Positions 1-64,000 of a DNA stretch of 64,000 nucleotides are shown piece by piece. How positions within the stretch are numbered: the stretch's first letter is position 1; every line of letters begins with the position of its first letter. Under the pieces are notes generated by a model. It saw only the letters and a list, made by a program, of their open reading frames with translations. It searched no databases and was not told where the DNA came from. The DNA is from Gracilinema caldarium DSM 7334 (lineage in GTDB: Bacteria; Spirochaetota; Spirochaetia; Treponematales; Breznakiellaceae). The stretch covers positions 2,920,972 to 2,984,971 of the forward strand of contig NC_015732.1 of NCBI RefSeq assembly GCF_000219725.1, read 5' to 3'. Position numbers and translations under genes: made by a program.

Positions 1-759
1 ACTTTAATAGATTCATTTAACACCATGGTTAGAAACCTTGAAAAAGCTCAATCTCGAGCACTTCAAACTGAAAAAGAAAACATCTGGAAAGATATGTCCC
101 AACGGCTCGCCCATGAAATCAAAAACCCCCTAACACCTATTAAACTTTCTGCAGAACGAGTACTTCGACGTTGGAAAACTGATCCTAAACGGCTTGGCGA
201 GATCTTGGAAGAATCAATGCTTGCAATCATTCAAGAAACCGATGGACTCACTAACCTTCTCACTGAATTTAGAACCTTTTCTAGACTTCCACCTCCAGTA
301 CTCGAACGGACAGCGCTGCAGCCATTACTTGAAGAAGCTCTCAACTTATACCGAACATCCTACCCAGACATCCAATTTATCATCAATACTATTCCACCAA
401 ATACCTATTTACGTGTTGATCGTCGACATATCAATCAGGTTCTCGCAAATTTAATAATTAATAGCATTGATGCTATGCATGGCCGTGGTATTATTGAAAT
501 ACAGACTGACCTTGTCAAAAAAACCGATTGCCGATATTGTAGAATTAGTATTAGGGATAACGGTTGTGGCATTCCGGAAGAACATCGATCGCTCATTTTT
601 ACCCCCTATTTTACTACAAAGGCAACTGGTACCGGATTGGGGCTTTCGATTGTAGAACGAATTGTTCTTGACCATGGGGGAACCATCTGGTTTGATTCTG
701 CCATAGGTGTAGGCACCACATTTTTCATCGATCTACCGGTTGATAGTACCGGATCATGA
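1..759 (+). CDS. NtrY-like sensor histidine kinase (3' part only)
   Basis: This is the C-terminal part of a membrane sensor kinase whose beginning lies before the window. The reading frame is open from base 1, and the first residues (LIDSFNTM) look like the end of a HAMP domain, so the ATG at 25 is probably internal. The H-box is LAHEIKNPLTPIKLSAERV, close to the NtrY signature. It is followed by the N-box NLIINSIDAM and the ATP-lid motifs DNGCGIPEE and GTGLGLSIVE. In this family the histidine is autophosphorylated and passes phosphate to the partner regulator, here the NtrX-like gene 15 bp downstream. Treponema species carry a comparable kinase/sigma54-regulator pair called AtcS/AtcR; I infer orthology from gene order and family only. 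Confidence 0.88.
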   Translation, partial: TLIDSFNTMVRNLEKAQSRALQTEKENIWKDMSQRLAHEIKNPLTPIKLSAERVLRRWKTDPKRLGEILEESMLAIIQETDGLTNLLTEFRTFSRLPPPVLERTALQPLLEEALNLYRTSYPDIQFIINTIPPNTYLRVDRRHINQVLANLIINSIDAMHGRGIIEIQTDLVKKTDCRYCRISIRDNGCGIPEEHRSLIFTPYFTTKATGTGLGLSIVERIVLDHGGTIWFDSAIGVGTTFFIDLPVDSTGS

Positions 760-774
760 GGGTTAATAAAGGTA

Positions 775-2175
775 ATGAATACCATTTTGGTTATAGATGA
801 TGAATCAGGTATCCGCACGGCCCTATCTTCCATATTGATGGATGAAGGTTACCATGTGGAAACTGCAGAGGATGCTCTTATAGGGCTTACTCTTTTAGAA
901 CAACATCCCTTTGAGCTCATCTTTCTCGATGTACTTTTGCCTCGTTTGGGCGGCCTCGAAGCACTGGAAAAAATAAAGACCGGCTGGCCAGACATAGAGG
1001 TAGTCATGATTTCAGGCCATGCTAATGTGGATATGGCCGTCCGCGCAGTAAAACTGGGAGCCTTCGATTTTCTTGAGAAGCCACTTTCCCTAGATAAGGT
1101 ATTAACGGTTACTAAAAACGCTCTGACACTACAAAAATTGCGCCAAGAAAATATCAGCCTTAAAAAGGGTAAAAAACTCCCCTATGAAGAAATTATTGGT
1201 CACAGCCCGGGGATACGAGCTGTTAAAGAACGGATTGAACAGGCAGCTCAGTCCGATGCCAGGGTACTTATAACAGGCGAGAATGGTACTGGAAAAGAAC
1301 TTGTCGTCAGAGCAATTCATTATAAATCCAGCCGGGCGGATAAACCCTTGATTGAGGTGAACTGCGCAGCTATCCCTGACACCCTTATCGAAAGTGAACT
1401 TTTCGGACACGAAAAAGGAGCCTTTACCGATGCAGTTTCAAGCCGTAGAGGCCGCTTTGAGATGGCCCATAGGGGGACCCTCTTTCTCGATGAAATTGGA
1501 GACATGACCTTAACAGCTCAGGCGAAGGTACTTCGGGCTTTACAGGAACAAAAAATAGAACGACTTGGCAGTGAACAGTCACTCAATGTTGATGTCCGCG
1601 TTATAGCCGCGACCAATAAAGATTTGGAAGCCGAATGTCAAGCAGGACGATTCAGAGAAGACCTTTTTTTCCGACTCAATGTTATTCCGATTCATATACC
1701 ACCCCTTAGAGAACGAAAAGAGGATATTCCCGAACTGCTGATGTATTTCTTACACAATTTTAGCGCTGAAGACATACATCTTTCAGAAAAAGCCATGGAA
1801 TATCTAACCCAACAGCCCTGGCCAGGAAATGTTCGGGAACTGAAAAACTTTGCTGAACGACTTTCAATTCTTTGTGAAACCGATACTATTGAACTCGATG
1901 TGGTTCAGAATATTCTTGGAATAGTATCCTCTACTAGTACAAGAAAATCCTCGGATATGGCTGCTGAAGATAGGCATGAAAATCAAAGGGGCTTACCGGC
2001 CGAAATCCTCGAGTTGGACTATAACGAAGCAAAAGATTTGTTCGAAAAACGATATTTAGAGTATAAACTTTCTGAAAATGGGTATATTATATCCCGTACA
2101 GCAGAAGTAATTGGTATGTATCCCAGTAATCTCCATGCAAAAATTAAAAAGCATGGTATAAGGATGGAACGATGA
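775..2175 (+). CDS. NtrX/NtrC-family sigma54-dependent response regulator
   Basis: This is a 466-residue activator of sigma54 RNA polymerase. The receiver domain covers residues 1-120, with the phosphoacceptor Asp52 in FLDVLLPR. The AAA+ domain covers about 140-375, with Walker A GENGTGKE and Walker [10 protein letters not shown] Fis-type helix-turn-helix follows at about 420-466 ([21 protein letters not shown]), in the NtrX style. The loop that contacts sigma54 is GAFTDA (residues 215-220) instead of the consensus GAFTGA, with Asp at 219. The gene follows its cognate kinase by 15 bp and overlaps lexA by 4 bp (ATGA), so the three are probably cotranscribed. No -24/-12 promoter was recognised nearby, so its targets are unknown from this window. 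Confidence 0.93.
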
Positions 2176-2786
2176 AAGAGCTCACGGAACGGCAACGGGA
2201 AGTGCTATCCTTCATCAGTGCGTTTACAAAGTCCCACACCTACCCGCCCACAATTCGAGAAATTGCGGATCATTTTTCTATTTCTGTAAAAGGAGCCTAT
2301 GATCATCTCAACGCTCTCAAGAAAAAGGGCTATCTCAGACTCAGCGACAAAAGGTCTCGAACTATCGAAGTCGTTCATACCATGGATAGGCAGAATGAAA
2401 CAGAACAGCTCATACAAATACCCATTCTGGGCACTGTAGCCGCTGGGAAGCCAATCCTAGCTGAGGAAAATTGGGAAGGAACCGTTGCAATTCCTCCTTC
2501 CATGGTGAGAAAACAGGGCACCTACTTCGCCCTGAATGTCCGAGGAGACTCTATGATCGAGGCAGGCATTATGGATGGTGATTTGGCGATCATAGAAAAA
2601 CGAGAAACAGCCCATAATGGAGAAATTGTTGTTGCAGTTGTTGATGATGCGGTTACTTTGAAACGTTTTTATAAAGAAAGCAACCGAATCCGACTGCAGC
2701 CTGAGAACGCTGCCTATTCTCCTATTTATTGCCAAGATATTCGACTTCTCGGGCGACTCTCCTGTATTATTCGCTCCTATACCTAG
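2172..2786 (+). CDS. lexA: LexA repressor
   Basis: LexA is the SOS repressor, which self-cleaves when RecA filaments form. The 204-residue protein has the usual length and order. An N-terminal winged helix (TERQREVLSFI, then TIREIADHFSIS) is followed by the S24 peptidase domain. The Ala91-Gly92 cleavage site lies in GTVAAGKP, the catalytic serine is Ser127 in RGDSMIEAG, and the general-base lysine is Lys164 in DAVTLKRF. All key residues are present. The ATG overlaps the stop of the NtrX-like gene by 4 bp, so translation may be coupled to a two-component operon, which is not the textbook arrangement of an autoregulated lexA. I did not find a convincing SOS box immediately upstream. Confidence 0.96.
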   Translation: MKELTERQREVLSFISAFTKSHTYPPTIREIADHFSISVKGAYDHLNALKKKGYLRLSDKRSRTIEVVHTMDRQNETEQLIQIPILGTVAAGKPILAEENWEGTVAIPPSMVRKQGTYFALNVRGDSMIEAGIMDGDLAIIEKRETAHNGEIVVAVVDDAVTLKRFYKESNRIRLQPENAAYSPIYCQDIRLLGRLSCIIRSYT

Positions 2787-2794
2787 GGTAACTT

Positions 2795-3784
2795 ATGGCT
2801 CAAGGACTCTGCTATCTCTTTACTGGTCCTGAAGTTGGAGAACAACAGGATACTATACAGTACATACGGCAGGAACTCACTAAAAAATATGGCTCAACAC
2901 CGGAAGAACAATCATTTTATGCTTCAGAAACCACTGTTTCTGACATAGTATCTATACTTCGAAATGGATCGCTTTTTTCAGATGCCCGGCTTATCCTTGT
3001 TAAAAATGCAGAATATATTAAGAAAAAAGAAGATGTGGAACTCCTTTCAGGCTATATGACACAACCGCAGGAAGATACAACCCTCATTCTGATCTCCGAA
3101 GAAATTGGCATTGATAAAAAACTGGAAGCAACTATTCCCAAAGAACATAAAAAGATTTTCTGGGAACTCTTTGATAACAGAAAAACCGAATGGGTCGTTA
3201 CTTTCTTTAAACGGTCTGGATACAATATTCAACCAGATGCGGTAGAAGCCATTCTGGAACTTGTGGAAAATAACACTGCGGCCCTCAGACAAGAATGTTC
3301 TCGACTCACCTTGTTTCTCGATAAAAACAAACCGGTGAGTGCCGATCAAATAGAACAATATTTAGCTCATACACGGCAGGAATCGGCCTTTTCCCTCTTT
3401 TCTCAGATCGCCTTGGGGGAACGGGAAAAGAGCCTTGAAATCTTACACACCTTACTAGATGCAAAGGAAAGTCCCCAGGCCATTATTGCAGGGCTTACCT
3501 GGTCATTCCGCAAATTGGCAGATTTTCTAGCGCTGGCAAGTACAGGACAGTTGAATGATTTTGAGCTCAAAAAAATCGGCCTTGCATCCCCTCGAGCACA
3601 ACGGGACTATAGGGAAGCAGCCAAACGGTATACCATCCACAGTACCATGCAAGCCTTAGCGTTACTTGCTGAATGGGATGTACAGTTACGATCCATGGGG
3701 ACCGCGATAGAATCTATCTTAATGGATATTTATTTATTAAAATTATCTGACTTATCCAGTCAGCATACCCTTGAAAGAATATAA
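2795..3784 (+). CDS. holA: DNA polymerase III subunit delta (HolA)
   Basis: This 329-residue protein matches the HolA layout. An N-terminal region (YLFTGPEVGEQQDTIQYI) is the degenerate AAA+ nucleotide fold, a middle lid region includes ALRQECSRL and the DQIEQYL helix, and a C-terminal collar domain holds the HDLL-type repeat (SLFSQIALGEREKSLEIL). Delta is the clamp-opening arm of the clamp loader. The identification rests on overall pattern; delta is poorly conserved and has no catalytic motif. The gene starts 8 bp after lexA and closes this run. The 114 bp that follow hold the ribosome-binding site (AAGGAG) of the next gene. Confidence 0.85.
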   Translation: MAQGLCYLFTGPEVGEQQDTIQYIRQELTKKYGSTPEEQSFYASETTVSDIVSILRNGSLFSDARLILVKNAEYIKKKEDVELLSGYMTQPQEDTTLILISEEIGIDKKLEATIPKEHKKIFWELFDNRKTEWVVTFFKRSGYNIQPDAVEAILELVENNTAALRQECSRLTLFLDKNKPVSADQIEQYLAHTRQESAFSLFSQIALGEREKSLEILHTLLDAKESPQAIIAGLTWSFRKLADFLALASTGQLNDFELKKIGLASPRAQRDYREAAKRYTIHSTMQALALLAEWDVQLRSMGTAIESILMDIYLLKLSDLSSQHTLERI

Positions 3785-3898
3785 AAAACACCATATACTG
3801 GTCTTTAAGAAAACCCAATCGGTATAAATTTACTTAAATTAAGAATTCATTCTATTTCATACTGATTGGCTCATGACTATTCCTAAGGAGTCTTTATA

Positions 3899-6016
3899 AT
3901 GGGCGACACTAAAAACATATTGATCATTGGGGGTGGATATGGCGGCATCGAAACAGCCAAGAAGCTGGCAAAACACTATAAAAAACGCAACGACATATCC
4001 ATTACGTTAATCGACCGGAATCCCTTTCATACTTTGATGACCGAATTACACGAGGTAGCCGGTCACCGGGTCGAACCCGACTCAGTCCGTATTCCCTTTG
4101 CCAAGATCTTTGGTGCATCCAAAGTTAAGGTTATTCTCGATTCTATAGAAACGGTAGATTTTAAGGAGCAGGTTGCAATCTCTGCCACTAATCGCTATCC
4201 CTATGATTACCTGGTTATTGGGTCTGGAGCGGAACCAGAATTCTTCGGGGTACCCGGAATAAAAGAAAATGCCTTTACCCTCTGGTCTTTCGATGATTCC
4301 GTGAAGATTCGGCACCATATCGAAAAAACCTTTGAAAAAGCGATTGCCATTCAAGACCCAAAACTCCGTCAAAAAATGCTTACCTTCGTAGTCGCCGGAG
4401 CCGGGTTTACCGGGATTGAATTAGCCGGTGAATTCCTGGAATGGCGGGACGAAATGTGCAAAAAATGGCTCATTTCCCCCGATGAAGTAAAGGTTATTGT
4501 CGTAGAAGCGCTTCCCACCATATTACCCATTCTGGAAGAGGACCTCAGAGCAAAGGTAGAAACGTATCTTAAGAAGCATCAAGTAGAATTAAAAACAAAT
4601 ACCCCCATAGTTGGAGCTGAACCGGGAATTGTAAAATTGAAGGATGGTTCCACTATAGAAACCGAAACCTTCGTATGGACTGCCGGAGTCCAGGGTTGTC
4701 ACTTTGCGGGGATGCTGGACCTTACAAAAGGCCGCTGCGGTAACCGGGACTGTGAAATCATGAAAGCCCAGGGCACCTGCGGACTTGCAGACTGTAAGTT
4801 TAAGAAGGAGCATCGGGATGTATCTGGTAAAAAGGGTCGTATCCTCGTTAATGCTGAAATGCGTTCTGTAGATTACCAGAATGTCTTCCTCGTAGGGGAT
4901 AACATCTGGTTCATCGAAAACAACAAACCCCTGCCACAAATTGTAGAAACAGCCCTACAGACTGCCGATGTGGCAGCCCATAATATTGCGGCAGCACTAG
5001 ATGGAACGCCAGTTAAAACCTTTAAATCCAACTATCATGGGTTTATGGTTTCTGTGGGCGGAAAATATGCGGTTTCCAACGCAGGGGGCATGAAATTGTC
5101 AGGCTTCTTTGCCATGGCCATGAAGCATCTCATCAACCTGCATTACCTCCTCGGTGTGGCTGGTATCAACCAGTGCTGGGAATACCTCAAGCATGAGTTC
5201 CTGAATATGGAACATCACCGAAATATTGTCCGAGGCTTTGGGTCCTACCGGACCCGGGGCTATTGGCTCCTACCACTCAGACTCTGGCTTGGCCTCATGT
5301 GGGTTATAGAGGGGGTCAACAAGATTGGTGAAGGATGGCTCGCCTGGAGTACTGGCAGTAAATCCACCTGGATGTTCAGCCCCGGGGTACAGCAGGCTGG
5401 GACGACGGTCGCCCAGGCAGTTCAGTCAGCCGCTGCATCTGGAGCTGATGCGGTAGCAGCAGCCTCTGAATGGGTTGAAGAGACCGCAACTGCAGTAGTG
5501 CAATCTCCCCACCCTGTCTATGATGCGGTTGCTGCGGCTTCTGAGCAAGTAGCAGATACTGCAGGGGCTGCTGTTTCTGCCGGGACAGAGGCAGTTGCCC
5601 ATAGTTTCAGGAAGATTTGGGACCTTAGTAAGCCCATTTTTAATCCCCAGGGTGTTGTGGCAACCTGGTTCAGAACGACCTTTATGGATGGACTTGCGAG
5701 CCACATTCCGTTTCAAGCATTCCAACTCATGGTGGTTTTAGCAGAAATTGCCATAGGGCTCGCCCTTTTTGGCGGACTCTTTACCTGGTGGGCTGCGGCA
5801 GCTTCCATCGTGATGTGTTTTGTCTTTACCCTCTCTGGTATGTTTGCATGGGACCAGGTATGGTTTATTTTTGCAGCATTCTTAATGTTGGGTGGTGCAG
5901 GCCGGGCATTTGGTCTTGATTGTTGGGTTGTACCTTTCTGTAAGAAATGGTGGAATGGTACCCGTTTTGCCCGCAAACATTACCTGTACCTGGATAACCC
6001 AAGTAAGAAAAACTAG
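3899..6016 (+). CDS. Type II NADH dehydrogenase fused to a DoxX-like membrane domain
   Basis: This is a 705-residue fusion. Residues 1-430 are an NDH-2-like flavoprotein. An FAD-binding GGGYGGIE lies near residue 11, a second dinucleotide motif VAGAGFTGIELAGE near 165, and the flavin-contacting LVGDN near 330. Such enzymes pass electrons from NAD(P)H to quinone without pumping protons. A Cys-rich insert near 275-305 (GRCGNRDCE, then GTCGLADCK) is not part of a standard NDH-2 and could bind metal or a cluster. Helix YWLLPLRLWLGLMWVIEG follows, then an Ala-rich stretch (about 500-580). The protein ends in three more hydrophobic helices resembling DoxX, which may anchor the enzyme. A polyprenyl synthase follows 11 bp downstream, consistent with quinone biology. 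The SD is AAGGAG. Confidence 0.88.
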   Translation: MGDTKNILIIGGGYGGIETAKKLAKHYKKRNDISITLIDRNPFHTLMTELHEVAGHRVEPDSVRIPFAKIFGASKVKVILDSIETVDFKEQVAISATNRYPYDYLVIGSGAEPEFFGVPGIKENAFTLWSFDDSVKIRHHIEKTFEKAIAIQDPKLRQKMLTFVVAGAGFTGIELAGEFLEWRDEMCKKWLISPDEVKVIVVEALPTILPILEEDLRAKVETYLKKHQVELKTNTPIVGAEPGIVKLKDGSTIETETFVWTAGVQGCHFAGMLDLTKGRCGNRDCEIMKAQGTCGLADCKFKKEHRDVSGKKGRILVNAEMRSVDYQNVFLVGDNIWFIENNKPLPQIVETALQTADVAAHNIAAALDGTPVKTFKSNYHGFMVSVGGKYAVSNAGGMKLSGFFAMAMKHLINLHYLLGVAGINQCWEYLKHEFLNMEHHRNIVRGFGSYRTRGYWLLPLRLWLGLMWVIEGVNKIGEGWLAWSTGSKSTWMFSPGVQQAGTTVAQAVQSAAASGADAVAAASEWVEETATAVVQSPHPVYDAVAAASEQVADTAGAAVSAGTEAVAHSFRKIWDLSKPIFNPQGVVATWFRTTFMDGLASHIPFQAFQLMVVLAEIAIGLALFGGLFTWWAAAASIVMCFVFTLSGMFAWDQVWFIFAAFLMLGGAGRAFGLDCWVVPFCKKWWNGTRFARKHYLYLDNPSKKN

Positions 6017-6027
6017 TACGGTCCGAC

Positions 6028-6996
6028 ATGGCTGAATTCTGGAGTACCTTCCCCGGCATGGACACAGCCCTTGCTACTGTGTCCGAGCATATCCGTACCG
6101 CTACAACATCTTCGAATCCAATCATCCGGGAAGCTCTCGCTGACCTTTTTACAAAGCAGGGGAAAATGCTCCGGCCTGGGATGCTCATTCTGGCATCCCA
6201 CGCAGGGAAGCCAGATATGCAACGAATCTATCCTCTTGCAGCGGCGATTGAAATATTACATACAGCAACCCTTATCCATGACGATGTCATCGATGACTCT
6301 CCCTTACGTCGCGGCCTCCCTTCGGTACATATGAGATATGGGAAAAAGGATGCGGTCCTCATCGGTGATTTTTTGCTATCCCGTTGCTTTCTGCTCGCGG
6401 CAGAATACACCACACCCCAGAATGCGATTAATCTTGGGAAAGTCATTTCTGTTATTTGTGCGATGGAATTGGATCAGGATGCAGACCGATTCCATCCATC
6501 ATTATCGGTACGCAGTTATTTCAGGAAAATCATCGGAAAGACAGCCCTTTTATTTTCCCTTGCCTGCCATGTAGGGGCCTCCGAAGCCAAGGCTCCATCT
6601 ACAGTAACAGAACGGCTCCGGCGTATTGGCTATAATATTGGCATGGCTTTTCAAATTATCGATGACATTCTAGACTATACAGGAAATGAGACGGAAATTA
6701 AAAAACCTGTTGGAAATGATCTGAGATCCGGCCTTGTTACTCTGCCCCTCATATGTGCCTTACAGAAAGATGTGGATGGTGAATTAGCCCGACTGGTACA
6801 ACCTGATACATTTCCCCACAGTGATATTCAAAGAATTCTGGTCCTTACTAAAACCCTCGGCGGTATCAATACAGCCCGCTTGTATGCCCAACGTTTCACC
6901 ACACGGGCTTTGCGGGAGATTGAACAGCTACCACAGGGTTCTGCAAAACACAACATGGATCAACTTGCCAAAAAGCTTTTAATTCGTACATACTAG
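6028..6996 (+). CDS. Trans-isoprenyl diphosphate synthase (polyprenyl synthetase)
   Basis: The 322-residue protein belongs to the long-chain polyprenyl diphosphate synthase family. These enzymes condense isopentenyl diphosphate onto an allylic primer in the cytosol. The first aspartate-rich motif is in LIHDDVIDDSPLRRG near residue 90 and the second in FQIIDDILDYTG near 210. Both bind the magnesium-diphosphate. Chain length cannot be read with certainty. Products of this class feed quinone side chains or the undecaprenyl-like carrier. Position 11 bp after the NDH-2 fusion favours a quinone role by inference. mntP follows 5 bp downstream. Confidence 0.92.
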   Translation: MAEFWSTFPGMDTALATVSEHIRTATTSSNPIIREALADLFTKQGKMLRPGMLILASHAGKPDMQRIYPLAAAIEILHTATLIHDDVIDDSPLRRGLPSVHMRYGKKDAVLIGDFLLSRCFLLAAEYTTPQNAINLGKVISVICAMELDQDADRFHPSLSVRSYFRKIIGKTALLFSLACHVGASEAKAPSTVTERLRRIGYNIGMAFQIIDDILDYTGNETEIKKPVGNDLRSGLVTLPLICALQKDVDGELARLVQPDTFPHSDIQRILVLTKTLGGINTARLYAQRFTTRALREIEQLPQGSAKHNMDQLAKKLLIRTY

Positions 6997-7001
6997 GGTT
7001 T

Positions 7002-7583
7002 ATGTTCGAAACGATTTTAATAGCCCTTGGTCTTTCGATGGATGCCTTTGCTGTATCCATATCTTCAGGTATATGTACCGAAGGTTTAAAATCCCGCCAC
7101 ATACTCCGAGGGTCTTTTTCTTTTGGCCTCTTCCAGTTTGCCATGCCTGTACTTGGTTGGTTCTTGGGTTCTCATTTTCGTACAGCTATTCAAAATTTCG
7201 ATCATTGGATTGCCTTTGCATTGCTTGTTTTTATTGGCGGGAAAATGATTGTTGAATCCTTTGAACCTGAACCAACATCCTGTGATGATACGGCCGCACC
7301 ACAAAAAGCAGGCAAAACCGATATACGGAATATAAAAACCCTATTTGCCCTTTCAGTGGCTACCAGCATCGATGCCTTAGCAGTAGGACTTTCATACAGT
7401 CTTCTTGGAAAATCTATTTTTTCTCCCGCCGTAGCGATCGGACTTATTACCTTTTCAGTTTGTATAGTAGGATTTGAATTTGGGAAACGGATTGGCTACC
7501 TCATAGAAAAACGGGCAGAACTAATTGGTGGACTTGTACTGATCGGCATTGGGGGAAAAATACTCCTGGAACACCTATTGTAA
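7002..7583 (+). CDS. mntP: Manganese efflux pump MntP
   Basis: This is a 193-residue inner-membrane protein of the MntP (DUF204) family, which exports Mn2+. It shows the duplicated three-helix arrangement, each half carrying the family's aspartate signature: GLSMDAFAVSISSG near the N-terminus and ATSIDALAVGLSYS in the second half. Between them sits a hydrophilic loop (EPEPTSCDDTAAPQK). In many bacteria mntP follows a yybP-ykoY manganese riboswitch. Here it begins 5 bp after the polyprenyl synthase, so no separate leader exists and expression should follow the upstream promoter. The 66 bp after it hold only a weak short hairpin (AATAGC/GCTATT). Confidence 0.93.
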   Translation: MFETILIALGLSMDAFAVSISSGICTEGLKSRHILRGSFSFGLFQFAMPVLGWFLGSHFRTAIQNFDHWIAFALLVFIGGKMIVESFEPEPTSCDDTAAPQKAGKTDIRNIKTLFALSVATSIDALAVGLSYSLLGKSIFSPAVAIGLITFSVCIVGFEFGKRIGYLIEKRAELIGGLVLIGIGGKILLEHLL

Positions 7584-7649
7584 GCTCATCATTGCAGAGA
7601 CCCCTACGAAGCGCTAAAGCCCCAACAATAGCCTCCGCTATTACATCTA

Positions 7650-8948
7650 TTACAGGACCCGGTACACCCCGCATTTTAAATATAAAGATTCTTCGTACCC
7701 CACCAGTATGGGATGATCCGGCGCTTGATATCCAAATTCAAGCAAATGGAGCCGTTTTTCTGCATCCATAGCAGCATCCTGAATCATAGCTTTAAATCGC
7801 CCTTCAGTCATAGCCTGACTACAGGAGCAGGTTACCAGCACTCCACCGCGTCTCAGCAATTTTAGAGCACGAAGATTGATTTCCTTATAACCCCGGAGCG
7901 CCCCTTCTAAGGCTTTATGGGACTTGGTAAAAGCCGGCGGATCCAGAATGATGACATCAAACTGCAAATGTTTCCGTTCATAGGACCGAAGCAATTCAAA
8001 GATGTCACCGGCTTCCACAGAAACCTTATCTGCCACTCCGTTAAGTTCCGCATTTCTGCGAACCGCTTCAAGAGCCTGGGGTGAAATGTCCGCTGCAAGG
8101 ACCGAAGCAGCTCCTGCACGGGCTGCATGGATAGCAAAGCCCCCAGAATGACAACACATATCAAGGACTGTTTTCTCACGGGTATACCGGGCTGCCCGAC
8201 GCCGATTATCCCGCTGATCGAGAAAATGGCCCGTTTTCTGGCCTTCCAGGAGATCTACTATAAAGGGAAGCCCATTTTCAAACATACAGATACCACCCTC
8301 AGGATATATGCCCTTAAGAAGACCTGAGACCTGTGGCAGCCCTTCCAGGCTGCGCACCTGGCTTTCATCCCGTTCAACAATGCCATGAACCGGTCCGAGA
8401 ACCTCATCAAGGGCAGAGAGAATAAGATCCTTCCGCATATCAAGCCCATAGGAAAGGAATTGTATCGAGAGCCAAACCCCAGGATCTCCCAGGATATTCT
8501 TAACATTCTCAAAGGTAATAGATGCTCCCGTGCAGTTCTTCTCCAGGATGAGCGGTTCAGCCTGGGCTGCCGGCCAGCCAACAAAACGGTCAATAATCAG
8601 TCCAGGTAGGAGGTCCGCTTCAGCAAAAACAAGCCGTTCGCTTTCGATATCCAGATGATAATATTCCCGTCGGCGTTCAATTGCATTGCGAAGCCGGGCT
8701 TTAAAAAAACCCTTATCAACCCCTTCTTTTGATGAAGAAAAAATACGGGCAATAATTTTTGAGTTGGGGTTCGCAACGGCCCGGCCGATATAGGTTTTTC
8801 GAGAACTTTCCACATCTACGAGCTCCCCCGGCTCAAGCGGCGCTGGTCCATTAGGGTTTAGTATGCTTGCAACCTCGTTATCAAAAACCCAGGGATGTCC
8901 CGCAAGCAAGCGGCGCTCCTGTCCTGGTTGTAGTATGATTCGTTTCAT
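7650..8948 (-). CDS. RlmI-type rRNA large-subunit cytosine-C5 methyltransferase
   Basis: This is a SAM-dependent methyltransferase of the RlmI/RlmK class I family. A PUA domain occupies about residues 1-75 (QPGQERRLLAGHPWVFDNEV). A central EEHEE-like region precedes the Rossmann-fold catalytic domain, with DMCCHSGGFAIHAARAGA as the SAM-binding motif, then DIILDPPAFTKS. A CSCSQAM segment holds the catalytic cysteine region. E. coli RlmI makes m5C1962 in 23S rRNA; the same target here is inference. I place the start at the ATG at 8948, which has AAGGTG just upstream. An in-frame GTG at 8957 is possible but has no such site. The gene follows ppk1 directly and ends the operon. Confidence 0.9.
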   Translation of the reverse strand: MKRIILQPGQERRLLAGHPWVFDNEVASILNPNGPAPLEPGELVDVESSRKTYIGRAVANPNSKIIARIFSSSKEGVDKGFFKARLRNAIERRREYYHLDIESERLVFAEADLLPGLIIDRFVGWPAAQAEPLILEKNCTGASITFENVKNILGDPGVWLSIQFLSYGLDMRKDLILSALDEVLGPVHGIVERDESQVRSLEGLPQVSGLLKGIYPEGGICMFENGLPFIVDLLEGQKTGHFLDQRDNRRRAARYTREKTVLDMCCHSGGFAIHAARAGAASVLAADISPQALEAVRRNAELNGVADKVSVEAGDIFELLRSYERKHLQFDVIILDPPAFTKSHKALEGALRGYKEINLRALKLLRRGGVLVTCSCSQAMTEGRFKAMIQDAAMDAEKRLHLLEFGYQAPDHPILVGYEESLYLKCGVYRVL

Positions 8949-8960
8949 GGATATCACCTT

Positions 8961-11054
8961 TTATTCTGCCGGTGGGCGCCGTCGGACAACAAATTCCTGC
9001 CGAGGAGCTGTTCGTGAAAGTTCGCAGGCTTTTTTGAGCTCCGAATACAGAAATTCCTGTGCACGGAACAATTCCATGTCAGGTTCAGGGGCTTCCCTGG
9101 TCCAGCGACCATCGGCACCAAGCACATGACTATGGGTAGTATCCTTAAAATAGCTGAAAAGAATATCCTTAACAGTACCTGCAACAGTATGGTCCAGTAT
9201 AGGCACCATTAGCTCAATTCGGCGGTCCAGGTTCCGGCTCATCCAGTCTGCACTGGAAAGATAGAGTTCCTCAGCACCGCCATTGGCAAAATAGATAATC
9301 CGGGAATGTTCCAGATAGCGGTCTATAAGGCTTACTACATGAATGTTTTCCGAAAGCCCCGAAACTCCCGGTACCAGCATACAAATACCCCGGATATTTA
9401 GCTGAATCGAGACACCAGCCTGGCTGGCTCGATAGAGAGCATTGATTACCTCTACATCAGCCAGGGAGTTCAATTTTGCCACAATTTTACCAGGATATTC
9501 CTGACTTGACCGTTTAGCTTCCCGATCAATGAGTTCAATGAGTCTGCGTTTTAAATTTACCGGTGCAATAACTAGTTGCTGCATACTCTGGATAACCGAA
9601 TAACCGGTGATCATATTAAAAAAGAGGGTTGCATCCTGGGCGATCTGAGGATGTATCGTAAAGAGACTTAGGTCACTGTAGAGCCGAGCAGTCTTATCAT
9701 TATAGTTACCTGTAGAAAGATGTATATACCGACATATTCCATTTTCTTCCCGACGAACGACAAGGCAAATTTTAGCATGCACCTTAAGCTGTGCGATTCC
9801 GTATACAACAATAACGCCAGCCCGTTCCAATCGGGATGCCCAGGTAATATTTCGTTCCTCATCAAACCGAGCCTTCAGTTCTACGAGGACTGTTACCTGT
9901 TTGCCATTTCGGGCAGCCTGTTCCAAAGCTTTTACGATCGGGGAGTCACCACTGGTACGATAGAGGGTAATTTTGATAGCAAGCACCTGGGGATCTAGAG
10001 CCGCATCCTGGATAAAACGGATCACCGGATCAAAGGTGTGATAGGGAAGCTGTAAAAGCACATCCCGTTGGTGCAAGGTATCCCAAAGGGGTTCATCTTC
10101 AGGCAATTCCACAGGCCAGAGCGGGGGCCAGGGCTCTTCCCGAAACTGGTCAAATCCTTTAATAAAGGCTAATTCTGATAGGGAACGTAAATCAATGGGC
10201 CCTAACATTTCATATATATCTATTGGATCAAGCTTCAGAAGACGAGCAATTCGTTCTTTAAGTATTGGGCTGTTACCTGTATAGGAAAGCCGTACCGGCC
10301 ATGAATGTTCCCGATTCTGAAGTACCTCTGTCATAGCTTCGACAAAGTCTTCGTCCCGTTCTTCATCCACCGCGAAATCCGCATCCCGGGTAATCTTAAA
10401 GAGCATAGCTTCCTTAATGGTATAACCGTTAAAAAGCCGATAGGCCCACATCATAACAATATCATCGAGTAAAGTCCAAGGCTTTACCTGATGTGGTTCT
10501 GGGGGGAGCCAGATTATGCGGTCCAATGCGGTAGGAACTTGGACAATAGCTACCTGACCATTATCGAGAAGAAAGGCACCATGAAGTTTCAGATTCCCCA
10601 TGCTGGGAGGTTCCATATCTTCTTCCAGTCGAAGGGGTGTTAAAATGGGAAAAACTTCTTTTTGGAATAGGTTCTCAAGATACTCAAATTGGTTCTGGCT
10701 ATAGGAATCGGGTCTGATAAGTTCGAGACCGATTTTTGCAAGCTCGGGCAGGACATCCTGGTTTAAGCATTCATAGGTTTGTTTTGTAATCTCTTGGACC
10801 TTTTGAGCAATCAGACTGAGCTGCTCTTCCGGCAAAAGACCTGAAGCATCACGCCCCAGATTCATCCGCTGGGCTCTCTTGATAGCCGCAACCCGGACCA
10901 TGAAAAACTCATCAAAATTGGATGCAACAATGGTCAGAAATTTCAGCCGATCAAGAACCGGAAGATCCCGGCGAAGGGCTTCACCAAGGACCCGGGCATT
11001 AAAGTCTACCCAGGAAAGATCCCGATTAAAATAACGAAATGGCACGTTTTGCAT
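8961..11054 (-). CDS. ppk1: Polyphosphate kinase 1
   Basis: PPK1 polymerises the terminal phosphate of ATP into inorganic polyphosphate. The chosen start is the ATG at 11054 (MQNVPFRYFNRDLSWVDFN), because the typical PPK1 N-domain begins there; about 31 upstream in-frame residues do not look like the family and overlap ppx. The resulting 697 residues match normal PPK length. Visible marks are the N-domain NRDLSWVDFN, the head domain, and the two PLD-like catalytic domains with ALKAARNG-type (ALEQAARNGKQVTVLVELKARFDE) and VHAKICLVVRRE segments. The histidine of VHAKI is the phosphorylated residue by family knowledge. The gene lies 7 bp after ppx, so synthesis and degradation of polyphosphate share one transcript. 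Confidence 0.96.
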   Translation of the reverse strand: MQNVPFRYFNRDLSWVDFNARVLGEALRRDLPVLDRLKFLTIVASNFDEFFMVRVAAIKRAQRMNLGRDASGLLPEEQLSLIAQKVQEITKQTYECLNQDVLPELAKIGLELIRPDSYSQNQFEYLENLFQKEVFPILTPLRLEEDMEPPSMGNLKLHGAFLLDNGQVAIVQVPTALDRIIWLPPEPHQVKPWTLLDDIVMMWAYRLFNGYTIKEAMLFKITRDADFAVDEERDEDFVEAMTEVLQNREHSWPVRLSYTGNSPILKERIARLLKLDPIDIYEMLGPIDLRSLSELAFIKGFDQFREEPWPPLWPVELPEDEPLWDTLHQRDVLLQLPYHTFDPVIRFIQDAALDPQVLAIKITLYRTSGDSPIVKALEQAARNGKQVTVLVELKARFDEERNITWASRLERAGVIVVYGIAQLKVHAKICLVVRREENGICRYIHLSTGNYNDKTARLYSDLSLFTIHPQIAQDATLFFNMITGYSVIQSMQQLVIAPVNLKRRLIELIDREAKRSSQEYPGKIVAKLNSLADVEVINALYRASQAGVSIQLNIRGICMLVPGVSGLSENIHVVSLIDRYLEHSRIIYFANGGAEELYLSSADWMSRNLDRRIELMVPILDHTVAGTVKDILFSYFKDTTHSHVLGADGRWTREAPEPDMELFRAQEFLYSELKKACELSRTAPRQEFVVRRRPPAE

Positions 11055-11061
11055 AATCAAC

Positions 11062-12603
11062 CTACAATAATAGTACTTTATAGCCGAAAACATCCTGAAA
11101 CATATCCGACTTTTCTTCAAGTCCAAGCCGTTCCAGGGTAAGATCATGACTACCCATGACAGTGATCACGATAGCATCTTCCCGCTGTTCTACTTTTATT
11201 TCTTTAATACGCTGGGCATGACCCCGATCCAGTGCATCGGCGACACGGAGAATCGCGGCAAGTTTTAAAACAAGAATACGCTCCTCCCGTTGCAGAGCAA
11301 TAAAGGCTATATGGGTTGAATTGGGAGGCGCCTTCCTATGATAGCGGACCACATTGGAAATAACATCCAGATCTTCCTGATGTAACCCGAAAATCTCAGA
11401 ATTAGCCACAATATACTGACTATGCTTATGATGCCCCGAACTGCGGATGAACATGCCGATATCATGGAGCAGACCTGCGACTTCCAACAGAAGTCGTGCA
11501 CGACGGTCCAAACCGTGTATTTTTACCAGGGCATCGAAAAGCATCAGCGCAAGGTTTGTCACATGGCGGCTATGATGTTCATCAAACCGGTATTTTTTAC
11601 CTAAATTGATGGCTGAAGCAATAACCTGGGAATAAAACTCTTCCTGCAGGTTCGGGTCCACCCCCTGGGACAGGTTGATGAGCATCCCTTCCCGAATTGA
11701 TGCATTGGGAACAATCAGTTCTGTAGCTGCGGTTTTTTCAAGGAAGAGCTTATAGGTGAGGAGCCCCGGAATAATTCCTTCTGCTTCTGCAAAGGGAATT
11801 CTCAGCTTCTGGACACATTCTTCTATACTATACCCTTTGATACGGTCGACAAAATCTATAAACACCTGCCGGTCAACGACCCAGCAGTCCTTGTTTAATT
11901 CAATACCAAACCTGCTTGCTACCAGCCGGGCATCGGACCCAGCCACAATAAATAGTTTGATATGACTGAGATCAAGTTCTACATTGAGGGATTCACAGGT
12001 ATTATTGACACTTTCCGTAAGAAATCGCTGCAGATACAGGTTAGACCCCATAGCCTGCCGAACCTGCTGATCGACCAGAATAGTACCAAGCCTGAGGCTG
12101 TGGGCGGCCACCATTTTTCCCCGCCGCAACAGCATTAATTCGGTTGAACCGCCGCCAACCTCAATAATTACCGAATTACAACGACTAAACTGTGGTCGGT
12201 CATCCTTGAGGGCAAAGCGAACCGCAAGATACATAAGCCGGTTTTCTTCAATGCCTTCTACAACCAGAATCCTGAAACCAGTCTGGAGGTAGACCCGGTC
12301 AATGAACATATCCCGATTTCGGGCCTCCCGGAGTGCGCTGGTAGCTATGACATGGATATCCCGGTCATCAATACCCCAACCATTCAAAAGTTCCCGGTAA
12401 TTCTGAAGCACCACCATGCTGGCAAGCATGGATTCACGGGATATGCTGCCGCGGGTAAACACATCGCGGCCTAGGGCGACAGGTTTTCCGGATCTATCTA
12501 CCACATGCCAATCCCCTGTGGGACTTAATTCCGCGACAATAAGACGGATGCCGGTGGAACCTATTTCAACAACCGCCACCAACCGGTAGTCCATACTGGC
12601 CAT
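11062..12603 (-). CDS. ppx: Exopolyphosphatase / pppGpp phosphohydrolase with HD domain
   Basis: This 513-residue protein of the Ppx/GppA family removes terminal phosphate from polyphosphate or pppGpp. The ASKHA ATPase-like fold covers residues 1-310. It shows VVEIGSTGIRLIVAEL at the start, ATSALREARNRD in the middle and IEVGGGSTELMLL as the second phosphate loop. The C-terminal part (about 330-500) is an HD domain with HSRHVTNLAL, then LLEVAGLLHDIG and HHKHSQYI, as in the long Ppx class. It sits between a glycoside hydrolase (10 bp) and ppk1 (7 bp). Whether polyphosphate or pppGpp is the main substrate cannot be told from sequence; the ppk1 neighbour favours polyphosphate. Confidence 0.93.
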   Translation of the reverse strand: MASMDYRLVAVVEIGSTGIRLIVAELSPTGDWHVVDRSGKPVALGRDVFTRGSISRESMLASMVVLQNYRELLNGWGIDDRDIHVIATSALREARNRDMFIDRVYLQTGFRILVVEGIEENRLMYLAVRFALKDDRPQFSRCNSVIIEVGGGSTELMLLRRGKMVAAHSLRLGTILVDQQVRQAMGSNLYLQRFLTESVNNTCESLNVELDLSHIKLFIVAGSDARLVASRFGIELNKDCWVVDRQVFIDFVDRIKGYSIEECVQKLRIPFAEAEGIIPGLLTYKLFLEKTAATELIVPNASIREGMLINLSQGVDPNLQEEFYSQVIASAINLGKKYRFDEHHSRHVTNLALMLFDALVKIHGLDRRARLLLEVAGLLHDIGMFIRSSGHHKHSQYIVANSEIFGLHQEDLDVISNVVRYHRKAPPNSTHIAFIALQREERILVLKLAAILRVADALDRGHAQRIKEIKVEQREDAIVITVMGSHDLTLERLGLEEKSDMFQDVFGYKVLLL

Positions 12604-12613
12604 AGTTGCCTGC

Positions 12614-14038
12614 TTAAAGCTTATCTATAAGCATGGAGCACTTACCAGAGGGTATGGGGAGGGTTTTCTTTTTCTTTCCCAGTATATTGATGGTAAAATA
12701 GTATAATTTTTCACTTTCCATGTGAATTTCCCAGCCTCTACCGCTCTTATTGGAAAGAATGGTAATCATGTTCCGTTTCAGAGATAGGTTCTCAATACCC
12801 ATAATTTCCAGGTTCGGAATGATCCAATCTACGGTCTTACGGGGAAGTGAGATAGACAGCCCAATGATATTTTCTATGGTGAGACAAATTGTAGAAAGGG
12901 CAATATAGCTTAAATAATTAGCTCGGGGAAAACCTTCTCGTCCTGGCCATTGGGCAGGCCCTTCCTTTAAGGGGAGATAGGCTTCCCATAGATTCCCCTT
13001 ATGATGATTCCCTTCAGGATGCATGGAATCGAGTACAAAATAGAGATGCCGGATAGAACATTCACGGGCAAGATCCCAACGTTGATACCTTTCCAGTCCC
13101 TTAATTACCATAAAGGTTAGATGAGGAAATACGGATCCCCGGTAGCCATCGCCTCCTTCACTGAAAGAAGGTTCATTCCGTGCTACCGTCGGATAGGGAT
13201 GCGGAGTACCGAAATACTCAGGATCGGTAAGTTTTTCTATGAGCCGTTCAGCCTTATCGTCATTCGGCAGTTCTGCCAGAAGAGGCCAGTAACCGGCGAT
13301 TGTTTTTACCGAAAGCCGCCGTTCATGTTCGTCCAAATCGTAATAAAACCCTGAGTCAGGATCCCACATAAGGGAGTTAATTCTTGTTTTTAATGAGAAA
13401 TACTGCCGCTTATATTGAAAACTAGATTCCTTATCGTTAAGTATATCCGCCAGAGCAGACATATAAAGAGCATTAATTGCCATGACCGTATTAAAATCGA
13501 TAGGGTATACCGCTCCCTCTCGGGGAGCATTATCCATACCTGTTGCAGCGAGAGGAACCGCATAGAGGCCATTAGGTCGTTTGTACAAAGAATCAATCCA
13601 AGCCATGTATCGATGCAAGATAGGAACTACTTCTTTTACCCGTTTCTTATTAGCAGACTTATGGTACAGATTAAATTCTGCCCATGCAAAAAGAGGCAGC
13701 CCAAGCCCTTCAGGATTATCAGGGCTTACGACGGGCAGGCCCGTTGCAATTTCATAGGCACAACGAATAGCACCATTTGCTTCCTGATGTTCATAAAAGA
13801 TATCCAAAGTTGGATGAGCCTGATAAATTCTATTTGAGTAAACGAGAAAAAAGGATGATAAAATTGCTTCCAGCTGGGTGACCTGAGTACAACCGGGATG
13901 CCCAAAAAATTTACCCTTGATAGGGCTCTTTTCCGGCCCTGAAAGCCAGCTGTCCTGTATCCAAGCCCACGTTCTGTCGTATATATCTACAAAATCCTGA
14001 TCATAGAAGTGGATTTTTGGAAAATCACGCTTTATCAC
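12614..14038 (-). CDS. GH63/trehalase-like (alpha/alpha)6 glycoside hydrolase
   Basis: This 474-residue cytosolic protein (no signal peptide) resembles the MGH1-like/GH63 and trehalase group. Supporting segments are GMDNAPREGAVYPIDFN, then LMWDPDSGFYYDLDEHE, a glycine-rich EGGDGYRGSVFP and a late GNLWEAYLP with the C-terminal catalytic Glu region. These mark an inverting (alpha/alpha)6 barrel. Substrates in the family include trehalose, mannosylglycerate and glucosylated glycans; I cannot choose among them. The start is a GTG with AAAGGAG eight bases upstream. It is the first gene of the run with ppx, ppk1 and the methyltransferase. A TTGACA at 14085-14090 (reverse strand) may be its -35, but the -10 is poor. 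Confidence 0.78.
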   Translation of the reverse strand: MIKRDFPKIHFYDQDFVDIYDRTWAWIQDSWLSGPEKSPIKGKFFGHPGCTQVTQLEAILSSFFLVYSNRIYQAHPTLDIFYEHQEANGAIRCAYEIATGLPVVSPDNPEGLGLPLFAWAEFNLYHKSANKKRVKEVVPILHRYMAWIDSLYKRPNGLYAVPLAATGMDNAPREGAVYPIDFNTVMAINALYMSALADILNDKESSFQYKRQYFSLKTRINSLMWDPDSGFYYDLDEHERRLSVKTIAGYWPLLAELPNDDKAERLIEKLTDPEYFGTPHPYPTVARNEPSFSEGGDGYRGSVFPHLTFMVIKGLERYQRWDLARECSIRHLYFVLDSMHPEGNHHKGNLWEAYLPLKEGPAQWPGREGFPRANYLSYIALSTICLTIENIIGLSISLPRKTVDWIIPNLEIMGIENLSLKRNMITILSNKSGRGWEIHMESEKLYYFTINILGKKKKTLPIPSGKCSMLIDKL

Positions 14039-14113
14039 AAAGACTCCTTTACATCCTTACAAAAGTAACGTAAGGAAGATAAAATGTCAAATATATTCAT
14101 CCTTGACAAGACC

Positions 14114-14142
14114 TTGACAGGCCGGCCTATGACTAGCATAGT
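14114..14142 (+). promoter_or_regulatory. Probable sigma70 promoter of the GatB/asparaginase-like fusion gene
   Basis: TTGACA at 14114-14119 and CATAGT at 14137-14142 are 17 bp apart. The -35 is perfect and the -10 matches four of six positions. The element ends 21 bp before the ATG of the fusion gene. A second TTGACA lies a few bases upstream at 14103. The divergent gene probably starts from the same 125-bp interval. Confidence 0.55.
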
Positions 14143-14163
14143 ACGAAGGAAGGCGGGTGTAGT

Positions 14164-16566
14164 ATGTTAAAATCCTATATAGCATTGGAAGTTCGTATAC
14201 TCCTTCTCACAGGAGTAAAAACATTCTGTAATTGTACCTATCAGGATAATGGGATGCTGGGATCATGTCCTATATGCCGAGGTGAAGGGACTCTTTCACC
14301 CCAATTAAACCAAATTGCTGCCCGTAAGGCCTATACGATTACCAAGGCCTTAAACTGTACTATTGTTAAAAATCCACCCTATGAGAAAAATCTCAGCACC
14401 CCTGAACTACCACCAGAATATTCCCTGTCCCGTCTTTCCCTTAAATTGGGAACCGATGGCTTTATGGATATTGTGTTTCACAGGAGAAGAAAACATATCC
14501 GGATTGCAGAACTTCGTATCGAAGAAGATGCAGGCCGTTTAACCCATTCAGGAAAAGAAACCAGAATGGATTACACCACCGCCGGGATGCCAAGCCTGAG
14601 ACTCAGGACCGAAGCGGATTTTGAAATTGGAGAAGAAGCAGAGGTATTTCTCTCTGACCTTCGTCGACGGCTACAATATCTGGAAGTTATCCCAGGAGTA
14701 CCTGTAGAAAGTGTCATCCGCTGTAATGCCCATGTGGCTCTGGCCCCTTATCCTGAAGAACCAGAAGGCTATGTTAAACTACGGAATCTCAATTCCTTTA
14801 ATTTTGTAAGAAAAGCGATCAATACAGAATTAAACCGGCAGGAAGAAATCTTAGAACACGGTGGTACCGTATTACCAGAAAGTCGCATCTGGAACGAAAC
14901 AAAAAACACAACCGAATCTTTTCAGAAAAGGAAACTTGAAAATCGACCAAAATTTACTCCCCTTGAAAAGGTTCCTCCCTTTACCCCGGGACCAGAAATA
15001 TTAGAAGCCCTGGAAACCTTTACCGTCGAATTACCTGAACCCCGCCGCAACCGGGTTATGAGCCAATATGGACTTACCCTACCCCAGGCTGAGTTTATTT
15101 GTGACGAAAAAAGCAGGGCCGATTATTTTGAAAAAACCATTGAACTGGGAGGAACACCTCGAGAAACAGCCCAATGGTTATCATCCTTTGTAATAAAGGA
15201 ATTTAAACGGCTTCAGTTTACACCTATTACAGCACCATTAACACCAGTGCGATTTGCCAGTATTCTGAAGATGTTATCTGAGCGTCGTATTCACTCTGGG
15301 ATTGCAAAACAAACTATTACTGCTGTTCTGGAGGAAAATAAAGATCCGGAGCTCATTGTTAAAGAGCGTGGTTGGGAGCAGCTCACCGATGAAAAGGTCA
15401 TCTCTGAAATAGTCCATAAAATTATCGAAGAGAACCCTCTTGAGGTTAAACGGGTTCGAGAAGGTGATGCCCGGCCTATACGATTCTTAACCGGGCGTAT
15501 CATGCGGGAAACCGGAGGACTTGCTGAACCAAATATGGTTAAGCAAATACTTCGGGAACAACTTTCTGTTTCCCTTGTCTATGTGCTTTCTATGGGAGGA
15601 GCAATTTCTGGCCGTATTGCAGAAGATGGCATGGTAGAAAGCGGTGATGAACGGATACTCAAAGAACTCATCCACCAACGGATGAACAATTTGGAATCCA
15701 AGATTCGCTTTGAATCCATCCAGGTTGGACGGCTCCTTTCCGAAGAGATTATTCCTTCCGACTGGGCTGCCCTCATCACGACCATTACCGAACGGATTAA
15801 TTCAGGAACCGCCAATGGTATAGTGGTTGCCCATGGGACAGACACCCTTCCCTATACAGCACCACTCCTGTACTGGCTCTTTGCCGATGCGGGTGTTCCC
15901 ATCGTGCTTGCGGCCTCATCTACAGCGCCGGGAACATCCAATGAAGCTGCTGAAACCATGGAGATGGCCATCAACCTAGCTGTACAAGAAAAGACAGGTG
16001 TCTATGTGGTCCATAGTGGTAGAGTTCTGTCACCGCTTAATCTTAAATTTGAGCGCATTGGCTCTGATGGATTCCGAAATTGGAACATGCAGAAAGCCAT
16101 TCATTATGGTTCATCTCTTTTAACGGGGCTTCTAGAAGCTGATCAATACGTTGTAACTCAACTTCTGGAAGAAGCGGCTAACGCTATGTGTGTCATACGG
16201 ATTTATCCAGGGCTCCGATCAGATTATCTTACTGCCCTTATGGATCAAGGGGTTCGTTATTTTTTCTTGGAACTTTACGATACAGGAACCGCAGGCTTCC
16301 GTGAAGGTCCCTATTCGCTAAAACGGGCCTTTGCAATGGGGAGAAAAAAGCAGGCCCGGTTTTACTGTACCTCCCAACAGGAAGGGCTCGTTGATTTTTC
16401 CGGTTACAGTACCTCCAAGGAGCTGTGGAAAGAAGGAGCCGTACCTATGGGTGTATATACCACAGAAACGGTGGTAGCCCGGTTCCTGGCCGCAAGCATC
16501 ATTGCTGACAGTGAACAAGAACGGGATGAACTTATGGAACGGGCTGGTCCTGAATCCCTCCAATAG
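14164..16566 (+). CDS. Fusion of a divergent GatB-like half and an asparaginase/GatD-like half
   Basis: This is an 800-residue protein of unknown function. Residues 1-460 align with GatB: a zinc-knuckle pattern CNC (22-24) with CPIC (35-38), ELRIEEDAGRLTH, MDYTTAGMPSLRL, VKLRNLNSFNFVRKAI, a late segment TAQWLSSFVIKEFKRL and a YqeY-like tail. Residues 470-790 resemble type-I asparaginase or archaeal GatD, with VVAHGTDTLPYTA (Thr559, Asp560) and a plausible lysine in LKFERIGSDGF. Two changes stand out. The GatB box GLEVH reads ALEVR (Arg11 for His), and the first catalytic Thr of TGGTIA is Ala480 in SMGGAISG. A tRNA amidotransferase (GatE+GatD order) is thus suggested by architecture but doubted by residues. 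It is a single gene convergent with a phosphatase, 5 bp apart. Confidence 0.85.
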   Translation: MLKSYIALEVRILLLTGVKTFCNCTYQDNGMLGSCPICRGEGTLSPQLNQIAARKAYTITKALNCTIVKNPPYEKNLSTPELPPEYSLSRLSLKLGTDGFMDIVFHRRRKHIRIAELRIEEDAGRLTHSGKETRMDYTTAGMPSLRLRTEADFEIGEEAEVFLSDLRRRLQYLEVIPGVPVESVIRCNAHVALAPYPEEPEGYVKLRNLNSFNFVRKAINTELNRQEEILEHGGTVLPESRIWNETKNTTESFQKRKLENRPKFTPLEKVPPFTPGPEILEALETFTVELPEPRRNRVMSQYGLTLPQAEFICDEKSRADYFEKTIELGGTPRETAQWLSSFVIKEFKRLQFTPITAPLTPVRFASILKMLSERRIHSGIAKQTITAVLEENKDPELIVKERGWEQLTDEKVISEIVHKIIEENPLEVKRVREGDARPIRFLTGRIMRETGGLAEPNMVKQILREQLSVSLVYVLSMGGAISGRIAEDGMVESGDERILKELIHQRMNNLESKIRFESIQVGRLLSEEIIPSDWAALITTITERINSGTANGIVVAHGTDTLPYTAPLLYWLFADAGVPIVLAASSTAPGTSNEAAETMEMAINLAVQEKTGVYVVHSGRVLSPLNLKFERIGSDGFRNWNMQKAIHYGSSLLTGLLEADQYVVTQLLEEAANAMCVIRIYPGLRSDYLTALMDQGVRYFFLELYDTGTAGFREGPYSLKRAFAMGRKKQARFYCTSQQEGLVDFSGYSTSKELWKEGAVPMGVYTTETVVARFLAASIIADSEQERDELMERAGPESLQ

Positions 16567-16571
16567 TAGTA

Positions 16572-17270
16572 TTATAAGATTGGGAGCGGTTCGTTAATCG
16601 TGTCCCAGGCTACATAAGCCGGATGATGATTGATTGGCTCAACTTTAAAACGGAACATACCGCAGTTTTGAACTGGTATGAGTGGAAACCAAGACCGGCA
16701 ACCAAAGGTAATCCGAAACAGCCATTGCAGGAACCCTGCATGGCTTACCGCAACCACAGCATGCACATTATGTTCAAGAGCCAGGTCCCGTAAAATGGAC
16801 CAGGCGTCATAGGCTCTGTTATAGAGCGTTTCTTCCGATTCGGCTTCCGGAATGGCAGTCCAACTTTTTGAACGGAAATGAGGCCATAACTCGTTCGTCT
16901 CTGAACGAACATCAGCCCAGGCTTTACCTGTCCAGATGCCGGTATCCAATTCAGTAAGGGATTGTACTACCTCAGGGTTTCCAAACCCAGCAACCTCTGC
17001 AATAAGCTCTGCGGTTTCTCGAGCCCGACCCATGGGGGAAGTAACGATATAGACCCGCTCGGGGTTTGCACAAAAGGGAAGCTTCAATAACTGCCGGCCC
17101 CTCAGGCGAGCCTGTTCACGGCCTCGTTCAGTGAGGGGAAAATCGAGTAAACCTTGAAATACCCCATTGGCATTACCTTCGCTTTCACCATGACGAATAA
17201 AGACAAATTCCACGGGGTGCTTCAGTGGTTGAAAAAAAGCCCCATCAACCCTGGGGAATTGAGTATCCAT
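16572..17270 (-). CDS. Histidine phosphatase superfamily protein (phosphoglycerate mutase-like)
   Basis: The 232-residue protein carries the phosphohistidine signature FIRHGESEGNANGVFQG. It also has LTERGREQA and a second catalytic histidine in VVAVSHAGFLQWLF. A further conserved arginine sits in VTSPMGRARETAELIAE. The family includes cofactor-dependent phosphoglycerate mutases, fructose-2,6-bisphosphatase-like enzymes and broad phosphatases. The modest length and loose C-terminus favour a phosphatase, but the substrate is unknown. Its ATG overlaps the stop of the upstream 603-residue gene by one base (TAATG), a sign of translational coupling. Confidence 0.88.
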   Translation of the reverse strand: MDTQFPRVDGAFFQPLKHPVEFVFIRHGESEGNANGVFQGLLDFPLTERGREQARLRGRQLLKLPFCANPERVYIVTSPMGRARETAELIAEVAGFGNPEVVQSLTELDTGIWTGKAWADVRSETNELWPHFRSKSWTAIPEAESEETLYNRAYDAWSILRDLALEHNVHAVVAVSHAGFLQWLFRITFGCRSWFPLIPVQNCGMFRFKVEPINHHPAYVAWDTINEPLPIL

Positions 17271-19081
17271 TATTGCTCCGCCACCTGATAATAAATCTTT
17301 ATATGTTCTTCCTTTGCCCGATGTTTCATTTTAAGCAGTAATGTTTGTTCTGATTCAGAATAGGCCCAACCAGAGGAGTCATAGCGTTCAAAGCGTGGAT
17401 CTGTACGGAAATCAATGTTGTACAGCTGTATTTTTTTAAAGGGTTTTACCCCTTTTATCATCATATAATGGGTCTCTCCTTCGAGAAAGGGAACAGTAAT
17501 ATCGAGCACTGAGCCGTCAAAAGTTGCGGAAAGCTGCCCTGCAGCGGTCCATGCCCAAAGCCCTGGAAAACCTGGCAGATTGATATCTTCAATCCGAGGG
17601 TAATAAAGATCCCCTGTAATTTGAGCATAAAAACGGGCAGCACCAATTCGGCCTTCACCGGCGGGGATAAAGGCAGTCTTATCATTAGAAATCTCAGCAT
17701 ACTGAGGTAAGGAGCCATTAGGATCGGATAAACTTAACGCGGAAAGCTGTAAGGTTTTACCTAGTCCAATCCAATCTGACAAACCTGTAGAGGTACCATA
17801 CAGGACTAATGCGTTCCCAAGTCGCATAGTAAATAGCAGATCCCCCTGACTAGCAGGAAAAGCTAAAACTTTCCCTTCGGTAGTTACTTTCAGAGTACCA
17901 GCAATGACGAAGAGTGCTTGTTCTTTGAGCCGTTCAAAGGGATTTTCCTCAGATCCTCGATATTGTTTCCAGAGAACAACATTTTCTATAACTCCAACCG
18001 AGGTTGTTGGTGTTAACGTACTGGGATCTATACCCTTTACCAAACTGACCAGTTCATCAACAAGCGCTTTAGAACCTCGAACCGAAAGAGTTCGGATAAG
18101 TTCTGGTTCTGCAAGAATTTCTGTTACTTTTTCATTGATCATACGAGAAAGACGCCCCAGGTACTCCCGATCAGCGGCAACAAACCCCCGAAGAGCTCCA
18201 TCCAAACGACCAAAAAAGGCTGACGACCGATAGCTACGCTGACCACTTTCTAAAAAAGCTGCTGGTGTTGTACCAGTAGCACTCCGATAATTTCCTTTTC
18301 TCGCTGCAAAAGATACATAAGCAAGAACCACCTCTTCACTGGGATTCCCTGCCATACTACGTTCCCAATCACTTGCTGCTTGAGTAAGCCAACGGTTAAT
18401 AACACCAGTATAGGCTTGAGTGTCGAGGGCACTGGCAAGAACAAACTCCCCAGGGCTAAAGCCCTTCTTTTCCGGTTCTTGCCCATAAGCAACGGTCGCC
18501 TGATTTCCCTTTAAATTGATATATTTATTCTGATAATCGATTATGGCTCCATTGAATGTATAATTTTTCTCTCCAACAGCGACAATATATCGATTTTTTT
18601 CATTAGAAAGTATGTGAGAAGATCTAAGAGGACGAAATGGAACATGTAATTCCTGGGTTGTAGCTGAGAGCTGAGCTTGAATAGTTAAAGTTTCAACCCC
18701 ATTTGCAAAATAAGTTTTAAATGCTAGAAAGCTGCCATCGGTCAATTCAAGACGGATACCACTATCAGAAATAGTAAAAGCCCGACCAGCTAACGGACTT
18801 TTTAATCCATTCTTTCGAACAACAGTCAACCCCTCCTCTTCTGCAAGTCTGAATTCCATACCCCCAAAAAAAACAGAAAAGCGACCATCAATCCGTACCG
18901 GTTCATCCTTAGCTTGCTTTTTAATTTCATTGACATCCAGATAATTACTGGAAACAACCATCGAACCAAGATTCAACTGAAAGGCAGTCTTGCGCACATA
19001 TTGAATGAGAACCAATCCAATGAATACTGCCAGGTACAGCCCCATAAGGCCTATTGTTCGTAGAACTACATGTCTTTTCAT
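17270..19081 (-). CDS. Large membrane-anchored protein of unknown function
   Basis: I do not recognise this 603-residue protein. Residues 8-26 (RTIGLMGLYLAVFIGLVLI) form one hydrophobic helix, probably an uncleaved signal anchor, so most of the chain should lie in the periplasm. The first 200 residues look beta-rich (short alternating strands such as DGSFLAFKTYFANGVETLTI). The middle (about 230-350) is helical and rich in charged residues. The C-terminal 150 residues are again beta-rich with YSESEQTLLLKM near the end. No catalytic motif was seen. It is translationally coupled to a histidine phosphatase and divergent from a TPR lipoprotein gene. A structural envelope role is possible but unsupported. 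Confidence 0.75.
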   Translation of the reverse strand: MKRHVVLRTIGLMGLYLAVFIGLVLIQYVRKTAFQLNLGSMVVSSNYLDVNEIKKQAKDEPVRIDGRFSVFFGGMEFRLAEEEGLTVVRKNGLKSPLAGRAFTISDSGIRLELTDGSFLAFKTYFANGVETLTIQAQLSATTQELHVPFRPLRSSHILSNEKNRYIVAVGEKNYTFNGAIIDYQNKYINLKGNQATVAYGQEPEKKGFSPGEFVLASALDTQAYTGVINRWLTQAASDWERSMAGNPSEEVVLAYVSFAARKGNYRSATGTTPAAFLESGQRSYRSSAFFGRLDGALRGFVAADREYLGRLSRMINEKVTEILAEPELIRTLSVRGSKALVDELVSLVKGIDPSTLTPTTSVGVIENVVLWKQYRGSEENPFERLKEQALFVIAGTLKVTTEGKVLAFPASQGDLLFTMRLGNALVLYGTSTGLSDWIGLGKTLQLSALSLSDPNGSLPQYAEISNDKTAFIPAGEGRIGAARFYAQITGDLYYPRIEDINLPGFPGLWAWTAAGQLSATFDGSVLDITVPFLEGETHYMMIKGVKPFKKIQLYNIDFRTDPRFERYDSSGWAYSESEQTLLLKMKHRAKEEHIKIYYQVAEQ

Positions 19082-19169
19082 TGTTAATAGGATACCCCAT
19101 CCTTTAGTTTAATTTCAACTTGCCGATTCTTATACCATCATATACTATACCCCCATGGTCAAGGATTAT

Positions 19170-20648
19170 ATGCTGAGAAAACGTTCACAACATGGCAAAA
19201 GATGGTTGGTTATTACGGTAATTTTTGGAATTTTTACTTCCTGTGCAACAAGCGTACCAAGGGCCTCACTTGAGCCTGAGAAGGGCCCAACAGTTACAGC
19301 CTCAATTCCTACGGCAAAGGCACCAGAAGAGAAGAACCCTACAGAAAAAGCACCTGTGGATAAGACCGAACAGATACTTACATCTATGCAAACTTTGATG
19401 CAACGAGGTGACTTTTCCAAAGCTCTTGAGTTATTCAATGGACTTCCCATAGATCTCATAGCAACCGCTGATATGCAGCGCATGAAGGCTACCATACTTG
19501 CTGCAGGGGGTAATTTACCCGAGGCGCGTACAACCCTGCAAAACTTACTAAGTACCGATGGAGAGAAGGAAGAGACCCTCTTTTTACTTGCTCATGTAGA
19601 AGGGTTGGCGGGCAACATAAAGGAACAAAAACAGATCCTGGAAAAAATAGTATCTATCAATCCCAAAAACACCCAAGCCCTAACAACCCTTGGCGATGTA
19701 GCCTATGCTGCAAAAACCTACAAATTAGCCGAAGCCTATTATAAAAAAGTCCTTTCCATCGACCCGAATCACAGTGAAGCCTTGATTGGTAAAGGGAAAG
19801 TAGACCGTTACAATAAAAACCCCAAATCTGCCGAAGAGGCCTTTAACAAGGTTATCAGCATGAATCCCGATTGGGCTCTCCCCCTGCAAGAACGGGCCCG
19901 GCTGTATCGGGAAAACAATTTCCTCAGGGAAGCCCTAGCAGATCTAGACAAAGCCAAAGAACTTGCACCGCGGGACTACTGGATTGCGCTAGACCGTGGA
20001 AATGTACTCCTCGATCTGGGGAAAAAGGAAGAAGCCCTTAAAGAGTACGAGCGGGCCATCAGCATCGATGGAGACTATTTCCTCGCCTATGTATATAGTG
20101 CTGGCATCAAGGATGAACTTGAGGATTATAAAGGTGCAGAACAGGCATACAAAAGACTTTCCGAGCTCAATCCGGACTACTACTTTGCCTTTGAAGCCCT
20201 GGGGGTACTCTACATGCGGGATAAACGCTGGGCCCAGGCTAAGGATGCTTTCATAGAAGCCTATAAACGGTCACCCAATCACAGCACCTATGCCCTCCTG
20301 GCGGCGATTGCCTGGTACCGAAGCGGGAAAGCTCAGAATGTAAAGGGATTCCTGGAAAAGGTCATCCCTCTGGTAGAGCCAAATAGCCTAGACTGGTACA
20401 TGCTCAGGCTTTATTATGATTTTTCAGGGGACACGGATATTGCGACTAGGATCGGTAACGAGAAAAAACTTGATGTAAAGGCTCGAATGCTCTATTACTT
20501 AGCCCAATATTATGATCTTAAAGGAAATATCAACCTGGCGAATAAATACTTTATGCTTGTTCGGGATATGAATCGGAGAAACATGATTGAATGGCGTCTG
20601 AACCAATGGGAGATCGAGGCTCGAGGCTTACCAAACCTTTCATCTTAG
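19170..20648 (+). CDS. TPR-repeat lipoprotein
   Basis: This is an exported protein with an N-terminal signal peptide ending in a lipobox-like FTSC, so the cysteine would be lipidated and the chain held at a membrane. A low-complexity Pro/Glu/Lys linker follows. At least eight tetratricopeptide repeats then run to about residue 430, with segments such as AEAYYKKVLSIDPNHSEAL and EALKEYERAISIDGDYFLAY. TPRs form protein-binding superhelices. I prefer the ATG at 19170 because AAGGA lies just upstream. An in-frame ATG at 19155 has no ribosome-binding site. A DHH phosphoesterase starts 16 bp after the stop. Partner proteins are unknown. Confidence 0.88.
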   Translation: MLRKRSQHGKRWLVITVIFGIFTSCATSVPRASLEPEKGPTVTASIPTAKAPEEKNPTEKAPVDKTEQILTSMQTLMQRGDFSKALELFNGLPIDLIATADMQRMKATILAAGGNLPEARTTLQNLLSTDGEKEETLFLLAHVEGLAGNIKEQKQILEKIVSINPKNTQALTTLGDVAYAAKTYKLAEAYYKKVLSIDPNHSEALIGKGKVDRYNKNPKSAEEAFNKVISMNPDWALPLQERARLYRENNFLREALADLDKAKELAPRDYWIALDRGNVLLDLGKKEEALKEYERAISIDGDYFLAYVYSAGIKDELEDYKGAEQAYKRLSELNPDYYFAFEALGVLYMRDKRWAQAKDAFIEAYKRSPNHSTYALLAAIAWYRSGKAQNVKGFLEKVIPLVEPNSLDWYMLRLYYDFSGDTDIATRIGNEKKLDVKARMLYYLAQYYDLKGNINLANKYFMLVRDMNRRNMIEWRLNQWEIEARGLPNLSS

Positions 20649-20664
20649 GGTTATATTTTTAAAT

Positions 20665-21666
20665 ATGGGCAGTAGTTCCGCCTTTGAACAATTCAACTAC
20701 ATCCTTGCAACTCTACAGATAAAACAAGCCGATGACACAATACTTGTCCAGCCCCACGATTTTCCCGACCATGATGCGGTAGCTTCTGCCTTCGGTTTGG
20801 GGCAGCTTCTAGAACGGCTTGGCCTTACGGTACGGCTTGTCCATCGCGGTCCCATCCGCAGTCATTCCCTGAAAGCGATGATTCGGGATTTGCAGATCCC
20901 ATTACAAAGGATTGATGAAATACTGCCCACCGATATCGTGAACCAGCCCTGTATCATTGTAGATGGAAGCCCCAACAATGCTAATGCCCATCCCCTCACT
21001 ATGAATGTTATTGCAGTTATAGATCACCATGTGAATCCTGGTGCCCTGGACGTACCCTTCGTCGATATCCGTACGAGTTATGGTGCCTGTTCCAGCATTA
21101 TTACCGATTACTGGCAAGAAGCTGAATTGATTCCTGACAGACGAACCGCTACCGCCCTGCTGATGGGAATTCAGATCGATACTGATTTTTTGTCCCGACG
21201 CGTCAGTCCTGCGGACCTCAATGCCCATCATCGGCTTTTTTTCCAGGCAGACTGGCAGTTTGGGACCCAAGTGGTAAAGGCGTCCCTTTCCATACAGGAC
21301 CTGAAGGCCTTTCACTATGCCTCAGATCATTATTTCACCTCGGGGAATCTATTCTTTACCATGTTACCAACCGACTGCACCCAGGAACTTATTTCCATTT
21401 TAGCCGATTTCTTTCTCCGACTACGGGAAATTCTCGTTACAGTCATTGTCGAAGCTGGCGGGGATCGGTATCATGTGTCTGTCCGCAGCAGAGCTCCAGA
21501 TATCTCTGCGGCCAGTGTCGTACGGCTCGCTTTGGCTGGTATCGGCGAAGGTGGCGGCCATGACCACATGGCAGGCGGTATAATCAATACATCTGTCCAT
21601 ATTGATGAACAGGCCCTGTTTCGTCGTTTTGTCAAAGCTATGGAAACAGCCCAGGAGAACCAATGA
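20665..21666 (+). CDS. DHH-family phosphoesterase (NrnA-like)
   Basis: The 333-residue protein has the DHH/DHHA1 layout. The first metal motif is in PHDFPDHDAVASAFGLG (residues about 30-46). A second Asp lies in IIVDGSP, and the name-giving DHH is in VIDHHVNPG. A fourth metal ligand is in MGIQIDTDFLSR. The C-terminal substrate domain ends in GGGHDHMAGG. Family members hydrolyse short oligoribonucleotides, pAp or cyclic dinucleotides with manganese. NrnA-type activity is the most likely by length, but c-di-AMP or pGpG use cannot be excluded. The stop overlaps the ATG of the TraB-family gene by 4 bp. Confidence 0.88.
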   Translation: MGSSSAFEQFNYILATLQIKQADDTILVQPHDFPDHDAVASAFGLGQLLERLGLTVRLVHRGPIRSHSLKAMIRDLQIPLQRIDEILPTDIVNQPCIIVDGSPNNANAHPLTMNVIAVIDHHVNPGALDVPFVDIRTSYGACSSIITDYWQEAELIPDRRTATALLMGIQIDTDFLSRRVSPADLNAHHRLFFQADWQFGTQVVKASLSIQDLKAFHYASDHYFTSGNLFFTMLPTDCTQELISILADFFLRLREILVTVIVEAGGDRYHVSVRSRAPDISAASVVRLALAGIGEGGGHDHMAGGIINTSVHIDEQALFRRFVKAMETAQENQ

Positions 21667-22844
21667 ACGAAAAAACACAAACAAGACTCACCCTGCAGAA
21701 CCGGGAAATTATCCTCGTTGGAACTGCCCATATATCCCGGGAGAGCATAGAAGAAGTACAGGAAGTTATCCGTAATGAGCACCCCGATATGGTCTGTGTG
21801 GAATTAGACGCCGGACGCCTTGCGTCTATGACTCAGCAGGATTCATGGGATAAACTTGACCTCGTAAAGGTTTTTAAAGAAGGGAAGGGATTCCTTCTTA
21901 TGGCAAACCTCGTTCTCGCCAGCTTTCAGCGGCGGCTTGGCCTAAATATGGGGGTAAAACCTGGGGACGAAATGAAAGCTGCCATCGATACGGCTTCTGA
22001 ACTGGGTATTCCCTTTAGTCTCTGCGACCGGGAAGTTCAGCTTACCTTAAAACGAGCCTGGGCAAGCTGTGGGTTTTGGAGTAAAAACAAACTCCTGGCA
22101 ACCCTCATTTCCAGCGCCTTCACCACTGAAAAAATTGATGAACAACAAATCGAATCCATCAAAGAGAAAAACGAACTGGACAGTATGATGGGAGAGCTGG
22201 CCGAATATTTACCAGAAGTGAAGAGGACCTTAATTGATGAACGGGACCACTATTTGGCGGCTAAAATCTGGGCAAGTCAGGGCAGCCGTATCGTCGCCGT
22301 CATAGGAGCTGGTCACATGGGTGGCGTGGTAGCACACCTGGAAAAAATCTCCCGGGGCGAAGCCACAATAGACACCAGTAACCTGGAACAGCTTCCTCCC
22401 CCTTCCCTCTTTAGTAAACTTGCCCCCTGGATTATCCCAGCACTCATTATTACCCTTCTTATCGCAGGTTTTTTTAAAAGCGGCGGCGCGGTCAGCATCA
22501 ACATGCTCCTGCAATGGATGCTGTGGAACGGGTCCTTGGCTGCCCTGGGTACTTTAGCAGCCTTGGGACACCCTCTTTCTATCCTGACCGCCTTTCTTGG
22601 GGCTCCTATTGCTACCCTCAACCCCTTTATCGGAGTAGGCCTCTTCGCCGGGATTGTAGAGGCCACCCTAAGAAGGCCTAGAGTTCAGGACATTGAGCAT
22701 TTAGCAACAGATGTTACAAGTCTTAAGGGGCTTTTTCGTAATCGGGTAAGCCGGGCTTTGCTTGTTTTTTTCCTTTCATCCCTCGGTGGAGCCATAGGTA
22801 ACTTTATCTCTATTCCCTTCCTGACAAATCTGATTATAAAATAA
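21663..22844 (+). CDS. TraB/PrgY-family membrane protein
   Basis: This 393-residue protein begins with a TraB domain. A GTAHISRESIEEVQEVI segment holds the conserved GTxH motif, and VCVELDAGRL holds the conserved Glu. A second motif near residue 218 reads VIGAGHMGGV, again with the family's GxxH. Residues 250-390 contain four or five hydrophobic helices, so the C-terminus is embedded in the membrane. Enterococcal PrgY/TraB blocks peptide pheromone production, and the fold relates to Tiki/EreA-type metalloproteases. The bacterial role outside plasmids is unknown. It is coupled to the DHH gene by an ATGA overlap. Downstream lies a strong hairpin. Confidence 0.87.
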   Translation: MNEKTQTRLTLQNREIILVGTAHISRESIEEVQEVIRNEHPDMVCVELDAGRLASMTQQDSWDKLDLVKVFKEGKGFLLMANLVLASFQRRLGLNMGVKPGDEMKAAIDTASELGIPFSLCDREVQLTLKRAWASCGFWSKNKLLATLISSAFTTEKIDEQQIESIKEKNELDSMMGELAEYLPEVKRTLIDERDHYLAAKIWASQGSRIVAVIGAGHMGGVVAHLEKISRGEATIDTSNLEQLPPPSLFSKLAPWIIPALIITLLIAGFFKSGGAVSINMLLQWMLWNGSLAALGTLAALGHPLSILTAFLGAPIATLNPFIGVGLFAGIVEATLRRPRVQDIEHLATDVTSLKGLFRNRVSRALLVFFLSSLGGAIGNFISIPFLTNLIIK

Positions 22845-22858
22845 GAGACACAATATGA

Positions 22859-22899
22859 AGGCGCCTCTAAAAAATTCGGTCAAATTTTTAAAGGCGCCT
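22859..22899. terminator. Bidirectional hairpin between convergent genes
   Basis: AGGCGCCTCTAAAAAATT pairs with AATTTTTAAAGGCGCCT across a 6-base loop, giving a near-perfect 17-bp stem. It lies between the stop of the TraB-family gene and the stop of the exported START-like gene. There is no T-run on the outer flanks; the A/T block is inside the stem. It may act as a terminator for both strands or as an RNA end-protector. Confidence 0.55.
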
Positions 22900-22943
22900 A
22901 AGCTATAACAGGCTGCAAGCAACTGAAATTATTAAACGTTTTC

Positions 22944-23630
22944 CTACTGCAAGCCCCGGCGTTTAGCTTCTTTGTACAGGGCGGAGACAATCCCCTCAAG
23001 CTCTCCAGGTCCAACCAGATTCATAATCTGAGCTTGCAGAGGAAAATCCTTCCGGACCAAGCCCACATTCAAATTCCGAACCTTCACTGCTGGGCCAGCG
23101 GCAGTGAACACTTCTTCCATAAACCAGCCCCCCTCTGAACCGCCGATGGAACCATCAGAATCTAACAGATGCCAGCGGATTTCCGCCCGCCTTAACTCTG
23201 GATATTCCCTATATTCATAGCGCATATCGTATTCGGTCGGGTAGGTATAACCCAGGATATGTATTTCGTAACGCTGGCGCACCTCATACAGGCCCCCATC
23301 CTGCTTAAGCATGGTGATTTTAGCAAGCCGGGGCATATAAGCAACCTGGGAGGGAAAATCCAGGAACACCTCCGCAAAGGACTTCAGAGAAAGGGGTAAC
23401 AGGGCCTGAATGTCCTGTTTTGTCCGTATCCAGGTAACCTTATCCTGTTTAGGAAGGGTATCCAGAGTAAAGACAAAGGTTTTTGCTTTTTCACTCAGAA
23501 CCTTCCCAGGTAGAGGAAAGGCCCAGGGATCCTGCTGTAACAATGGATCTTCCAATAAAGGCGACATGGCATCAACATTGATCAAAAAGAACGTACTAAG
23601 TATTAGTAAGTTTACAAATTTCCCATTCAT
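22944..23630 (-). CDS. Exported START/SRPBCC-like protein of the cobalamin operon
   Basis: This is a 228-residue protein with a cleavable-looking signal peptide (LLILSTFFLINVDA). The mature part shows the SRPBCC/START pattern: a first helix followed by repeated strands, with SFAEVFLDFPSQVAYMP, then YEVRQRYEIHILGY, RRAEIRWHLLDSDGSIGGSEG and a closing amphipathic helix (ELEGIVSALYKEAKRRGLQ). The fold makes a deep hydrophobic cavity for lipid-like or aromatic ligands. It is the last gene after the B12-type receptor and TonB-like genes, 65 bp after the latter, so riboswitch control is likely. A role in handling a corrinoid or the receptor cargo is inference. The call rests on pattern only. Confidence 0.68.
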   Translation of the reverse strand: MNGKFVNLLILSTFFLINVDAMSPLLEDPLLQQDPWAFPLPGKVLSEKAKTFVFTLDTLPKQDKVTWIRTKQDIQALLPLSLKSFAEVFLDFPSQVAYMPRLAKITMLKQDGGLYEVRQRYEIHILGYTYPTEYDMRYEYREYPELRRAEIRWHLLDSDGSIGGSEGGWFMEEVFTAAGPAVKVRNLNVGLVRKDFPLQAQIMNLVGPGELEGIVSALYKEAKRRGLQ

Positions 23631-23695
23631 ACCTATACAAACTACTACATCTCAAGAATCCAATGCAAGTTTAAATTGGCTTTTGCACCAATTTC

Positions 23696-24397
23696 TTATT
23701 TTAAGGCATAGGTTATATCAATCGTAAAGGAGATATCCTTATGCATTGTACATAAGGTTTCGGGAATGGGAAATATGCTTTTTATTAAAGCCAGGGCTGC
23801 ATTATCCAGAATCACATTACCAGCACTTGTATCGATCCTCATTGCGATAAGATGACCAGTGGGATCTATAGTAAAGGAAATCCTGCTTGTGCCCTCAATA
23901 CTTCGTTTTCGAGCAATCGGTGGATACACGAGATGTTGAGAAATCTGTCTATACAACCACGCCTTAATGCTTTCTTCTGTATTCCTCATGTCAGATGATA
24001 AATAATTTGAATTACTAATAGGTTCTAGTTCCGTTGATGAACGTATAGATGTATCCATAGGAATCCCTGATTCCCCTTGGATATCCTGGAGTCCATCCTT
24101 TTTATCTAATTCGGAAACCGAGATTTCAGCCTCTTTTTTGGTATTCTCCTGTACTAATTTATCAGGATCTACATAGGATTGTTGTTTTGGAACTTTTTTT
24201 TGTTCTTCCTTTCCAATATAAGAAGCTTCATAAAAACTTTCTATATAGAGAGGACCATATTGTTGTGTAGCGGTATTATTGGGATTATGTAACGTAACAA
24301 CAAAGGAAATTCCAAACAATAGAGATATATCGAAAAGCAGGGATATAGCTATAGAAAGAGCCATACGATGAACTCCATTGCCCAAATCCATCACCAT
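23696..24397 (-). CDS. TonB-like energy transducer
   Basis: The 233-residue protein has one N-terminal membrane helix (about residues 12-32, rich in Leu, Ile and Phe). A charged, Lys/Glu-rich periplasmic spacer (about 55-115) follows. The C-terminal domain, about 150-233, has the TonB signature: YPPIARKRSIEGTSRISF, then DPTGHLIAMRID and NAALALIKSIFP. TonB carries energy from ExbB/ExbD to outer-membrane receptors. It lies 61 bp after the receptor gene, so the pair likely works together. No exbB or exbD is present in the window. The spacer is less proline-rich than in E. coli TonB. Confidence 0.85.
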   Translation of the reverse strand: MVMDLGNGVHRMALSIAISLLFDISLLFGISFVVTLHNPNNTATQQYGPLYIESFYEASYIGKEEQKKVPKQQSYVDPDKLVQENTKKEAEISVSELDKKDGLQDIQGESGIPMDTSIRSSTELEPISNSNYLSSDMRNTEESIKAWLYRQISQHLVYPPIARKRSIEGTSRISFTIDPTGHLIAMRIDTSAGNVILDNAALALIKSIFPIPETLCTMHKDISFTIDITYALK

Positions 24398-24413
24398 ATC
24401 CCTTTATGCATAT

Positions 24414-24449
24414 GGGTACCTCTCAATACTGAAGTGTTGAGAGGTACCC
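24414..24449 (-). repeat. Perfect intercistronic hairpin between receptor and tonB
   Basis: GGGTACCTCTCAA at 24414-24426 pairs exactly with TTGAGAGGTACCC at 24437-24449. Inner bases extend the stem toward a TGAA loop (TTCA on the coding strand). No T-run follows on the minus strand, so full termination is doubtful. It could stabilise the receptor mRNA or reduce read-through into the tonB-like gene. Confidence 0.6.
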
Positions 24450-24458
24450 AAATAAAGT

Positions 24459-26408
24459 TCAATAACTAAAGGTTACCTGTAAATAAATCGTTCGTCCATC
24501 CGCAGGATAATAAGATCCCCAGAACACCAGGGGTGCATACGTTGTATCCAATAGATTTTTAACGTTTCCACTCACCACAAGCTTTTGCGCACCCTTCAAC
24601 AGAGTCCAATCCAAGCTTGCATTATAAATTGTATAAGCTGATATCTTTTCCAGAACATTGGCATAATCACCACCCTGATAAGCCTCACTACGATATTCCA
24701 CCGAGGGCTTAAAGGAAATTCCAAAGGGCGCCATAAAGGTAAGTTCCGCCTGTAGACGATGGGGACTGACCAAGGGTATTTTATTGTCTTTGTTAGTCCC
24801 TTCGGTAAAGAATGCCTGTACAAAGGAATAGCACAGATGTAAACTGAACCAGGATATAGGTTTTGCCTGAAGTGCAATATCCGAACCCCAATGACGGCTC
24901 GCGTCCATATTTTCATTTTGGTACGTCATGTTGTTGTAGGCAATCTCATCCTTCAGTTCCATCCAATAAAAGTTTCCATCAATTTGAACATCCGGATGTA
25001 TTTGAACTGAAAGCCCCCCTTCCACCGTATAGCCTGTTTCAGGCTTTAGATCTTTAAGGAAAGTACCAAAGCCTGAATAAATTTGAGCTTGCTCATCTGT
25101 AAAGGGGTAACGGAACAGGGTCCCGTACTTTGCATAGAGTTTAATAAATTCTACTGGCCGGTACGTAAGGCCCGTATCATAGACAAAGGCTTGGTGTTGG
25201 ACCGAATCATCCACACTGGCATCTTCGCTTTTCGCCTTAATAAGGGCCGTATCATATCTTACCCCCCCATTCCAGTTAAGGTTAGGTAAGAGGTCAAGCC
25301 GTAAGGTTGCATAGGGACCCACCGTAAATTGGGATACATCAAAAGCATTAGTCTTGGTTGTCCGTTGAACTTCCGAGAATTGCTCCACCGAGAGGAATGC
25401 AGTGGTCACATCCACCCCACCTACAAGGCGCAGGGGTAGGGTTCCCGCAAACAGCTGTATAACAACCTTAGGCCTAGCTTCAGCCGTTTGAACTACTCGA
25501 TCGGTAAAACTTGTCCAGGAAGCCATATCAGCATTGATCTGTTTCCACGTATAGGCCAAGGGCAATTCGGTCTGTACCTGCTCCCAAGGGATCCAATCAA
25601 ATTGGATAGAACTAGACACAGAGTATTCCCTGGCTTCATCGGCCCAATTTTTTGCTTGCCTGGGGTTTGCCTCATACTGGGCTTTGCTGAGTCCTCCAGG
25701 AAGCTGGTAGGACAGGTCCGCCAGGGTGAGCCGGGCAGAAATATTGGCCGTTTCGCTCACATAGTAGGTCCCCTGCAGGGCCAGATTGGTTACCTGATTC
25801 GCCTGTCGGTCCCGGTACCCCCGGGAACCGGAATGTTCCCCTGTAAAACCCAGGTTACCCCAGAGCGCAGGGGCCTGGTAGGACAAACGGACCGCATTTT
25901 CCTGACTAGTTCCAACAGTTACCTGACCAAGGGTCTGGGCAGTTTTAACCGACTTTTTAGTAATTATATTAATTACCCCGCCCACAGCATTGTTTCCATA
26001 TTCTACAGAAGCAGGGCCATCGAGCACCTCAATCCGTTCAATATCTGAAAGAGCAATGGAATTCCAATTGATATTCTGCATATCAGGATTATTCAGTCTT
26101 CTCCCATCTACCAGAACTAACACTCGCCCAAAACCATTTTCCCCAAAGCCTCGCATAGTCACCATTTCAGAACCGGGGCCACTGAGGGCTGTATAGGTTG
26201 CAATAGATGGTACCGTTTTGAGTAATTCCACCAGATTTGCAGCACCCGATTCAGCAATATCCTGAGCAGATATTACGTGGACTTGAGCAGGAACAGTACG
26301 CTGTTCCTCTGAAACTCGGTTTGCGCTTACCACAAAAGACAGATCAGGGCTTTGAGCCTGAAGTTGACTTGCAGCACCTAAAACAAAAAGGGCTACCAAA
26401 AGATACAT
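24459..26408 (-). CDS. TonB-dependent outer-membrane receptor, BtuB-like
   Basis: The 649-residue protein starts with a signal peptide (LLVALFVLGAASQLQA). A TonB-box-like SFVVSANR follows, close to the DTLVVTA box of BtuB. The plug domain occupies about residues 30-155 and includes VPAQVHVISAQDIAESGA, MRGFGENG and VEYGNNAVGGVINIITKK. A 22-strand-type barrel runs to the C-terminus, which ends in an aromatic strand (YLQVTFSY). A cobalamin riboswitch immediately upstream indicates a corrinoid as cargo; that is the strongest evidence for substrate. The ATG is preceded by GAGGAGG, part of a hairpin. tonB-like and START-like genes follow in the same operon. Confidence 0.92.
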   Translation of the reverse strand: MYLLVALFVLGAASQLQAQSPDLSFVVSANRVSEEQRTVPAQVHVISAQDIAESGAANLVELLKTVPSIATYTALSGPGSEMVTMRGFGENGFGRVLVLVDGRRLNNPDMQNINWNSIALSDIERIEVLDGPASVEYGNNAVGGVINIITKKSVKTAQTLGQVTVGTSQENAVRLSYQAPALWGNLGFTGEHSGSRGYRDRQANQVTNLALQGTYYVSETANISARLTLADLSYQLPGGLSKAQYEANPRQAKNWADEAREYSVSSSIQFDWIPWEQVQTELPLAYTWKQINADMASWTSFTDRVVQTAEARPKVVIQLFAGTLPLRLVGGVDVTTAFLSVEQFSEVQRTTKTNAFDVSQFTVGPYATLRLDLLPNLNWNGGVRYDTALIKAKSEDASVDDSVQHQAFVYDTGLTYRPVEFIKLYAKYGTLFRYPFTDEQAQIYSGFGTFLKDLKPETGYTVEGGLSVQIHPDVQIDGNFYWMELKDEIAYNNMTYQNENMDASRHWGSDIALQAKPISWFSLHLCYSFVQAFFTEGTNKDNKIPLVSPHRLQAELTFMAPFGISFKPSVEYRSEAYQGGDYANVLEKISAYTIYNASLDWTLLKGAQKLVVSGNVKNLLDTTYAPLVFWGSYYPADGRTIYLQVTFSY

Positions 26409-26524
26409 AGGGTCCTCCTCGGGACAGAAGTGGACCCTCGAGCATCCTGACAGGAATGATTGAGAATGCAGGAGACAGCCAGACTATCAGCTAGACTATA
26501 CACCTTCACCCTTCCTCGAGGGTC
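26409..26524 (-). promoter_or_regulatory. Expression platform of the cobalamin riboswitch
   Basis: Two competing pairings are visible on the transcript. AGGGTCC (plus strand GGACCCT, 26432-26438) pairs with GGACCCT (plus strand AGGGTCC, 26409-26415). The resulting hairpin buries the GAGGAGG ribosome-binding site just before the ATG. Alternatively GACCCTCGAG (plus strand 26515-26524) pairs perfectly over 10 bp with CTCGAGGGTC (plus strand 26433-26442), which breaks that hairpin. No T-run follows, so a translational switch is more likely than termination. Confidence 0.65.
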
Positions 26525-26527
26525 TAG

Positions 26528-26712
26528 GTATCCTGATTGGAACCGTCTCCCGGCTTCCGGATCACGTTACTTCCAGTGTCTTCTCATGCCTGGATCAAAG
26601 CCCAAACATAATGACTGCCCCTCAAAAAAAGGGTACTGGGTTCATCCCCGGTTACGGTGGCGGGACCGCTGTGGACTTTCACCACATTCCGATATTCCAT
26701 TCAGGTTTTCAG
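26528..26712 (-). ncRNA. Cobalamin (B12) riboswitch aptamer
   Basis: Read on the minus strand, the segment contains GTGGTGAAAGTCCAC, GCGGTCCCGCCACCGTAA and CCGGGGATGAACCC, followed later by the B12 box GAAGCCGGGAGACGG (plus strand 26543-26557). These match the conserved core of the cobalamin riboswitch family (Rfam RF00174) in order and spacing. It lies between a good promoter and the BtuB-like receptor gene. Binding of adenosylcobalamin or another corrinoid should lower receptor expression. Confidence 0.93.
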
Positions 26713-26716
26713 CACA

Positions 26717-26745
26717 AATCTATGAATAATATACTAAAATGTCAA
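26717..26745 (-). promoter_or_regulatory. Probable sigma70 promoter of the cobalamin operon
   Basis: On the minus strand TTGACA (plus 26740-26745) and TAGATT (plus 26717-26722) are separated by 17 bp. The predicted start, near 26710, coincides with the 5' edge of the riboswitch. The -35 lies only 8 bp past the stop codon of the upstream gene. Confidence 0.6.
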
Positions 26746-26753
26746 TCTATATC

Positions 26754-27611
26754 TCATTCATATACAATTTTAGGGGCCCGGCGGATAGTAATTTTCCAGG
26801 AAAGGCCCGTACCGATATTATAGGCCCGGGAAAAGGAGCCCTGATTAATTGCTACTGCCATATGTAGTAGAGAATTGACATATACCAGAGGTTCACCCAC
26901 ATTAACCTCTGCAAAAGATCGAGCATAGACCATGGTGTTTCGGTACACCTCCCGGGTATCATTCCGGATAGACACTTCTACCCTCCCCCCATAGGGGATG
27001 TGGAGGTCCTCAAACAGCTTGTAGGGTATATTTGACCAAAGACTACCAAAACGAACATCTAAGGCATCTATAGTGCCACTTACGATATCGCCATCTTTTT
27101 GAGCAGGCACCATAGGAAGTTGTACGAGACTTTCCAATGGAAGAGCCTCGCCAACGGCATCAAAGTCAAGGTCCCCAGCGGCAAGTCGTGCGCCTGTGTA
27201 AGCATATACATCCCGGCCATGGAACGTATAGGATAACTCAGAGCCTGCCAGACGATTTTTCGTTTCATCCAAGAGTCGTACCGCAACAATGCCATACAAG
27301 GCATGTACATGGGTTAATGAACCATTATCAGGGGTAACAACAAGATGGCCTGTTCTAGTTCGAACAACAACACTACGTCGACTGCTTCCCACCCCTGGAT
27401 CCACTACCGATACGAACACGGTACCCTCAGGCCAATACCCAAGGGTTTGAACTAAACGATATGAGGCCTCCCATACATTATAGGGTGGAATGTCATGGGT
27501 AAGATCATAGATTTTCAAGTCTGGAGCAACCTTAAGGGCTACTCCATACATTGCCGAAACAGCTCCATCAGAAAGACCAAAATCACTTTGAAAAACTAAA
27601 GCGTGCTTCAT
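26754..27611 (-). CDS. SAM hydroxide adenosyltransferase (DUF62 family)
   Basis: This 285-residue protein belongs to the family that includes fluorinase, chlorinase and the common SAM hydrolases, which split S-adenosylmethionine into adenosine and methionine using water. It shows the N-terminal QSDFGLSDGAVSAMYG with the conserved Asp. YDLTHDIPPYNVWEASY and FVSVVDPGVGSSRR follow, then TPDNGSLTHV and FHGRDVYAYTGARLAAG. The C-terminal beta domain includes VRFGSLWSNIP. The ATG overlaps the stop of an amino-acid ABC permease by 4 bp. This suggests a functional link between import by the ABC system and SAM or methionine turnover, which is inference. Halogenase activity is unlikely because most members are hydrolases. 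Confidence 0.9.
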   Translation of the reverse strand: MKHALVFQSDFGLSDGAVSAMYGVALKVAPDLKIYDLTHDIPPYNVWEASYRLVQTLGYWPEGTVFVSVVDPGVGSSRRSVVVRTRTGHLVVTPDNGSLTHVHALYGIVAVRLLDETKNRLAGSELSYTFHGRDVYAYTGARLAAGDLDFDAVGEALPLESLVQLPMVPAQKDGDIVSGTIDALDVRFGSLWSNIPYKLFEDLHIPYGGRVEVSIRNDTREVYRNTMVYARSFAEVNVGEPLVYVNSLLHMAVAINQGSFSRAYNIGTGLSWKITIRRAPKIVYE

Positions 27612-28402
27612 GGATGAGCCCTCCGTTTAAGACGTTGTTCGAGGGAACGAACTGCTAAAGAAAGAGAAATGGTGATGACCAGATAAAAGAAGGCCACCAC
27701 ATTGTAGGTTTCAAAGAATTTAAAGGTTGATGCGGAATATACTTTCCCAAGCTGGGTAATATCCTGCACCCCCAGGGCGGATACCAATGACGAATCCTTC
27801 ACGATAGCTACAAACTCATTAGCCAGGGCCGGAAGTACATTCCGGATAGCTTGGGGCAGAACTACCTTTCGCAGGGTCTGGCCGTGACTTAATCCCAAGG
27901 CATGGGCCGCTTCCACCTGTCCCCGGGGGACACTCTCAATGCCCGCCCGGAAGATTTCTGCAATAAAGGCCGCATAACCCAGCGTGAGCGCAAGCACCGC
28001 CCGGACCGTAAAGTTAAAGGACCGCACCTCTACCGGAGCAAGCCAGCCCAGATTGATGAAGGGCTTTACAAACCAGTTGAGAAAAGCGGCTAAGGCAGGG
28101 GCTCCCACGAAGGCGATATAATAAAGGATAACGAGCATAGGCAGGCCCCGCACCACCTCGATATAAAAGGTAGCCAGTTCCCGAAAAGGTTTAAAAGGGG
28201 AAGCCCGCAAGAGCCCCAGCACAAGGCCCAACAAGACCGATGTGCCATAGGCGATGAGGGATACCGTAATGGTGACCCCCAGGCCTTGAGCTACTGCAGA
28301 AAAGATAACCCGGCTTTCCGCAGAAATCGCGACAGAAACAATAATAGCTGCCGCCAATAAGGCAAGGAACGCCAGCCACCAGGGGAAATCCCGATTTTTC
28401 AT
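27608..28402 (-). CDS. Polar amino-acid ABC transporter permease
   Basis: The 264-residue inner-membrane protein is of the HisM/GlnP family. It has about five to six hydrophobic helices and the EAA loop (GLSHGQTLRKVVLPQAIRNV) that docks on the ATPase. A conserved family segment YIEVVRGLPMLVILYYI is present, and ALANEFVAIVKDSSLVSALG follows. It starts 10 bp after the binding protein gene and overlaps the SAM hydrolase gene by 4 bp. No ATP-binding gene lies in this operon. The ATPase encoded at 51471-52202 could serve both systems, or a distant one is used. Confidence 0.92.
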   Translation of the reverse strand: MKNRDFPWWLAFLALLAAAIIVSVAISAESRVIFSAVAQGLGVTITVSLIAYGTSVLLGLVLGLLRASPFKPFRELATFYIEVVRGLPMLVILYYIAFVGAPALAAFLNWFVKPFINLGWLAPVEVRSFNFTVRAVLALTLGYAAFIAEIFRAGIESVPRGQVEAAHALGLSHGQTLRKVVLPQAIRNVLPALANEFVAIVKDSSLVSALGVQDITQLGKVYSASTFKFFETYNVVAFFYLVITISLSLAVRSLEQRLKRRAHP

Positions 28403-28412
28403 AAGTTACCGG

Positions 28413-29258
28413 TTAGGGCTGATATTCAAAAAACCATTTTGTATTCAGCTTATCCAGGGTTCCATCGGCTTTCATGGATTCAATGGCCTTATTAAAGGGT
28501 TCCACCAGATCTGAACCTTTTTTAAAGATGAAACCGAATTCTTCGGTTCCCAGGGGTTCCCCAATAACCTTAAGCTTTCCAGGATGAGCACCCACATAGC
28601 CCTTGCTCGAAGCGGCATCCATCAGGACCGTATCCACGTCTCCGGCAAGCAGGGCCTGGACAGCCGCACCAAAGGTTTCAAAGAGCTTAATCCGGGGATT
28701 GGATTCATTGCCATCGAGCACATTGTACACAGCCACATAAAAGTTCGTGGTTCCTGCCTGGGAACCGATAAGCAGTTTAGGATTAGCGGCAAAGGATACT
28801 GCATCGGTGAAGCGATTTTCATCAGATCGGACGAGCATAAACTGCTGGCTGGTCATATAGGGTATCGAAAAATCAACCTGGCTCTTCCGTTCGTCAGTAA
28901 TGGTGATACCATCCATCCCTACATCAAACTGACCATCCCGGACCGCCTGAATCATGGTGTCCCAGGAAGTAACCTTCCACTCCACCTTGGCATTGAGCCG
29001 GCGGGCGATTTCTTCGGTAGCATCATATTCCCACCCCATGGGTTTACCTGTTTTAGGATCCACAAAATTGAGTGGTGTATAGGCATTTTCCGTAACAGCC
29101 ACAATGGTACGGCCTTTGAGATCAGGCAGACCAGCGCTCAGGGCACCCTGGGTAGGCGCAGCGGCAGCAGGTTCAGCTTTTTTTGTACAGGATGCAAAAC
29201 CAAAAATTATGAGTAGCGTTATGAGAGCAATGGATATTTTAGTAAATAATTTGTTCAT
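28413..29258 (-). CDS. Amino-acid ABC transporter substrate-binding lipoprotein
   Basis: The 281-residue protein has a lipoprotein signal peptide ending in FASC and an Ala/Pro-rich linker. A type-II periplasmic binding fold (SBP_bac_3) follows, with [56 protein letters not shown] and [12 protein letters not shown]. The [13 protein letters not shown] segment near the C-terminus closes the second lobe. The family binds polar amino acids such as Gln, Glu, His or Cys. The exact ligand is not evident, but the SAM hydrolase neighbour makes a methionine-related compound possible. The SD GGGAGG is strong. Confidence 0.92.
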
Positions 29259-29414
29259 AGTTTTCCTCCCTGTCTTATTCTACTAGATAATCACGATAAT
29301 AATCGATACCCTAGCGAAGCAACCTTTTCAGCAGGACAACATAATTAAAATTAGAACAATTCGATCCTCTAGCCCGTAATATTATGCTTTTGAAATAGTC
29401 TATAAATAAATCTG

Positions 29415-29930
29415 ATGCAGGGTATAAGCCATACCATCGACGAAATGGATGTGACACCACTACTGAAAATTTACTCGAAAGACGGGGGATCGAGCCGCTT
29501 CCGTCCAGTTATGAGGCTCGAGGTATTCGCGGACAGATACATGATAAGGGTGTTTTCATTACGGATGATTGCAAAAGCATTCCGGGAAAATGTGATGTTC
29601 ATGTGGCTTTCTGGTGGCCAAGGGTCATGTGAAGCTCTAGAACTACTACATCGATGGCACGAAGATAAGGTCAGGCGCGATCAAGTACAGCTTTGTGATG
29701 AACAATTGACCTTCACAGCCGAGGATATAGCGAAGTTAGTGGCGGTTCTGAACAAGCGTCTTGCAAAGCTGAGAACCCAGGGGTCCAGCGAAGATGCAAA
29801 AAGAAACCTGAACGGAAAAGTGGACGTACAACGAGAAGGATAACAGCTATTCCTGCCATACGACGCGATCTATCACCTGCAGAGCCCCCATAAAGTTTCA
29901 ATGGTATGGTAGATCCTGATGATTGGATAC
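29415..29930 (+). pseudogene. Relic of an IS1182-like transposase
   Basis: The reading frame begins with residues typical of IS1182-group transposases: EMDVTPLLKIYSKDGGSSRF, then SLRMIAKAFRENVMFMWLSGGQ. After that the match jumps to another frame that reads NYYIDGTKIRSGAIKYSFVMNN (about 29640-29705), which corresponds to the family's IDGTKIEANANKYSF segment. The middle with the first catalytic region is missing. A further family-like segment, EKWTYNEKDNSYSC, appears near 29820-29860 in yet another frame. Deletion and frameshifts make the gene inactive. I saw no clear terminal inverted repeats. Confidence 0.75.
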
Positions 29931-30522
29931 AACATCAAGAGGACTTGTCAGCAGACCTAGCGATTGGGGGATCCCCCTTTGTCTCCAAAAACATTTTTTC
30001 ACTCCTCAAACAAGCGGGGGGGGTATTTATGCTTCGCATTAAATTCTGTTTAACGAATATTTAAAGCCATCTCTTTTACCGAAGCAGAAACCTCTTCCAC
30101 GGAAGCAGCTTGCGTTTGCGCCCCTTGGGAAACACGTAGATTTTTCAAACTTTCACGATCACACTCGGCAAAAACTGTACACATCTGTCATCTAGTAGTA
30201 TATAATTAATAACAAGCTCCCCAAGCTCCTTGTAGACCTTTACTTCTCTTTCAATACTCTATCCTTGAGGGCGAAAAAACATTTTCATGACAAACCTCTC
30301 GATGTTTAAGATAATAATCCAAAGACCTATAAAAGCAAGAGACGAATATATGCCGTGAACTACCCCGTTTTAGGGAACCATAGGGTAAGTCCGCGTGTAA
30401 AGGCGCGGCCGCCGCAATTCACATTTTGGTCATTGATTCTAGTTCATTAATACCAATTAGAAAGTAGGGCCCTCTTTGCCAGTCGGGACCCCAGTATTTT
30501 GAGCACCGATCGGAATGAAACT
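29931..30522. other. Gene-poor accessory junction with gene debris
   Basis: This stretch holds no intact gene. It contains a G8 run near 30016, a chemoreceptor fragment (listed separately) and, in a minus-strand frame near 30200-30270, a short open segment (VYKELGELVINYILLDDRC) of unknown origin. The segment 30360-30480 has nothing I can identify. The stretch separates the transposase relic from the intact response-regulator gene. Confidence 0.6.
30050..30180 (-). pseudogene. Fragment of a methyl-accepting chemotaxis protein
   Basis: Translated on the minus strand, the segment reads NLRVSQGAQTQAASVEEVSASVKEMA and then a stop codon. This matches the start of the MCP cytoplasmic signalling coiled coil, where GAxxQAASxEExSAS is conserved. 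Nothing upstream supplies a sensor domain and nothing downstream the signalling tip. It is therefore a relic of about 40 codons. Confidence 0.6.
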
Positions 30523-31206
30523 TCAACCATTGAACCTGTAGCCGGTACCCCACAGCGTTTCTATCAGCTCGGGTGAGCCTGGATTTTTTTCGATCTTGTG
30601 GCGGATCTTCTGGATATGAACGGGAACCGTCGCGAGATCCCCAGAGTAGGAATCGCCCCAGACAGCTTCGAAAAGGCGTTCTTTTGTGAACACGATGTTT
30701 GGATTTGAGGCAAGAAATACAAGGAGGTCGTATTCTGTTGAGGTAAGTGAAACCTCGCGACCAGAAACGAGAACCTTATGCGACGCTGTGTCGATTTCGA
30801 GCCATTTCCGGATAATAACATTAGCGCTTCCACCTCCCTGGAGCCGGTCATAGCGCTCGATATGGGATTTGACTCGGGCGGCAAGTTCGGCGGGGCTGAA
30901 AGGTTTCGTGAGGTAGTCATCGGCACCGAACTCGAAGCCGCGGATTTTATCGATGTCCTCGCTTCGTGCCGAAACCACGAGAATCGGGATTTCGTATTTT
31001 TCGCGCACTGCCTTAATGATATCGTAACCGCCGGTTCCTGGTAGCATCAAGTCAACGATCAGAACGTCGTAGCGGCCGGTCAGCGCAGCTTTGAGCGCGG
31101 CGCTGCCATCCGTCTCGATGTCAGCCGAGTAGCCATTCAATTTCAAAAAATCACGCTCGAGCTCGGCAATGTTGAGGTCGTCCTCGACTATCAGAATGTT
31201 TTTCAT
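30523..31206 (-). CDS. OmpR-family response regulator
   Basis: The 227-residue regulator starts at the ATG at 31206 (MKNILIVEDD). The longer open frame upstream overlaps the kinase and is not regulator-like. The receiver domain (1-120) shows the acidic pair in IVEDD, the phosphoacceptor Asp in LIVDLMLPGTGGYD, a Ser in LVVSARSEDID and Lys in YLTKPFSPAEL. The winged-helix domain (about 130-227) contains SLTSTEYDLLVFLASNPN and VPVHIQKIRHKIEKNP. The start overlaps the kinase stop by 4 bp. Codon use is richer in CG-ending codons than in the surrounding genes. Together with the kinase and the divergent ABC efflux pair it forms a probable drug or peptide response module. Confidence 0.92.
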   Translation of the reverse strand: MKNILIVEDDLNIAELERDFLKLNGYSADIETDGSAALKAALTGRYDVLIVDLMLPGTGGYDIIKAVREKYEIPILVVSARSEDIDKIRGFEFGADDYLTKPFSPAELAARVKSHIERYDRLQGGGSANVIIRKWLEIDTASHKVLVSGREVSLTSTEYDLLVFLASNPNIVFTKERLFEAVWGDSYSGDLATVPVHIQKIRHKIEKNPGSPELIETLWGTGYRFNG

Positions 31207-32522
31207 GTGTTCTCTCCCCCTCCTGAAAGCGGTATAGTAATCGTAAACTCGAGCCCGCCTTCTGGCGCATTGACTACAGTGATAGTCCCTCCGTGGGCTT
31301 CGACTAGTTCCTTTGCGATTGCTAAGCCCAGTCCGGTACTTCCGAGATCTTTCGTGCGCTCTCCGTCCACGCGGTAAAACCGCTCGAACACGTGTACAAG
31401 CTTTTCCTCCGGCACGCCGGGGCCGTTGTCTCGAATTGTGAGAACAAATGAGCCGCCCAAAACGCATGCGGAGACATAAAGCATCAGCTTGTCTTTGCAC
31501 CCATATTTCACAGCGTTGTCGACGATATTATTGAACACCTGAATGAACCGCTTGACATCAAGCTTCGCCGTCGCATTCTCAGGAATCCCATCATTATAAT
31601 TAAAATCAGCACCGTGCCAATCGAATTCGATCTCAAACTCCTGCATAAGGTCGGCTATGAAAGGCTTGAGCATCGTTTCCTCGAAATGAAAATCGAGCTT
31701 ATGCATGTCGAGTTTCGAAAAAAGGAAAAGATCATCAATCAAATGGTTCATGTAAGATGCGTTCGCCGCGATGACCTTCGTGTACTTTTCGATACGCACA
31801 GGATCGGTAAATCCGATTTGAGAGGATGCCTCAACGTATCCCAGAATGGCAGTAATTGGAGTCTTCAGGTCGTGCGATATGCTTGCAATGAGTTCTTTTC
31901 GGTTTTTTTCGTACTCTGCCTTCAGCGCCTCGCTTTCTGCGAGTGATTTCGCCATCATATTGAATGACTCGATGAGGCCCAGCAGCTCCGAATGTCCGGT
32001 CTGTTCAACACGAACGCCATAGTCGCCCTTCGCGATCGAACGTGACGCCTCTTCAAGTCTGGCGATCGGAGTCAGGATGCGCCGGTCGAAACGCACATAT
32101 AGGGTAAATTCAGCGACTTGCGCCAGTACCAGCAAAAAAGCGATCAGCGAAAACAGTATTTTGATGGTAAACGAAAAGCCACCCATAAAAAAAGGTGGTA
32201 TCAAAAGGAATACAAATGCAATGATGCCGCCGATCTTCCGGCGGTACCAGGCGATCCGGTATTTCCGGATGAGCGCGGAATCCGGAACGCGGGAGCAGCC
32301 AAACCTTTGGTGCGATCTAGGAATTTTCCCTTCCAACTTCAGTAGGTCGCGGAAATATTCGTCTTCTATCCGATGCTGGCGAAGGTGAAACTCGCGATGA
32401 ATCTCGTCTTTCAACCGTTTGATTTCCGCTCGTTTCCCACGTATACGTTCTTTCGTTTCCGCATCGATCGTCCATCTCGCCGAAATCCTAGTGAAAAAAT
32501 TCCCGTCCTTTTGGATTTTCAT
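31203..32522 (-). CDS. HAMP-domain sensor histidine kinase
   Basis: The 439-residue kinase begins at the ATG at 32522, which has GGAGGA five bases upstream. The 15 residues before it in the open frame are unlikely to be used. A charged helical N-terminal region (about 1-95, probably cytoplasmic) precedes two closely spaced membrane helices (about 115-160). A HAMP domain follows, then the H-box SISHDLKTPITAILGYVE, the N-box FNNIVDNAVKYG and the ATP motifs DNGPGVPEE and GSTGLGLAIAKE. The near absence of an extracellular loop is typical of intramembrane-sensing kinases that watch an ABC transporter. The diverging ABC efflux genes 130 bp away fit that idea. It overlaps the regulator gene by 4 bp. 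Confidence 0.92.
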   Translation of the reverse strand: MKIQKDGNFFTRISARWTIDAETKERIRGKRAEIKRLKDEIHREFHLRQHRIEDEYFRDLLKLEGKIPRSHQRFGCSRVPDSALIRKYRIAWYRRKIGGIIAFVFLLIPPFFMGGFSFTIKILFSLIAFLLVLAQVAEFTLYVRFDRRILTPIARLEEASRSIAKGDYGVRVEQTGHSELLGLIESFNMMAKSLAESEALKAEYEKNRKELIASISHDLKTPITAILGYVEASSQIGFTDPVRIEKYTKVIAANASYMNHLIDDLFLFSKLDMHKLDFHFEETMLKPFIADLMQEFEIEFDWHGADFNYNDGIPENATAKLDVKRFIQVFNNIVDNAVKYGCKDKLMLYVSACVLGGSFVLTIRDNGPGVPEEKLVHVFERFYRVDGERTKDLGSTGLGLAIAKELVEAHGGTITVVNAPEGGLEFTITIPLSGGGENT

Positions 32523-32651
32523 AGGTCCTCCGAATGACATTGTACGGAATCTTTTTAAAAAAAACATAAAAACGATTTTCTCACTTTTTTACACTTTTTT
32601 CCCAATCTTTTTATCCTTGCTTCGTATTGTAGAGGCGATATGGAGGTATCA

Positions 32652-33566
32652 ATGCAACCAATCATAGAAGTCAAAAATTTTACCAAACGATACGGTAATT
32701 TCGTCGCGGTGAATGGCATATCATTCACCGTCGAAGAAGGCTCGATCTTCGCCTTTCTCGGCCCTAACGGTGCGGGAAAAAGCACAACAATCAACACGCT
32801 GTGCACAATTATCGAAAAAACCTCGGGGGATCTCATTCTGAACGGACACGAAGTATCAAAAGATCGGGACAAAGTCCGCGCGGATATCGGAATCGTATTC
32901 CAAACCCCGACACTCGACGAACGCCTCACAGTAGAGGAAAACCTCAGGTTCCACAGCATGTTCTATGGTGTCCCCAAGGTAGAAATGCGCGACCGCATCA
33001 CTTCCGCGCTCAACCTTGTCGACCTTTCCGATTGGGCTCGCTCACCCGTCGGAGCGCTTTCCGGCGGTATGAAGCGCCGGGTCGAAATTGCCCGTGCACT
33101 TGTACACCTGCCAAAAGTTTTATTCCTTGACGAGCCGACCGCCGGACTCGACCCGCAATCGCGCACTGCTGTGTGGGAGTATATCATACGTCTCCAGAAA
33201 GAGCACGGTATCACCGTCTTCTTGACCACGCACTACATGGATGAGGCCGAGATCTGTTCGAAAGTCGCGATTATCGATCATGGCAAAATAGCGGCATTCG
33301 GGACACCGGCGGAACTCAAGGCTGAGTTTGCGCTGCCCACGATCAAAATACTAAGCGAGCGGCCTGATGCTATCGCGAGATTCATGCGTGAAAACGGTAT
33401 CGCACACGAACTTTCGACCGAAGGCGTGACGGTGCATACCACAAATAACAGGATTGTTATCGAGGCACTCTACCGGTTCAAGGACGCGATCAGCGGTTTT
33501 GAGAAAACCCATGGTTCACTCAACGATGTTTTCCTCGCTGTAGCGGGAAAGGAGATCAGAAACTGA
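32652..33566 (+). CDS. ABC-2 type efflux ATP-binding protein
   Basis: The 304-residue ATPase is of the DrrA/CcmA class. It shows Walker A GPNGAGKST, Q-loop FQTPTLDERL, signature LSGGMKRRVEIARAL, Walker B VLFLDEPTAGLDP and the switch histidine in FLTTHYMDEAE. A C-terminal domain of about 80 residues follows, usual in drug or polysaccharide exporters. The first in-frame ATG at 32640 overlaps a GGAGG that serves as ribosome-binding site for the ATG at 32652, so I chose the latter. The permease gene overlaps its stop. The block is divergent from a two-component system that may control it. Confidence 0.93.
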   Translation: MQPIIEVKNFTKRYGNFVAVNGISFTVEEGSIFAFLGPNGAGKSTTINTLCTIIEKTSGDLILNGHEVSKDRDKVRADIGIVFQTPTLDERLTVEENLRFHSMFYGVPKVEMRDRITSALNLVDLSDWARSPVGALSGGMKRRVEIARALVHLPKVLFLDEPTAGLDPQSRTAVWEYIIRLQKEHGITVFLTTHYMDEAEICSKVAIIDHGKIAAFGTPAELKAEFALPTIKILSERPDAIARFMRENGIAHELSTEGVTVHTTNNRIVIEALYRFKDAISGFEKTHGSLNDVFLAVAGKEIRN

Positions 33567-34402
33567 TGAATGGAATAATTGCCATTGTGGAAAGAAACCT
33601 GCTTAATTTTTCACGGGACCGGACGAGACTTGTTTTCAGTCTCTTCATGTCGGTGTTCTTTCTTTTCATTTTTTCGTTTGTGATGAAGGGAGTTGGTGGT
33701 ACGATCGAACAGCCGTTGAGCTACCTGATCGCGGGTGTCATCATCATGACAGTGTTCCAGCAGGCGCTCAACAACTCGACGGAAATTCTCACCGATCTTG
33801 CGAGCGGCTTCATGAAAGAAATCATCGTGTCGCCAGTGGCACGTTGGCAGCTCGCGATCGGCCAGGTGCTCTCGTCGGCTACGATCGCGGTAATCCAGGG
33901 AATCATTGTGATGGGGGTCAGTCTGTTCATGGGTCTCCAGATCGATGTGATCCGCGCACTCCTGATGATCGCGGTAATGGTAGTAGCCGGCCTTACGTTC
34001 GGTTCGCTCGGGCTCTTTCTCGCCACGATCTCGCGGAACTCGTCATCGTTCCAGATTGTCACCTCGATCATGATGATACCCCTTTCATTCCTCTCCGGTG
34101 CCTATATACCGACAGTCGAACTCCCGAAGTTTCTCAACGTAATCGTGTATGTAAACCCGCTGACATACCTCACGGCGATCTTCAGGAGCGTTACTCTTGG
34201 CACCAGCAGTCGTTTAGCTGTCGATCTCGTCCGGCAGGGAATCGCGTTCGACGTCGGCGGCTTTATCATCATGCCAGCGGCGAGTCTGGCTATTGTTATC
34301 GTTATCGGCCTTTTCTTTTTCGCGCTGTGCGTACAGATGTTCGAACGCGCTGACTTTTCGACGGTAAAGGTCATGAGTCGTCGTGGCGGTGGGCCCCACT
34401 GA
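33566..34402 (+). CDS. ABC-2 type efflux permease
   Basis: The 278-residue membrane protein has an N-terminal cytoplasmic helix (AIVERNLLNFSRDRTRL) and six hydrophobic segments, as in DrrB/NodJ-type exporters. Typical segments are SYLIAGVIIMTVFQQALNN and FLSGAYIPTVELPKFLNVI, followed by YVNPLTYLTAIFRS. The ATG overlaps the ATPase stop (TGATG), so the two are translated together. The substrate is unknown; drugs, peptides and lipids are common in the family. The gene has the same CG-rich codon style as the ATPase and marks the right end of the intact part of the accessory block. Confidence 0.92.
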   Translation: MNGIIAIVERNLLNFSRDRTRLVFSLFMSVFFLFIFSFVMKGVGGTIEQPLSYLIAGVIIMTVFQQALNNSTEILTDLASGFMKEIIVSPVARWQLAIGQVLSSATIAVIQGIIVMGVSLFMGLQIDVIRALLMIAVMVVAGLTFGSLGLFLATISRNSSSFQIVTSIMMIPLSFLSGAYIPTVELPKFLNVIVYVNPLTYLTAIFRSVTLGTSSRLAVDLVRQGIAFDVGGFIIMPAASLAIVIVIGLFFFALCVQMFERADFSTVKVMSRRGGGPH

Positions 34403-35205
34403 TCTGACAGGTCCAGCCCTGGCAGAGGTATCATACGGTGTGGCAAAAATTTCGGCGACTACGGCTGTTCGGCCATCACACCGGTCATAGTGCTTATATA
34501 AGCCCCTGCCGGGCTCATACACGGCCATATTTTTCACAACATAGACCATCGGAGAGTGGTAACGATGAATCGAAGACACCCCTCTATATAATTGGCAAAG
34601 CCAAGATGGTCTCGAGGTAGATTGTATCATCGGAAACGAACTATCGATGAAAGTAAAAACCTCAAACAACATTCAGAAAGATGATCTACAGAGGCTCAGA
34701 ACCCTGATTATCCTATACATGAAAAAAGAGCACCGAATCAGTAACGACAACATCCTTATCCAGAACTGGGAAGACATTCTTAAGGATCTAAGGGGCTTCA
34801 GTAAGTTAATAACTAATAGCCTGAGATGTTCTGGACTACCAGACCAAGCACATCATCCAAGCGGTATTATAATGATGGCTGCTGCTTGTCAATCTACAAC
34901 GAGCATAACGACCCAAGCAGGGAAAATCCCAAAAAACACTCACTAAAAATGAATAAGGTGATCCGGTAACAACTGGTCCTTGAATTACCCCCCCCCCATT
35001 TTTCTTTTGATAATAAGACAAAAGAAAAAATGTTTTTTGTTCCGAATTTTTCTTTAAAAGGGAAACAAACGCTTACCGGTCCTTGGGGTCGTACCGTATG
35101 AAGAATACCCTTACAGCAAGATGTAAATATGGTAACTCCTTTCCTTTACGTCCCTTTACAAAGCATTAATTTCTATCTTGTCGCAAAAGGTAAGGATAAT
35201 CATCC
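34403..35205. other. 803-bp stretch without an intact gene
   Basis: No reading frame here could be assigned. A plus-strand frame at 34647-34946 (start MKVKTSNNIQKDDLQRLR) has plausible amino-acid content but resembles nothing I know. A minus-strand frame over 34440-34660 is likewise unassigned. A C10 run lies near 34988. The stretch is likely eroded accessory DNA between the efflux block and the xylanase relic. Confidence 0.55.
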
Positions 35206-35495
35206 TTGGGTAACATTATGAATTCCCATGAAACCACCGATCCCGATACGGGGACTATGTGCATCCATCATTATAACGTAGTTACCGCTGAAAATGATAT
35301 GAAACCCCAATACCTCAGTCCTTCGAAAGGGGCATACAACTATGCAAATGCTGATAAGCTAGTCCAGTGGGCCCTGGCACAAGGAAAACAAGTTCATGGA
35401 AACATACTTACAAAATATAGCAGGCCACCATTGTGGTAAGATGAATTGCTGGGATGTGGTAAAAGAAACCAATAAGACGATACCAGATCCCGACG
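35206..35495 (+). pseudogene. Relic of a GH10 endo-1,4-beta-xylanase
   Basis: The first frame reads HHYNVVTAENDMKPQYLSP and then YNYANADKLVQWALAQGKQVHGN. This is the highly conserved start of a GH10 barrel (family form: HFNxVTAENxMKPExL and later VRGHTLVWHSQ). The frame ends at 35439. In the other frame, from about 35435, KMNCWDVVKETNKTIPD matches the family's AWDVVNEA block with the acid/base Glu region. The GHTLVWH segment and everything after the second block are missing. A deletion and a frameshift have destroyed the gene. Confidence 0.8.
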
Positions 35496-35528
35496 GGGCT
35501 GTCTCGGTTGTACTTCCGAGACAGCCCC
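35495..35528 (-). terminator. Strong hairpin downstream of the RRM gene
   Basis: GGGGCTGTCTCGG (35495-35507) pairs perfectly with CCGAGACAGCCCC (35516-35528), a 13-bp GC-rich stem with an 8-base loop. It begins a few bases after the stop of the RNA-binding protein gene. There is no T-run after it on the minus strand, so its role as a full terminator is likely but not certain. Confidence 0.6.
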
Positions 35529-35534
35529 ATTTAG

Positions 35535-35825
35535 TTACCAGCGGCCGTAGTTACCGCCATTGTCGCGATCCCGACGGGGTTTATCCATCGCTTCATTAAC
35601 CTTGAGGCGGCGGCCGTCAAATTCAAAACCGTTGGTTGCTGCAATTGCAGCCTGAGCTTCTGCATCGGTGCTCATTTCCACAAAGCCAAAGCCCTTGGAA
35701 TAGCCTGTATCACGGTCGGTGATGATTTTTACCGATTCAACGTTTCCATAGGAAGCGAAGAGATTGCGGAGGCTGTCTTCGAAGGTGTTGTAAGAGAGAT
35801 TGCCGACATAAAGTTTTTTAGCCAT
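35535..35825 (-). CDS. RRM-domain RNA-binding protein
   Basis: This is a 96-residue protein made almost wholly of one RNA recognition motif. RNP2 is KKLYVGNLSY at the N-terminus, and RNP1 is SKGFGFVEM near residue 42. The tail is short and rich in Arg, Gly and Asp (DKPRRDRDNGGNYGRW). Bacterial proteins of this type bind RNA and are often cold-induced, as in cyanobacterial Rbp proteins. I chose the ATG at 35825 because RNP2 follows directly; an ATG 13 codons upstream would add an unrelated leader. A long upstream region without genes may be an untranslated leader with regulatory structure. Confidence 0.92.
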   Translation of the reverse strand: MAKKLYVGNLSYNTFEDSLRNLFASYGNVESVKIITDRDTGYSKGFGFVEMSTDAEAQAAIAATNGFEFDGRRLKVNEAMDKPRRDRDNGGNYGRW

Positions 35826-36150
35826 ATTTGGCCTACCTTTGCCCGAATGACTCGGGGCTTTCAAAATCCGCCTATCCAGGATAAGCGCTTTTCCCGGTTA
35901 ATTTCTGTGCACCTATGCTACAGAAGTCCAGGGCAGAGCAAAGAGACGGACTGAACGGACAGCACTTTTCACGATAACTTTAATTTCCAAGTCGGTTTTC
36001 TTGAAGATCGGCCAGGGAAAGGCAGGCATCAAAAACTTCGAAAGGAGCGTAACAGTAGAAAATGTAGCAGTAGCGTTTTGAGTTTCTCTCACTCTTCTTG
36101 TAAGCTACTCTATTTACAGGATAAGGTCAATAGCTGCCAGGGGATTACCT
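35826..36150 (-). other. Long non-coding region upstream of the RRM gene
   Basis: These 325 bases hold no gene. On the minus strand the last part shows small potential stems: CCCGA/TCGGG just before the start codon, and a GCTTATCC/GGATAGGC pair further up. A TTGACC near 36137-36142 followed at 17 bp by TAGCTT could be a weak promoter. The region may be a structured 5' leader. Confidence 0.4.
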
Positions 36151-36187
36151 AAAAAAAAGGCTATTGGACAGACAAATTCCAATAGCC
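36151..36187 (-). terminator. Rho-independent terminator of the chemoreceptor gene
   Basis: On the minus strand GGCTATTGGA pairs with TCCAATAGCC over a 9-base loop, and eight T residues follow directly. This is a textbook intrinsic terminator placed about 50 bp after the MCP stop codon. Confidence 0.88.
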
Positions 36188-36203
36188 CATAAAGTAATAG
36201 GGA

Positions 36204-36229
36204 CCACTAAAAACTGAAGTTTTTAGTGG
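36204..36229 (-). repeat. Perfect hairpin between the MCP stop and its terminator
   Basis: CCACTAAAAAC pairs with GTTTTTAGTGG around a four-base loop (11-bp stem). It lies 10 bp after the MCP stop codon and before the terminator. It lacks a T-run and may protect the 3' end of the mRNA. Confidence 0.5.
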
Positions 36230-36239
36230 CATCCTTATA

Positions 36240-38393
36240 TTACACCTCACCTTTCAGCTTAAAGCTCGCAATTCCCTGATAAATAGATTCTATGGCCCGC
36301 TGATTTTCTTCGCTGAGCTCATGTACATGGGTGGTTGTTGCAACAATCTCATCTAGTGCTTTCGATGCTTCCGCAACAGCATTTCGTATCTCCTCAGTTA
36401 CCTGCAACAAATTCCCCATCTCGCCCTTAATCTGTTTACTGCCACTTTCCGTTTCTCCGGCAAAATCCTGTACCTTGCTGGTTATCGTAGTAATTTCATT
36501 CAGGGCAGCACCAACCTCCTTAGAGGCAGCTTGCTGTTCAAGCATTGCAAAACGCATCTGTTCCCTGCTGGAATTGACTTCCTGAATTCCCGTATTGATA
36601 GCAATAAAACTTTCGCTCACCCTTTGGGAACTTTCCACCACCTTGTTAATCACTTCCTGAATCGATTTCAGATTCGAAGCAATGCTTTTTGAATGACTTG
36701 CCGCATTTTCTGCCAGTTTTCTGATTTCATCGGCCACCACTGCAAAGCCCCGACCATGCTCTCCCGCATGGGCAGCCTCAATAGCCGCATTCATCGCCAA
36801 CAGGTTTGTACGGGCGGCAATACCGGAAATCAGGCTGTTAGCTTCCTGCAAGGCCCTGGACTGTTCTGTAATCTGACCAATCTGATCGATGAGAGGTTCT
36901 AGAGTACTCTTACCTGCCTCACTGGCCTTAACAAGACCTTCAATTTTAGAGTTGCCCGCTTCAAGGGATTCCTGCATTCGCTTAATCGACTCCAGCATCT
37001 GACGGATCGATGCGGTCGATTCGGTGACCGCTGCAGACTGGGTCTCGATTTGCCCTTTAAGCTCTGAAATATTAGAAAGGAATTGTTCTATGGTAGCAGC
37101 ACTCTCGGTTACACTGGCAGACTGGTGCAATACATTTTGATGAATCGTCTTAAGGGTTGCCCCGATTTCTTCCGTAGCGGTAGCACTTTGCTCCATTTCC
37201 GAAGATAATCGTTCACCAAGTTTCCTTAAAGCTACCGTTTCTTCACGGATACTTCGAATAATTGAGCTAAGTTGGGTGGTAAAACTGTTAAAATATTGGG
37301 ACATTTTCCCAAGCTCAGAGGAATCCTTCACTTCAATTTCCTGGGATAGATCTCCTTCCCCCCGGGCAATAGAATCAAAGGTATGCATCACCTGAACTAT
37401 TGGCTTTCGAATCGAACGGGCAAACACAATCCCAATGGTCACCATACCGATTATAAGGATCAGAACCATTGCCATGGTTGCTATAAAACCAGCGGTATAT
37501 TGTTTTTCAGTTTTGACAGAACGGTCAATAATGCTGGCCAGTTCGCTTTTTACTACTTCGTTAATACTCGTTACCAGACCTGTACCCTGTTTCCACAGTT
37601 CTTCATAGGAAATGTTATAACCGGACAACCAGGTACCGGACATACTCTTATAAAAAACGTCAAACATTGCATCCTGTATTAAGTTATAGGCATCGCTGGA
37701 AAGAATTCCATTTATCGCATCCCTAGTTCCGCTACTATAAATAAGCGCAGGACTTTTTAGATTTATCTCAAAGGCTTCAAATTTTTCGATAAGGTCAAGC
37801 AGTCGGTTTTTATCGGCTATTCTCTGATTGCCTGCTAGAATACTGCCCAATTCGCCCCGGGTTGCGGCTAATGATTCCTGTGCTTGCATTAAAATTCCCA
37901 TGGAGGACATTATTTTACCGATTCCCCCAATGGTAGGTTGATTGACTGCCTTATTAGAAATGGACAATAGACTTTGAATGATCGCGGTGTATTCATCAAA
38001 CACATCATAGAAAGACTTATATATTTTACCATCTACCATAGCCCTGACGGTTTGTAGTTTTTGTCGTATCTCATCCTTCTCATTTTTTATATAAGAAGCC
38101 TTTGCCACATCCTTAAGCCACCGTTCAAGCTCGGCATCCACTTGAGTCCGTTCAGTCTGTATACTATCCATTTCTTTACCTGAACTGGCATAGATGCTGG
38201 AGAGGCCCCGTTCTCGTTGCAAAGCCGTAACCAGATCTCCGGTTAACCCCATAATTTTGATATTCTTTTGCTGACTTTTATACAGCAGATAATCAGTGGA
38301 ATTCTTATGAAAGTTCATCCCTTCCCGTATAAGAAAAAAACCAAGGGGGATGAGAAACAGCATTAACAGCCGGCTTCGAATTGACAAGCTCAT
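36240..38393 (-). CDS. Methyl-accepting chemotaxis protein with NIT sensor domain
   Basis: The 717-residue receptor has a first membrane helix at residues 8-23. A periplasmic nitrate/nitrite-sensing-type (NIT) region follows, recognised by [20 protein letters not shown] and the later [16 protein letters not shown] second membrane helix lies at about 305-328 ([18 protein letters not shown]). HAMP occupies about 330-385. The long signalling coiled coil has the tip [20 protein letters not shown] and [20 protein letters not shown], which binds CheA and CheW. Multiple Glu/Gln pairs are likely methylation sites. The ligand may be nitrate, nitrite or another small anion. SD GGGAGG precedes the ATG, and a clear terminator follows. 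Confidence 0.93.
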
Positions 38394-38535
38394 AAGGAAC
38401 CTCCCTCTTCATTATAACTAAGCAAGACTCTTTTTCAAGATAATTGCTCTAGCATAAAACCACTTCGCAAATACTATTAGATTTACACCGATGTTCCAAT
38501 ATATTATAGTTTGCTAAAGAGGTTATCCTTGTGCT

Positions 38536-40236
38536 ATGAAATCGATTAGAAAATACTTCCAACGCCAATTACTGTTCGCAATTATGCTAGGGGTTGTTAT
38601 TTATTCTCTGCTTCTGGGAGCATATCTGCTCTTACAGGATTACAGTACATTATTAATGAATTCGCGAATTATATTTGGCGGTTTAAATACTATTTATACT
38701 TCAGGAACTCTGGATGACGCAATCATTGAATTAATTACAAAGTATATACCAGAAAACAAGTTTGCAGAACTCAAGGCTCAGCAAAACCGTACCGGTCTCG
38801 AAGCTGAGGGGAGAAGAGTCTCTGCACTTCTACAGGAAATGAGGAATCAACATTTACAACGAGTTGTCATTCTGATTGAATTTGAGAACCTCTTTATTTT
38901 CATTCTTTTATTCATCATCGTATTTCTTTTTAGCAATACCTATAGGTTTGTAAAAAAATCCCTTGTATTCACACAAAATACACTATTGTATTTTAATCAA
39001 GCCCTTTTCAATCGACACACCCTAAAGGAAATACGAAATGATAGTATCCCTTACCAAGAAATGCAAGAATTTGGCAATTTCTTTACTAATACCATGGATA
39101 TGATAGAGATTATCCAAGAATTACAATCCATGGATTTAAGTTTTTCGATCGAAGCTTTTATCGACCGGTTTGGCAGTGTATTTTGTTCAGATAAATATCA
39201 GAATCTCATTCCCTGTGACCGCTTTTCTCTTGCCTTGTATAACAACAATCAAAACACCCTGGTGGCCTTTCATGCCACTGTCCGAGGGAATAGACCGGTA
39301 TTTCTTAACAAAGGATTTACCCAAAGTTTGCATGACACCTCCCTTAAGACCATAGTGGACCGCAGATTGCCTTATAGAATCATCAATAATCTGCAGGAGA
39401 AAAACAGTCTTTCTGCCCAGCTCTTACTAAAAGAGGGTATTTCTTCAAATCTTACAATTCCCATTATTGTAAACCAGCGACTGCTCGGATTTATCTTTTT
39501 TGCCCACAGCCAACCTAACATGTATACCGATGATATGGGAAATGTAGCCCTTTTAGTAGCCAGTATCCTTAACAGCAGGATTTTTTATTCTTACGCTCTG
39601 CAAACTTCTCTAGCCTTATTTGGTGATGGAATCGTTAATATTGTAGAATTTAAAGATGATGAAACCGCAGATCATACCCGCCGGGTTTCTTTGTACGCAT
39701 CACTCATTGCAGAGGTACTCCAGGGACAGGGGAAAATCACTCCTCAGAAAACAGAGGAAATTCGTTTCTTTGCACCACTCCATGATTTAGGCAAAATTGC
39801 AATCCCCGATTCTATTCTCTTAAAACCAGGTAAACTGACCGATGAAGAATGGGCTATTATGAAACAACATCCTGTTATTGGAGGAAAACTGCTTAAAAAT
39901 GCCAATGATCAATTTATTAATCAGCTTGGGTTTGGCATGCTTCATACCGCCTACAACATTGTTATGGACCACCATGAATGGTGGAACGGTACAGGGTATC
40001 CCCAGGGGAAACAGGGAATGGACATTTCCCTGGAAGGCCAGATTGTTGCCATAGCCGATGTATTCGATGCCCTTACCACCAAGCGACCTTACAAAGAAGC
40101 CTTTCCTATCGATCAGGCATTACATATGCTACAATTGCAGGCTGGCACCCATTTTAATCCCGAATTGATTGACATTTTTATAGAAAAACGGCCACATATT
40201 GTTCAAATTTATCAGAACTATTATGTATTGGGATAA
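38536..40236 (+). CDS. Membrane HD-GYP phosphodiesterase with GAF-like sensor
   Basis: The 566-residue protein has two membrane helices (about 14-35 and 115-138), which enclose a short periplasmic domain. A GAF-like region covers about 200-355. The C-terminal HD-GYP domain includes DHTRRVSLYASLIAE, HDLGKIAIPDSILLKPGKL, MKQHPVIGGKLL, HHEWWNGTGYPQG and VFDALTTKRPYK. The HD metal residues and the GYP loop are intact, so hydrolysis of cyclic di-GMP is expected. It is divergent from the chemoreceptor gene, which suggests but does not prove a common behavioural role. The stop overlaps the radical SAM gene. Confidence 0.93.
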   Translation: MKSIRKYFQRQLLFAIMLGVVIYSLLLGAYLLLQDYSTLLMNSRIIFGGLNTIYTSGTLDDAIIELITKYIPENKFAELKAQQNRTGLEAEGRRVSALLQEMRNQHLQRVVILIEFENLFIFILLFIIVFLFSNTYRFVKKSLVFTQNTLLYFNQALFNRHTLKEIRNDSIPYQEMQEFGNFFTNTMDMIEIIQELQSMDLSFSIEAFIDRFGSVFCSDKYQNLIPCDRFSLALYNNNQNTLVAFHATVRGNRPVFLNKGFTQSLHDTSLKTIVDRRLPYRIINNLQEKNSLSAQLLLKEGISSNLTIPIIVNQRLLGFIFFAHSQPNMYTDDMGNVALLVASILNSRIFYSYALQTSLALFGDGIVNIVEFKDDETADHTRRVSLYASLIAEVLQGQGKITPQKTEEIRFFAPLHDLGKIAIPDSILLKPGKLTDEEWAIMKQHPVIGGKLLKNANDQFINQLGFGMLHTAYNIVMDHHEWWNGTGYPQGKQGMDISLEGQIVAIADVFDALTTKRPYKEAFPIDQALHMLQLQAGTHFNPELIDIFIEKRPHIVQIYQNYYVLG

Positions 40237-41263
40237 TCTATATACATCTTGCACCCTTTGCCCCCGCAACTGCGGTGTAGACCGACTGGCGGGCCAGCGG
40301 GGCTTTTGCGGGGAAACCGCAGACCTCAGAATTGCAGTAGCTAACATACACCGGGGAGAAGAACCACCCCTTACCGGCCTCGGTGGTTCGGGAACTATTT
40401 TTATAACCGGCTGTACCCTAGGCTGCGCATTCTGTCAGAACTGGCAAGTGTCTCACAGTGGCATGGGTCGGGTAGTGAAAACCGATGAATTCGCCGCTAT
40501 CTGCCTCGCTCTGCAAAGGGCAGGAGCGGAGAACATCAATATCGTAACCGGAAGCCATGCCATCCCCGCAATCATCACAGGCATTACACAGGCACGGAAA
40601 GAAGGGTTACAAATCCCGATCCTTTGGAATTCCTCAAGCTATGAATCAGCTCAGGTACTGCTGAACGCAGAACCTTATATTGATGTATTCCTCCCGGACC
40701 TGAAAACACTCGACAACACATTTGCGGGCCGCTACTTTAATGCTGCCGATTATCCGGAGGCAGCTACAAAGGCTATTCTTGCCATGATTTCTATGAAAGA
40801 GTTACGGTATGGCCCCTGTCGTAAAGCCCTTGAGGCTGCACATACAGGGGCACCGGTCGCAGCGGATTGGCCCCTTATTCTGGAATCCGGTGTGGTGATT
40901 CGGCACCTGGTTCTACCAGATCGACTCGAAGATACCCGAGCAGTTCTGCAATGGTTTGCCGAACACGCACAAGGGAAAGCGCTAATTTCTGTAATGACCC
41001 AGTATACTCCGGTGAAAAGCCCCAAAAATCGATTTGCCAAGGAACTACCTGACCGGTATGTTGGAGAACGTGAATTCGAGATAATCCAAAGATGGTTCGA
41101 GGAATTCGATATAGAAGACGGGTTTTATCAGGAGCTAGTCCCAGATGATGCTTGGCTTCCTGATTTTATGAAAACAAACCCCTTTTCATCAGAGCTTTCG
41201 GTCCCGATCTGGCACTGGGAACATGGGTTTATACCAAATGACACACCACCTCTTTCCGGATAA
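40223..41263 (+). CDS. Radical SAM protein, PflA/PflX-like
   Basis: The 346-residue enzyme begins with a cysteine motif CTLCPRNCGVDRLAGQRGFCG. The radical SAM cluster-binding motif GCTLGCAFCQNWQVS (CxxxCxxC) follows near residue 65. Proteins of this type (COG1313) resemble pyruvate formate-lyase activases and may activate a glycyl-radical enzyme, but the target is not known. I chose the ATG at 40223, which overlaps the HD-GYP stop by 14 bp, because the first Cys motif follows within ten residues. An ATG at 40199 would add eight residues and no visible ribosome site. No glycyl-radical enzyme gene is nearby. Confidence 0.88.
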   Translation: MYWDNLYTSCTLCPRNCGVDRLAGQRGFCGETADLRIAVANIHRGEEPPLTGLGGSGTIFITGCTLGCAFCQNWQVSHSGMGRVVKTDEFAAICLALQRAGAENINIVTGSHAIPAIITGITQARKEGLQIPILWNSSSYESAQVLLNAEPYIDVFLPDLKTLDNTFAGRYFNAADYPEAATKAILAMISMKELRYGPCRKALEAAHTGAPVAADWPLILESGVVIRHLVLPDRLEDTRAVLQWFAEHAQGKALISVMTQYTPVKSPKNRFAKELPDRYVGEREFEIIQRWFEEFDIEDGFYQELVPDDAWLPDFMKTNPFSSELSVPIWHWEHGFIPNDTPPLSG

Positions 41264-41316
41264 CCTGGCATGCCCTAGCATATTATATTATTAAAACAAA
41301 ATTCGTTATAATTTTA

Positions 41317-41346
41317 TTTACAAAACCGGTTTAACAGTCATATACT
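41317..41346 (+). promoter_or_regulatory. Probable sigma70 promoter of the glucan operon
   Basis: TTTACA at 41317-41322 and TATACT at 41341-41346 are 18 bp apart. The pair stands about 50 bp before the malQ ATG, which has its own GGAGGGG ribosome site. A second TATAGT lies 10 bp further on. Confidence 0.55.
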
Positions 41347-41398
41347 CATGGTATAGTGTCGAATATAATGTTCATGGTACTCACAATGTGGAGGGGTT

Positions 41399-43375
41399 AT
41401 GCATCTTTCGAATCAGACTAAACGGCTTACCGGTGTTGCAGTACCGTTAGGGGCTTTGAAAACCCAGCACAGTATTGGGGTTGGAGAGTTTCCGGACCTG
41501 GTAGAACTTGCTCATCTTTGTAAATCCTGTGGCATTGGACTGATTCAACTGTTGCCAGTAAACGATTCAGGCTTTCAAAGTTCTCCCTATAGTGCACTGA
41601 CAGCCTTTGCACTGCATCCTCTATATCTCCGTATCAGCGATATGGAAGAAGCCTCGGGCTTTGAAAAAAAACTACAAGAACTCAAAGCTCGCTTCGAAAA
41701 CCTTCCCCGTTTCGCTTACGGCCCCCTCCAGGATGCTAAATTGGCACTACTGCGGGAAATCTTCCAGAAAAACAAGAAAAAAATCTTCGCGAATGCCGAA
41801 CCAGGCAAAAAACTACATACCTGGATACAGCAAAACCCCTGGATTATCGATTACGCGGTGTACCGGCGCCTTAAAGATGTGCACCATGGGGCGCACTGGA
41901 ATGCATGGAATTACTATAAAGAAGTGAAGGATAAACTCATCCAGGAGTTATGGGACAACTCTGAGTATAAAGAAGAACACCTTTTTTGGGTTTGGATACA
42001 GGCAGCCCTGGACCATCAATTTACCAAGGCGGCTCAAACGATCCGGGACATGGGTATTATTCTAAAAGGAGATATTCCCATATTGATGAATGAAGACTCG
42101 GCCGATGTCTGGGCCCATAGTGAATTATTCTATCGGGACCTTTCCGCAGGGGCACCACCAGAACCCCTTAATCCTCTGGGACAAAACTGGCAATTTCCCA
42201 TCTATAATTGGGACGCCCTCGAGAAATCGGGCTTTGCTTGGTGGATACATAGACTCCGCCTCGCCTCCCGTTATTACAGTGCCTTCAGAATTGACCATGT
42301 ACTAGGATTTTTCCGAATCTGGGCTACATCCCGTAAAAATATGTCCGCAGCTCTGGGACACTTTGTCCCATCGGTACCAATTACCACTGAAGAACTCTCT
42401 AACCTTGGATTCGATGACAGCCGTATCAGATGGCTCGTCCAACCACACATTCCTACTCATGAATTATTCGAAGCCATGCAGGGAGACCCGACTACCGAGG
42501 CTGCGGTACGAAAAGCCTGTGCCAAAGCACTGACCCGGATAGGCAATGAAGAACTCTGGCTTTTTAACAATGCTATATCAGGAGAAATCGATATACAGGC
42601 TCTGGATATCCATCATTCACTAAAAGAATATCTTTTAAGAGCCTGGAGAAATCGGGTTCTCATTCCACAAGAGGATAAAACCTACTATCCAAGCTGGACT
42701 TACTGGGATACCCGTGCCTTTCCAACCCTTTCAGAATCGGAACGACGGAATCTTGAAAGCCTCATTCAGCAAAAACGGCTTGAATCAGAACAGCTTTGGG
42801 AAGACCAGGGCAGGAAGCTCCTCTCCACCTTTCTGCATGCTACCGATATGATACCTTGTGCAGAAGATTTAGGTACAATTCCGGAGTGCGTTCCTAGGGT
42901 ACTGCAGGAGTTAGGCATATTGAGCTTAAAAATTGTGCGATGGACCCGCCGTTGGGGTGAATGGGGAGAGCCCTATATTCCTTTTACCGAATATCCTGAA
43001 TTATCTGTCTGCACACCCGCAGTACATGATACTTCAACGGTTCGGCAATGGTGGGAAACCGAAGCTGACCGTGAACAGTTCCGTCAGTTCATCAATGTAC
43101 CCTACATAAATGACCGCTATACCCCAGAAACCGCTGAACTTCTGTTCAGCCACATCATGCAAACTAGATCTCGATTCTGCATTTTTCAGATTCAGGACCT
43201 GTTGCACCTTTCACTTCAATGGTATGCCGAGGATCCTGAGGATGAACGGATCAATGTCCCGGGTAGTGTAAATGACTTTAACTGGACCTATCGCCTGCCC
43301 AGCACATTAGAAACCATTCAAAAAGATGAGACGTTTATTGCAGCCTGTAAAAGGCTTACTTCAAATCGAAGGTGA
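41399..43375 (+). CDS. malQ: 4-alpha-glucanotransferase
   Basis: This 658-residue GH77 enzyme (amylomaltase) transfers alpha-1,4-glucan segments between maltodextrins. Recognisable segments are GIGLIQLLPVNDSGFQSSPYS near residue 50, the nucleophile Asp in YSAFRIDHVLGFFRIW, the acid/base Glu in PCAEDLGTIPECV, and a late Asp in AVHDTSTVRQWW. All three carboxylates are present. The chain is longer than E. coli-type cores in the middle insert. It leads an operon with a GH13 protein 19 bp downstream and an HD protein, and a promoter lies upstream. Confidence 0.95.
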   Translation: MHLSNQTKRLTGVAVPLGALKTQHSIGVGEFPDLVELAHLCKSCGIGLIQLLPVNDSGFQSSPYSALTAFALHPLYLRISDMEEASGFEKKLQELKARFENLPRFAYGPLQDAKLALLREIFQKNKKKIFANAEPGKKLHTWIQQNPWIIDYAVYRRLKDVHHGAHWNAWNYYKEVKDKLIQELWDNSEYKEEHLFWVWIQAALDHQFTKAAQTIRDMGIILKGDIPILMNEDSADVWAHSELFYRDLSAGAPPEPLNPLGQNWQFPIYNWDALEKSGFAWWIHRLRLASRYYSAFRIDHVLGFFRIWATSRKNMSAALGHFVPSVPITTEELSNLGFDDSRIRWLVQPHIPTHELFEAMQGDPTTEAAVRKACAKALTRIGNEELWLFNNAISGEIDIQALDIHHSLKEYLLRAWRNRVLIPQEDKTYYPSWTYWDTRAFPTLSESERRNLESLIQQKRLESEQLWEDQGRKLLSTFLHATDMIPCAEDLGTIPECVPRVLQELGILSLKIVRWTRRWGEWGEPYIPFTEYPELSVCTPAVHDTSTVRQWWETEADREQFRQFINVPYINDRYTPETAELLFSHIMQTRSRFCIFQIQDLLHLSLQWYAEDPEDERINVPGSVNDFNWTYRLPSTLETIQKDETFIAACKRLTSNRR

Positions 43376-43394
43376 TGGTAAAAGGAACACAATT

Positions 43395-46300
43395 ATGACC
43401 GAACTTACAATTACATTACAAGCATTTAACAAATTCGCTCGCCTGCCCGCTCTCAAGGAAACAGATACAGTATCAGAAGCTTTTTATGCTGATACCTTTT
43501 ACGCATTACGGGAATTCCATGTTGCCAGGGAAGTGCGGGATGCTTATGGACTGGATTCGACCCTGTTTGCAATTCGAGGTAATGTGATCTTTGCAGATTT
43601 TCGCAGTGTACGGGAATTTGCCCAGAAAATAAACAGTAAAATTAATCCAGAAATCAGCCCTGAACGGTATATAAAAGCGGGAAAACTCAATGCCATGGGA
43701 CTTATTGATGAAATTCTCCATTATGTTACCGCCCTATACCGGGAACAGGCATGTCCCACAGTTCTGCAAACAACCATGGATGCCCTCGAGCAACAGCTTG
43801 GGGAACAAGCAGTCAATAAGCTGCTCACAAGCTTTGTCGAACTCTTCCCACCTCAATCGGTATACGAAAAGAAACGGACCGTAGCGGAATATCTGAAGGA
43901 AAGCGATGAGGGAACACCGAACCGGCTTCTCGTACTGGAAGAGTTAATGCTACTTCGGTTAGCTAACGAAAACCCTGCCTTTGAACCCTTTGCATTCATG
44001 TTTTCAGATGAAACACTCGCCGCAACTACTGAATACAGCAAGGCAGTGGAGATTCTGAAGGGGCATCTGGCCACCCTACCACACTTCGGACCCGATAACC
44101 AAAATTTGTGGGACCTTCTGCGCAGTCCTGCCGTAGCGGAACCCTATTCATTGTATGGACAACTGGAATACATCAGAAAAAAATGGGGACTTTTAATTGG
44201 TAAATACCTTATACGACTTCTTACCAGCCTCGATGTTATTAAAGAGGAAGAAAAACCAAGTTTTTCCGGTCCCGGCCCAACCAGAGCATATATTTATAAT
44301 GAACTGGAACACGAATATGAACGATTTTCCGAGGACCGAGAATGGATGCCCCGGACGGTCCTCATGGCAAAAAGCACCCTCGTATGGCTCTACCAGCTTT
44401 CCCAAAAATATAACCGACCCATCCACCGGCTCGATCAGATTCCCGATGAAGAACTGGATGAACTGGCCCGCCGGGGTTTTACAGGGCTGTGGCTCATTGG
44501 ACTCTGGGAACGGAGTCAGGCTAGCCGGGAAATTAAGCGCCGCTGTGGCAACCCTGAAGCAGCCGCCAGCGCTTACAGCCTCTACGATTATGACATAGCC
44601 GCTGAGCTCGGCGGCTGGGAAGCTCTGGAGAACCTTCGGCACCGCTGTTCCTGGCGGGGCATACGTCTCGGGTCCGACATGGTTCCCAACCACACCGGTA
44701 TCGATTCCCGCTGGATAATGGAACACCCGGACCGATTCCTCCAGCTGCAGCATTCGCCCTTCCCCAGCTATACCTTTAATGGAGAAAATCTTTCCAATCG
44801 TGAAGGTATTGGTATTTATTTAGAGGACCACTATTACAGCCGTTCCGATGCAGCGGTTGTATTTAAACGGGTCGATTTCCGTACCGGTGACACCCGCTAC
44901 ATCTACCATGGCAATGATGGAACTTCCATGCCTTGGAACGATACGGCCCAGATCGATTTTCTCAATCCTGAGGCCCGGGAGGCGGTTATCCAGACCATTA
45001 TTGGTGTCTGCAAGCAATTTCCCATAGTACGTTTCGATGCTGCCATGACATTAGCAAAAAAGCATATTCAACGGCTCTGGTATCCCGAACCAGGCACCGG
45101 TGGAGATATTGCAAGCCGGGCTGAATATGGACTTACCAAAGAAGAATTCGACAAGCGAATTCCCAACGAGTTCTGGCGGGAAGTGGTCGACCGCTGTGCG
45201 GTTGAGGCACCAGACACCCTGCTGCTGGCTGAGGCGTTTTGGATGATGGAAGGCTATTTTGTCCGTACCCTCGGCATGCACCGGGTATACAACTCTGCTT
45301 TTATGAACATGTTAAAAATGGAAGAGAACGCAAAATACCGGGCGACCATTAAAAACACCCTGGAATTCGATCCCCAAATTTTGCAACGCTTCGTCAACTT
45401 TATGAATAACCCCGATGAGGAAACCGCCGCCATTCAGTTTGGGCGGGGAGACAAATATTTCGGGGTCTGCACCCTCATGGCGACCATGCCGGGACTTCCT
45501 ATGTTCGGCCATGGACAAATCGAAGGCTTCGAAGAAAAGTACGGTATGGAATACCGTAGATCCTACCGAAACGAAGCCCCGGATCAGGAACTCATTGCCC
45601 GGCATGAACGGGAAATATTCCCTCTCCTTAAAAAACGTCGACTCTTTGCTGACAGTGAAAACTTTGCCCTCTACGACCTGTACACTCCCGATGGCTCTGT
45701 TAATGAAAATGTTTTTGCCTATTCCAACCGTCTCGGAGAAGAACGAGCCCTGGTATTCTACAACAACAACTTTCATCGGGCCTCGGGGTGGATTCGAAAT
45801 TCGGTTCCCAGCAGCCAGAAAGGACCTGGGGGAGCTAAGATGAGCCAGCAAAAAAACCTAGCCCAAGCACTCGGGCTAAGCAACAATCCCAATAACTTTA
45901 CCCTCCTTAGAGAACAACGTTCAGACCGTTGGTTCATTCGCTCTAGCAGGGAATTAAATGAAAAGGGGCTTTTCATAGCCCTCGATGGCTACCAGTCTCA
46001 GGTGTTTTTGGATATTCATGAAATCAATGACAATGCCTTGGGACATTGGCAACGGTTACATGATGAACTGGCAGGACGGGGTGTTCCGGACCTGCATGCA
46101 GCTTTTCAGGATCTCTTCCTCAGAGACCTCTATAGCGCATTTAAAGAATTAGTCAAACCTTCATATTTTAACGGCTTCTATCAATTCTTTACACAGGAAC
46201 AAAAGGGACTTAAGGCTACACCCTTTATCGAAATACTGAGAGATCCTATCCTCCGCTATATCCGTATCGCTCGAGAATATTTAGACGGTGCTTCTGGACG

Positions 46301-47162
46301 CTATGAATCCTTTGAACGGAAGCAAGAATACAATATTATAGAAGCAGAGCAGATCTGGGATACCTTTGCTCAATCCATGCAACGATTCATTAAGCTGGGA
46401 GAATATGTCGAAAAACCGCCAGCCAGTCTACAAGCTAATGGCAAAACCCTCATCCACACTATGTATACAAAGTTACATGAAAATCCCCGCATTTCAGCAT
46501 ATATTGCTGGATACCTAGTACTCGCCCTGCATCGGGGCATTATAGGTTTGGAAGCCACCGGTGAAGATGCCCGCAGGCTTGTCGACCACTGGTGTCTGGA
46601 CCGGAAACTTCGTGAAAGTTATCAGGAAGCAGGGTTTCCGGCAGACGAAAGTTACCATGTTGTAGAACTGCTGAAACTGATTCTGAGCAGAACCATGAGC
46701 GAAGACCCAGATTTGTTTGCGGGTCCCTCTATAAGTCTTTCTATTGCTTCACATCTATTTACTAGAGAAGACTTTAAATCCTTCTTGAATGTCAATCTCT
46801 TTAATGATGTGCTCTGGTTCACCAAGGAACGACTGGAGCAGGTTCTGTTCTTTACAGGGATTATCGCTGCCATAGAATCTGATGAAGCAGCTTTACCCCC
46901 TCAAAAACAGACAGTTCAAACACGCCCCCAAAGGGGATCGGTCGTTTTGGTACCCCATCCTTCGAAGCTCAACACAGGCCAGTGGACCAAACGGCTCGAA
47001 ATGATTGCCCAGATCAAGCAGGAATTGAGTAAAGCTATGGAGAACTCAGAATACAAGGTTGAGGAATTACTTAAAGCCCTGCGCCCTAAAACCATGGTTG
47101 TAAAACCGACGTCTGGGACCAATACACGTAGTAGTACGACACAAAAATCCAAAAAGGAATAG
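43395..47162 (+). CDS. Very large GH13 alpha-amylase-like protein
   Basis: This is a 1255-residue cytosolic protein. About 400 N-terminal residues match no family I know. The GH13 barrel follows: DMVPNHTG (about 427), the nucleophile region PIVRFDAAMTLAKKH (about 545), acid/base AEAF (about 611) and NNPDEE (about 671). The last replaces the usual NHD with NPD, a form also seen in GH13 maltosyltransferases of the GlgE type. About 400 C-terminal residues are helical with a Lys/Thr/Ser-rich end. I chose the ATG at 43395, which has AAAGGA upstream; an earlier ATG at 43326 lies inside malQ. It lies between malQ and an HD protein, so alpha-glucan metabolism is likely. Confidence 0.87.
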   Translation: MTELTITLQAFNKFARLPALKETDTVSEAFYADTFYALREFHVAREVRDAYGLDSTLFAIRGNVIFADFRSVREFAQKINSKINPEISPERYIKAGKLNAMGLIDEILHYVTALYREQACPTVLQTTMDALEQQLGEQAVNKLLTSFVELFPPQSVYEKKRTVAEYLKESDEGTPNRLLVLEELMLLRLANENPAFEPFAFMFSDETLAATTEYSKAVEILKGHLATLPHFGPDNQNLWDLLRSPAVAEPYSLYGQLEYIRKKWGLLIGKYLIRLLTSLDVIKEEEKPSFSGPGPTRAYIYNELEHEYERFSEDREWMPRTVLMAKSTLVWLYQLSQKYNRPIHRLDQIPDEELDELARRGFTGLWLIGLWERSQASREIKRRCGNPEAAASAYSLYDYDIAAELGGWEALENLRHRCSWRGIRLGSDMVPNHTGIDSRWIMEHPDRFLQLQHSPFPSYTFNGENLSNREGIGIYLEDHYYSRSDAAVVFKRVDFRTGDTRYIYHGNDGTSMPWNDTAQIDFLNPEAREAVIQTIIGVCKQFPIVRFDAAMTLAKKHIQRLWYPEPGTGGDIASRAEYGLTKEEFDKRIPNEFWREVVDRCAVEAPDTLLLAEAFWMMEGYFVRTLGMHRVYNSAFMNMLKMEENAKYRATIKNTLEFDPQILQRFVNFMNNPDEETAAIQFGRGDKYFGVCTLMATMPGLPMFGHGQIEGFEEKYGMEYRRSYRNEAPDQELIARHEREIFPLLKKRRLFADSENFALYDLYTPDGSVNENVFAYSNRLGEERALVFYNNNFHRASGWIRNSVPSSQKGPGGAKMSQQKNLAQALGLSNNPNNFTLLREQRSDRWFIRSSRELNEKGLFIALDGYQSQVFLDIHEINDNALGHWQRLHDELAGRGVPDLHAAFQDLFLRDLYSAFKELVKPSYFNGFYQFFTQEQKGLKATPFIEILRDPILRYIRIAREYLDGASGRYESFERKQEYNIIEAEQIWDTFAQSMQRFIKLGEYVEKPPASLQANGKTLIHTMYTKLHENPRISAYIAGYLVLALHRGIIGLEATGEDARRLVDHWCLDRKLRESYQEAGFPADESYHVVELLKLILSRTMSEDPDLFAGPSISLSIASHLFTREDFKSFLNVNLFNDVLWFTKERLEQVLFFTGIIAAIESDEAALPPQKQTVQTRPQRGSVVLVPHPSKLNTGQWTKRLEMIAQIKQELSKAMENSEYKVEELLKALRPKTMVVKPTSGTNTRSSTTQKSKKE

Positions 47163-47164
47163 TA

Positions 47165-48334
47165 ATGAAAAGCCCCTTCCGCGAATTGCTGGAAGCGGGA
47201 TGGACTGTTGAATTGATTGGGTTCAGTGCCCTGGACCGGTATTTATCCATACATCCAGGGCATGTTACCTTTATTCAAACAAACGCAGATCTTCCAGAGC
47301 TCAGCAAGTTATTCGATGACCTTCAGTTCCCTGGCGTAACAGTAGCAGATGCAGCAATATATCGGGAAGAAGGACGCTTTTATTTTTATTGCACCGACGA
47401 ACGAAGCTCTTCGGTATTTTGCCATCCACTCCTCAAACTGAGATTTCATGTAAATCGGAAGGTTTATATTGATGAAACTTCTTGTTATCCGGTTTATGCA
47501 GAAATGGCACGAAAAGTACGCAGGACCGAAACTGCTATAGCCAGAATCCTTCCTTGGGTAAACCTGGTGGAAGTATATGAAACCGTACAACTCATTCTAG
47601 AAACAGCGGTCATTCTGGCCCGATATATACCGGAAGAAACAATCTATCATCAAAATGATCCTGTACAGGAACTGCTCAAGGTGATTACTCAGCCTACAGA
47701 ACCGATAGATGTACCTGCGGAACTGCAACGGACCTACCTGGAATTGCTGTTAACATCCCATCGACCAGACTTAGGATTTATACTCCTCTTACAAAGCGGC
47801 ATCGTTTCACAACTTTGGCCTGAACTAGCTATGATGAATACGGTGGACCATTCAAAGGAGTTTCATCCCGAGGGAAATGTCTGGAACCATACGATGGAAA
47901 CCTTTCGGCATCGAAAAAAACCTGATCTCCTTCTTTCCCTAGGGCTCCTGCTCCATGACTCAGGTAAAAGCCTTGCATCCAGTTCCGGTAACCGCCGTTT
48001 CGATAAACACGCAGAGCTCGGCTCAGAAGTGACCCGCCATTTCATGCAGCGGCTTGGCTTCTCATCAGAAATGATTTCCAAGGTACAATACCTCGTGCGG
48101 AACCATATGATGCCCGCCGCCCTGCCTCGGCTTCCCCTCCAGCGAACCCAGGAAACCCTTGAATCACCTCTTTTCCCGATACTTCTGGAGTTATACCGTT
48201 GCGATGAGGCTTCATCCTTTAAAGGTTTAGACAATTATTATGAGAGTGCTGCGGCTTATCAGAATTACCTTCGAAATGTAAAAAACCCCTATCGAAGTGC
48301 AGATGGAAAAAAGTTAGATAAAAAGCGGCGCTGA
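47165..48334 (+). CDS. HD-domain phosphohydrolase-like protein
   Basis: The 389-residue protein starts 2 bp after the GH13 gene. The C-terminal half carries an HD domain: FHPEGNVWNHTMETFRH, then LGLLLHDSGKSLAS, FDKHAELGSEVTRHFM and YLVRNHMMP. The same arrangement occurs in the C-terminal part of tRNA nucleotidyltransferases and poly(A) polymerases. The N-terminal 120 residues look like a reduced nucleotidyltransferase fold, but no GGxxRD or DxD catalytic motif is visible, so CCA addition is unlikely. Phosphodiesterase or phosphatase activity by the HD site is the best guess. Its tie to the glucan operon is by position only. Confidence 0.8.
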   Translation: MKSPFRELLEAGWTVELIGFSALDRYLSIHPGHVTFIQTNADLPELSKLFDDLQFPGVTVADAAIYREEGRFYFYCTDERSSSVFCHPLLKLRFHVNRKVYIDETSCYPVYAEMARKVRRTETAIARILPWVNLVEVYETVQLILETAVILARYIPEETIYHQNDPVQELLKVITQPTEPIDVPAELQRTYLELLLTSHRPDLGFILLLQSGIVSQLWPELAMMNTVDHSKEFHPEGNVWNHTMETFRHRKKPDLLLSLGLLLHDSGKSLASSSGNRRFDKHAELGSEVTRHFMQRLGFSSEMISKVQYLVRNHMMPAALPRLPLQRTQETLESPLFPILLELYRCDEASSFKGLDNYYESAAAYQNYLRNVKNPYRSADGKKLDKKRR

Positions 48335-48345
48335 TCTGGCCGCGG

Positions 48346-49650
48346 TTACAAAGCTCCTGCAATTGCCGATTCAAGAGCATCGAGACGGGCCGGAATAACC
48401 GCAACAGGGGCTACTTCTTTTTGAAGGTTTTCCAGTACTTCTGAGGTTATCGGCGCTTTGCCGGTTACCCTGGCAACAAGATCAGCATATTTTGCAGGGT
48501 GCCCCGTTGAAAGGACTACCACATGGCCATCCTCAATATCACCGGCAAGAAGCCGTTCCGCCGCAGCAAAACCCACCGCCCCATGGGGGTCTAGGTGGAG
48601 ACCATACCGTTTCCAAGCCCGTTCCATCGCCGCCAGGGTGGCCTCATCATCAACTCGTTCGGAATAGACCATATGTTTCATTACCGCCGGAGCCTCATTA
48701 TAAAAGGCAGCAAGCCGCTCATAGTTAGAGGGATTCCCCACATCCATCGACCTGGATAACGTACGTACCGGTATATGAGGAACAAAGGATTGTCCCCGGA
48801 AGAAATCACCAAAGGTATCGTTGGCGTTCATCGCAGCAATAAATCCGTTCACTGGAAGCCCGAATTTCCAAGCATAGAGCCCTGCGATGAGGTTCCCAAA
48901 ATTACCTGAAGGCACACTGAATAATAGATCACCATGCAGTTCCTTTTTAATTTTGATGAACGCATAGAGGAAATAAAAAGCTTGGGGTAACAGGCGCCCC
49001 ACATTAATGGTATTCGCACTGGTAAGACCATAGCGCTCCGCAAAGGGCCGATCTTCAAAAGCATCTCGGATAAGGCGCTGACAATCATCGAAGGTGCCTT
49101 CAATTTGTATGGGAAGTATGTTACCCCCGTTGTTCACAAAGGTTGATGGGTCTAAACCCCGCACATGGCCTTCGGGGTATAATATTACCGCTGTAATTCC
49201 TGTTCTGCCTTTGAATGCTTGGGCGACACTAACACCAGTACGGCCAGTGGTAGCTGTTAAGGTCATCGCATGACCTGAAGGCTTTAACAGTTCTTCCATA
49301 ACAGCCGCAAGAAAGGCAATACCAAAATCTTTAAACACTCCGGTGGGTCCATTATGAAGTTCTAGGACCGATAAATTGGCATCGAGCCGCTTTAACTCAG
49401 GCTCGAAACTAAAAGCACTTTCTGCGACCCGAGCAGCGGAAATGGGATTGAGCTCGCCCTGCAATAAAACCGGAGCTATAGTAGCAACCAATTCGGGGTA
49501 GGTAGTTTCGCTATCCATATAAAGGAAAAAAGGCCGCAGATCTACCATAGATGCAGGCACATAAAGCCCCCCATCGGATGGAAGACAGTGCAAAACCGCA
49601 TCCCTAAAGCTGACCCTCAATTCCTTTGAACGGGTAGAAGAAAATTCCAT
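48346..49650 (-). CDS. thrC: Threonine synthase
   Basis: The 434-residue PLP enzyme converts O-phosphohomoserine to threonine. It shows the family N-terminus FRDAVLHCLPSDGGLYVPAS. The PLP lysine lies in GPTGVFKDFGIAFLAAV, the glycine-rich segment is TATTGRTGVSVAQAF, and VPSGNFGNLIAGLYAWK holds the phosphate-binding residues. Length and order match the E. coli/yeast class. It is alone and convergent with the HD gene, 11 bp apart. No homoserine kinase or dehydrogenase gene is in the window. Confidence 0.95.
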   Translation of the reverse strand: MEFSSTRSKELRVSFRDAVLHCLPSDGGLYVPASMVDLRPFFLYMDSETTYPELVATIAPVLLQGELNPISAARVAESAFSFEPELKRLDANLSVLELHNGPTGVFKDFGIAFLAAVMEELLKPSGHAMTLTATTGRTGVSVAQAFKGRTGITAVILYPEGHVRGLDPSTFVNNGGNILPIQIEGTFDDCQRLIRDAFEDRPFAERYGLTSANTINVGRLLPQAFYFLYAFIKIKKELHGDLLFSVPSGNFGNLIAGLYAWKFGLPVNGFIAAMNANDTFGDFFRGQSFVPHIPVRTLSRSMDVGNPSNYERLAAFYNEAPAVMKHMVYSERVDDEATLAAMERAWKRYGLHLDPHGAVGFAAAERLLAGDIEDGHVVVLSTGHPAKYADLVARVTGKAPITSEVLENLQKEVAPVAVIPARLDALESAIAGAL

Positions 49651-49803
49651 TCCTGCTCCTTACTCCTATTCTATAAGTGTATCCAGTCTTTACGTATACT
49701 TCAAGAGAAGAACAAATGATCACGACAAAGATGACGCACTCCCTCTCAACTTAAAACTAATCAAGTTTTAAATACAATAAGGCTGTATAAAAATACCGTT
49801 AAA

Positions 49804-49832
49804 TTGACAATATATACAGTTCCTACTATTAT
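49804..49832 (+). promoter_or_regulatory. sigma70 promoter of the amino-acid ABC operon
   Basis: TTGACA (49804-49809) and TATTAT (49827-49832) are 17 bp apart. The -35 is perfect and the -10 matches five of six. The ribosome site AGGAGG and the ATG follow within 30 bp. Confidence 0.7.
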
Positions 49833-49862
49833 AAACAGTACCATTTTTACAGGAGGCTTTCC

Positions 49863-50657
49863 ATGTCATTGCGATATTGGTTCAAGCAGACTCTTTTTAC
49901 ACTTTTTACTCTTGTTATAGCAGGCTCTTTCCTTGCATGTCAGAAAAAGGATTCTGCTTCGGCACAGAATAAAACCGCATCTGAACGGGTTAAGTTAGTT
50001 ATCGCCTCAGATGCAACCTGGCCGCCCATGGAATTTGTCGATGAAAATAAAAATATCGTCGGTTTTGCTCCAGAGATGATGAAGGCCATCGCTGAAGCCG
50101 CAGGTTTTGATGTGGAAATCCGTAACACCGCATGGGATGGTATTTTTGCTGGCCTCGCGGCAGGCAACTATGATGCAATCTGTTCATCGGTTACTATCAC
50201 CGAAGAACGAAAACAGACCATGGATTTTTCTGAACCCTATGTGAATGCAGGCCAGGTCTTGGTGGTTGCAAAAACCCTGAATGGGGTCAGCACGTTGAAG
50301 GATATGATTGGTAAAAAGGTCGGAGCCCAAATCGGTACTACCGGAGCCATAGAAATTCAGAAAGTGAGTGGCGTTGAACTGGCAACCTACGATGAGGTGG
50401 GATTGGCTTTTGAAGATCTTGCCAATGGAAGAATCGCCGGTGTGGTAGCGGACAATCCGATTGCCGCCGATTTTGCCCTGCAGAACCCCAAATTCAAGGA
50501 CAAACTCAAGATTGTGGGCGAACCCTTCACCGATGAATGGCTTGGTATCGCTGTGCGTAAGGGTGACACGAAAACCCTTGCACTGATTAATGAGGGCCTG
50601 GCCAAGATTAAAGCGAACGGTAAACTGGAAGCAATTGCAAAGAAGTGGCTTCATTAA
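49863..50657 (+). CDS. Amino-acid ABC transporter substrate-binding lipoprotein
   Basis: The 264-residue SBP_bac_3 protein has a lipoprotein signal with the lipobox-like FLAC. The mature part shows KLVIASDATWPPMEFVD, GFAPEMMKAIAEAAGF, ICSSVTITEERKQTMDFSEPY and KKVGAQIGTTGAIE, all usual for polar amino-acid binders. The ligand is unknown. It is the first gene of a complete transporter set with permease and ATPase. It resembles the binding protein at 28413-29258 in family but is not a close copy. Confidence 0.93.
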   Translation: MSLRYWFKQTLFTLFTLVIAGSFLACQKKDSASAQNKTASERVKLVIASDATWPPMEFVDENKNIVGFAPEMMKAIAEAAGFDVEIRNTAWDGIFAGLAAGNYDAICSSVTITEERKQTMDFSEPYVNAGQVLVVAKTLNGVSTLKDMIGKKVGAQIGTTGAIEIQKVSGVELATYDEVGLAFEDLANGRIAGVVADNPIAADFALQNPKFKDKLKIVGEPFTDEWLGIAVRKGDTKTLALINEGLAKIKANGKLEAIAKKWLH

Positions 50658-50659
50658 TC

Positions 50660-51487
50660 ATGGAACAAAAAAAAACTGATCAGAAGCCGGAAGAGGATCT
50701 CATTCCTCTTCCAACTCATATTAATGTTACCGATGGTACCCTCATTCCTCAAAAGGGGGAGAAGGGTGCCCTTTCAGCCTGGAACATCTCATTCTTTGGG
50801 GCTTTGGCGGTATTAATTGTTTTAACCGTCGCATTTCCTGACCCTTACAGAAAAATCCTTGCCTTTGTTCCCGATGGTCTTATGGTGACCTTTGGTGTTA
50901 CCATTTCAGCCATCTTCTTTGCGCTCATCATTGGACTTTTTGCAGGTTTGGGCCGTATTTCTCAGATAACCATTGTGAACCGCATTGCTACCGTTTATGT
51001 AGAAATCATTCGCGGGATTCCCCTTCTAGTCCAGCTCTTTTATATTTATTATGCCCTGGGAAATTGGGTAAAACTGAGCGGTCCCGCTGCGGCCATCCTC
51101 GCCATGTCCATTTGCTATGGGGCCTATATGGCAGAAATCTTCCGGGCCGGTATCCAGTCTATACCCAAGGGACAAATGGAAGCAGCCCTGGCGTTGGGTT
51201 TAAGCCAGGGACAGGCCATGAGAAAGGTTATATTACCCCAAACCATTAAGGTTATACTGCCTCCCATCGGAAACGAATTCATTGCGTTACTTAAGGATTC
51301 GTCCCTGGTATCGATACTGGCAGTTGCGGACCTGTTGCGGCGTGGACGGGAATATGCGTCTACATCCTTCAGGTACTTTGAAAGTTATACCGTCATAGCC
51401 CTCATCTATCTGGTTATGACATTATTCTTCTCGCGGCTTGTCGCGATTATGGAAGAAAGGTTGAGGCATCGTGGAACCATTCATTAG
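50660..51487 (+). CDS. Amino-acid ABC transporter permease
   Basis: This inner-membrane protein of the GlnP/HisM family has about 275 residues. The first 40 residues are hydrophilic, which is unusual, and membrane helices follow from about residue 45. The conserved [19 protein letters not shown] and the EAA loop [20 protein letters not shown] are present, with [17 protein letters not shown] near the end. I chose the ATG at 50660, 3 bp after the binding-protein stop. An ATG at 50645 would overlap it by 13 bp. The ATPase gene overlaps the end. Confidence 0.92.
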
Positions 51488-52202
51488 TATTCGAGGAGCC
51501 CGTAAGACCTACGGGAAAGTAGAAGCCCTCCGGGGGGTAGATTTAGAGGTCCATAAGGGCGAGGTGATCCTTATTATCGGACCCTCAGGCTCGGGGAAAA
51601 GCACCCTGCTTCGCAGTGTGAACCGGCTGGAACGACTGGACAGTGGAACCATCTATATTGATGGGGATTGCGTGACCGACGAAAAGGCCGATATCCGACA
51701 GATTCGGGAAGAGGTAGGCATGGTATTTCAGAGCTTTAACCTTTTTCCCCACCTTTCTGTAATGGAAAACATTACCCTTGCACCAATTACGGTAAAAAAG
51801 GTTACACCTATCGAGGCTGAAGAAACCGCGCTCCGGCTCTTAAAGAAGGTTGGACTATCCGACAAGGCTCATGCCTATCCGGACCAGCTTTCAGGAGGCC
51901 AACAGCAGCGGGTCGCTATTGCCCGGGCTCTGGCTATGAATCCTAAGGTCATGCTTTTTGATGAGCCCACCAGTGCTCTGGATCCTGAAATGATTAAGGA
52001 AGTACTGGATGTTATGACCGCCCTTGCCAAGGAAGGGATGACCATGCTCGTAGTTTCCCATGAAATGGGCTTTGCCAGGGCTGCAGCAAACCGGGTAATT
52101 TTTATGGATCAGGGACAAATTATTGAATCGGCCCCGCCTGAGGAGTTCTTTACCAATCCGAAGGAAGAACGGACCAAACGATTTTTGGAGCATATTTTAT
52201 GA
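51471..52202 (+). CDS. Amino-acid ABC transporter ATP-binding protein (GlnQ-like)
   Basis: The 243-residue ATPase shows Walker [10 protein letters not shown] and the Q-loop [13 protein letters not shown]. The signature is [15 protein letters not shown], followed by Walker [14 protein letters not shown] and the switch histidine in VVSHEMGFA. The sequence is typical of polar amino-acid importers. It begins with GTG inside the permease gene (17-bp overlap), preceded by GAGG. It is the only such ATPase in the window, so it may also serve the importer at 27608-29258. Its stop overlaps the ArsC-like gene by 4 bp. Confidence 0.93.
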
Positions 52203-52633
52203 ACACTGAAAAAAAGAAACTGCTCTTCCTCTGCACCGGTAATTCCTGCCGGTCCCAGATGGCAGAAGGCTGGGCCCGGCATCTGAAGGGCGACCTCTAT
52301 GAAGTCTATTCCGCCGGGGTGGAAGCCCATGGATTAAATCCAATCGCCGTAAAAGTCATGGCAGAAGCAGGTGTAGATATATCAGGACACCGGTCGAAAC
52401 TGGTAACGGAACTTTTGGATAAGGGGATCGACTATGTGGTGACGGTTTGTGATCATGCTGCAGAGGTCTGTCCCCGATTCCCCGGTAAGGCAAAGGTAAT
52501 CCACCATTCATTCCAGGATCCGCCAACCCTGGCTAAACAGGCTAAGTCGGAAGAAGAGGTACTGAACATTTACCGGAAAGTTCGGGATGAAATCCGGGAT
52601 TTTGTTCAAACCTTGCCGGAAGCTCTGGAATAG
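52199..52633 (+). CDS. arsC: ArsC-type (thioredoxin-linked) arsenate reductase
   Basis: The 144-residue protein belongs to the low-molecular-weight phosphatase superfamily. The P-loop is [15 protein letters not shown], with the catalytic Cys and Arg. The second pair of cysteines lies in [13 protein letters not shown], as in thioredoxin-coupled ArsC of Bacillus and Staphylococcus, and DPP is retained in SFQDPPTL. Arsenate reduction to arsenite is the expected activity. It is coupled to an amino-acid ABC operon by an ATGA overlap, an odd place, while an arsR gene faces it downstream. No arsB or acr3 gene is in the window. Confidence 0.88.
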
Positions 52634-52697
52634 GTCATAGGAGCCATTCCTCTGTATGAAACGACGGTTGAAATAACTGAAGGGGGGCAATAATCGG

Positions 52698-53012
52698 TTA
52701 GATCATAAGCCGTTTCTTGCGTACTTCGAGGACAGAAGATTCAGCACAGGAAGCCAGTTCAAGCACACAGGAAGCAGCCAGGTGGTATTCTACGAGGGTG
52801 CCCCTTTTTTTATCTTCTATGATACCAGCATTTTTAAGCTGTGTTAAATATTTTGATACAATAGATTTATCGACCCCTAATTCTTTAGCCATTTCACAGA
52901 CACACCTGGGGCGTTCTTTGAGCTTCTCAAGCATATAAATGCGTAATGGATGGGCCAAGGCTTTGAACATATGGGCCCGTAGTTCGCAGCGTTTCCGTTC
53001 TTCTTCAGTCAT
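52698..53012 (-). CDS. arsR: ArsR-family metalloregulator
   Basis: The 104-residue repressor starts at the ATG at 53012, which has GAGGT upstream; the ORF can be extended 15 codons but only through the operator. It has the winged helix typical of ArsR (MFKALAHPLRIYMLEKL, VCEMAKELGVDKSIVSKYLTQLKNAGII). The metal-binding site RCVCEM matches the ELCVCDL box of arsenite-responsive ArsR. Extra cysteines near the C-terminus (ASCVLELASC) may add a site. Arsenite or antimonite would release it from DNA. An inverted repeat upstream is the probable binding site. Confidence 0.92.
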   Translation of the reverse strand: MTEEERKRCELRAHMFKALAHPLRIYMLEKLKERPRCVCEMAKELGVDKSIVSKYLTQLKNAGIIEDKKRGTLVEYHLAASCVLELASCAESSVLEVRKKRLMI

Positions 53013-53031
53013 AGCAACCTCATACAGTATA

Positions 53032-53049
53032 GTTGCAATATAATGCAAC
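53032..53049 (-). promoter_or_regulatory. Probable ArsR operator
   Basis: GTTGCA and TGCAAC flank a six-base AT centre, a perfect 6-bp inverted repeat, 20 bp before the arsR ATG. On the minus strand a TTGACA lies just before it and a TATACT just after, so the repressor would cover the promoter. This fits autoregulation. Confidence 0.6.
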
Positions 53050-53072
53050 AATGTCAAGATATGGCTGAAGCC

Positions 53073-53243
53073 TTAGACCGATTCATCAATAACATTGCCC
53101 TGATAGGCTGGCAGGGGCGCAGGGGGTGGTTCCGGCTCTGGAATCGGTTCCGGAACAGATTCAGAAACAGCAGCTTTTTCCTGAGGTAGTGGAACCGTAA
53201 GCCCAACAGGCCCAACAACCGAACCTGAACTGTCTATGGACAT
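53073..53243 (-). CDS. Small proline/glutamate-rich protein of unknown function
   Basis: This is a 56-residue open frame starting MSIDSSGSVVGPVGLTVPLP. The ATG at 53243 is preceded by AAAGGAGGG at ideal spacing, one of the best ribosome sites in the window, which argues for a real gene. The middle is low-complexity (PEPIPEPEPPPAP) and the end is acidic. There is no membrane helix or known motif. I do not recognise it. It lies between arsR and the terminator of the kdgK-like gene and could be read from its own promoter. Confidence 0.55.
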   Translation of the reverse strand: MSIDSSGSVVGPVGLTVPLPQEKAAVSESVPEPIPEPEPPPAPLPAYQGNVIDESV

Positions 53244-53310
53244 ACAATCCCTCCTTTGGAACAATAGTAAACACCAATTGTTCCTCTATAAACATATGAT
53301 AAAACCTCAC

Positions 53311-53380
53311 AAAATGCAAAAAGCCCTGGCAGATTCAGCGAGGAGTGTTCTGGTTGCTAAACTACCAAACTGCCAGGGCT
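53311..53380 (-). terminator. Intrinsic terminator of the kdgK-like gene
   Basis: On the minus strand AGCCCTGGCAG pairs perfectly with CTGCCAGGGCT (11 bp) and is followed by TTTTTGCATTTTG. The 37-base loop contains a smaller GGT/ACC stem. It begins 35 bp after the stop codon of the sugar kinase gene. Confidence 0.72.
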
Positions 53381-53415
53381 ACCAATCACGCTATCACAGT
53401 CAGCGAGTTAATCCA

Positions 53416-54528
53416 CTAACGCTGAATACGCGCAGACCCGCCCTTTGCAAAGGCTTCAACCTGTTCGAGGCTTACCATGGTGGTGTCTCCCGGGGTTGTG
53501 GTGAGCAAAGCTCCGTGAGCCCAGCCAAGCTTAAGGGCTTCTTCGGGGTTTTTTCCGGAAAGAAGCCCATAGAATAAGCCTGCGGCAAAACCGTCGCCAC
53601 CTCCGACCCGGTCGAAAACATCCAGTTCGCAGGTAGGGGAGACATAGCTTTTACCATCAAGCCAGAGGACCGCACCCCAGGAATGACGGTTAGTAGAATG
53701 GACTTCCCGCAGTGTGGTTGCTACCGCCTTAATGTTCGGAAAATCACGAACTACACTCTCCATCATACCCAAAAAGGCTGAAGGGTCGAGTTTGTTTTTA
53801 CTTTCCACCTCAAGACCAGGCAAACCCAAACCTTTTTGGAGATCTTCTTCATTTCCCACCAGTACATCCACATGACGTACGATTTCTCGAAGTGTTTTCG
53901 AGGCCTGTTCTGCCGCCTGGACAGGTGAAAATCCCCGTTCCGCGGCAGCAACAGCCCAGAGTTTAGCCCGGTAATTAAGATCAAAGGATACAATCGCCCC
54001 TGATTTTTTTGCGGCTTCCATTGCCTCAATAACAAGGGAAGGAGTTGTCTCAGAAAGGGCGGAAAATATACCCCCTGAATGGAACCAACGGACACCCTTA
54101 CTAAAAATTTCTGACCAATTAAAGCTCCCGGGTTTTAAATAACCAGCTGCTTCGTTAGAACGGTTATAAAATACAACCGGCGCTCGTACCCCCTGGCCTC
54201 TATCGCTCCATACGGTAGCCATATTGGGGCCCCGAACACCATCGTGGGGGAATCGTACATAATAGGGGAAAACTCCAGCACGGCGAACTGCATTTTCTAC
54301 CCGTTGTCCAATAGGGTAGTCTACCATTGCAGTAGCAATTGCGGTGCGCATTCTAAAACACATGGAAAGGTTTGCCGCAACATTATATTCACCACCGGAT
54401 ACATACAAATCATAATGATTGGCTTCTGCGAAGGGAATAATCCCGGGGTCCAGTCTTGTTACAAGGGCTCCCAGGGCTAATACATCATGGGTTGTTCCTT
54501 CGGTTGGTCGAATCTGTAATTGGGCCAT
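53416..54528 (-). CDS. PfkB-family sugar kinase, probable 2-keto-3-deoxygluconate kinase
   Basis: The 370-residue kinase starts at the ATG at 54528 with AAGGAGAT eight bases upstream. The longer open frame before it runs inside the gnd gene. It carries the PfkB glycine-rich start SGGEYNVAANLSM and the catalytic motif RVGGGDGFAAGLFYGLL with the base Asp. It also has VSFDLNYRAKLW, where the Asn and Arg are typical of KdgK. The reaction would be ATP-dependent phosphorylation of 2-keto-3-deoxygluconate. Fructokinase or another sugar-acid kinase is possible. It lies 25 bp after gnd and next to a LacI regulator, so it is likely part of one sugar-acid operon. No KDPG aldolase is in the window. Confidence 0.85.
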   Translation of the reverse strand: MAQLQIRPTEGTTHDVLALGALVTRLDPGIIPFAEANHYDLYVSGGEYNVAANLSMCFRMRTAIATAMVDYPIGQRVENAVRRAGVFPYYVRFPHDGVRGPNMATVWSDRGQGVRAPVVFYNRSNEAAGYLKPGSFNWSEIFSKGVRWFHSGGIFSALSETTPSLVIEAMEAAKKSGAIVSFDLNYRAKLWAVAAAERGFSPVQAAEQASKTLREIVRHVDVLVGNEEDLQKGLGLPGLEVESKNKLDPSAFLGMMESVVRDFPNIKAVATTLREVHSTNRHSWGAVLWLDGKSYVSPTCELDVFDRVGGGDGFAAGLFYGLLSGKNPEEALKLGWAHGALLTTTPGDTTMVSLEQVEAFAKGGSARIQR

Positions 54529-54553
54529 TTCATTTATCTCCTTTTCTTTGTTC

Positions 54554-56029
54554 TTATACATTATAGGTACTGGCACTGGTAGAGCCGCCTCGACCTGTCC
54601 AATTGGTATGGAAGAACTCTCCTCGGGGCCGATCAGTCCGTTCATAGGTATGAGCCCCAAAATAGTCCCGCTGAGCCTGCAGGAGATTGGCTGGTAGTGT
54701 TTCACTGCGGTATCCATCAAAATACGTAAGGGCGCTGGTTAAGGCTGGTATCGGAAGGCCGTATTGAAGGGCTGTCATTGCAACCCTGCGCCAAGATCCT
54801 TGAGCCTTATCAACAACGGATCGGAAGAAGGGATCCTGAAGCAGGTTTTCGAGATCAGGGTTTCTATCAAAGGCTTCTTTAATTTTCCCAAGGAAGACAG
54901 ATCGAATAATACACCCGCCTCGCCACATAAGGGCTATACCACCATAATTGAGGTTCCATCCATAGGCTTTCGCAGCTTCTCTCATGAGAAGATATCCTTG
55001 GGCATAAGAAACAATTTTAGAAGCATAGAGAGCTTGCTTCAGATCCTCAATAAATGTAATTCGTTCATTTCCGGTAAGAGGTGTTTTTGGTAGCTCTGGC
55101 CGAGCAAAGAGCTGGGAAGAGCGGACCCGCTCATCTTTTTCCGAAGAAAGACACCGGGCAAAAACCGCCTCTGCAATGAGGGTCAGGGGAACGCCAAATT
55201 CAAGGGCTGCAATTCCGGTCCATTTACCGGTTCCTTTCTGGCCTGCCGCATCAAGGATTTTTTCCACCAAGGGACTGCCATCGCTATCCTTATAGCGGAG
55301 GATATCCCGGGTAATTTCGATGAGATAGCTATCCAGTTCGCTCCGGTTCCATTCATCAAAAACCTGGGCCATTTCTTCATAGCTTAATCCAACATAGTGT
55401 TTCATGAGCCAATAGGTTTCGCTGATGAGCTGCATATCACCGTATTCAATCCCGTTGTGGACCATTTTTACAAAGTGGCCCGCACCATTTTCACCAACCC
55501 AATCACAGCAGGGGACTTTCCCTTCTACCTTAGCGGCAATGGCCTGGAAAATGGGCCGTATCTCAGGCCAGGCGGTGGATGAACCACCAGGCATAAGAGA
55601 AGGGCCTGTGAGGGCCCCCTCTTCGCCGCCAGAGACGCCGGAACCGACATAACGCAAGCCCTTGGATTCGACATAAGCGGTCCGTCGCATGGTATCCTGA
55701 TAATTAGAGTTACCCCCATCAATAATAATGTCGCCCGGTTCAAGAAGAGGTACCAGGTGTTCTATGGTTTCATCCACCGCCTGGCCCGCCTTAACCATCA
55801 TCATGACCTTCCGGGGACGTTTCAATGTGGCTACCAATTCTTCTACACTATGGGTGCCGATAATGTTTTTGCCGGCGCCGCGGCCGCTTGTAAATTCATC
55901 AACCTTAGAGACCGTCCGATTAAAAACAGCCACGGTAAACCCTTTACTCTCCATATTTAGCACAAGATTTTCACCCATTACGGCGAGTCCTATTAAGCCA
56001 ATATCAGCCCTGGCTTTTCCTTGTTCCAT
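54554..56029 (-). CDS. gnd: 6-phosphogluconate dehydrogenase, decarboxylating
   Basis: The 491-residue enzyme oxidises 6-phosphogluconate to ribulose-5-phosphate and CO2. The Rossmann fingerprint is IGLIGLAVMGENLVLNM, and VSGGEEGALTGPSLMPGG marks the substrate site. HFVKMVHNGIEYGDMQLISE holds the catalytic Lys, and the C-terminal domain includes NLNYGGIALMWRGGCIIRS. Length fits the dimeric long form. I chose the ATG at 56029 with GGAGG upstream; an earlier ATG at 56047 lacks a site. It follows the LacI-type regulator gene by 50 bp and precedes the kinase gene. Confidence 0.95.
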   Translation of the reverse strand: MEQGKARADIGLIGLAVMGENLVLNMESKGFTVAVFNRTVSKVDEFTSGRGAGKNIIGTHSVEELVATLKRPRKVMMMVKAGQAVDETIEHLVPLLEPGDIIIDGGNSNYQDTMRRTAYVESKGLRYVGSGVSGGEEGALTGPSLMPGGSSTAWPEIRPIFQAIAAKVEGKVPCCDWVGENGAGHFVKMVHNGIEYGDMQLISETYWLMKHYVGLSYEEMAQVFDEWNRSELDSYLIEITRDILRYKDSDGSPLVEKILDAAGQKGTGKWTGIAALEFGVPLTLIAEAVFARCLSSEKDERVRSSQLFARPELPKTPLTGNERITFIEDLKQALYASKIVSYAQGYLLMREAAKAYGWNLNYGGIALMWRGGCIIRSVFLGKIKEAFDRNPDLENLLQDPFFRSVVDKAQGSWRRVAMTALQYGLPIPALTSALTYFDGYRSETLPANLLQAQRDYFGAHTYERTDRPRGEFFHTNWTGRGGSTSASTYNV

Positions 56030-56079
56030 ACCTGCCTCCCATAACATTTCGCTTGGATGTTTTTATGTCCATGCACCGA

Positions 56080-57060
56080 CTAGGCCGATGCCCGTAATAC
56101 CAGTCCCGTACCAAAGGTTCTGCTTTCTATAGCTGTTCCATATTCAATTGCATTTTTAAGTTGTTCATAAATATAAGCACCTACATCTCCTCCCGTCTGA
56201 GCGATTGTTGTTAAGGGCGGGTTGATATAGGCGCTGAAATTATCATCATCAAATCCGATGAGGGCAAGCGCTTCGGGTATTTGGATGTGTTCTTTTTGCA
56301 GTGCCCCAAGTAAACCAAGGGCAATTTTGTCATTGTGACAGAGAATTCCATCAATCTGCTCCTCCTGTAATACCCTTAAAACCAGAGGAGCCACATCTAC
56401 ACCGCCCTGAAAACCCTTTCCGGTATGCAGGATCCGATTAGACCGGAAAGGGCGATTTTCCCGCTCAAGGCCTTCCAAAAAACCTGCAATCCGTTCAGAA
56501 GACCGAAAGCTTTCCACTACCAGGAGCAATTCCTGACGCCCCCTTTGAACGAGATAACGGACGGCTTCACGATACCCGCTGCGGCGGTCTATATAAATTG
56601 AAGGGAACGCTATATCTACCGGTGGATCTACAACAATAAAAGGAATTCGATGATTGTGAAGCATAAGCAGAGCTGGCGAATGGGAACTATGAAGATTTGA
56701 AAATATAACTAACCCATCACAGCGGGGGGTAATAGCATTAATGGCAGCCTCTTCCATTTCAGAAGACTCGGCAAATTGCATGAGCACTGCATATCCGGAA
56801 TGGGCAAACAATTTTGAGATTATTTCGATCCGGCGAAGGGTTGTATCGCTAGAAACTGCGTTAGCTACTATTCCAATGATCTGCTTCCGTCCCGATTTGA
56901 GCGCCCGAGCATTGGGATCTGGCCGATAACCAAGTTGTTCCACCGCCGCAAGAACCCGCTCCCGAACTTCAGACCTTACATTTGGCCTATCATTGAGTAC
57001 CCGCGAGACCGTACGAGTAGAAACACCGGCGTGCCGAGCTACATCTTCAATTGTTGGCAT
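56080..57060 (-). CDS. LacI-family transcriptional regulator
   Basis: The 326-residue regulator starts at the ATG at 57060. The helix-turn-helix is TIEDVARHAGVSTRTVSRVLN, with the hinge YRPDPNARALKSG. The effector domain follows the periplasmic-binding fold, with IGIVANAVSSD and the closing GFDDDNFSAYINPPLTTIAQ. The signal is probably a sugar or sugar acid linked to the downstream gnd and kinase genes; this is inference from operon position. Upstream stands a perfect sigma70 promoter with an overlapping LacI-type operator, so autoregulation is likely. Confidence 0.93.
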   Translation of the reverse strand: MPTIEDVARHAGVSTRTVSRVLNDRPNVRSEVRERVLAAVEQLGYRPDPNARALKSGRKQIIGIVANAVSSDTTLRRIEIISKLFAHSGYAVLMQFAESSEMEEAAINAITPRCDGLVIFSNLHSSHSPALLMLHNHRIPFIVVDPPVDIAFPSIYIDRRSGYREAVRYLVQRGRQELLLVVESFRSSERIAGFLEGLERENRPFRSNRILHTGKGFQGGVDVAPLVLRVLQEEQIDGILCHNDKIALGLLGALQKEHIQIPEALALIGFDDDNFSAYINPPLTTIAQTGGDVGAYIYEQLKNAIEYGTAIESRTFGTGLVLRASA

Positions 57061-57075
57061 AATTATGTCCCACAC

Positions 57076-57091
57076 TTGCCATCGTTGGCAA
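57076..57091 (-). promoter_or_regulatory. LacI-type operator
   Basis: TTGCCATCGTTGGCAA has 6-bp inverted half-sites (TTGCCA/TGGCAA) around a central CG, the usual LacI/GalR operator design. It begins right after the -10 box and covers the expected start of transcription, 15 bp before the regulator ATG. Confidence 0.75.
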
Positions 57092-57119
57092 TTATATAAC
57101 AAACACACAATTCTGTCAA
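57091..57119 (-). promoter_or_regulatory. Consensus sigma70 promoter of the lacI-gnd-kinase run
   Basis: On the minus strand TTGACA (plus 57114-57119) and TATAAT (plus 57091-57096) are exactly 17 bp apart, a perfect consensus pair. The operator abuts the -10, fitting strong but repressible transcription. Confidence 0.85.
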
Positions 57120-57228
57120 GAAATCAATGTAGTTTATGTTCCGCACGAGGTCCTGATTATAATTACGACCCCAGAACTGTAATTACTCGCCCCTTGTTAA
57201 CTTCCCATTCCATTGCTACAGTGAGTGT

Positions 57229-57810
57229 ATGATGAACGATTCATTACAACGTTGTCCTTGGTGCCTCTCTGATAGTGAGTATCAGCAGTATCATGATTAT
57301 GAGTGGGGTGTTCCCTTGCATGATGAGCAGAAGCTTTTTTCATTGCTTATACTCGAAGGGGCTCAGGCTGGGCTTTCATGGATCACTATCTTGAAACGCC
57401 GTAAGGGGTACCTGGATGCTATGGACAACCTGGATCCAGATAAACTGGCTCGGTACAACGATAGCGATATTACACGGCTCATGCTCGATAGTCGTATTAT
57501 CCAAAACCGTAGAAAACTTGAATCCGCAGTCAGTAATGCCCGAGCCTTTCTTGCCATGAAAGAGCGGGGGATATCCTTTTCTAACTGGCTCTGGGCATGG
57601 GTTGAGGACCGGCCGATACAAAACCACTGGAGCAGTCTTTCCGAGGTACCCGCCGTAACACCTCTTTCAGATACTATTTCCAGAGAGCTGAAACGTCTGG
57701 GCTTCACTTTTGTGGGACCTACTATCATCTATGCCTACATGCAATCTGCAGGCCTTGTGAACGACCACCTCGTACAGTGCTACCGTCATTACGAACTTTT
57801 ACCTGGCTGA
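57229..57810 (+). CDS. tag: DNA-3-methyladenine glycosylase I
   Basis: The 193-residue enzyme removes 3-methyladenine from DNA. The N-terminal zinc and base-binding region reads RCPWCLSDSEYQQYHDYEWGVP. Then come LFSLLILEGAQAGLSWITILKRR with the helix-hairpin-helix-like core and GFTFVGPTIIYAYMQSAGLVNDH near the C-terminus. The C-terminal histidine-rich metal residues are present. The gene stands alone between two minus-strand operons. The start may be the first or second of two adjacent ATGs. Confidence 0.95.
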   Translation: MMNDSLQRCPWCLSDSEYQQYHDYEWGVPLHDEQKLFSLLILEGAQAGLSWITILKRRKGYLDAMDNLDPDKLARYNDSDITRLMLDSRIIQNRRKLESAVSNARAFLAMKERGISFSNWLWAWVEDRPIQNHWSSLSEVPAVTPLSDTISRELKRLGFTFVGPTIIYAYMQSAGLVNDHLVQCYRHYELLPG

Positions 57811-57833
57811 TTGTGAAGTAACAACGAGCCAGG
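57802..57833. terminator. Weak hairpin at the end of tag
   Basis: CCTGGCT at 57802-57808 pairs with AGCCAGG at 57827-57833 around the stop codon of tag. The 7-bp stem has an 18-base loop and no T-run, so termination is uncertain. Confidence 0.3.
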
Positions 57834-57880
57834 CAGACAAAGAAAATATATTAGATTATTGTACCAGCCTTATGCTATAC

Positions 57881-59185
57881 CTATTTTTGGGGCATGAGCA
57901 GATCTGGAATCCACAGAGTTAGTTCCGGAATAAAGGTGATCAACATAAGCACGGTAAACATCACCAGCCACATGGGTAACATGGTTTTTACCACCTGTTC
58001 GATACGGATTTTCCCCACCGCACATCCTACAAAAAGGGCAGAGCCCACCGGCGGCGTAGTAAGACCGATTGCAAGGTTTAGAATAAGCATTATTCCAAAA
58101 TGTACCGGAGACATCCCCAGTGAATTGACAACTACAGGATACAATATTGGGGTTGTTATAAGAATGAGCGGGGCCATGTCCATAATCATACCCAGCAAGA
58201 GCAGCAGTATATTGATCAGCAGTAATAACAATATCTTATTATGGGTTATCGAAAGGAGCGCTTCTGTTGCTTTTGCGGGAATTCTGAGATATGCCATCAG
58301 CCATCCGAATGCACTGGCAGCTGCAATAAGAGACATAACCATAGCAAGCGTTTTAAGAGAGTTGTACAGTATTTGTGGAAACGCTTTAAGAGGTATTTCT
58401 CGGTATACAAAAAAGGTTATAATAAAGGCATATACAACGGCTACCGCTGCAGATTCAGTCGCAGTAAAAACACCTGAGATGACCCCACCGATAATGATAA
58501 CTGCCGTCATTAAGCCAAGCACAGCGTCTTTGGTAATCTGCAGGGATTCTTTAAGGGTGTATTTCTTCTCTTTTGGGTAGTTTCGCTTAATAGCAAAAAC
58601 ATAGCTTACCACCATAAGACCGATCCCCAGTAGTACTCCTGGTATAAAACCACCTAAGAAAAGTCGGCCAACTGAAACACCGCCTGCGGCAAGGGAATAA
58701 ATGATCATATTATGGCTTGGCGGAATAATGACTCCTTGACATGCACTGGTAACCGTAATACCCACAGAAAAATCATCATCATAGCCCTTTTCTTTCATCA
58801 TGGGGATGAGAATGGTACCGATAGAAGAGACATCGGCTACTGCAGAGCCAGAAATACCACCGAAGAACATACTAGCAAGACAGTTCACCTGAGCAAGTCC
58901 TCCCCGAATGCGGCCGACAAGCAGGTTGGAAAAGAGAATAAGCCGCCGGGAGATACCCCCTTGGCCCATCATTTCACCGGCAATAATGAAAAAGGGAATT
59001 GCCAGCAAACTGAAGGACCGTACACCCTGCACCATCTGTTGGACCACTGCCATCAATGGGATTTTCAGATACAAAGCAGTTACGATAGATGAAAAGATGA
59101 GGGAAAAAGTAATGGGGAGTCGTATAATCATGAGAAAGATAAAAAGCCCTAATAGAAGTAGTGTTGCAATGTTTATGTCAGCCAT
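57881..59185 (-). CDS. dctM: TRAP transporter large permease (DctM)
   Basis: The 434-residue inner-membrane protein has about twelve hydrophobic segments and the DctM layout. It is recognised by SLLAIPFFIIAGEMMGQGGI, then CLASMFFGGISGSAVADVSSIG, HNMIIYSLAAGGVSVGRLFLGG and NLAIGLTTPPVGSALFVGCAV. It forms the sodium-driven translocation path. The ATG follows GGGAGG and overlaps the DctQ gene by 8 bp. The substrate is probably a carboxylated sugar or dicarboxylate, in line with the sugar-acid enzymes nearby. Confidence 0.94.
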   Translation of the reverse strand: MADINIATLLLLGLFIFLMIIRLPITFSLIFSSIVTALYLKIPLMAVVQQMVQGVRSFSLLAIPFFIIAGEMMGQGGISRRLILFSNLLVGRIRGGLAQVNCLASMFFGGISGSAVADVSSIGTILIPMMKEKGYDDDFSVGITVTSACQGVIIPPSHNMIIYSLAAGGVSVGRLFLGGFIPGVLLGIGLMVVSYVFAIKRNYPKEKKYTLKESLQITKDAVLGLMTAVIIIGGVISGVFTATESAAVAVVYAFIITFFVYREIPLKAFPQILYNSLKTLAMVMSLIAAASAFGWLMAYLRIPAKATEALLSITHNKILLLLLINILLLLLGMIMDMAPLILITTPILYPVVVNSLGMSPVHFGIMLILNLAIGLTTPPVGSALFVGCAVGKIRIEQVVKTMLPMWLVMFTVLMLITFIPELTLWIPDLLMPQK

Positions 59186-59726
59186 TAGATCCTCCCTTAA
59201 GTATGTTTATAAAGGGCTCTTTCCCAGACAACATCGTATCTACCCTTGCATCATTGGTATCTACATTGAACAAATCCATCAGTGATTCATAAATCATAAT
59301 GATGGAACTAATGGGGAGTATTGCATAGAGTAAGCCCGCAGGAAGTTTAGTGGCTGGCATGATTGAGGTAAGAGTAAATTGAACCAGCTTCCACCCATCA
59401 ATCAACATAGTAAGGGCAATAACAAAAATGATGATATTCTTTATTTTTTGCAGTATGACCTGAAGTAGTGGAGTAACCAGCTTTTTCGGTAACACTGAGA
59501 TATTGATATGTAAATCTTGTTTTACACCAATACTCATTGCGATAAAAATAAACCATACCGCAAACAGCAGCGCAAGTTCTTCTGACCACATAAGTCCGCT
59601 ATTAAAGACATATCGGAGAATCACATTGGTAAAGATTATAAGAACCATGGCAATCATGAGAACTTGAGCAATATATACTAAGGCTACATGAATTAAGTTA
59701 AAAAACCTAATGAGCTTTTTTAACAT
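59178..59726 (-). CDS. dctQ: TRAP transporter small permease (DctQ)
   Basis: The 182-residue protein has four membrane helices: about 10-35, 45-65, 85-105 and 125-145. It shows the DctQ pattern VLRYVFNSGLMWSEELALLFAVWFIFI (as VILRYVFNSGLMWSEEL in the second helix), with VKQDLHINI after it. I chose the ATG at 59726; an upstream ATG at 59741 would add five residues. It supports DctM in the membrane. A large hairpin lies between the binding-protein gene and this gene. Confidence 0.9.
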   Translation of the reverse strand: MLKKLIRFFNLIHVALVYIAQVLMIAMVLIIFTNVILRYVFNSGLMWSEELALLFAVWFIFIAMSIGVKQDLHINISVLPKKLVTPLLQVILQKIKNIIIFVIALTMLIDGWKLVQFTLTSIMPATKLPAGLLYAILPISSIIMIYESLMDLFNVDTNDARVDTMLSGKEPFINILKGGSNG

Positions 59727-59751
59727 TGAAACACCCCACAAGCTTAATACG

Positions 59752-59812
59752 TACTGCCACCCAGCTTACAGTACTTACAGTATTAGTTTGCTGTATATCC
59801 TGAGTGGCAGTA
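59752..59812 (-). repeat. Intercistronic hairpin between dctP and dctQ
   Basis: TACTGCCAC (59752-59760) pairs with GTGGCAGTA (59804-59812), and inner TACAG/CTGTA segments can add a second stem. The structure lies between the binding-protein stop and the dctQ start. Such elements often lower expression of the permeases relative to the binding protein. Confidence 0.5.
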
Positions 59813-59842
59813 TCAAAAAATGGTGCTACTGACAGATAGCGT

Positions 59843-60847
59843 TTATTTCACCTCTTGTATTCGTTTAATTAAGGCCTGAACATTTTCAGGCTGTTTTGCG
59901 TAGAGGACTTTCATCCGTTGTTGCCACGGCGTTTTGTCGGTTATTTCTATTATTACACTTCCAGCAGCCCGAACCTTTGCTTCAGAGGTTTTCTCCCGTT
60001 CTTTCCAAAGCTGACGCTGATAGGGTATAGCATCGAGGGCGGCCTGTTTGATTATTTCCTGATCTGCTTTGGATAGTTTTTGCATGGAAATCTTAGAAGC
60101 AATAATGATTTCTGGAACCCGGGTGTGTTCATCAAGCGTATAGTATTTGGCTACTTCATAGTGGCTGGTCGATTCATAACTGGGCCAGTTATTTTCAGCA
60201 CCGTCTATAACGCCCGTCTGCAAACCGGAATATACTTCACCATAGGGCATAGGGGTTGCAACAGCACCAAGAGCCTGAACAAGACCGACCATGAGTTCGC
60301 TCTCTTGAACACGGATTTTTAACCCTGCCAGATCTTCTGGTTTATAAACAGGCCGTTTAGAATTATAAAAGTTGCGGGCCCCTGGTTCAAACCAACCAAT
60401 ACCGATAAAACCAGACGGTTCAAGAGAAGCAAGCAGTTCCTTTCCAATCGGTCCAAGCAGTACATTCCACATATGCTCCTCAGAACGGTACAAATACGGC
60501 ATTTGAAGTGCGTTAAATACGGGCACAAAGGAAGCAAGGGGTGATACACTTACTCGGGTAAAATCAATAGCACCAAATTGAACCTGCTCAATGACAGCTT
60601 TTTCCTGACCCAGTTGGGAACTGGGATACACTTCGATAATGATTCTGCCATTGGTACGTTCCTTTACTAATTCTGCAAATTTCATATCTCCCTTTGTTGT
60701 GGGATAATCTGCTGGATGAGTCTCGGCAAGGCGAAGCACCAAGGGCTTAACCTCTTGTACAACTGTTTTCTGGTCCTGAGAACCGCTTGCAAAGGTCATA
60801 GATGTAACCAGAGCAAAGCCAGCAAGGATTAAAAACCATTTCTTCAT
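59843..60847 (-). CDS. dctP: TRAP transporter substrate-binding protein (DctP)
   Basis: The 334-residue periplasmic protein has a signal peptide (FLILAGFALVTSMTFA). The DctP fold shows LRLAETHPADYPTTKGDMKF and IEVYPSSQLGQEKAVIEQV, followed by GIGWFEPGARNFYNSKRP. DLAGLKIRVQES holds the conserved arginine that binds the ligand carboxylate. The segment YSGLQTGVIDGAENNWPS closes the core. A uronate or related sugar acid is a reasonable ligand given the gnd and KDG-kinase-like genes. The SD AGGAGG is strong. It follows the two-component genes on the same strand after 158 bp. Confidence 0.93.
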   Translation of the reverse strand: MKKWFLILAGFALVTSMTFASGSQDQKTVVQEVKPLVLRLAETHPADYPTTKGDMKFAELVKERTNGRIIIEVYPSSQLGQEKAVIEQVQFGAIDFTRVSVSPLASFVPVFNALQMPYLYRSEEHMWNVLLGPIGKELLASLEPSGFIGIGWFEPGARNFYNSKRPVYKPEDLAGLKIRVQESELMVGLVQALGAVATPMPYGEVYSGLQTGVIDGAENNWPSYESTSHYEVAKYYTLDEHTRVPEIIIASKISMQKLSKADQEIIKQAALDAIPYQRQLWKEREKTSEAKVRAAGSVIIEITDKTPWQQRMKVLYAKQPENVQALIKRIQEVK

Positions 60848-61005
60848 ACCAACCTCCTAAAACCTTTATTGCTTCCACAAAGTTTTCTATGTGGATCTAC
60901 AATAATCATATAATGTCTTTTCTGAGATGGTTTACTAATTTTTTGCTAATTTTTGTACTTTTTTGCGATTCATAGGATAAAAGCTTATCGGTTTTTAAAA
61001 TAGTA

Positions 61006-62247
61006 TTATTGGTTATCATATTGTTTTAAAAAATCTTGAGGATTCACCCCGGTTACTTTTTTAAAAACTCGGGAAAAATATCCCTGATCTTTAAAGCCGA
61101 GTAATCGACATATTTCCTTAATTGTGTAACGGTTTTCGCATAATAATTGTTTTGCTGCCTCTATCTTCAATTTTGTATAAACCTGAATATAAGATTCTCC
61201 CTGATGTATTTTAAATAAATGGCTGATATGATAGGGTGATAGCCCAACTATCTGAGCAGCTTCTGCTAATGTAATGTTCTGTGCCAGATGTTCCTGGAGA
61301 TATTCAATAATTTTTGCGATCTTTCCTTTAGCGTTATCAAGAGCCATATCTGTATCTGCATTGATGATCAATACTGGATGCTGATGGTTCACCAGAGATA
61401 TATAGTGTTTCATCGTTTTAAAAACCGTCGTTAGGTCTCTATAGTTCCACTCTGTGGCGGTCACCAACATTTGTATACCCAGTTCTATCTGAATATGATG
61501 TATTATTTGAGTAAATGCATGCAGCAACTGCACATAAGTCCATTGGCTGGATAAAAACAGGATGGAATAAAAAATATTATCATTACATAGTTGCCCTGTA
61601 ATAGTGGTACCCAAATGTACTTCCAAAGCATTTTTTATAATGATTCTAGCCTTTTGCAATTCATTATCTTTTATAGTTCTATGGTTAGTAGAATGATTCA
61701 TCTCAAGTTTAATAGCAATACAGCAGCTTTGAACAAAACGAATTCCCCGTAATGCAATAAAAGTTTCGACCTGTTCATTGATTATTGATTCTCTTCCGAT
61801 GGCAGTTTCTAGTTCTTTATATAAAAGCTGCTCAACCAAGGTTGATGTATCCTGTTCTTTTTGTTTTGATTGAATCGAATGTAGTACTGTTTCAAGAGTT
61901 TCTTGAACCTTTTCTTGGGAAACAGGTTTTACCAAATATTCCTTAACACCAATCCGAATCGCTTCTCGAGCATAATCAAATTCACTAAAGGCGGTAATAA
62001 AAATAATAGCGGTAGTTTGAGAGATGATTTGTATTTCCTTTGCAACTGAAATACCATCCAATCCCGGCATCTTAATATCTAAAAGCACTATATCAATTTT
62101 AACCTGCTGTACTCGTTCTAGAACCTCCCGGCCATTCTCTGCTTCATATATCTGGATAGAAGGGATGCTCATTTCCTGGATAATCTTATGTAAAGCCCGA
62201 CGTTCCAAGGCTTCATCATCAGCTATCAATATGCGTATGGTATTCAT
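61006..62247 (-). CDS. AraC-type response regulator (YesN-like)
   Basis: The 413-residue regulator joins a receiver domain (about 1-125) to a C-terminal AraC double helix-turn-helix. The receiver has ILIADDEALERRAL, the phosphoacceptor in DIVLLDIKMPGLDG and Lys in YLVKPVSQEKVQ. The AraC part contains NITLAEAAQIVGLSPYHISHLFK and YTIKEICRLLGFKDQGYFSRVFKKVTGVNP. The middle 180 residues match no family I know. The gene overlaps its kinase by 29 bp. Such pairs often sense extracellular sugars and switch on the adjacent transporter, here the TRAP genes. Confidence 0.93.
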   Translation of the reverse strand: MNTIRILIADDEALERRALHKIIQEMSIPSIQIYEAENGREVLERVQQVKIDIVLLDIKMPGLDGISVAKEIQIISQTTAIIFITAFSEFDYAREAIRIGVKEYLVKPVSQEKVQETLETVLHSIQSKQKEQDTSTLVEQLLYKELETAIGRESIINEQVETFIALRGIRFVQSCCIAIKLEMNHSTNHRTIKDNELQKARIIIKNALEVHLGTTITGQLCNDNIFYSILFLSSQWTYVQLLHAFTQIIHHIQIELGIQMLVTATEWNYRDLTTVFKTMKHYISLVNHQHPVLIINADTDMALDNAKGKIAKIIEYLQEHLAQNITLAEAAQIVGLSPYHISHLFKIHQGESYIQVYTKLKIEAAKQLLCENRYTIKEICRLLGFKDQGYFSRVFKKVTGVNPQDFLKQYDNQ

Positions 62248-63679
62248 GTATCATGGTCTCCATCTTTGGCCTAACAGGTATTTTAAGAAGAACCTTAGTC
62301 CCTTGCCCCTCTTTGCTGGTAAGTCTTAATATTGCACCGTCCCCATAACAGAGCAGTAATCGTTTGCGGACATTACTGATTCCCAATCCTTCATGTACAG
62401 CACATCCTTTTTCTACTACCATACCTTTGCCGGTATCTTTAATCTTAACAAATACCGTGGAAGATTTCCGAGTTATATCGACACTAACCATGCCGCCCTG
62501 TTCCAGAGGTTCGATACCATGACGAACCGCATTCTCTACAAGAGGTTGTAAGGTAAAGCGAGGAATAAGTACAGAACGGACGCATTTCTGTATTCTCATA
62601 ACCCACCTGAGCCGCTTGCCAAATCGGAGTGCCTGAAATTTGAGGTACTCCTCAACCACATCTGCTTCTTCCTGAATAGTGACAAAAGCCTCAGGAGAAG
62701 CCAATGCATACCGAAAAAGGGTACCCAATGCAAGGGCAAGCTTTTCAGTTTCATGGGCTTCTTCAAAAAGTGCAGTCCGTGCTATGGTGTTAATCGCATT
62801 AAAAAGAAAATGGGGACGTATTTGATCCTGTAAATTGATAAATTGGGCTTCACGAAGGGCTAATTCCTCCTCACGTAATTGACGTTCCAATTTCGCTTTT
62901 TCCTGAAGATCTTGAACCATTTTTTTAATATTTCGACTCATCGTATTAAAAGATTGGGAAAGTATATCGATTTCATCTCCTGTGTTTGTATAAATTTCTG
63001 GCACATTCAGTTCCCCCTGGGCTATATGCTGAGACACTTCTGCCAGCCGATGTATCGGCTTTGCAATAGAGGAAGAAAAAGCAACACCGGTTATTATAAA
63101 AATACCAATACATATTCCTAACAACTCTAATGTGAAAATTCTAATTCTATGGATCCGTTTAATTAGAATTTGATAGATGTGAGCACCAGCTTGCATAGCA
63201 TCAGAAAGGGTTGCTGCTAGGTATCCATCAATATAATTCACAATTCGGTTGGCTAGTGCGATATCCTGATACCAGCCAAGTTCCCGCATTTCCCGTTTTG
63301 CAATGCCCTTTGCTAATAACAAGAAATAGGCATCTAAACCTCTCCGGGTAGCCCGAAGGTTAAAATAAACATTCTTTGATTCATGATCATCTGCTTCCAA
63401 TTGTGAAAGGGAAAAGTAGAGGGATTGTTGTTCGAAAGCCAGCTGAGACTCATCTGGAGTGGTACCTTCCCGCAGCTGCCGTTCTACCCGTTGAAACTGC
63501 TGTCCTAGATCGAGTCGTAACTGATGTATTCGGTGATAACGGTTAAGACGAATGTCAAATTCTTGAACACCTTGATAGGTAACCAATTGCACATATAAAT
63601 CAAGAATAGCTACTGCACTGATTGCAATAATATAAAACATAACTAATTTTAAACGAATTGAGAGTTTAATTAATGCCAT
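62219..63679 (-). CDS. LytS/YesM-type sensor histidine kinase
   Basis: The 486-residue kinase has an N-terminal membrane helix (about 11-28) and a periplasmic helical domain of about 150 residues. A second helix (about 182-205) is followed by HAMP. The kinase part is of the His_kinase/HATPase type: QDQIRPHFLFNAINTIAR with the phosphorylated His, TLQPLVENAVRHGIEP and DTGKGMVVEKG. GLGISNVRKRL completes the ATP lid. It is translated with the YesN-like regulator (29-bp overlap). The ligand is unknown, and the periplasmic domain is not a known small-molecule fold by eye. Confidence 0.92.
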   Translation of the reverse strand: MALIKLSIRLKLVMFYIIAISAVAILDLYVQLVTYQGVQEFDIRLNRYHRIHQLRLDLGQQFQRVERQLREGTTPDESQLAFEQQSLYFSLSQLEADDHESKNVYFNLRATRRGLDAYFLLLAKGIAKREMRELGWYQDIALANRIVNYIDGYLAATLSDAMQAGAHIYQILIKRIHRIRIFTLELLGICIGIFIITGVAFSSSIAKPIHRLAEVSQHIAQGELNVPEIYTNTGDEIDILSQSFNTMSRNIKKMVQDLQEKAKLERQLREEELALREAQFINLQDQIRPHFLFNAINTIARTALFEEAHETEKLALALGTLFRYALASPEAFVTIQEEADVVEEYLKFQALRFGKRLRWVMRIQKCVRSVLIPRFTLQPLVENAVRHGIEPLEQGGMVSVDITRKSSTVFVKIKDTGKGMVVEKGCAVHEGLGISNVRKRLLLCYGDGAILRLTSKEGQGTKVLLKIPVRPKMETMIHEYHTHIDS

Positions 63680-63741
63680 AAGCTAATTATAAATTCAAAT
63701 TCCTATCTTTACATCCTGTAAATTTGGTTTATACTAAAAAG

Positions 63742-64000
63742 ATGTTGCGTAACTATTTACCATTAAAAAAATTATCATTACAACAAAAAATCCAAAAATC
63801 TCCATACCTTTTTACCTTGCTTAAGGGAACCGGTGTCTTCATGAAAGATTATGAAACCGGCGAAGTTATTCCCAACACACTCTGGAAAAACTTAGGTTAT
63901 TCCGAGAAAGATATGAAACAGGATAATTGGCTTAAGTTTATTCATAAAGAAGATCTTCATAAAGCTCAGGATTTTCACCGGCGACTGCTTCATGGAGAAA
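63742..64000 (+). CDS. PAS-domain signalling protein (5' part only)
   Basis: An open frame begins at the ATG at 63742 and runs past the end of the window without a stop. After about 35 residues a PAS-like segment appears: LWKNLGYSEKDMKQDNWLKF, then IHKEDLHKAQDFHRRLLHG. This matches the PAS fold 3 pattern of sensor kinases and diguanylate cyclases. The output domain is outside the window, so the function cannot be given. The frame is divergent from the LytS-type kinase gene, 62 bp apart, and no strong ribosome site was seen. Confidence 0.72.
   Translation, partial: MLRNYLPLKKLSLQQKIQKSPYLFTLLKGTGVFMKDYETGEVIPNTLWKNLGYSEKDMKQDNWLKFIHKEDLHKAQDFHRRLLHGE

Follow-up and report, generated by a model that had tools for sequence, protein, structure and literature searches.

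The window examined here, a stretch of 64,000 nucleotides from the genome of Gracilinema caldarium DSM 7334, contains a gene for a single-chain protein of 800 residues in which a GatB half is joined to an asparaginase-fold tail and in which catalytic residues of both halves have been replaced. The modules themselves are known; the fusion, the fixed loss of the catalytic nucleophile from the tail and the double pseudoenzyme are apparently undescribed as far as the open-access literature could be searched, and in that literature we found no description of a GatB paired with an asparaginase domain. The fusion spans the class Spirochaetia in two forms, an operon form and a stand-alone form, the second of which is represented by the window gene. 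This gene and its domains are as follows:

14164..16566, plus strand: stand-alone fusion of GatB and pseudo-asparaginase, 800 amino acids, with an ATG start and no internal stop
14164..15045, plus strand: GatB cradle (pseudokinase) domain, residues 1-294, from Pfam, PDB sequence matches and the model
15046..15567, plus strand: GatB helical and YqeY tail domains, residues 295-468, which are tRNA-binding in GatCAB
15568..16566, plus strand: pseudo-asparaginase domain, residues 469-800, from Pfam, PDB matches, the model and the tree

The open reading frame, Pfam, matches to PDB sequences and an AlphaFold2 model agree on the two halves that a first-pass annotation of this DNA had described in the protein. 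Pfam finds GatB_N (residues 6-274, 8e-39), GatB_Yqey (320-467, 8e-34) and Asparaginase (472-641, 8e-23) in that order, and the PDB sequence matches are to GatB at residues 5-466 and to asparaginase/GatD at 472-775. The model, built with 32 aligned sequences, has a mean pLDDT of 83.3 and a pTM of 0.65; its residues 1-468 superpose on GatB (9a6e_A, Z 27.9; 3al0_B, TM 0.75 by target) and its residues 469-800 on the L-asparaginase 5ot0_A (Z 29.8, rmsd 2.8 over 308). Structure prediction of the two halves, which had been proposed as a check, thus recovers the GatB architecture (GatB_N with YqeY) and fold in the one and the asparaginase fold in the other.

Family models set the protein apart from the known members of either group. 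The window protein scores 265.4 bits on TIGR00133, the GatB equivalog, below the cut-off of 314.8 that the operon-type fusions exceed, and it also lies below the cut-offs of the GatD equivalog (90.9 against 324 bits) and the GatE equivalog (40.7 against 319.6 bits). The asparaginase half has similar scores on the GatD and type I models, both far under the cut-off, and in the tree the fused asparaginase-fold tails form a clade of their own, outside the GatD clade and on a separate stem of 2.68 changes per column. The earlier description of this half as GatD-like was therefore too specific, and the parallel drawn with archaeal GatDE fails for the other half as well, which belongs to the bacterial GatB lineage and not to that of GatE; convergence with GatDE was likewise considered and was rejected on the family scores and trees. 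What is held in common with GatDE is the use of the two kinds of module and a Ser-Glu pair also found in GatD (FSED), whereas the window protein is a single-chain fusion of GatB lineage that has lost the nucleophile and is without the N-terminal domain of GatD. With the type I L-asparaginases (TIGR00519) the tail shares the fold and the second Thr, the Asp, the Lys and the Ser, but it has Ala for the nucleophile Thr, a score far under the family cut-off and its own long stem. Annotation of the stand-alone protein as "GatB" or as "asparaginase" would mislabel it. As a separate observation, a Spirochaetota genome of family f20 (L183, G405:C109:14000-24000) carries an archaeal-type gatE-gatD pair at 4338-6245 and 6215-7627, beside a GatB, which exceeds the GatE and GatD cut-offs and has TGGTIAS intact; the genome is a MAG with 4% contamination, and a foreign origin of the pair is possible.

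Three sites of the GatB half bear on its chemistry and its metal binding:

14194..14196, plus strand: Arg11, replacing the Mg2+-ligand His of GLE(V/I)H; R in 29 of 29 stand-alone copies, H in the operon type
14599..14601, plus strand: Arg146, replacing a Mg2+-ligand Glu (S. aureus GatB Glu150); R in 28 of 29 stand-alone copies, E in the operon type
14227..14277, plus strand: zinc-type Cys22, Cys24, Cys35 and Cys38; present here, absent from about one third of the aligned stand-alone copies

In a published model of GatB (PMC4027206), the yeast residues E34, T189, N230 and S232 contact ATP and H36, E156 and E186 contact Mg2+. Alignment equates E34 with Glu9, T189 with Thr149, H36 with position 11, E156 with Glu121 and E186 with position 146 (the last three being 12, 125 and 150 in S. 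aureus), and the counterparts of N230 and S232 fall within a conserved N-L-N-S run in which the exact partners are uncertain. The window protein thus keeps Glu121 of the three Mg2+ ligands His/Glu/Glu and has Arg at the other two; in the alignment, Glu121 and the ATP-contact residues Glu9, Thr149 and Asn/Ser are conserved across the stand-alone copies. Change extends through the cradle, where, of 81 columns in which canonical and operon-type GatB never vary, 32 are kept in fewer than 10% of stand-alone copies, and many of the lost columns carry one new residue in nearly all of these copies (H11R, H118R and E205K in 27 of 27 aligned stand-alone relatives, E146R, D188N and K207R in 26 of 27), a uniformity beyond chance. 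Every column of the helical/YqeY part that is invariant in canonical GatB is kept in at least 50% of stand-alone copies. With its ATP contacts kept and two Mg2+ ligands replaced, the GatB half of the stand-alone form looks like a pseudokinase, which may bind a nucleotide in the absence of metal. Set beside canonical GatB, the window protein has the same GatB_N-helical-YqeY order, the same fold and the same ATP-contact residues, but it is a stand-alone protein with Arg at two Mg2+ sites, without DYRYFPEPDLP and with an additional C-terminal tail. The first-pass annotation had read ALEVR (Arg11), GGAI (Ala480), HGTDT (Thr559-Asp560) and the four cysteines correctly, and Lys628 is also kept; its statement that the zinc cysteines remain holds for the window protein and fails for about a third of its aligned orthologues. 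Homologues with His at column 11, which it had thought would mark this copy as a decayed paralogue, never occur in the stand-alone clade, though the His is intact in the operon form.

The corresponding sites in the pocket of the tail, with their equivalents in E. coli asparaginase II, are:

15601..15603, plus strand: Ala480, at the position of the nucleophile Thr12; A in 48 of 48 stand-alone copies of family f1 and in 22 of 23 operon-type copies
15739..15744, plus strand: Ser526-Glu527, ligand-binding pair (Ser58-Gln59); in 29 of 29 stand-alone and all operon-type copies (role from PMC8460627)
15838..15843, plus strand: Thr559-Asp560 (Thr89-Asp90); in 26 of 29 and 28 of 29 stand-alone copies, respectively
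16045..16047, plus strand: Lys628 (Lys162); in 27 of 29 stand-alone copies

E. coli asparaginase II holds its ligand via S58, Q59, G88, T89, D90 and E283', to which T12 contributes by its main-chain N (PMC8460627), and acylation in the usual asparaginase mechanism falls to Thr12 (PMC8948990, PMC8460627). In the window protein this first catalytic Thr is missing and the Thr89-Asp90-Lys162 triad is present as Thr559, Asp560 and Lys628; Gly558 occurs in 29 of 29 stand-alone copies, and the GTDT and NL(K/R)F motifs are conserved alongside the Ser-Glu pair. A Glu (Glu63) also stands at the place of Gln59 in the Erwinia asparaginase. By their titles, the entries 7c8x, 7cbu and 5dnc are crystal structures of genuine asparaginases with a Thr-to-Ala mutation and with Asn or Asp as the ligand.

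The stand-alone copies of family f3 are more varied at this pocket, with A, T, S or V at the nucleophile column, an invariant Arg for His in the GatB half and zinc cysteines that are often absent. The intact Thr that might have marked the window copy as a decayed paralogue is limited to a nested minority of f3 within the stand-alone clade, and Ala is the rule in the operon type; all outgroup asparaginases have Thr at this column. In a tree of 35 tails, three changes suffice to explain the column and Ala is its common state, so that the Thr and Ser of f3 look secondary. When f3 is sampled more widely (30 fused tails), seven changes are required, and with Thr in every outgroup asparaginase it is conceivable that some f3 members have retained the ancestral residue. 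Some of the members with Thr or Ser may be active.

In the operon form the fused gatB is preceded by gatA and followed by aspS2 at 23 of the 23 loci read, which comprise three found earlier and 20 that emerged when 395 Spirochaetia genomes were searched for the operon-type tail; the same search returned long fused frames in many more families. The GatB motifs GLE(I/V)H, HLEED, LEIVT, RCDAN or RADAN, E(I/V)KN and DYRYFP(E/D)PD are intact in the 22 readable copies, and the nucleophile column holds Ala in 22 copies and Ser in one (genome G149). By the annotation of its genes, this operon would make Asn-tRNA by amidating Asp-tRNA(Asn). AsnRS lies above its cut-off in 19 of 20 further operon-type genomes and coexists with aspS2 in most genomes checked. 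The stand-alone form was found, as matches with at least 55% identity, in 50 of the 200 f1 genomes searched, many of which are incomplete, and further copies were seen in f2 and in 31 f3 genomes; Arg replaces His in all 46 f1 copies that cover the N-terminus. No fused frame was seen outside Spirochaetia in a phylum sample of 296 genomes.

The stand-alone gene is being lost in parts of f3 and looks dispensable, being patchy in f1 and broken into pieces in G212 (L145, 2971-5365); in G334 (L144) it is split across two frames. The GatCAB of f3 contains a GatB of another lineage (about 38% identity) and no AspRS2-type match was seen in the f3 genomes that have the stand-alone gene, so the role of the gene there cannot be tied to the aspS2 operon. 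Neither a GlnRS above cut-off nor any AspRS2-type match is present in the f3 genomes G322, G323, G319, G260, G318, G293, G287, G332, G310, G201 and G209. Gene content suggests that a Gln-type amidation system has replaced the Asn-type one in f3.

The G. caldarium genome has a second, tail-less GatB, 36% identical to the window protein, in a separate gatC-gatA-gatB-aspS2 operon, so that the search for a separate gatCAB proposed in the first-pass annotation is answered. The gatC of this operon is a weak match (22.2 bits, under the cut-off), and its aspS2 exceeds the cut-offs for aspartate--tRNA(Asn) ligase (371.6 against 368.4 and 490 against 353 bits). AsnRS, GlnRS, one more AspRS-like match and AsnA are encoded in the same genome, and with asnA present Asn-tRNA synthesis is not the sole source of Asn. 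The operon resembles the route by which Deinococcus and Thermus form Asn on tRNA. That pathway is known in genomes of the Deinococcus/Thermus type, which resemble this one in having gatCAB and a second AspRS alongside AsnRS and GlnRS (PMC4206432); the abstract of PMC4206432 mentions no asparaginase-fold domain on GatB, and we know of none in those bacteria. The sole other asparaginase-family match in the G. caldarium genome is a 162-residue N-terminal fragment (L068, 1492-1980; G000:C1 near 1,048,773), with transposase-like ORFs just downstream, and the genome may thus be without a working asparaginase of this family.

Upstream of the fusion, the window contains three further genes of interest:

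12614..14038, minus strand: divergently oriented gene for an MGH1/trehalase-like glycoside hydrolase, which marks the ancestral locus; adjoins the stand-alone gene in 41 of 44 loci
11062..12603, minus strand: Ppx/GppA phosphatase, syntenic within Treponematales
8961..11147, minus strand: polyphosphate kinase, syntenic within Treponematales

The glycoside hydrolase gene also lies divergently upstream of the operon form in 20 of 23 loci, and in two others the contig ends first; a neighbour common to both forms indicates that the stand-alone gene occupies the old operon site. The order of ppk, Ppx/GppA and glycosidase (8961-14038) around the fusion is kept across many Treponematales loci, as is, at 17270-20648, that of an unassigned 603-residue protein without a match in Pfam or NCBIfam and of a TPR protein. 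Linkage to ppk/ppx was rejected as a functional clue; it is seen within Treponematales and is absent beside the operon form in G538 and G584, so synteny is more likely than an ancestral association. A search for an RNA leader near the gene gave no Rfam match at the gathering threshold within 11000-20000.

In the GatB tree, the tail-less GatB of other Spirochaetia (G564, G586, G497) falls outside a clade (100/99) that unites the operon-type fusions, the canonical GatBs of f1 and the stand-alone clade. The stand-alone copies group as a single clade (100/100), whose stem measures 1.22 changes per column for the GatB half and 0.29 (100/99) in the tail tree. After duplication the GatB half was thus rebuilt, with about four times the change of the tail. 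The operon copy of G149, basal to the tail-less f1 GatBs (100/100), has the opposite pattern, with an end branch of 0.20 for GatB and 1.29 for the tail; the simplest account is that the function of the tail moved to the stand-alone copy and that the operon copy then lost its tail. Since Ala is found in 22 of 23 operon-type fusions whose GatB looks active, the nucleophile had gone before the GatB half changed.

Trees, alignments and gene order show that a working GatB, encoded in a gatA-gatB-aspS2 operon of an ancestor within Spirochaetia, acquired an asparaginase-fold domain at its C-terminus, that the tail lost its nucleophile (Thr to Ala) and kept its putative ligand-holding residues, and that the stand-alone form arose by one duplication of the fused gene at the base of Treponematales. 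By the same evidence, the copy left at the old glycosidase-side locus, with two of three Mg2+ ligands now Arg, became the window gene, and in f1 the other copy kept the amidation job and, in all but G149, dropped the tail. Horizontal transfer of the stand-alone gene was rejected, since the groups in its tree correspond to the families. Strong purifying selection acts on both halves: unsaturated pairs (L122/L126/L127/L129, L139/L141) have a dN/dS of 0.04-0.10 in each of the three parts, with values of 0.02-0.03 for the Gracilinema pairs where dS, there near saturation, is estimable; some f3 pairs are more weakly constrained (0.1-0.3).

The anatomy and history of the fusion can be read from these data; its ligand and output we infer from the pathway of the operon, the occurrence together of a direct and an indirect route to Asn-tRNA and the ligand-bound structures of Thr-to-Ala asparaginases. 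The tail would bind asparagine in its free form, or else aspartate, glutamine or something closely related, uncleaved and so report the amino-acid state, and on GatB it would tune the balance between the AspRS2-GatCAB route and AsnRS. The window protein, with one dead site for an amino acid and another for a nucleotide without Mg2+, would be a sensor in its own right, which might act on tRNA via the YqeY part. That the pseudo-asparaginase binds Asn, Asp or a relative without cleaving it, in a regulatory capacity on GatB and later on the pseudokinase paralogue, is the reading we prefer, with confidence a little short of even. The wider proposition of a class-wide sensor made from a dead asparaginase on the Asn-route GatB, with a two-site pseudoenzyme in Treponematales that reads amino acid and nucleotide together, is possible but doubtful.

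The tail might instead be an assembly domain that dimerises to join two GatB (or GatCAB) units, its pocket merely being inherited with the fold. Proteins of the asparaginase fold associate as intimate dimers, as GatD does in GatDE, and the asparaginase fold is here confidently predicted; a pure dimer role would not, however, require the conservation of Ser526, Glu527, Gly558, Thr559, Asp560 and Lys628, and we consider it unlikely. That the protein is still an amidohydrolase, relying on Thr559, the second Thr, together with Lys628 and Asp560, or taking an unusual substrate such as an aminoacyl-tRNA, would account for the nearly invariant equivalents of Thr89, Lys162 and Asp90 and for the Thr or Ser at the first position in part of f3, but it is Thr12 that acylates in the usual mechanism (PMC8948990, PMC8460627) and the operon form shows Ala to be a long-standing, fixed state; catalysis by the second Thr alone, as suggested in the first-pass annotation, is accordingly disfavoured, and we judge this alternative distinctly unlikely. 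The stand-alone protein could also take the place of GatB in a complex with GatA and GatC and act as a brake or decoy on GatCAB via GatA or tRNA(Asn), given that the GatB fold and YqeY part are retained and that gatCA is present in its own genome (the gatC match being weak). Such an action would fit the preferred regulatory reading as its output step; as an explanation in its own right it is decidedly improbable, because the gene persists in f3, whose GatCAB belongs to the other lineage. The change of role envisaged from the outset is much likelier than functionless decay, which the patchy presence of the gene and its disruption in G212 and G334 might suggest but which is scarcely credible for a gene with dN/dS of 0.02-0.1 in both halves, newly fixed, clade-wide replacements and vertical inheritance over three families.

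Cells that have both routes to tRNA(Asn), direct charging with Asn and amidation of Asp-tRNA(Asn), should need to choose between them, and no dedicated regulator of that decision is known to us. In many families of one bacterial class, the very enzyme that carries out the amidation has a dead asparaginase fused to it. The duplication displays, stepwise and in living genomes, the possible move of a domain's job from an enzyme to a pseudoenzyme, with G149 as an intermediate that has both forms and with branch lengths of the two halves that shift in opposite directions.
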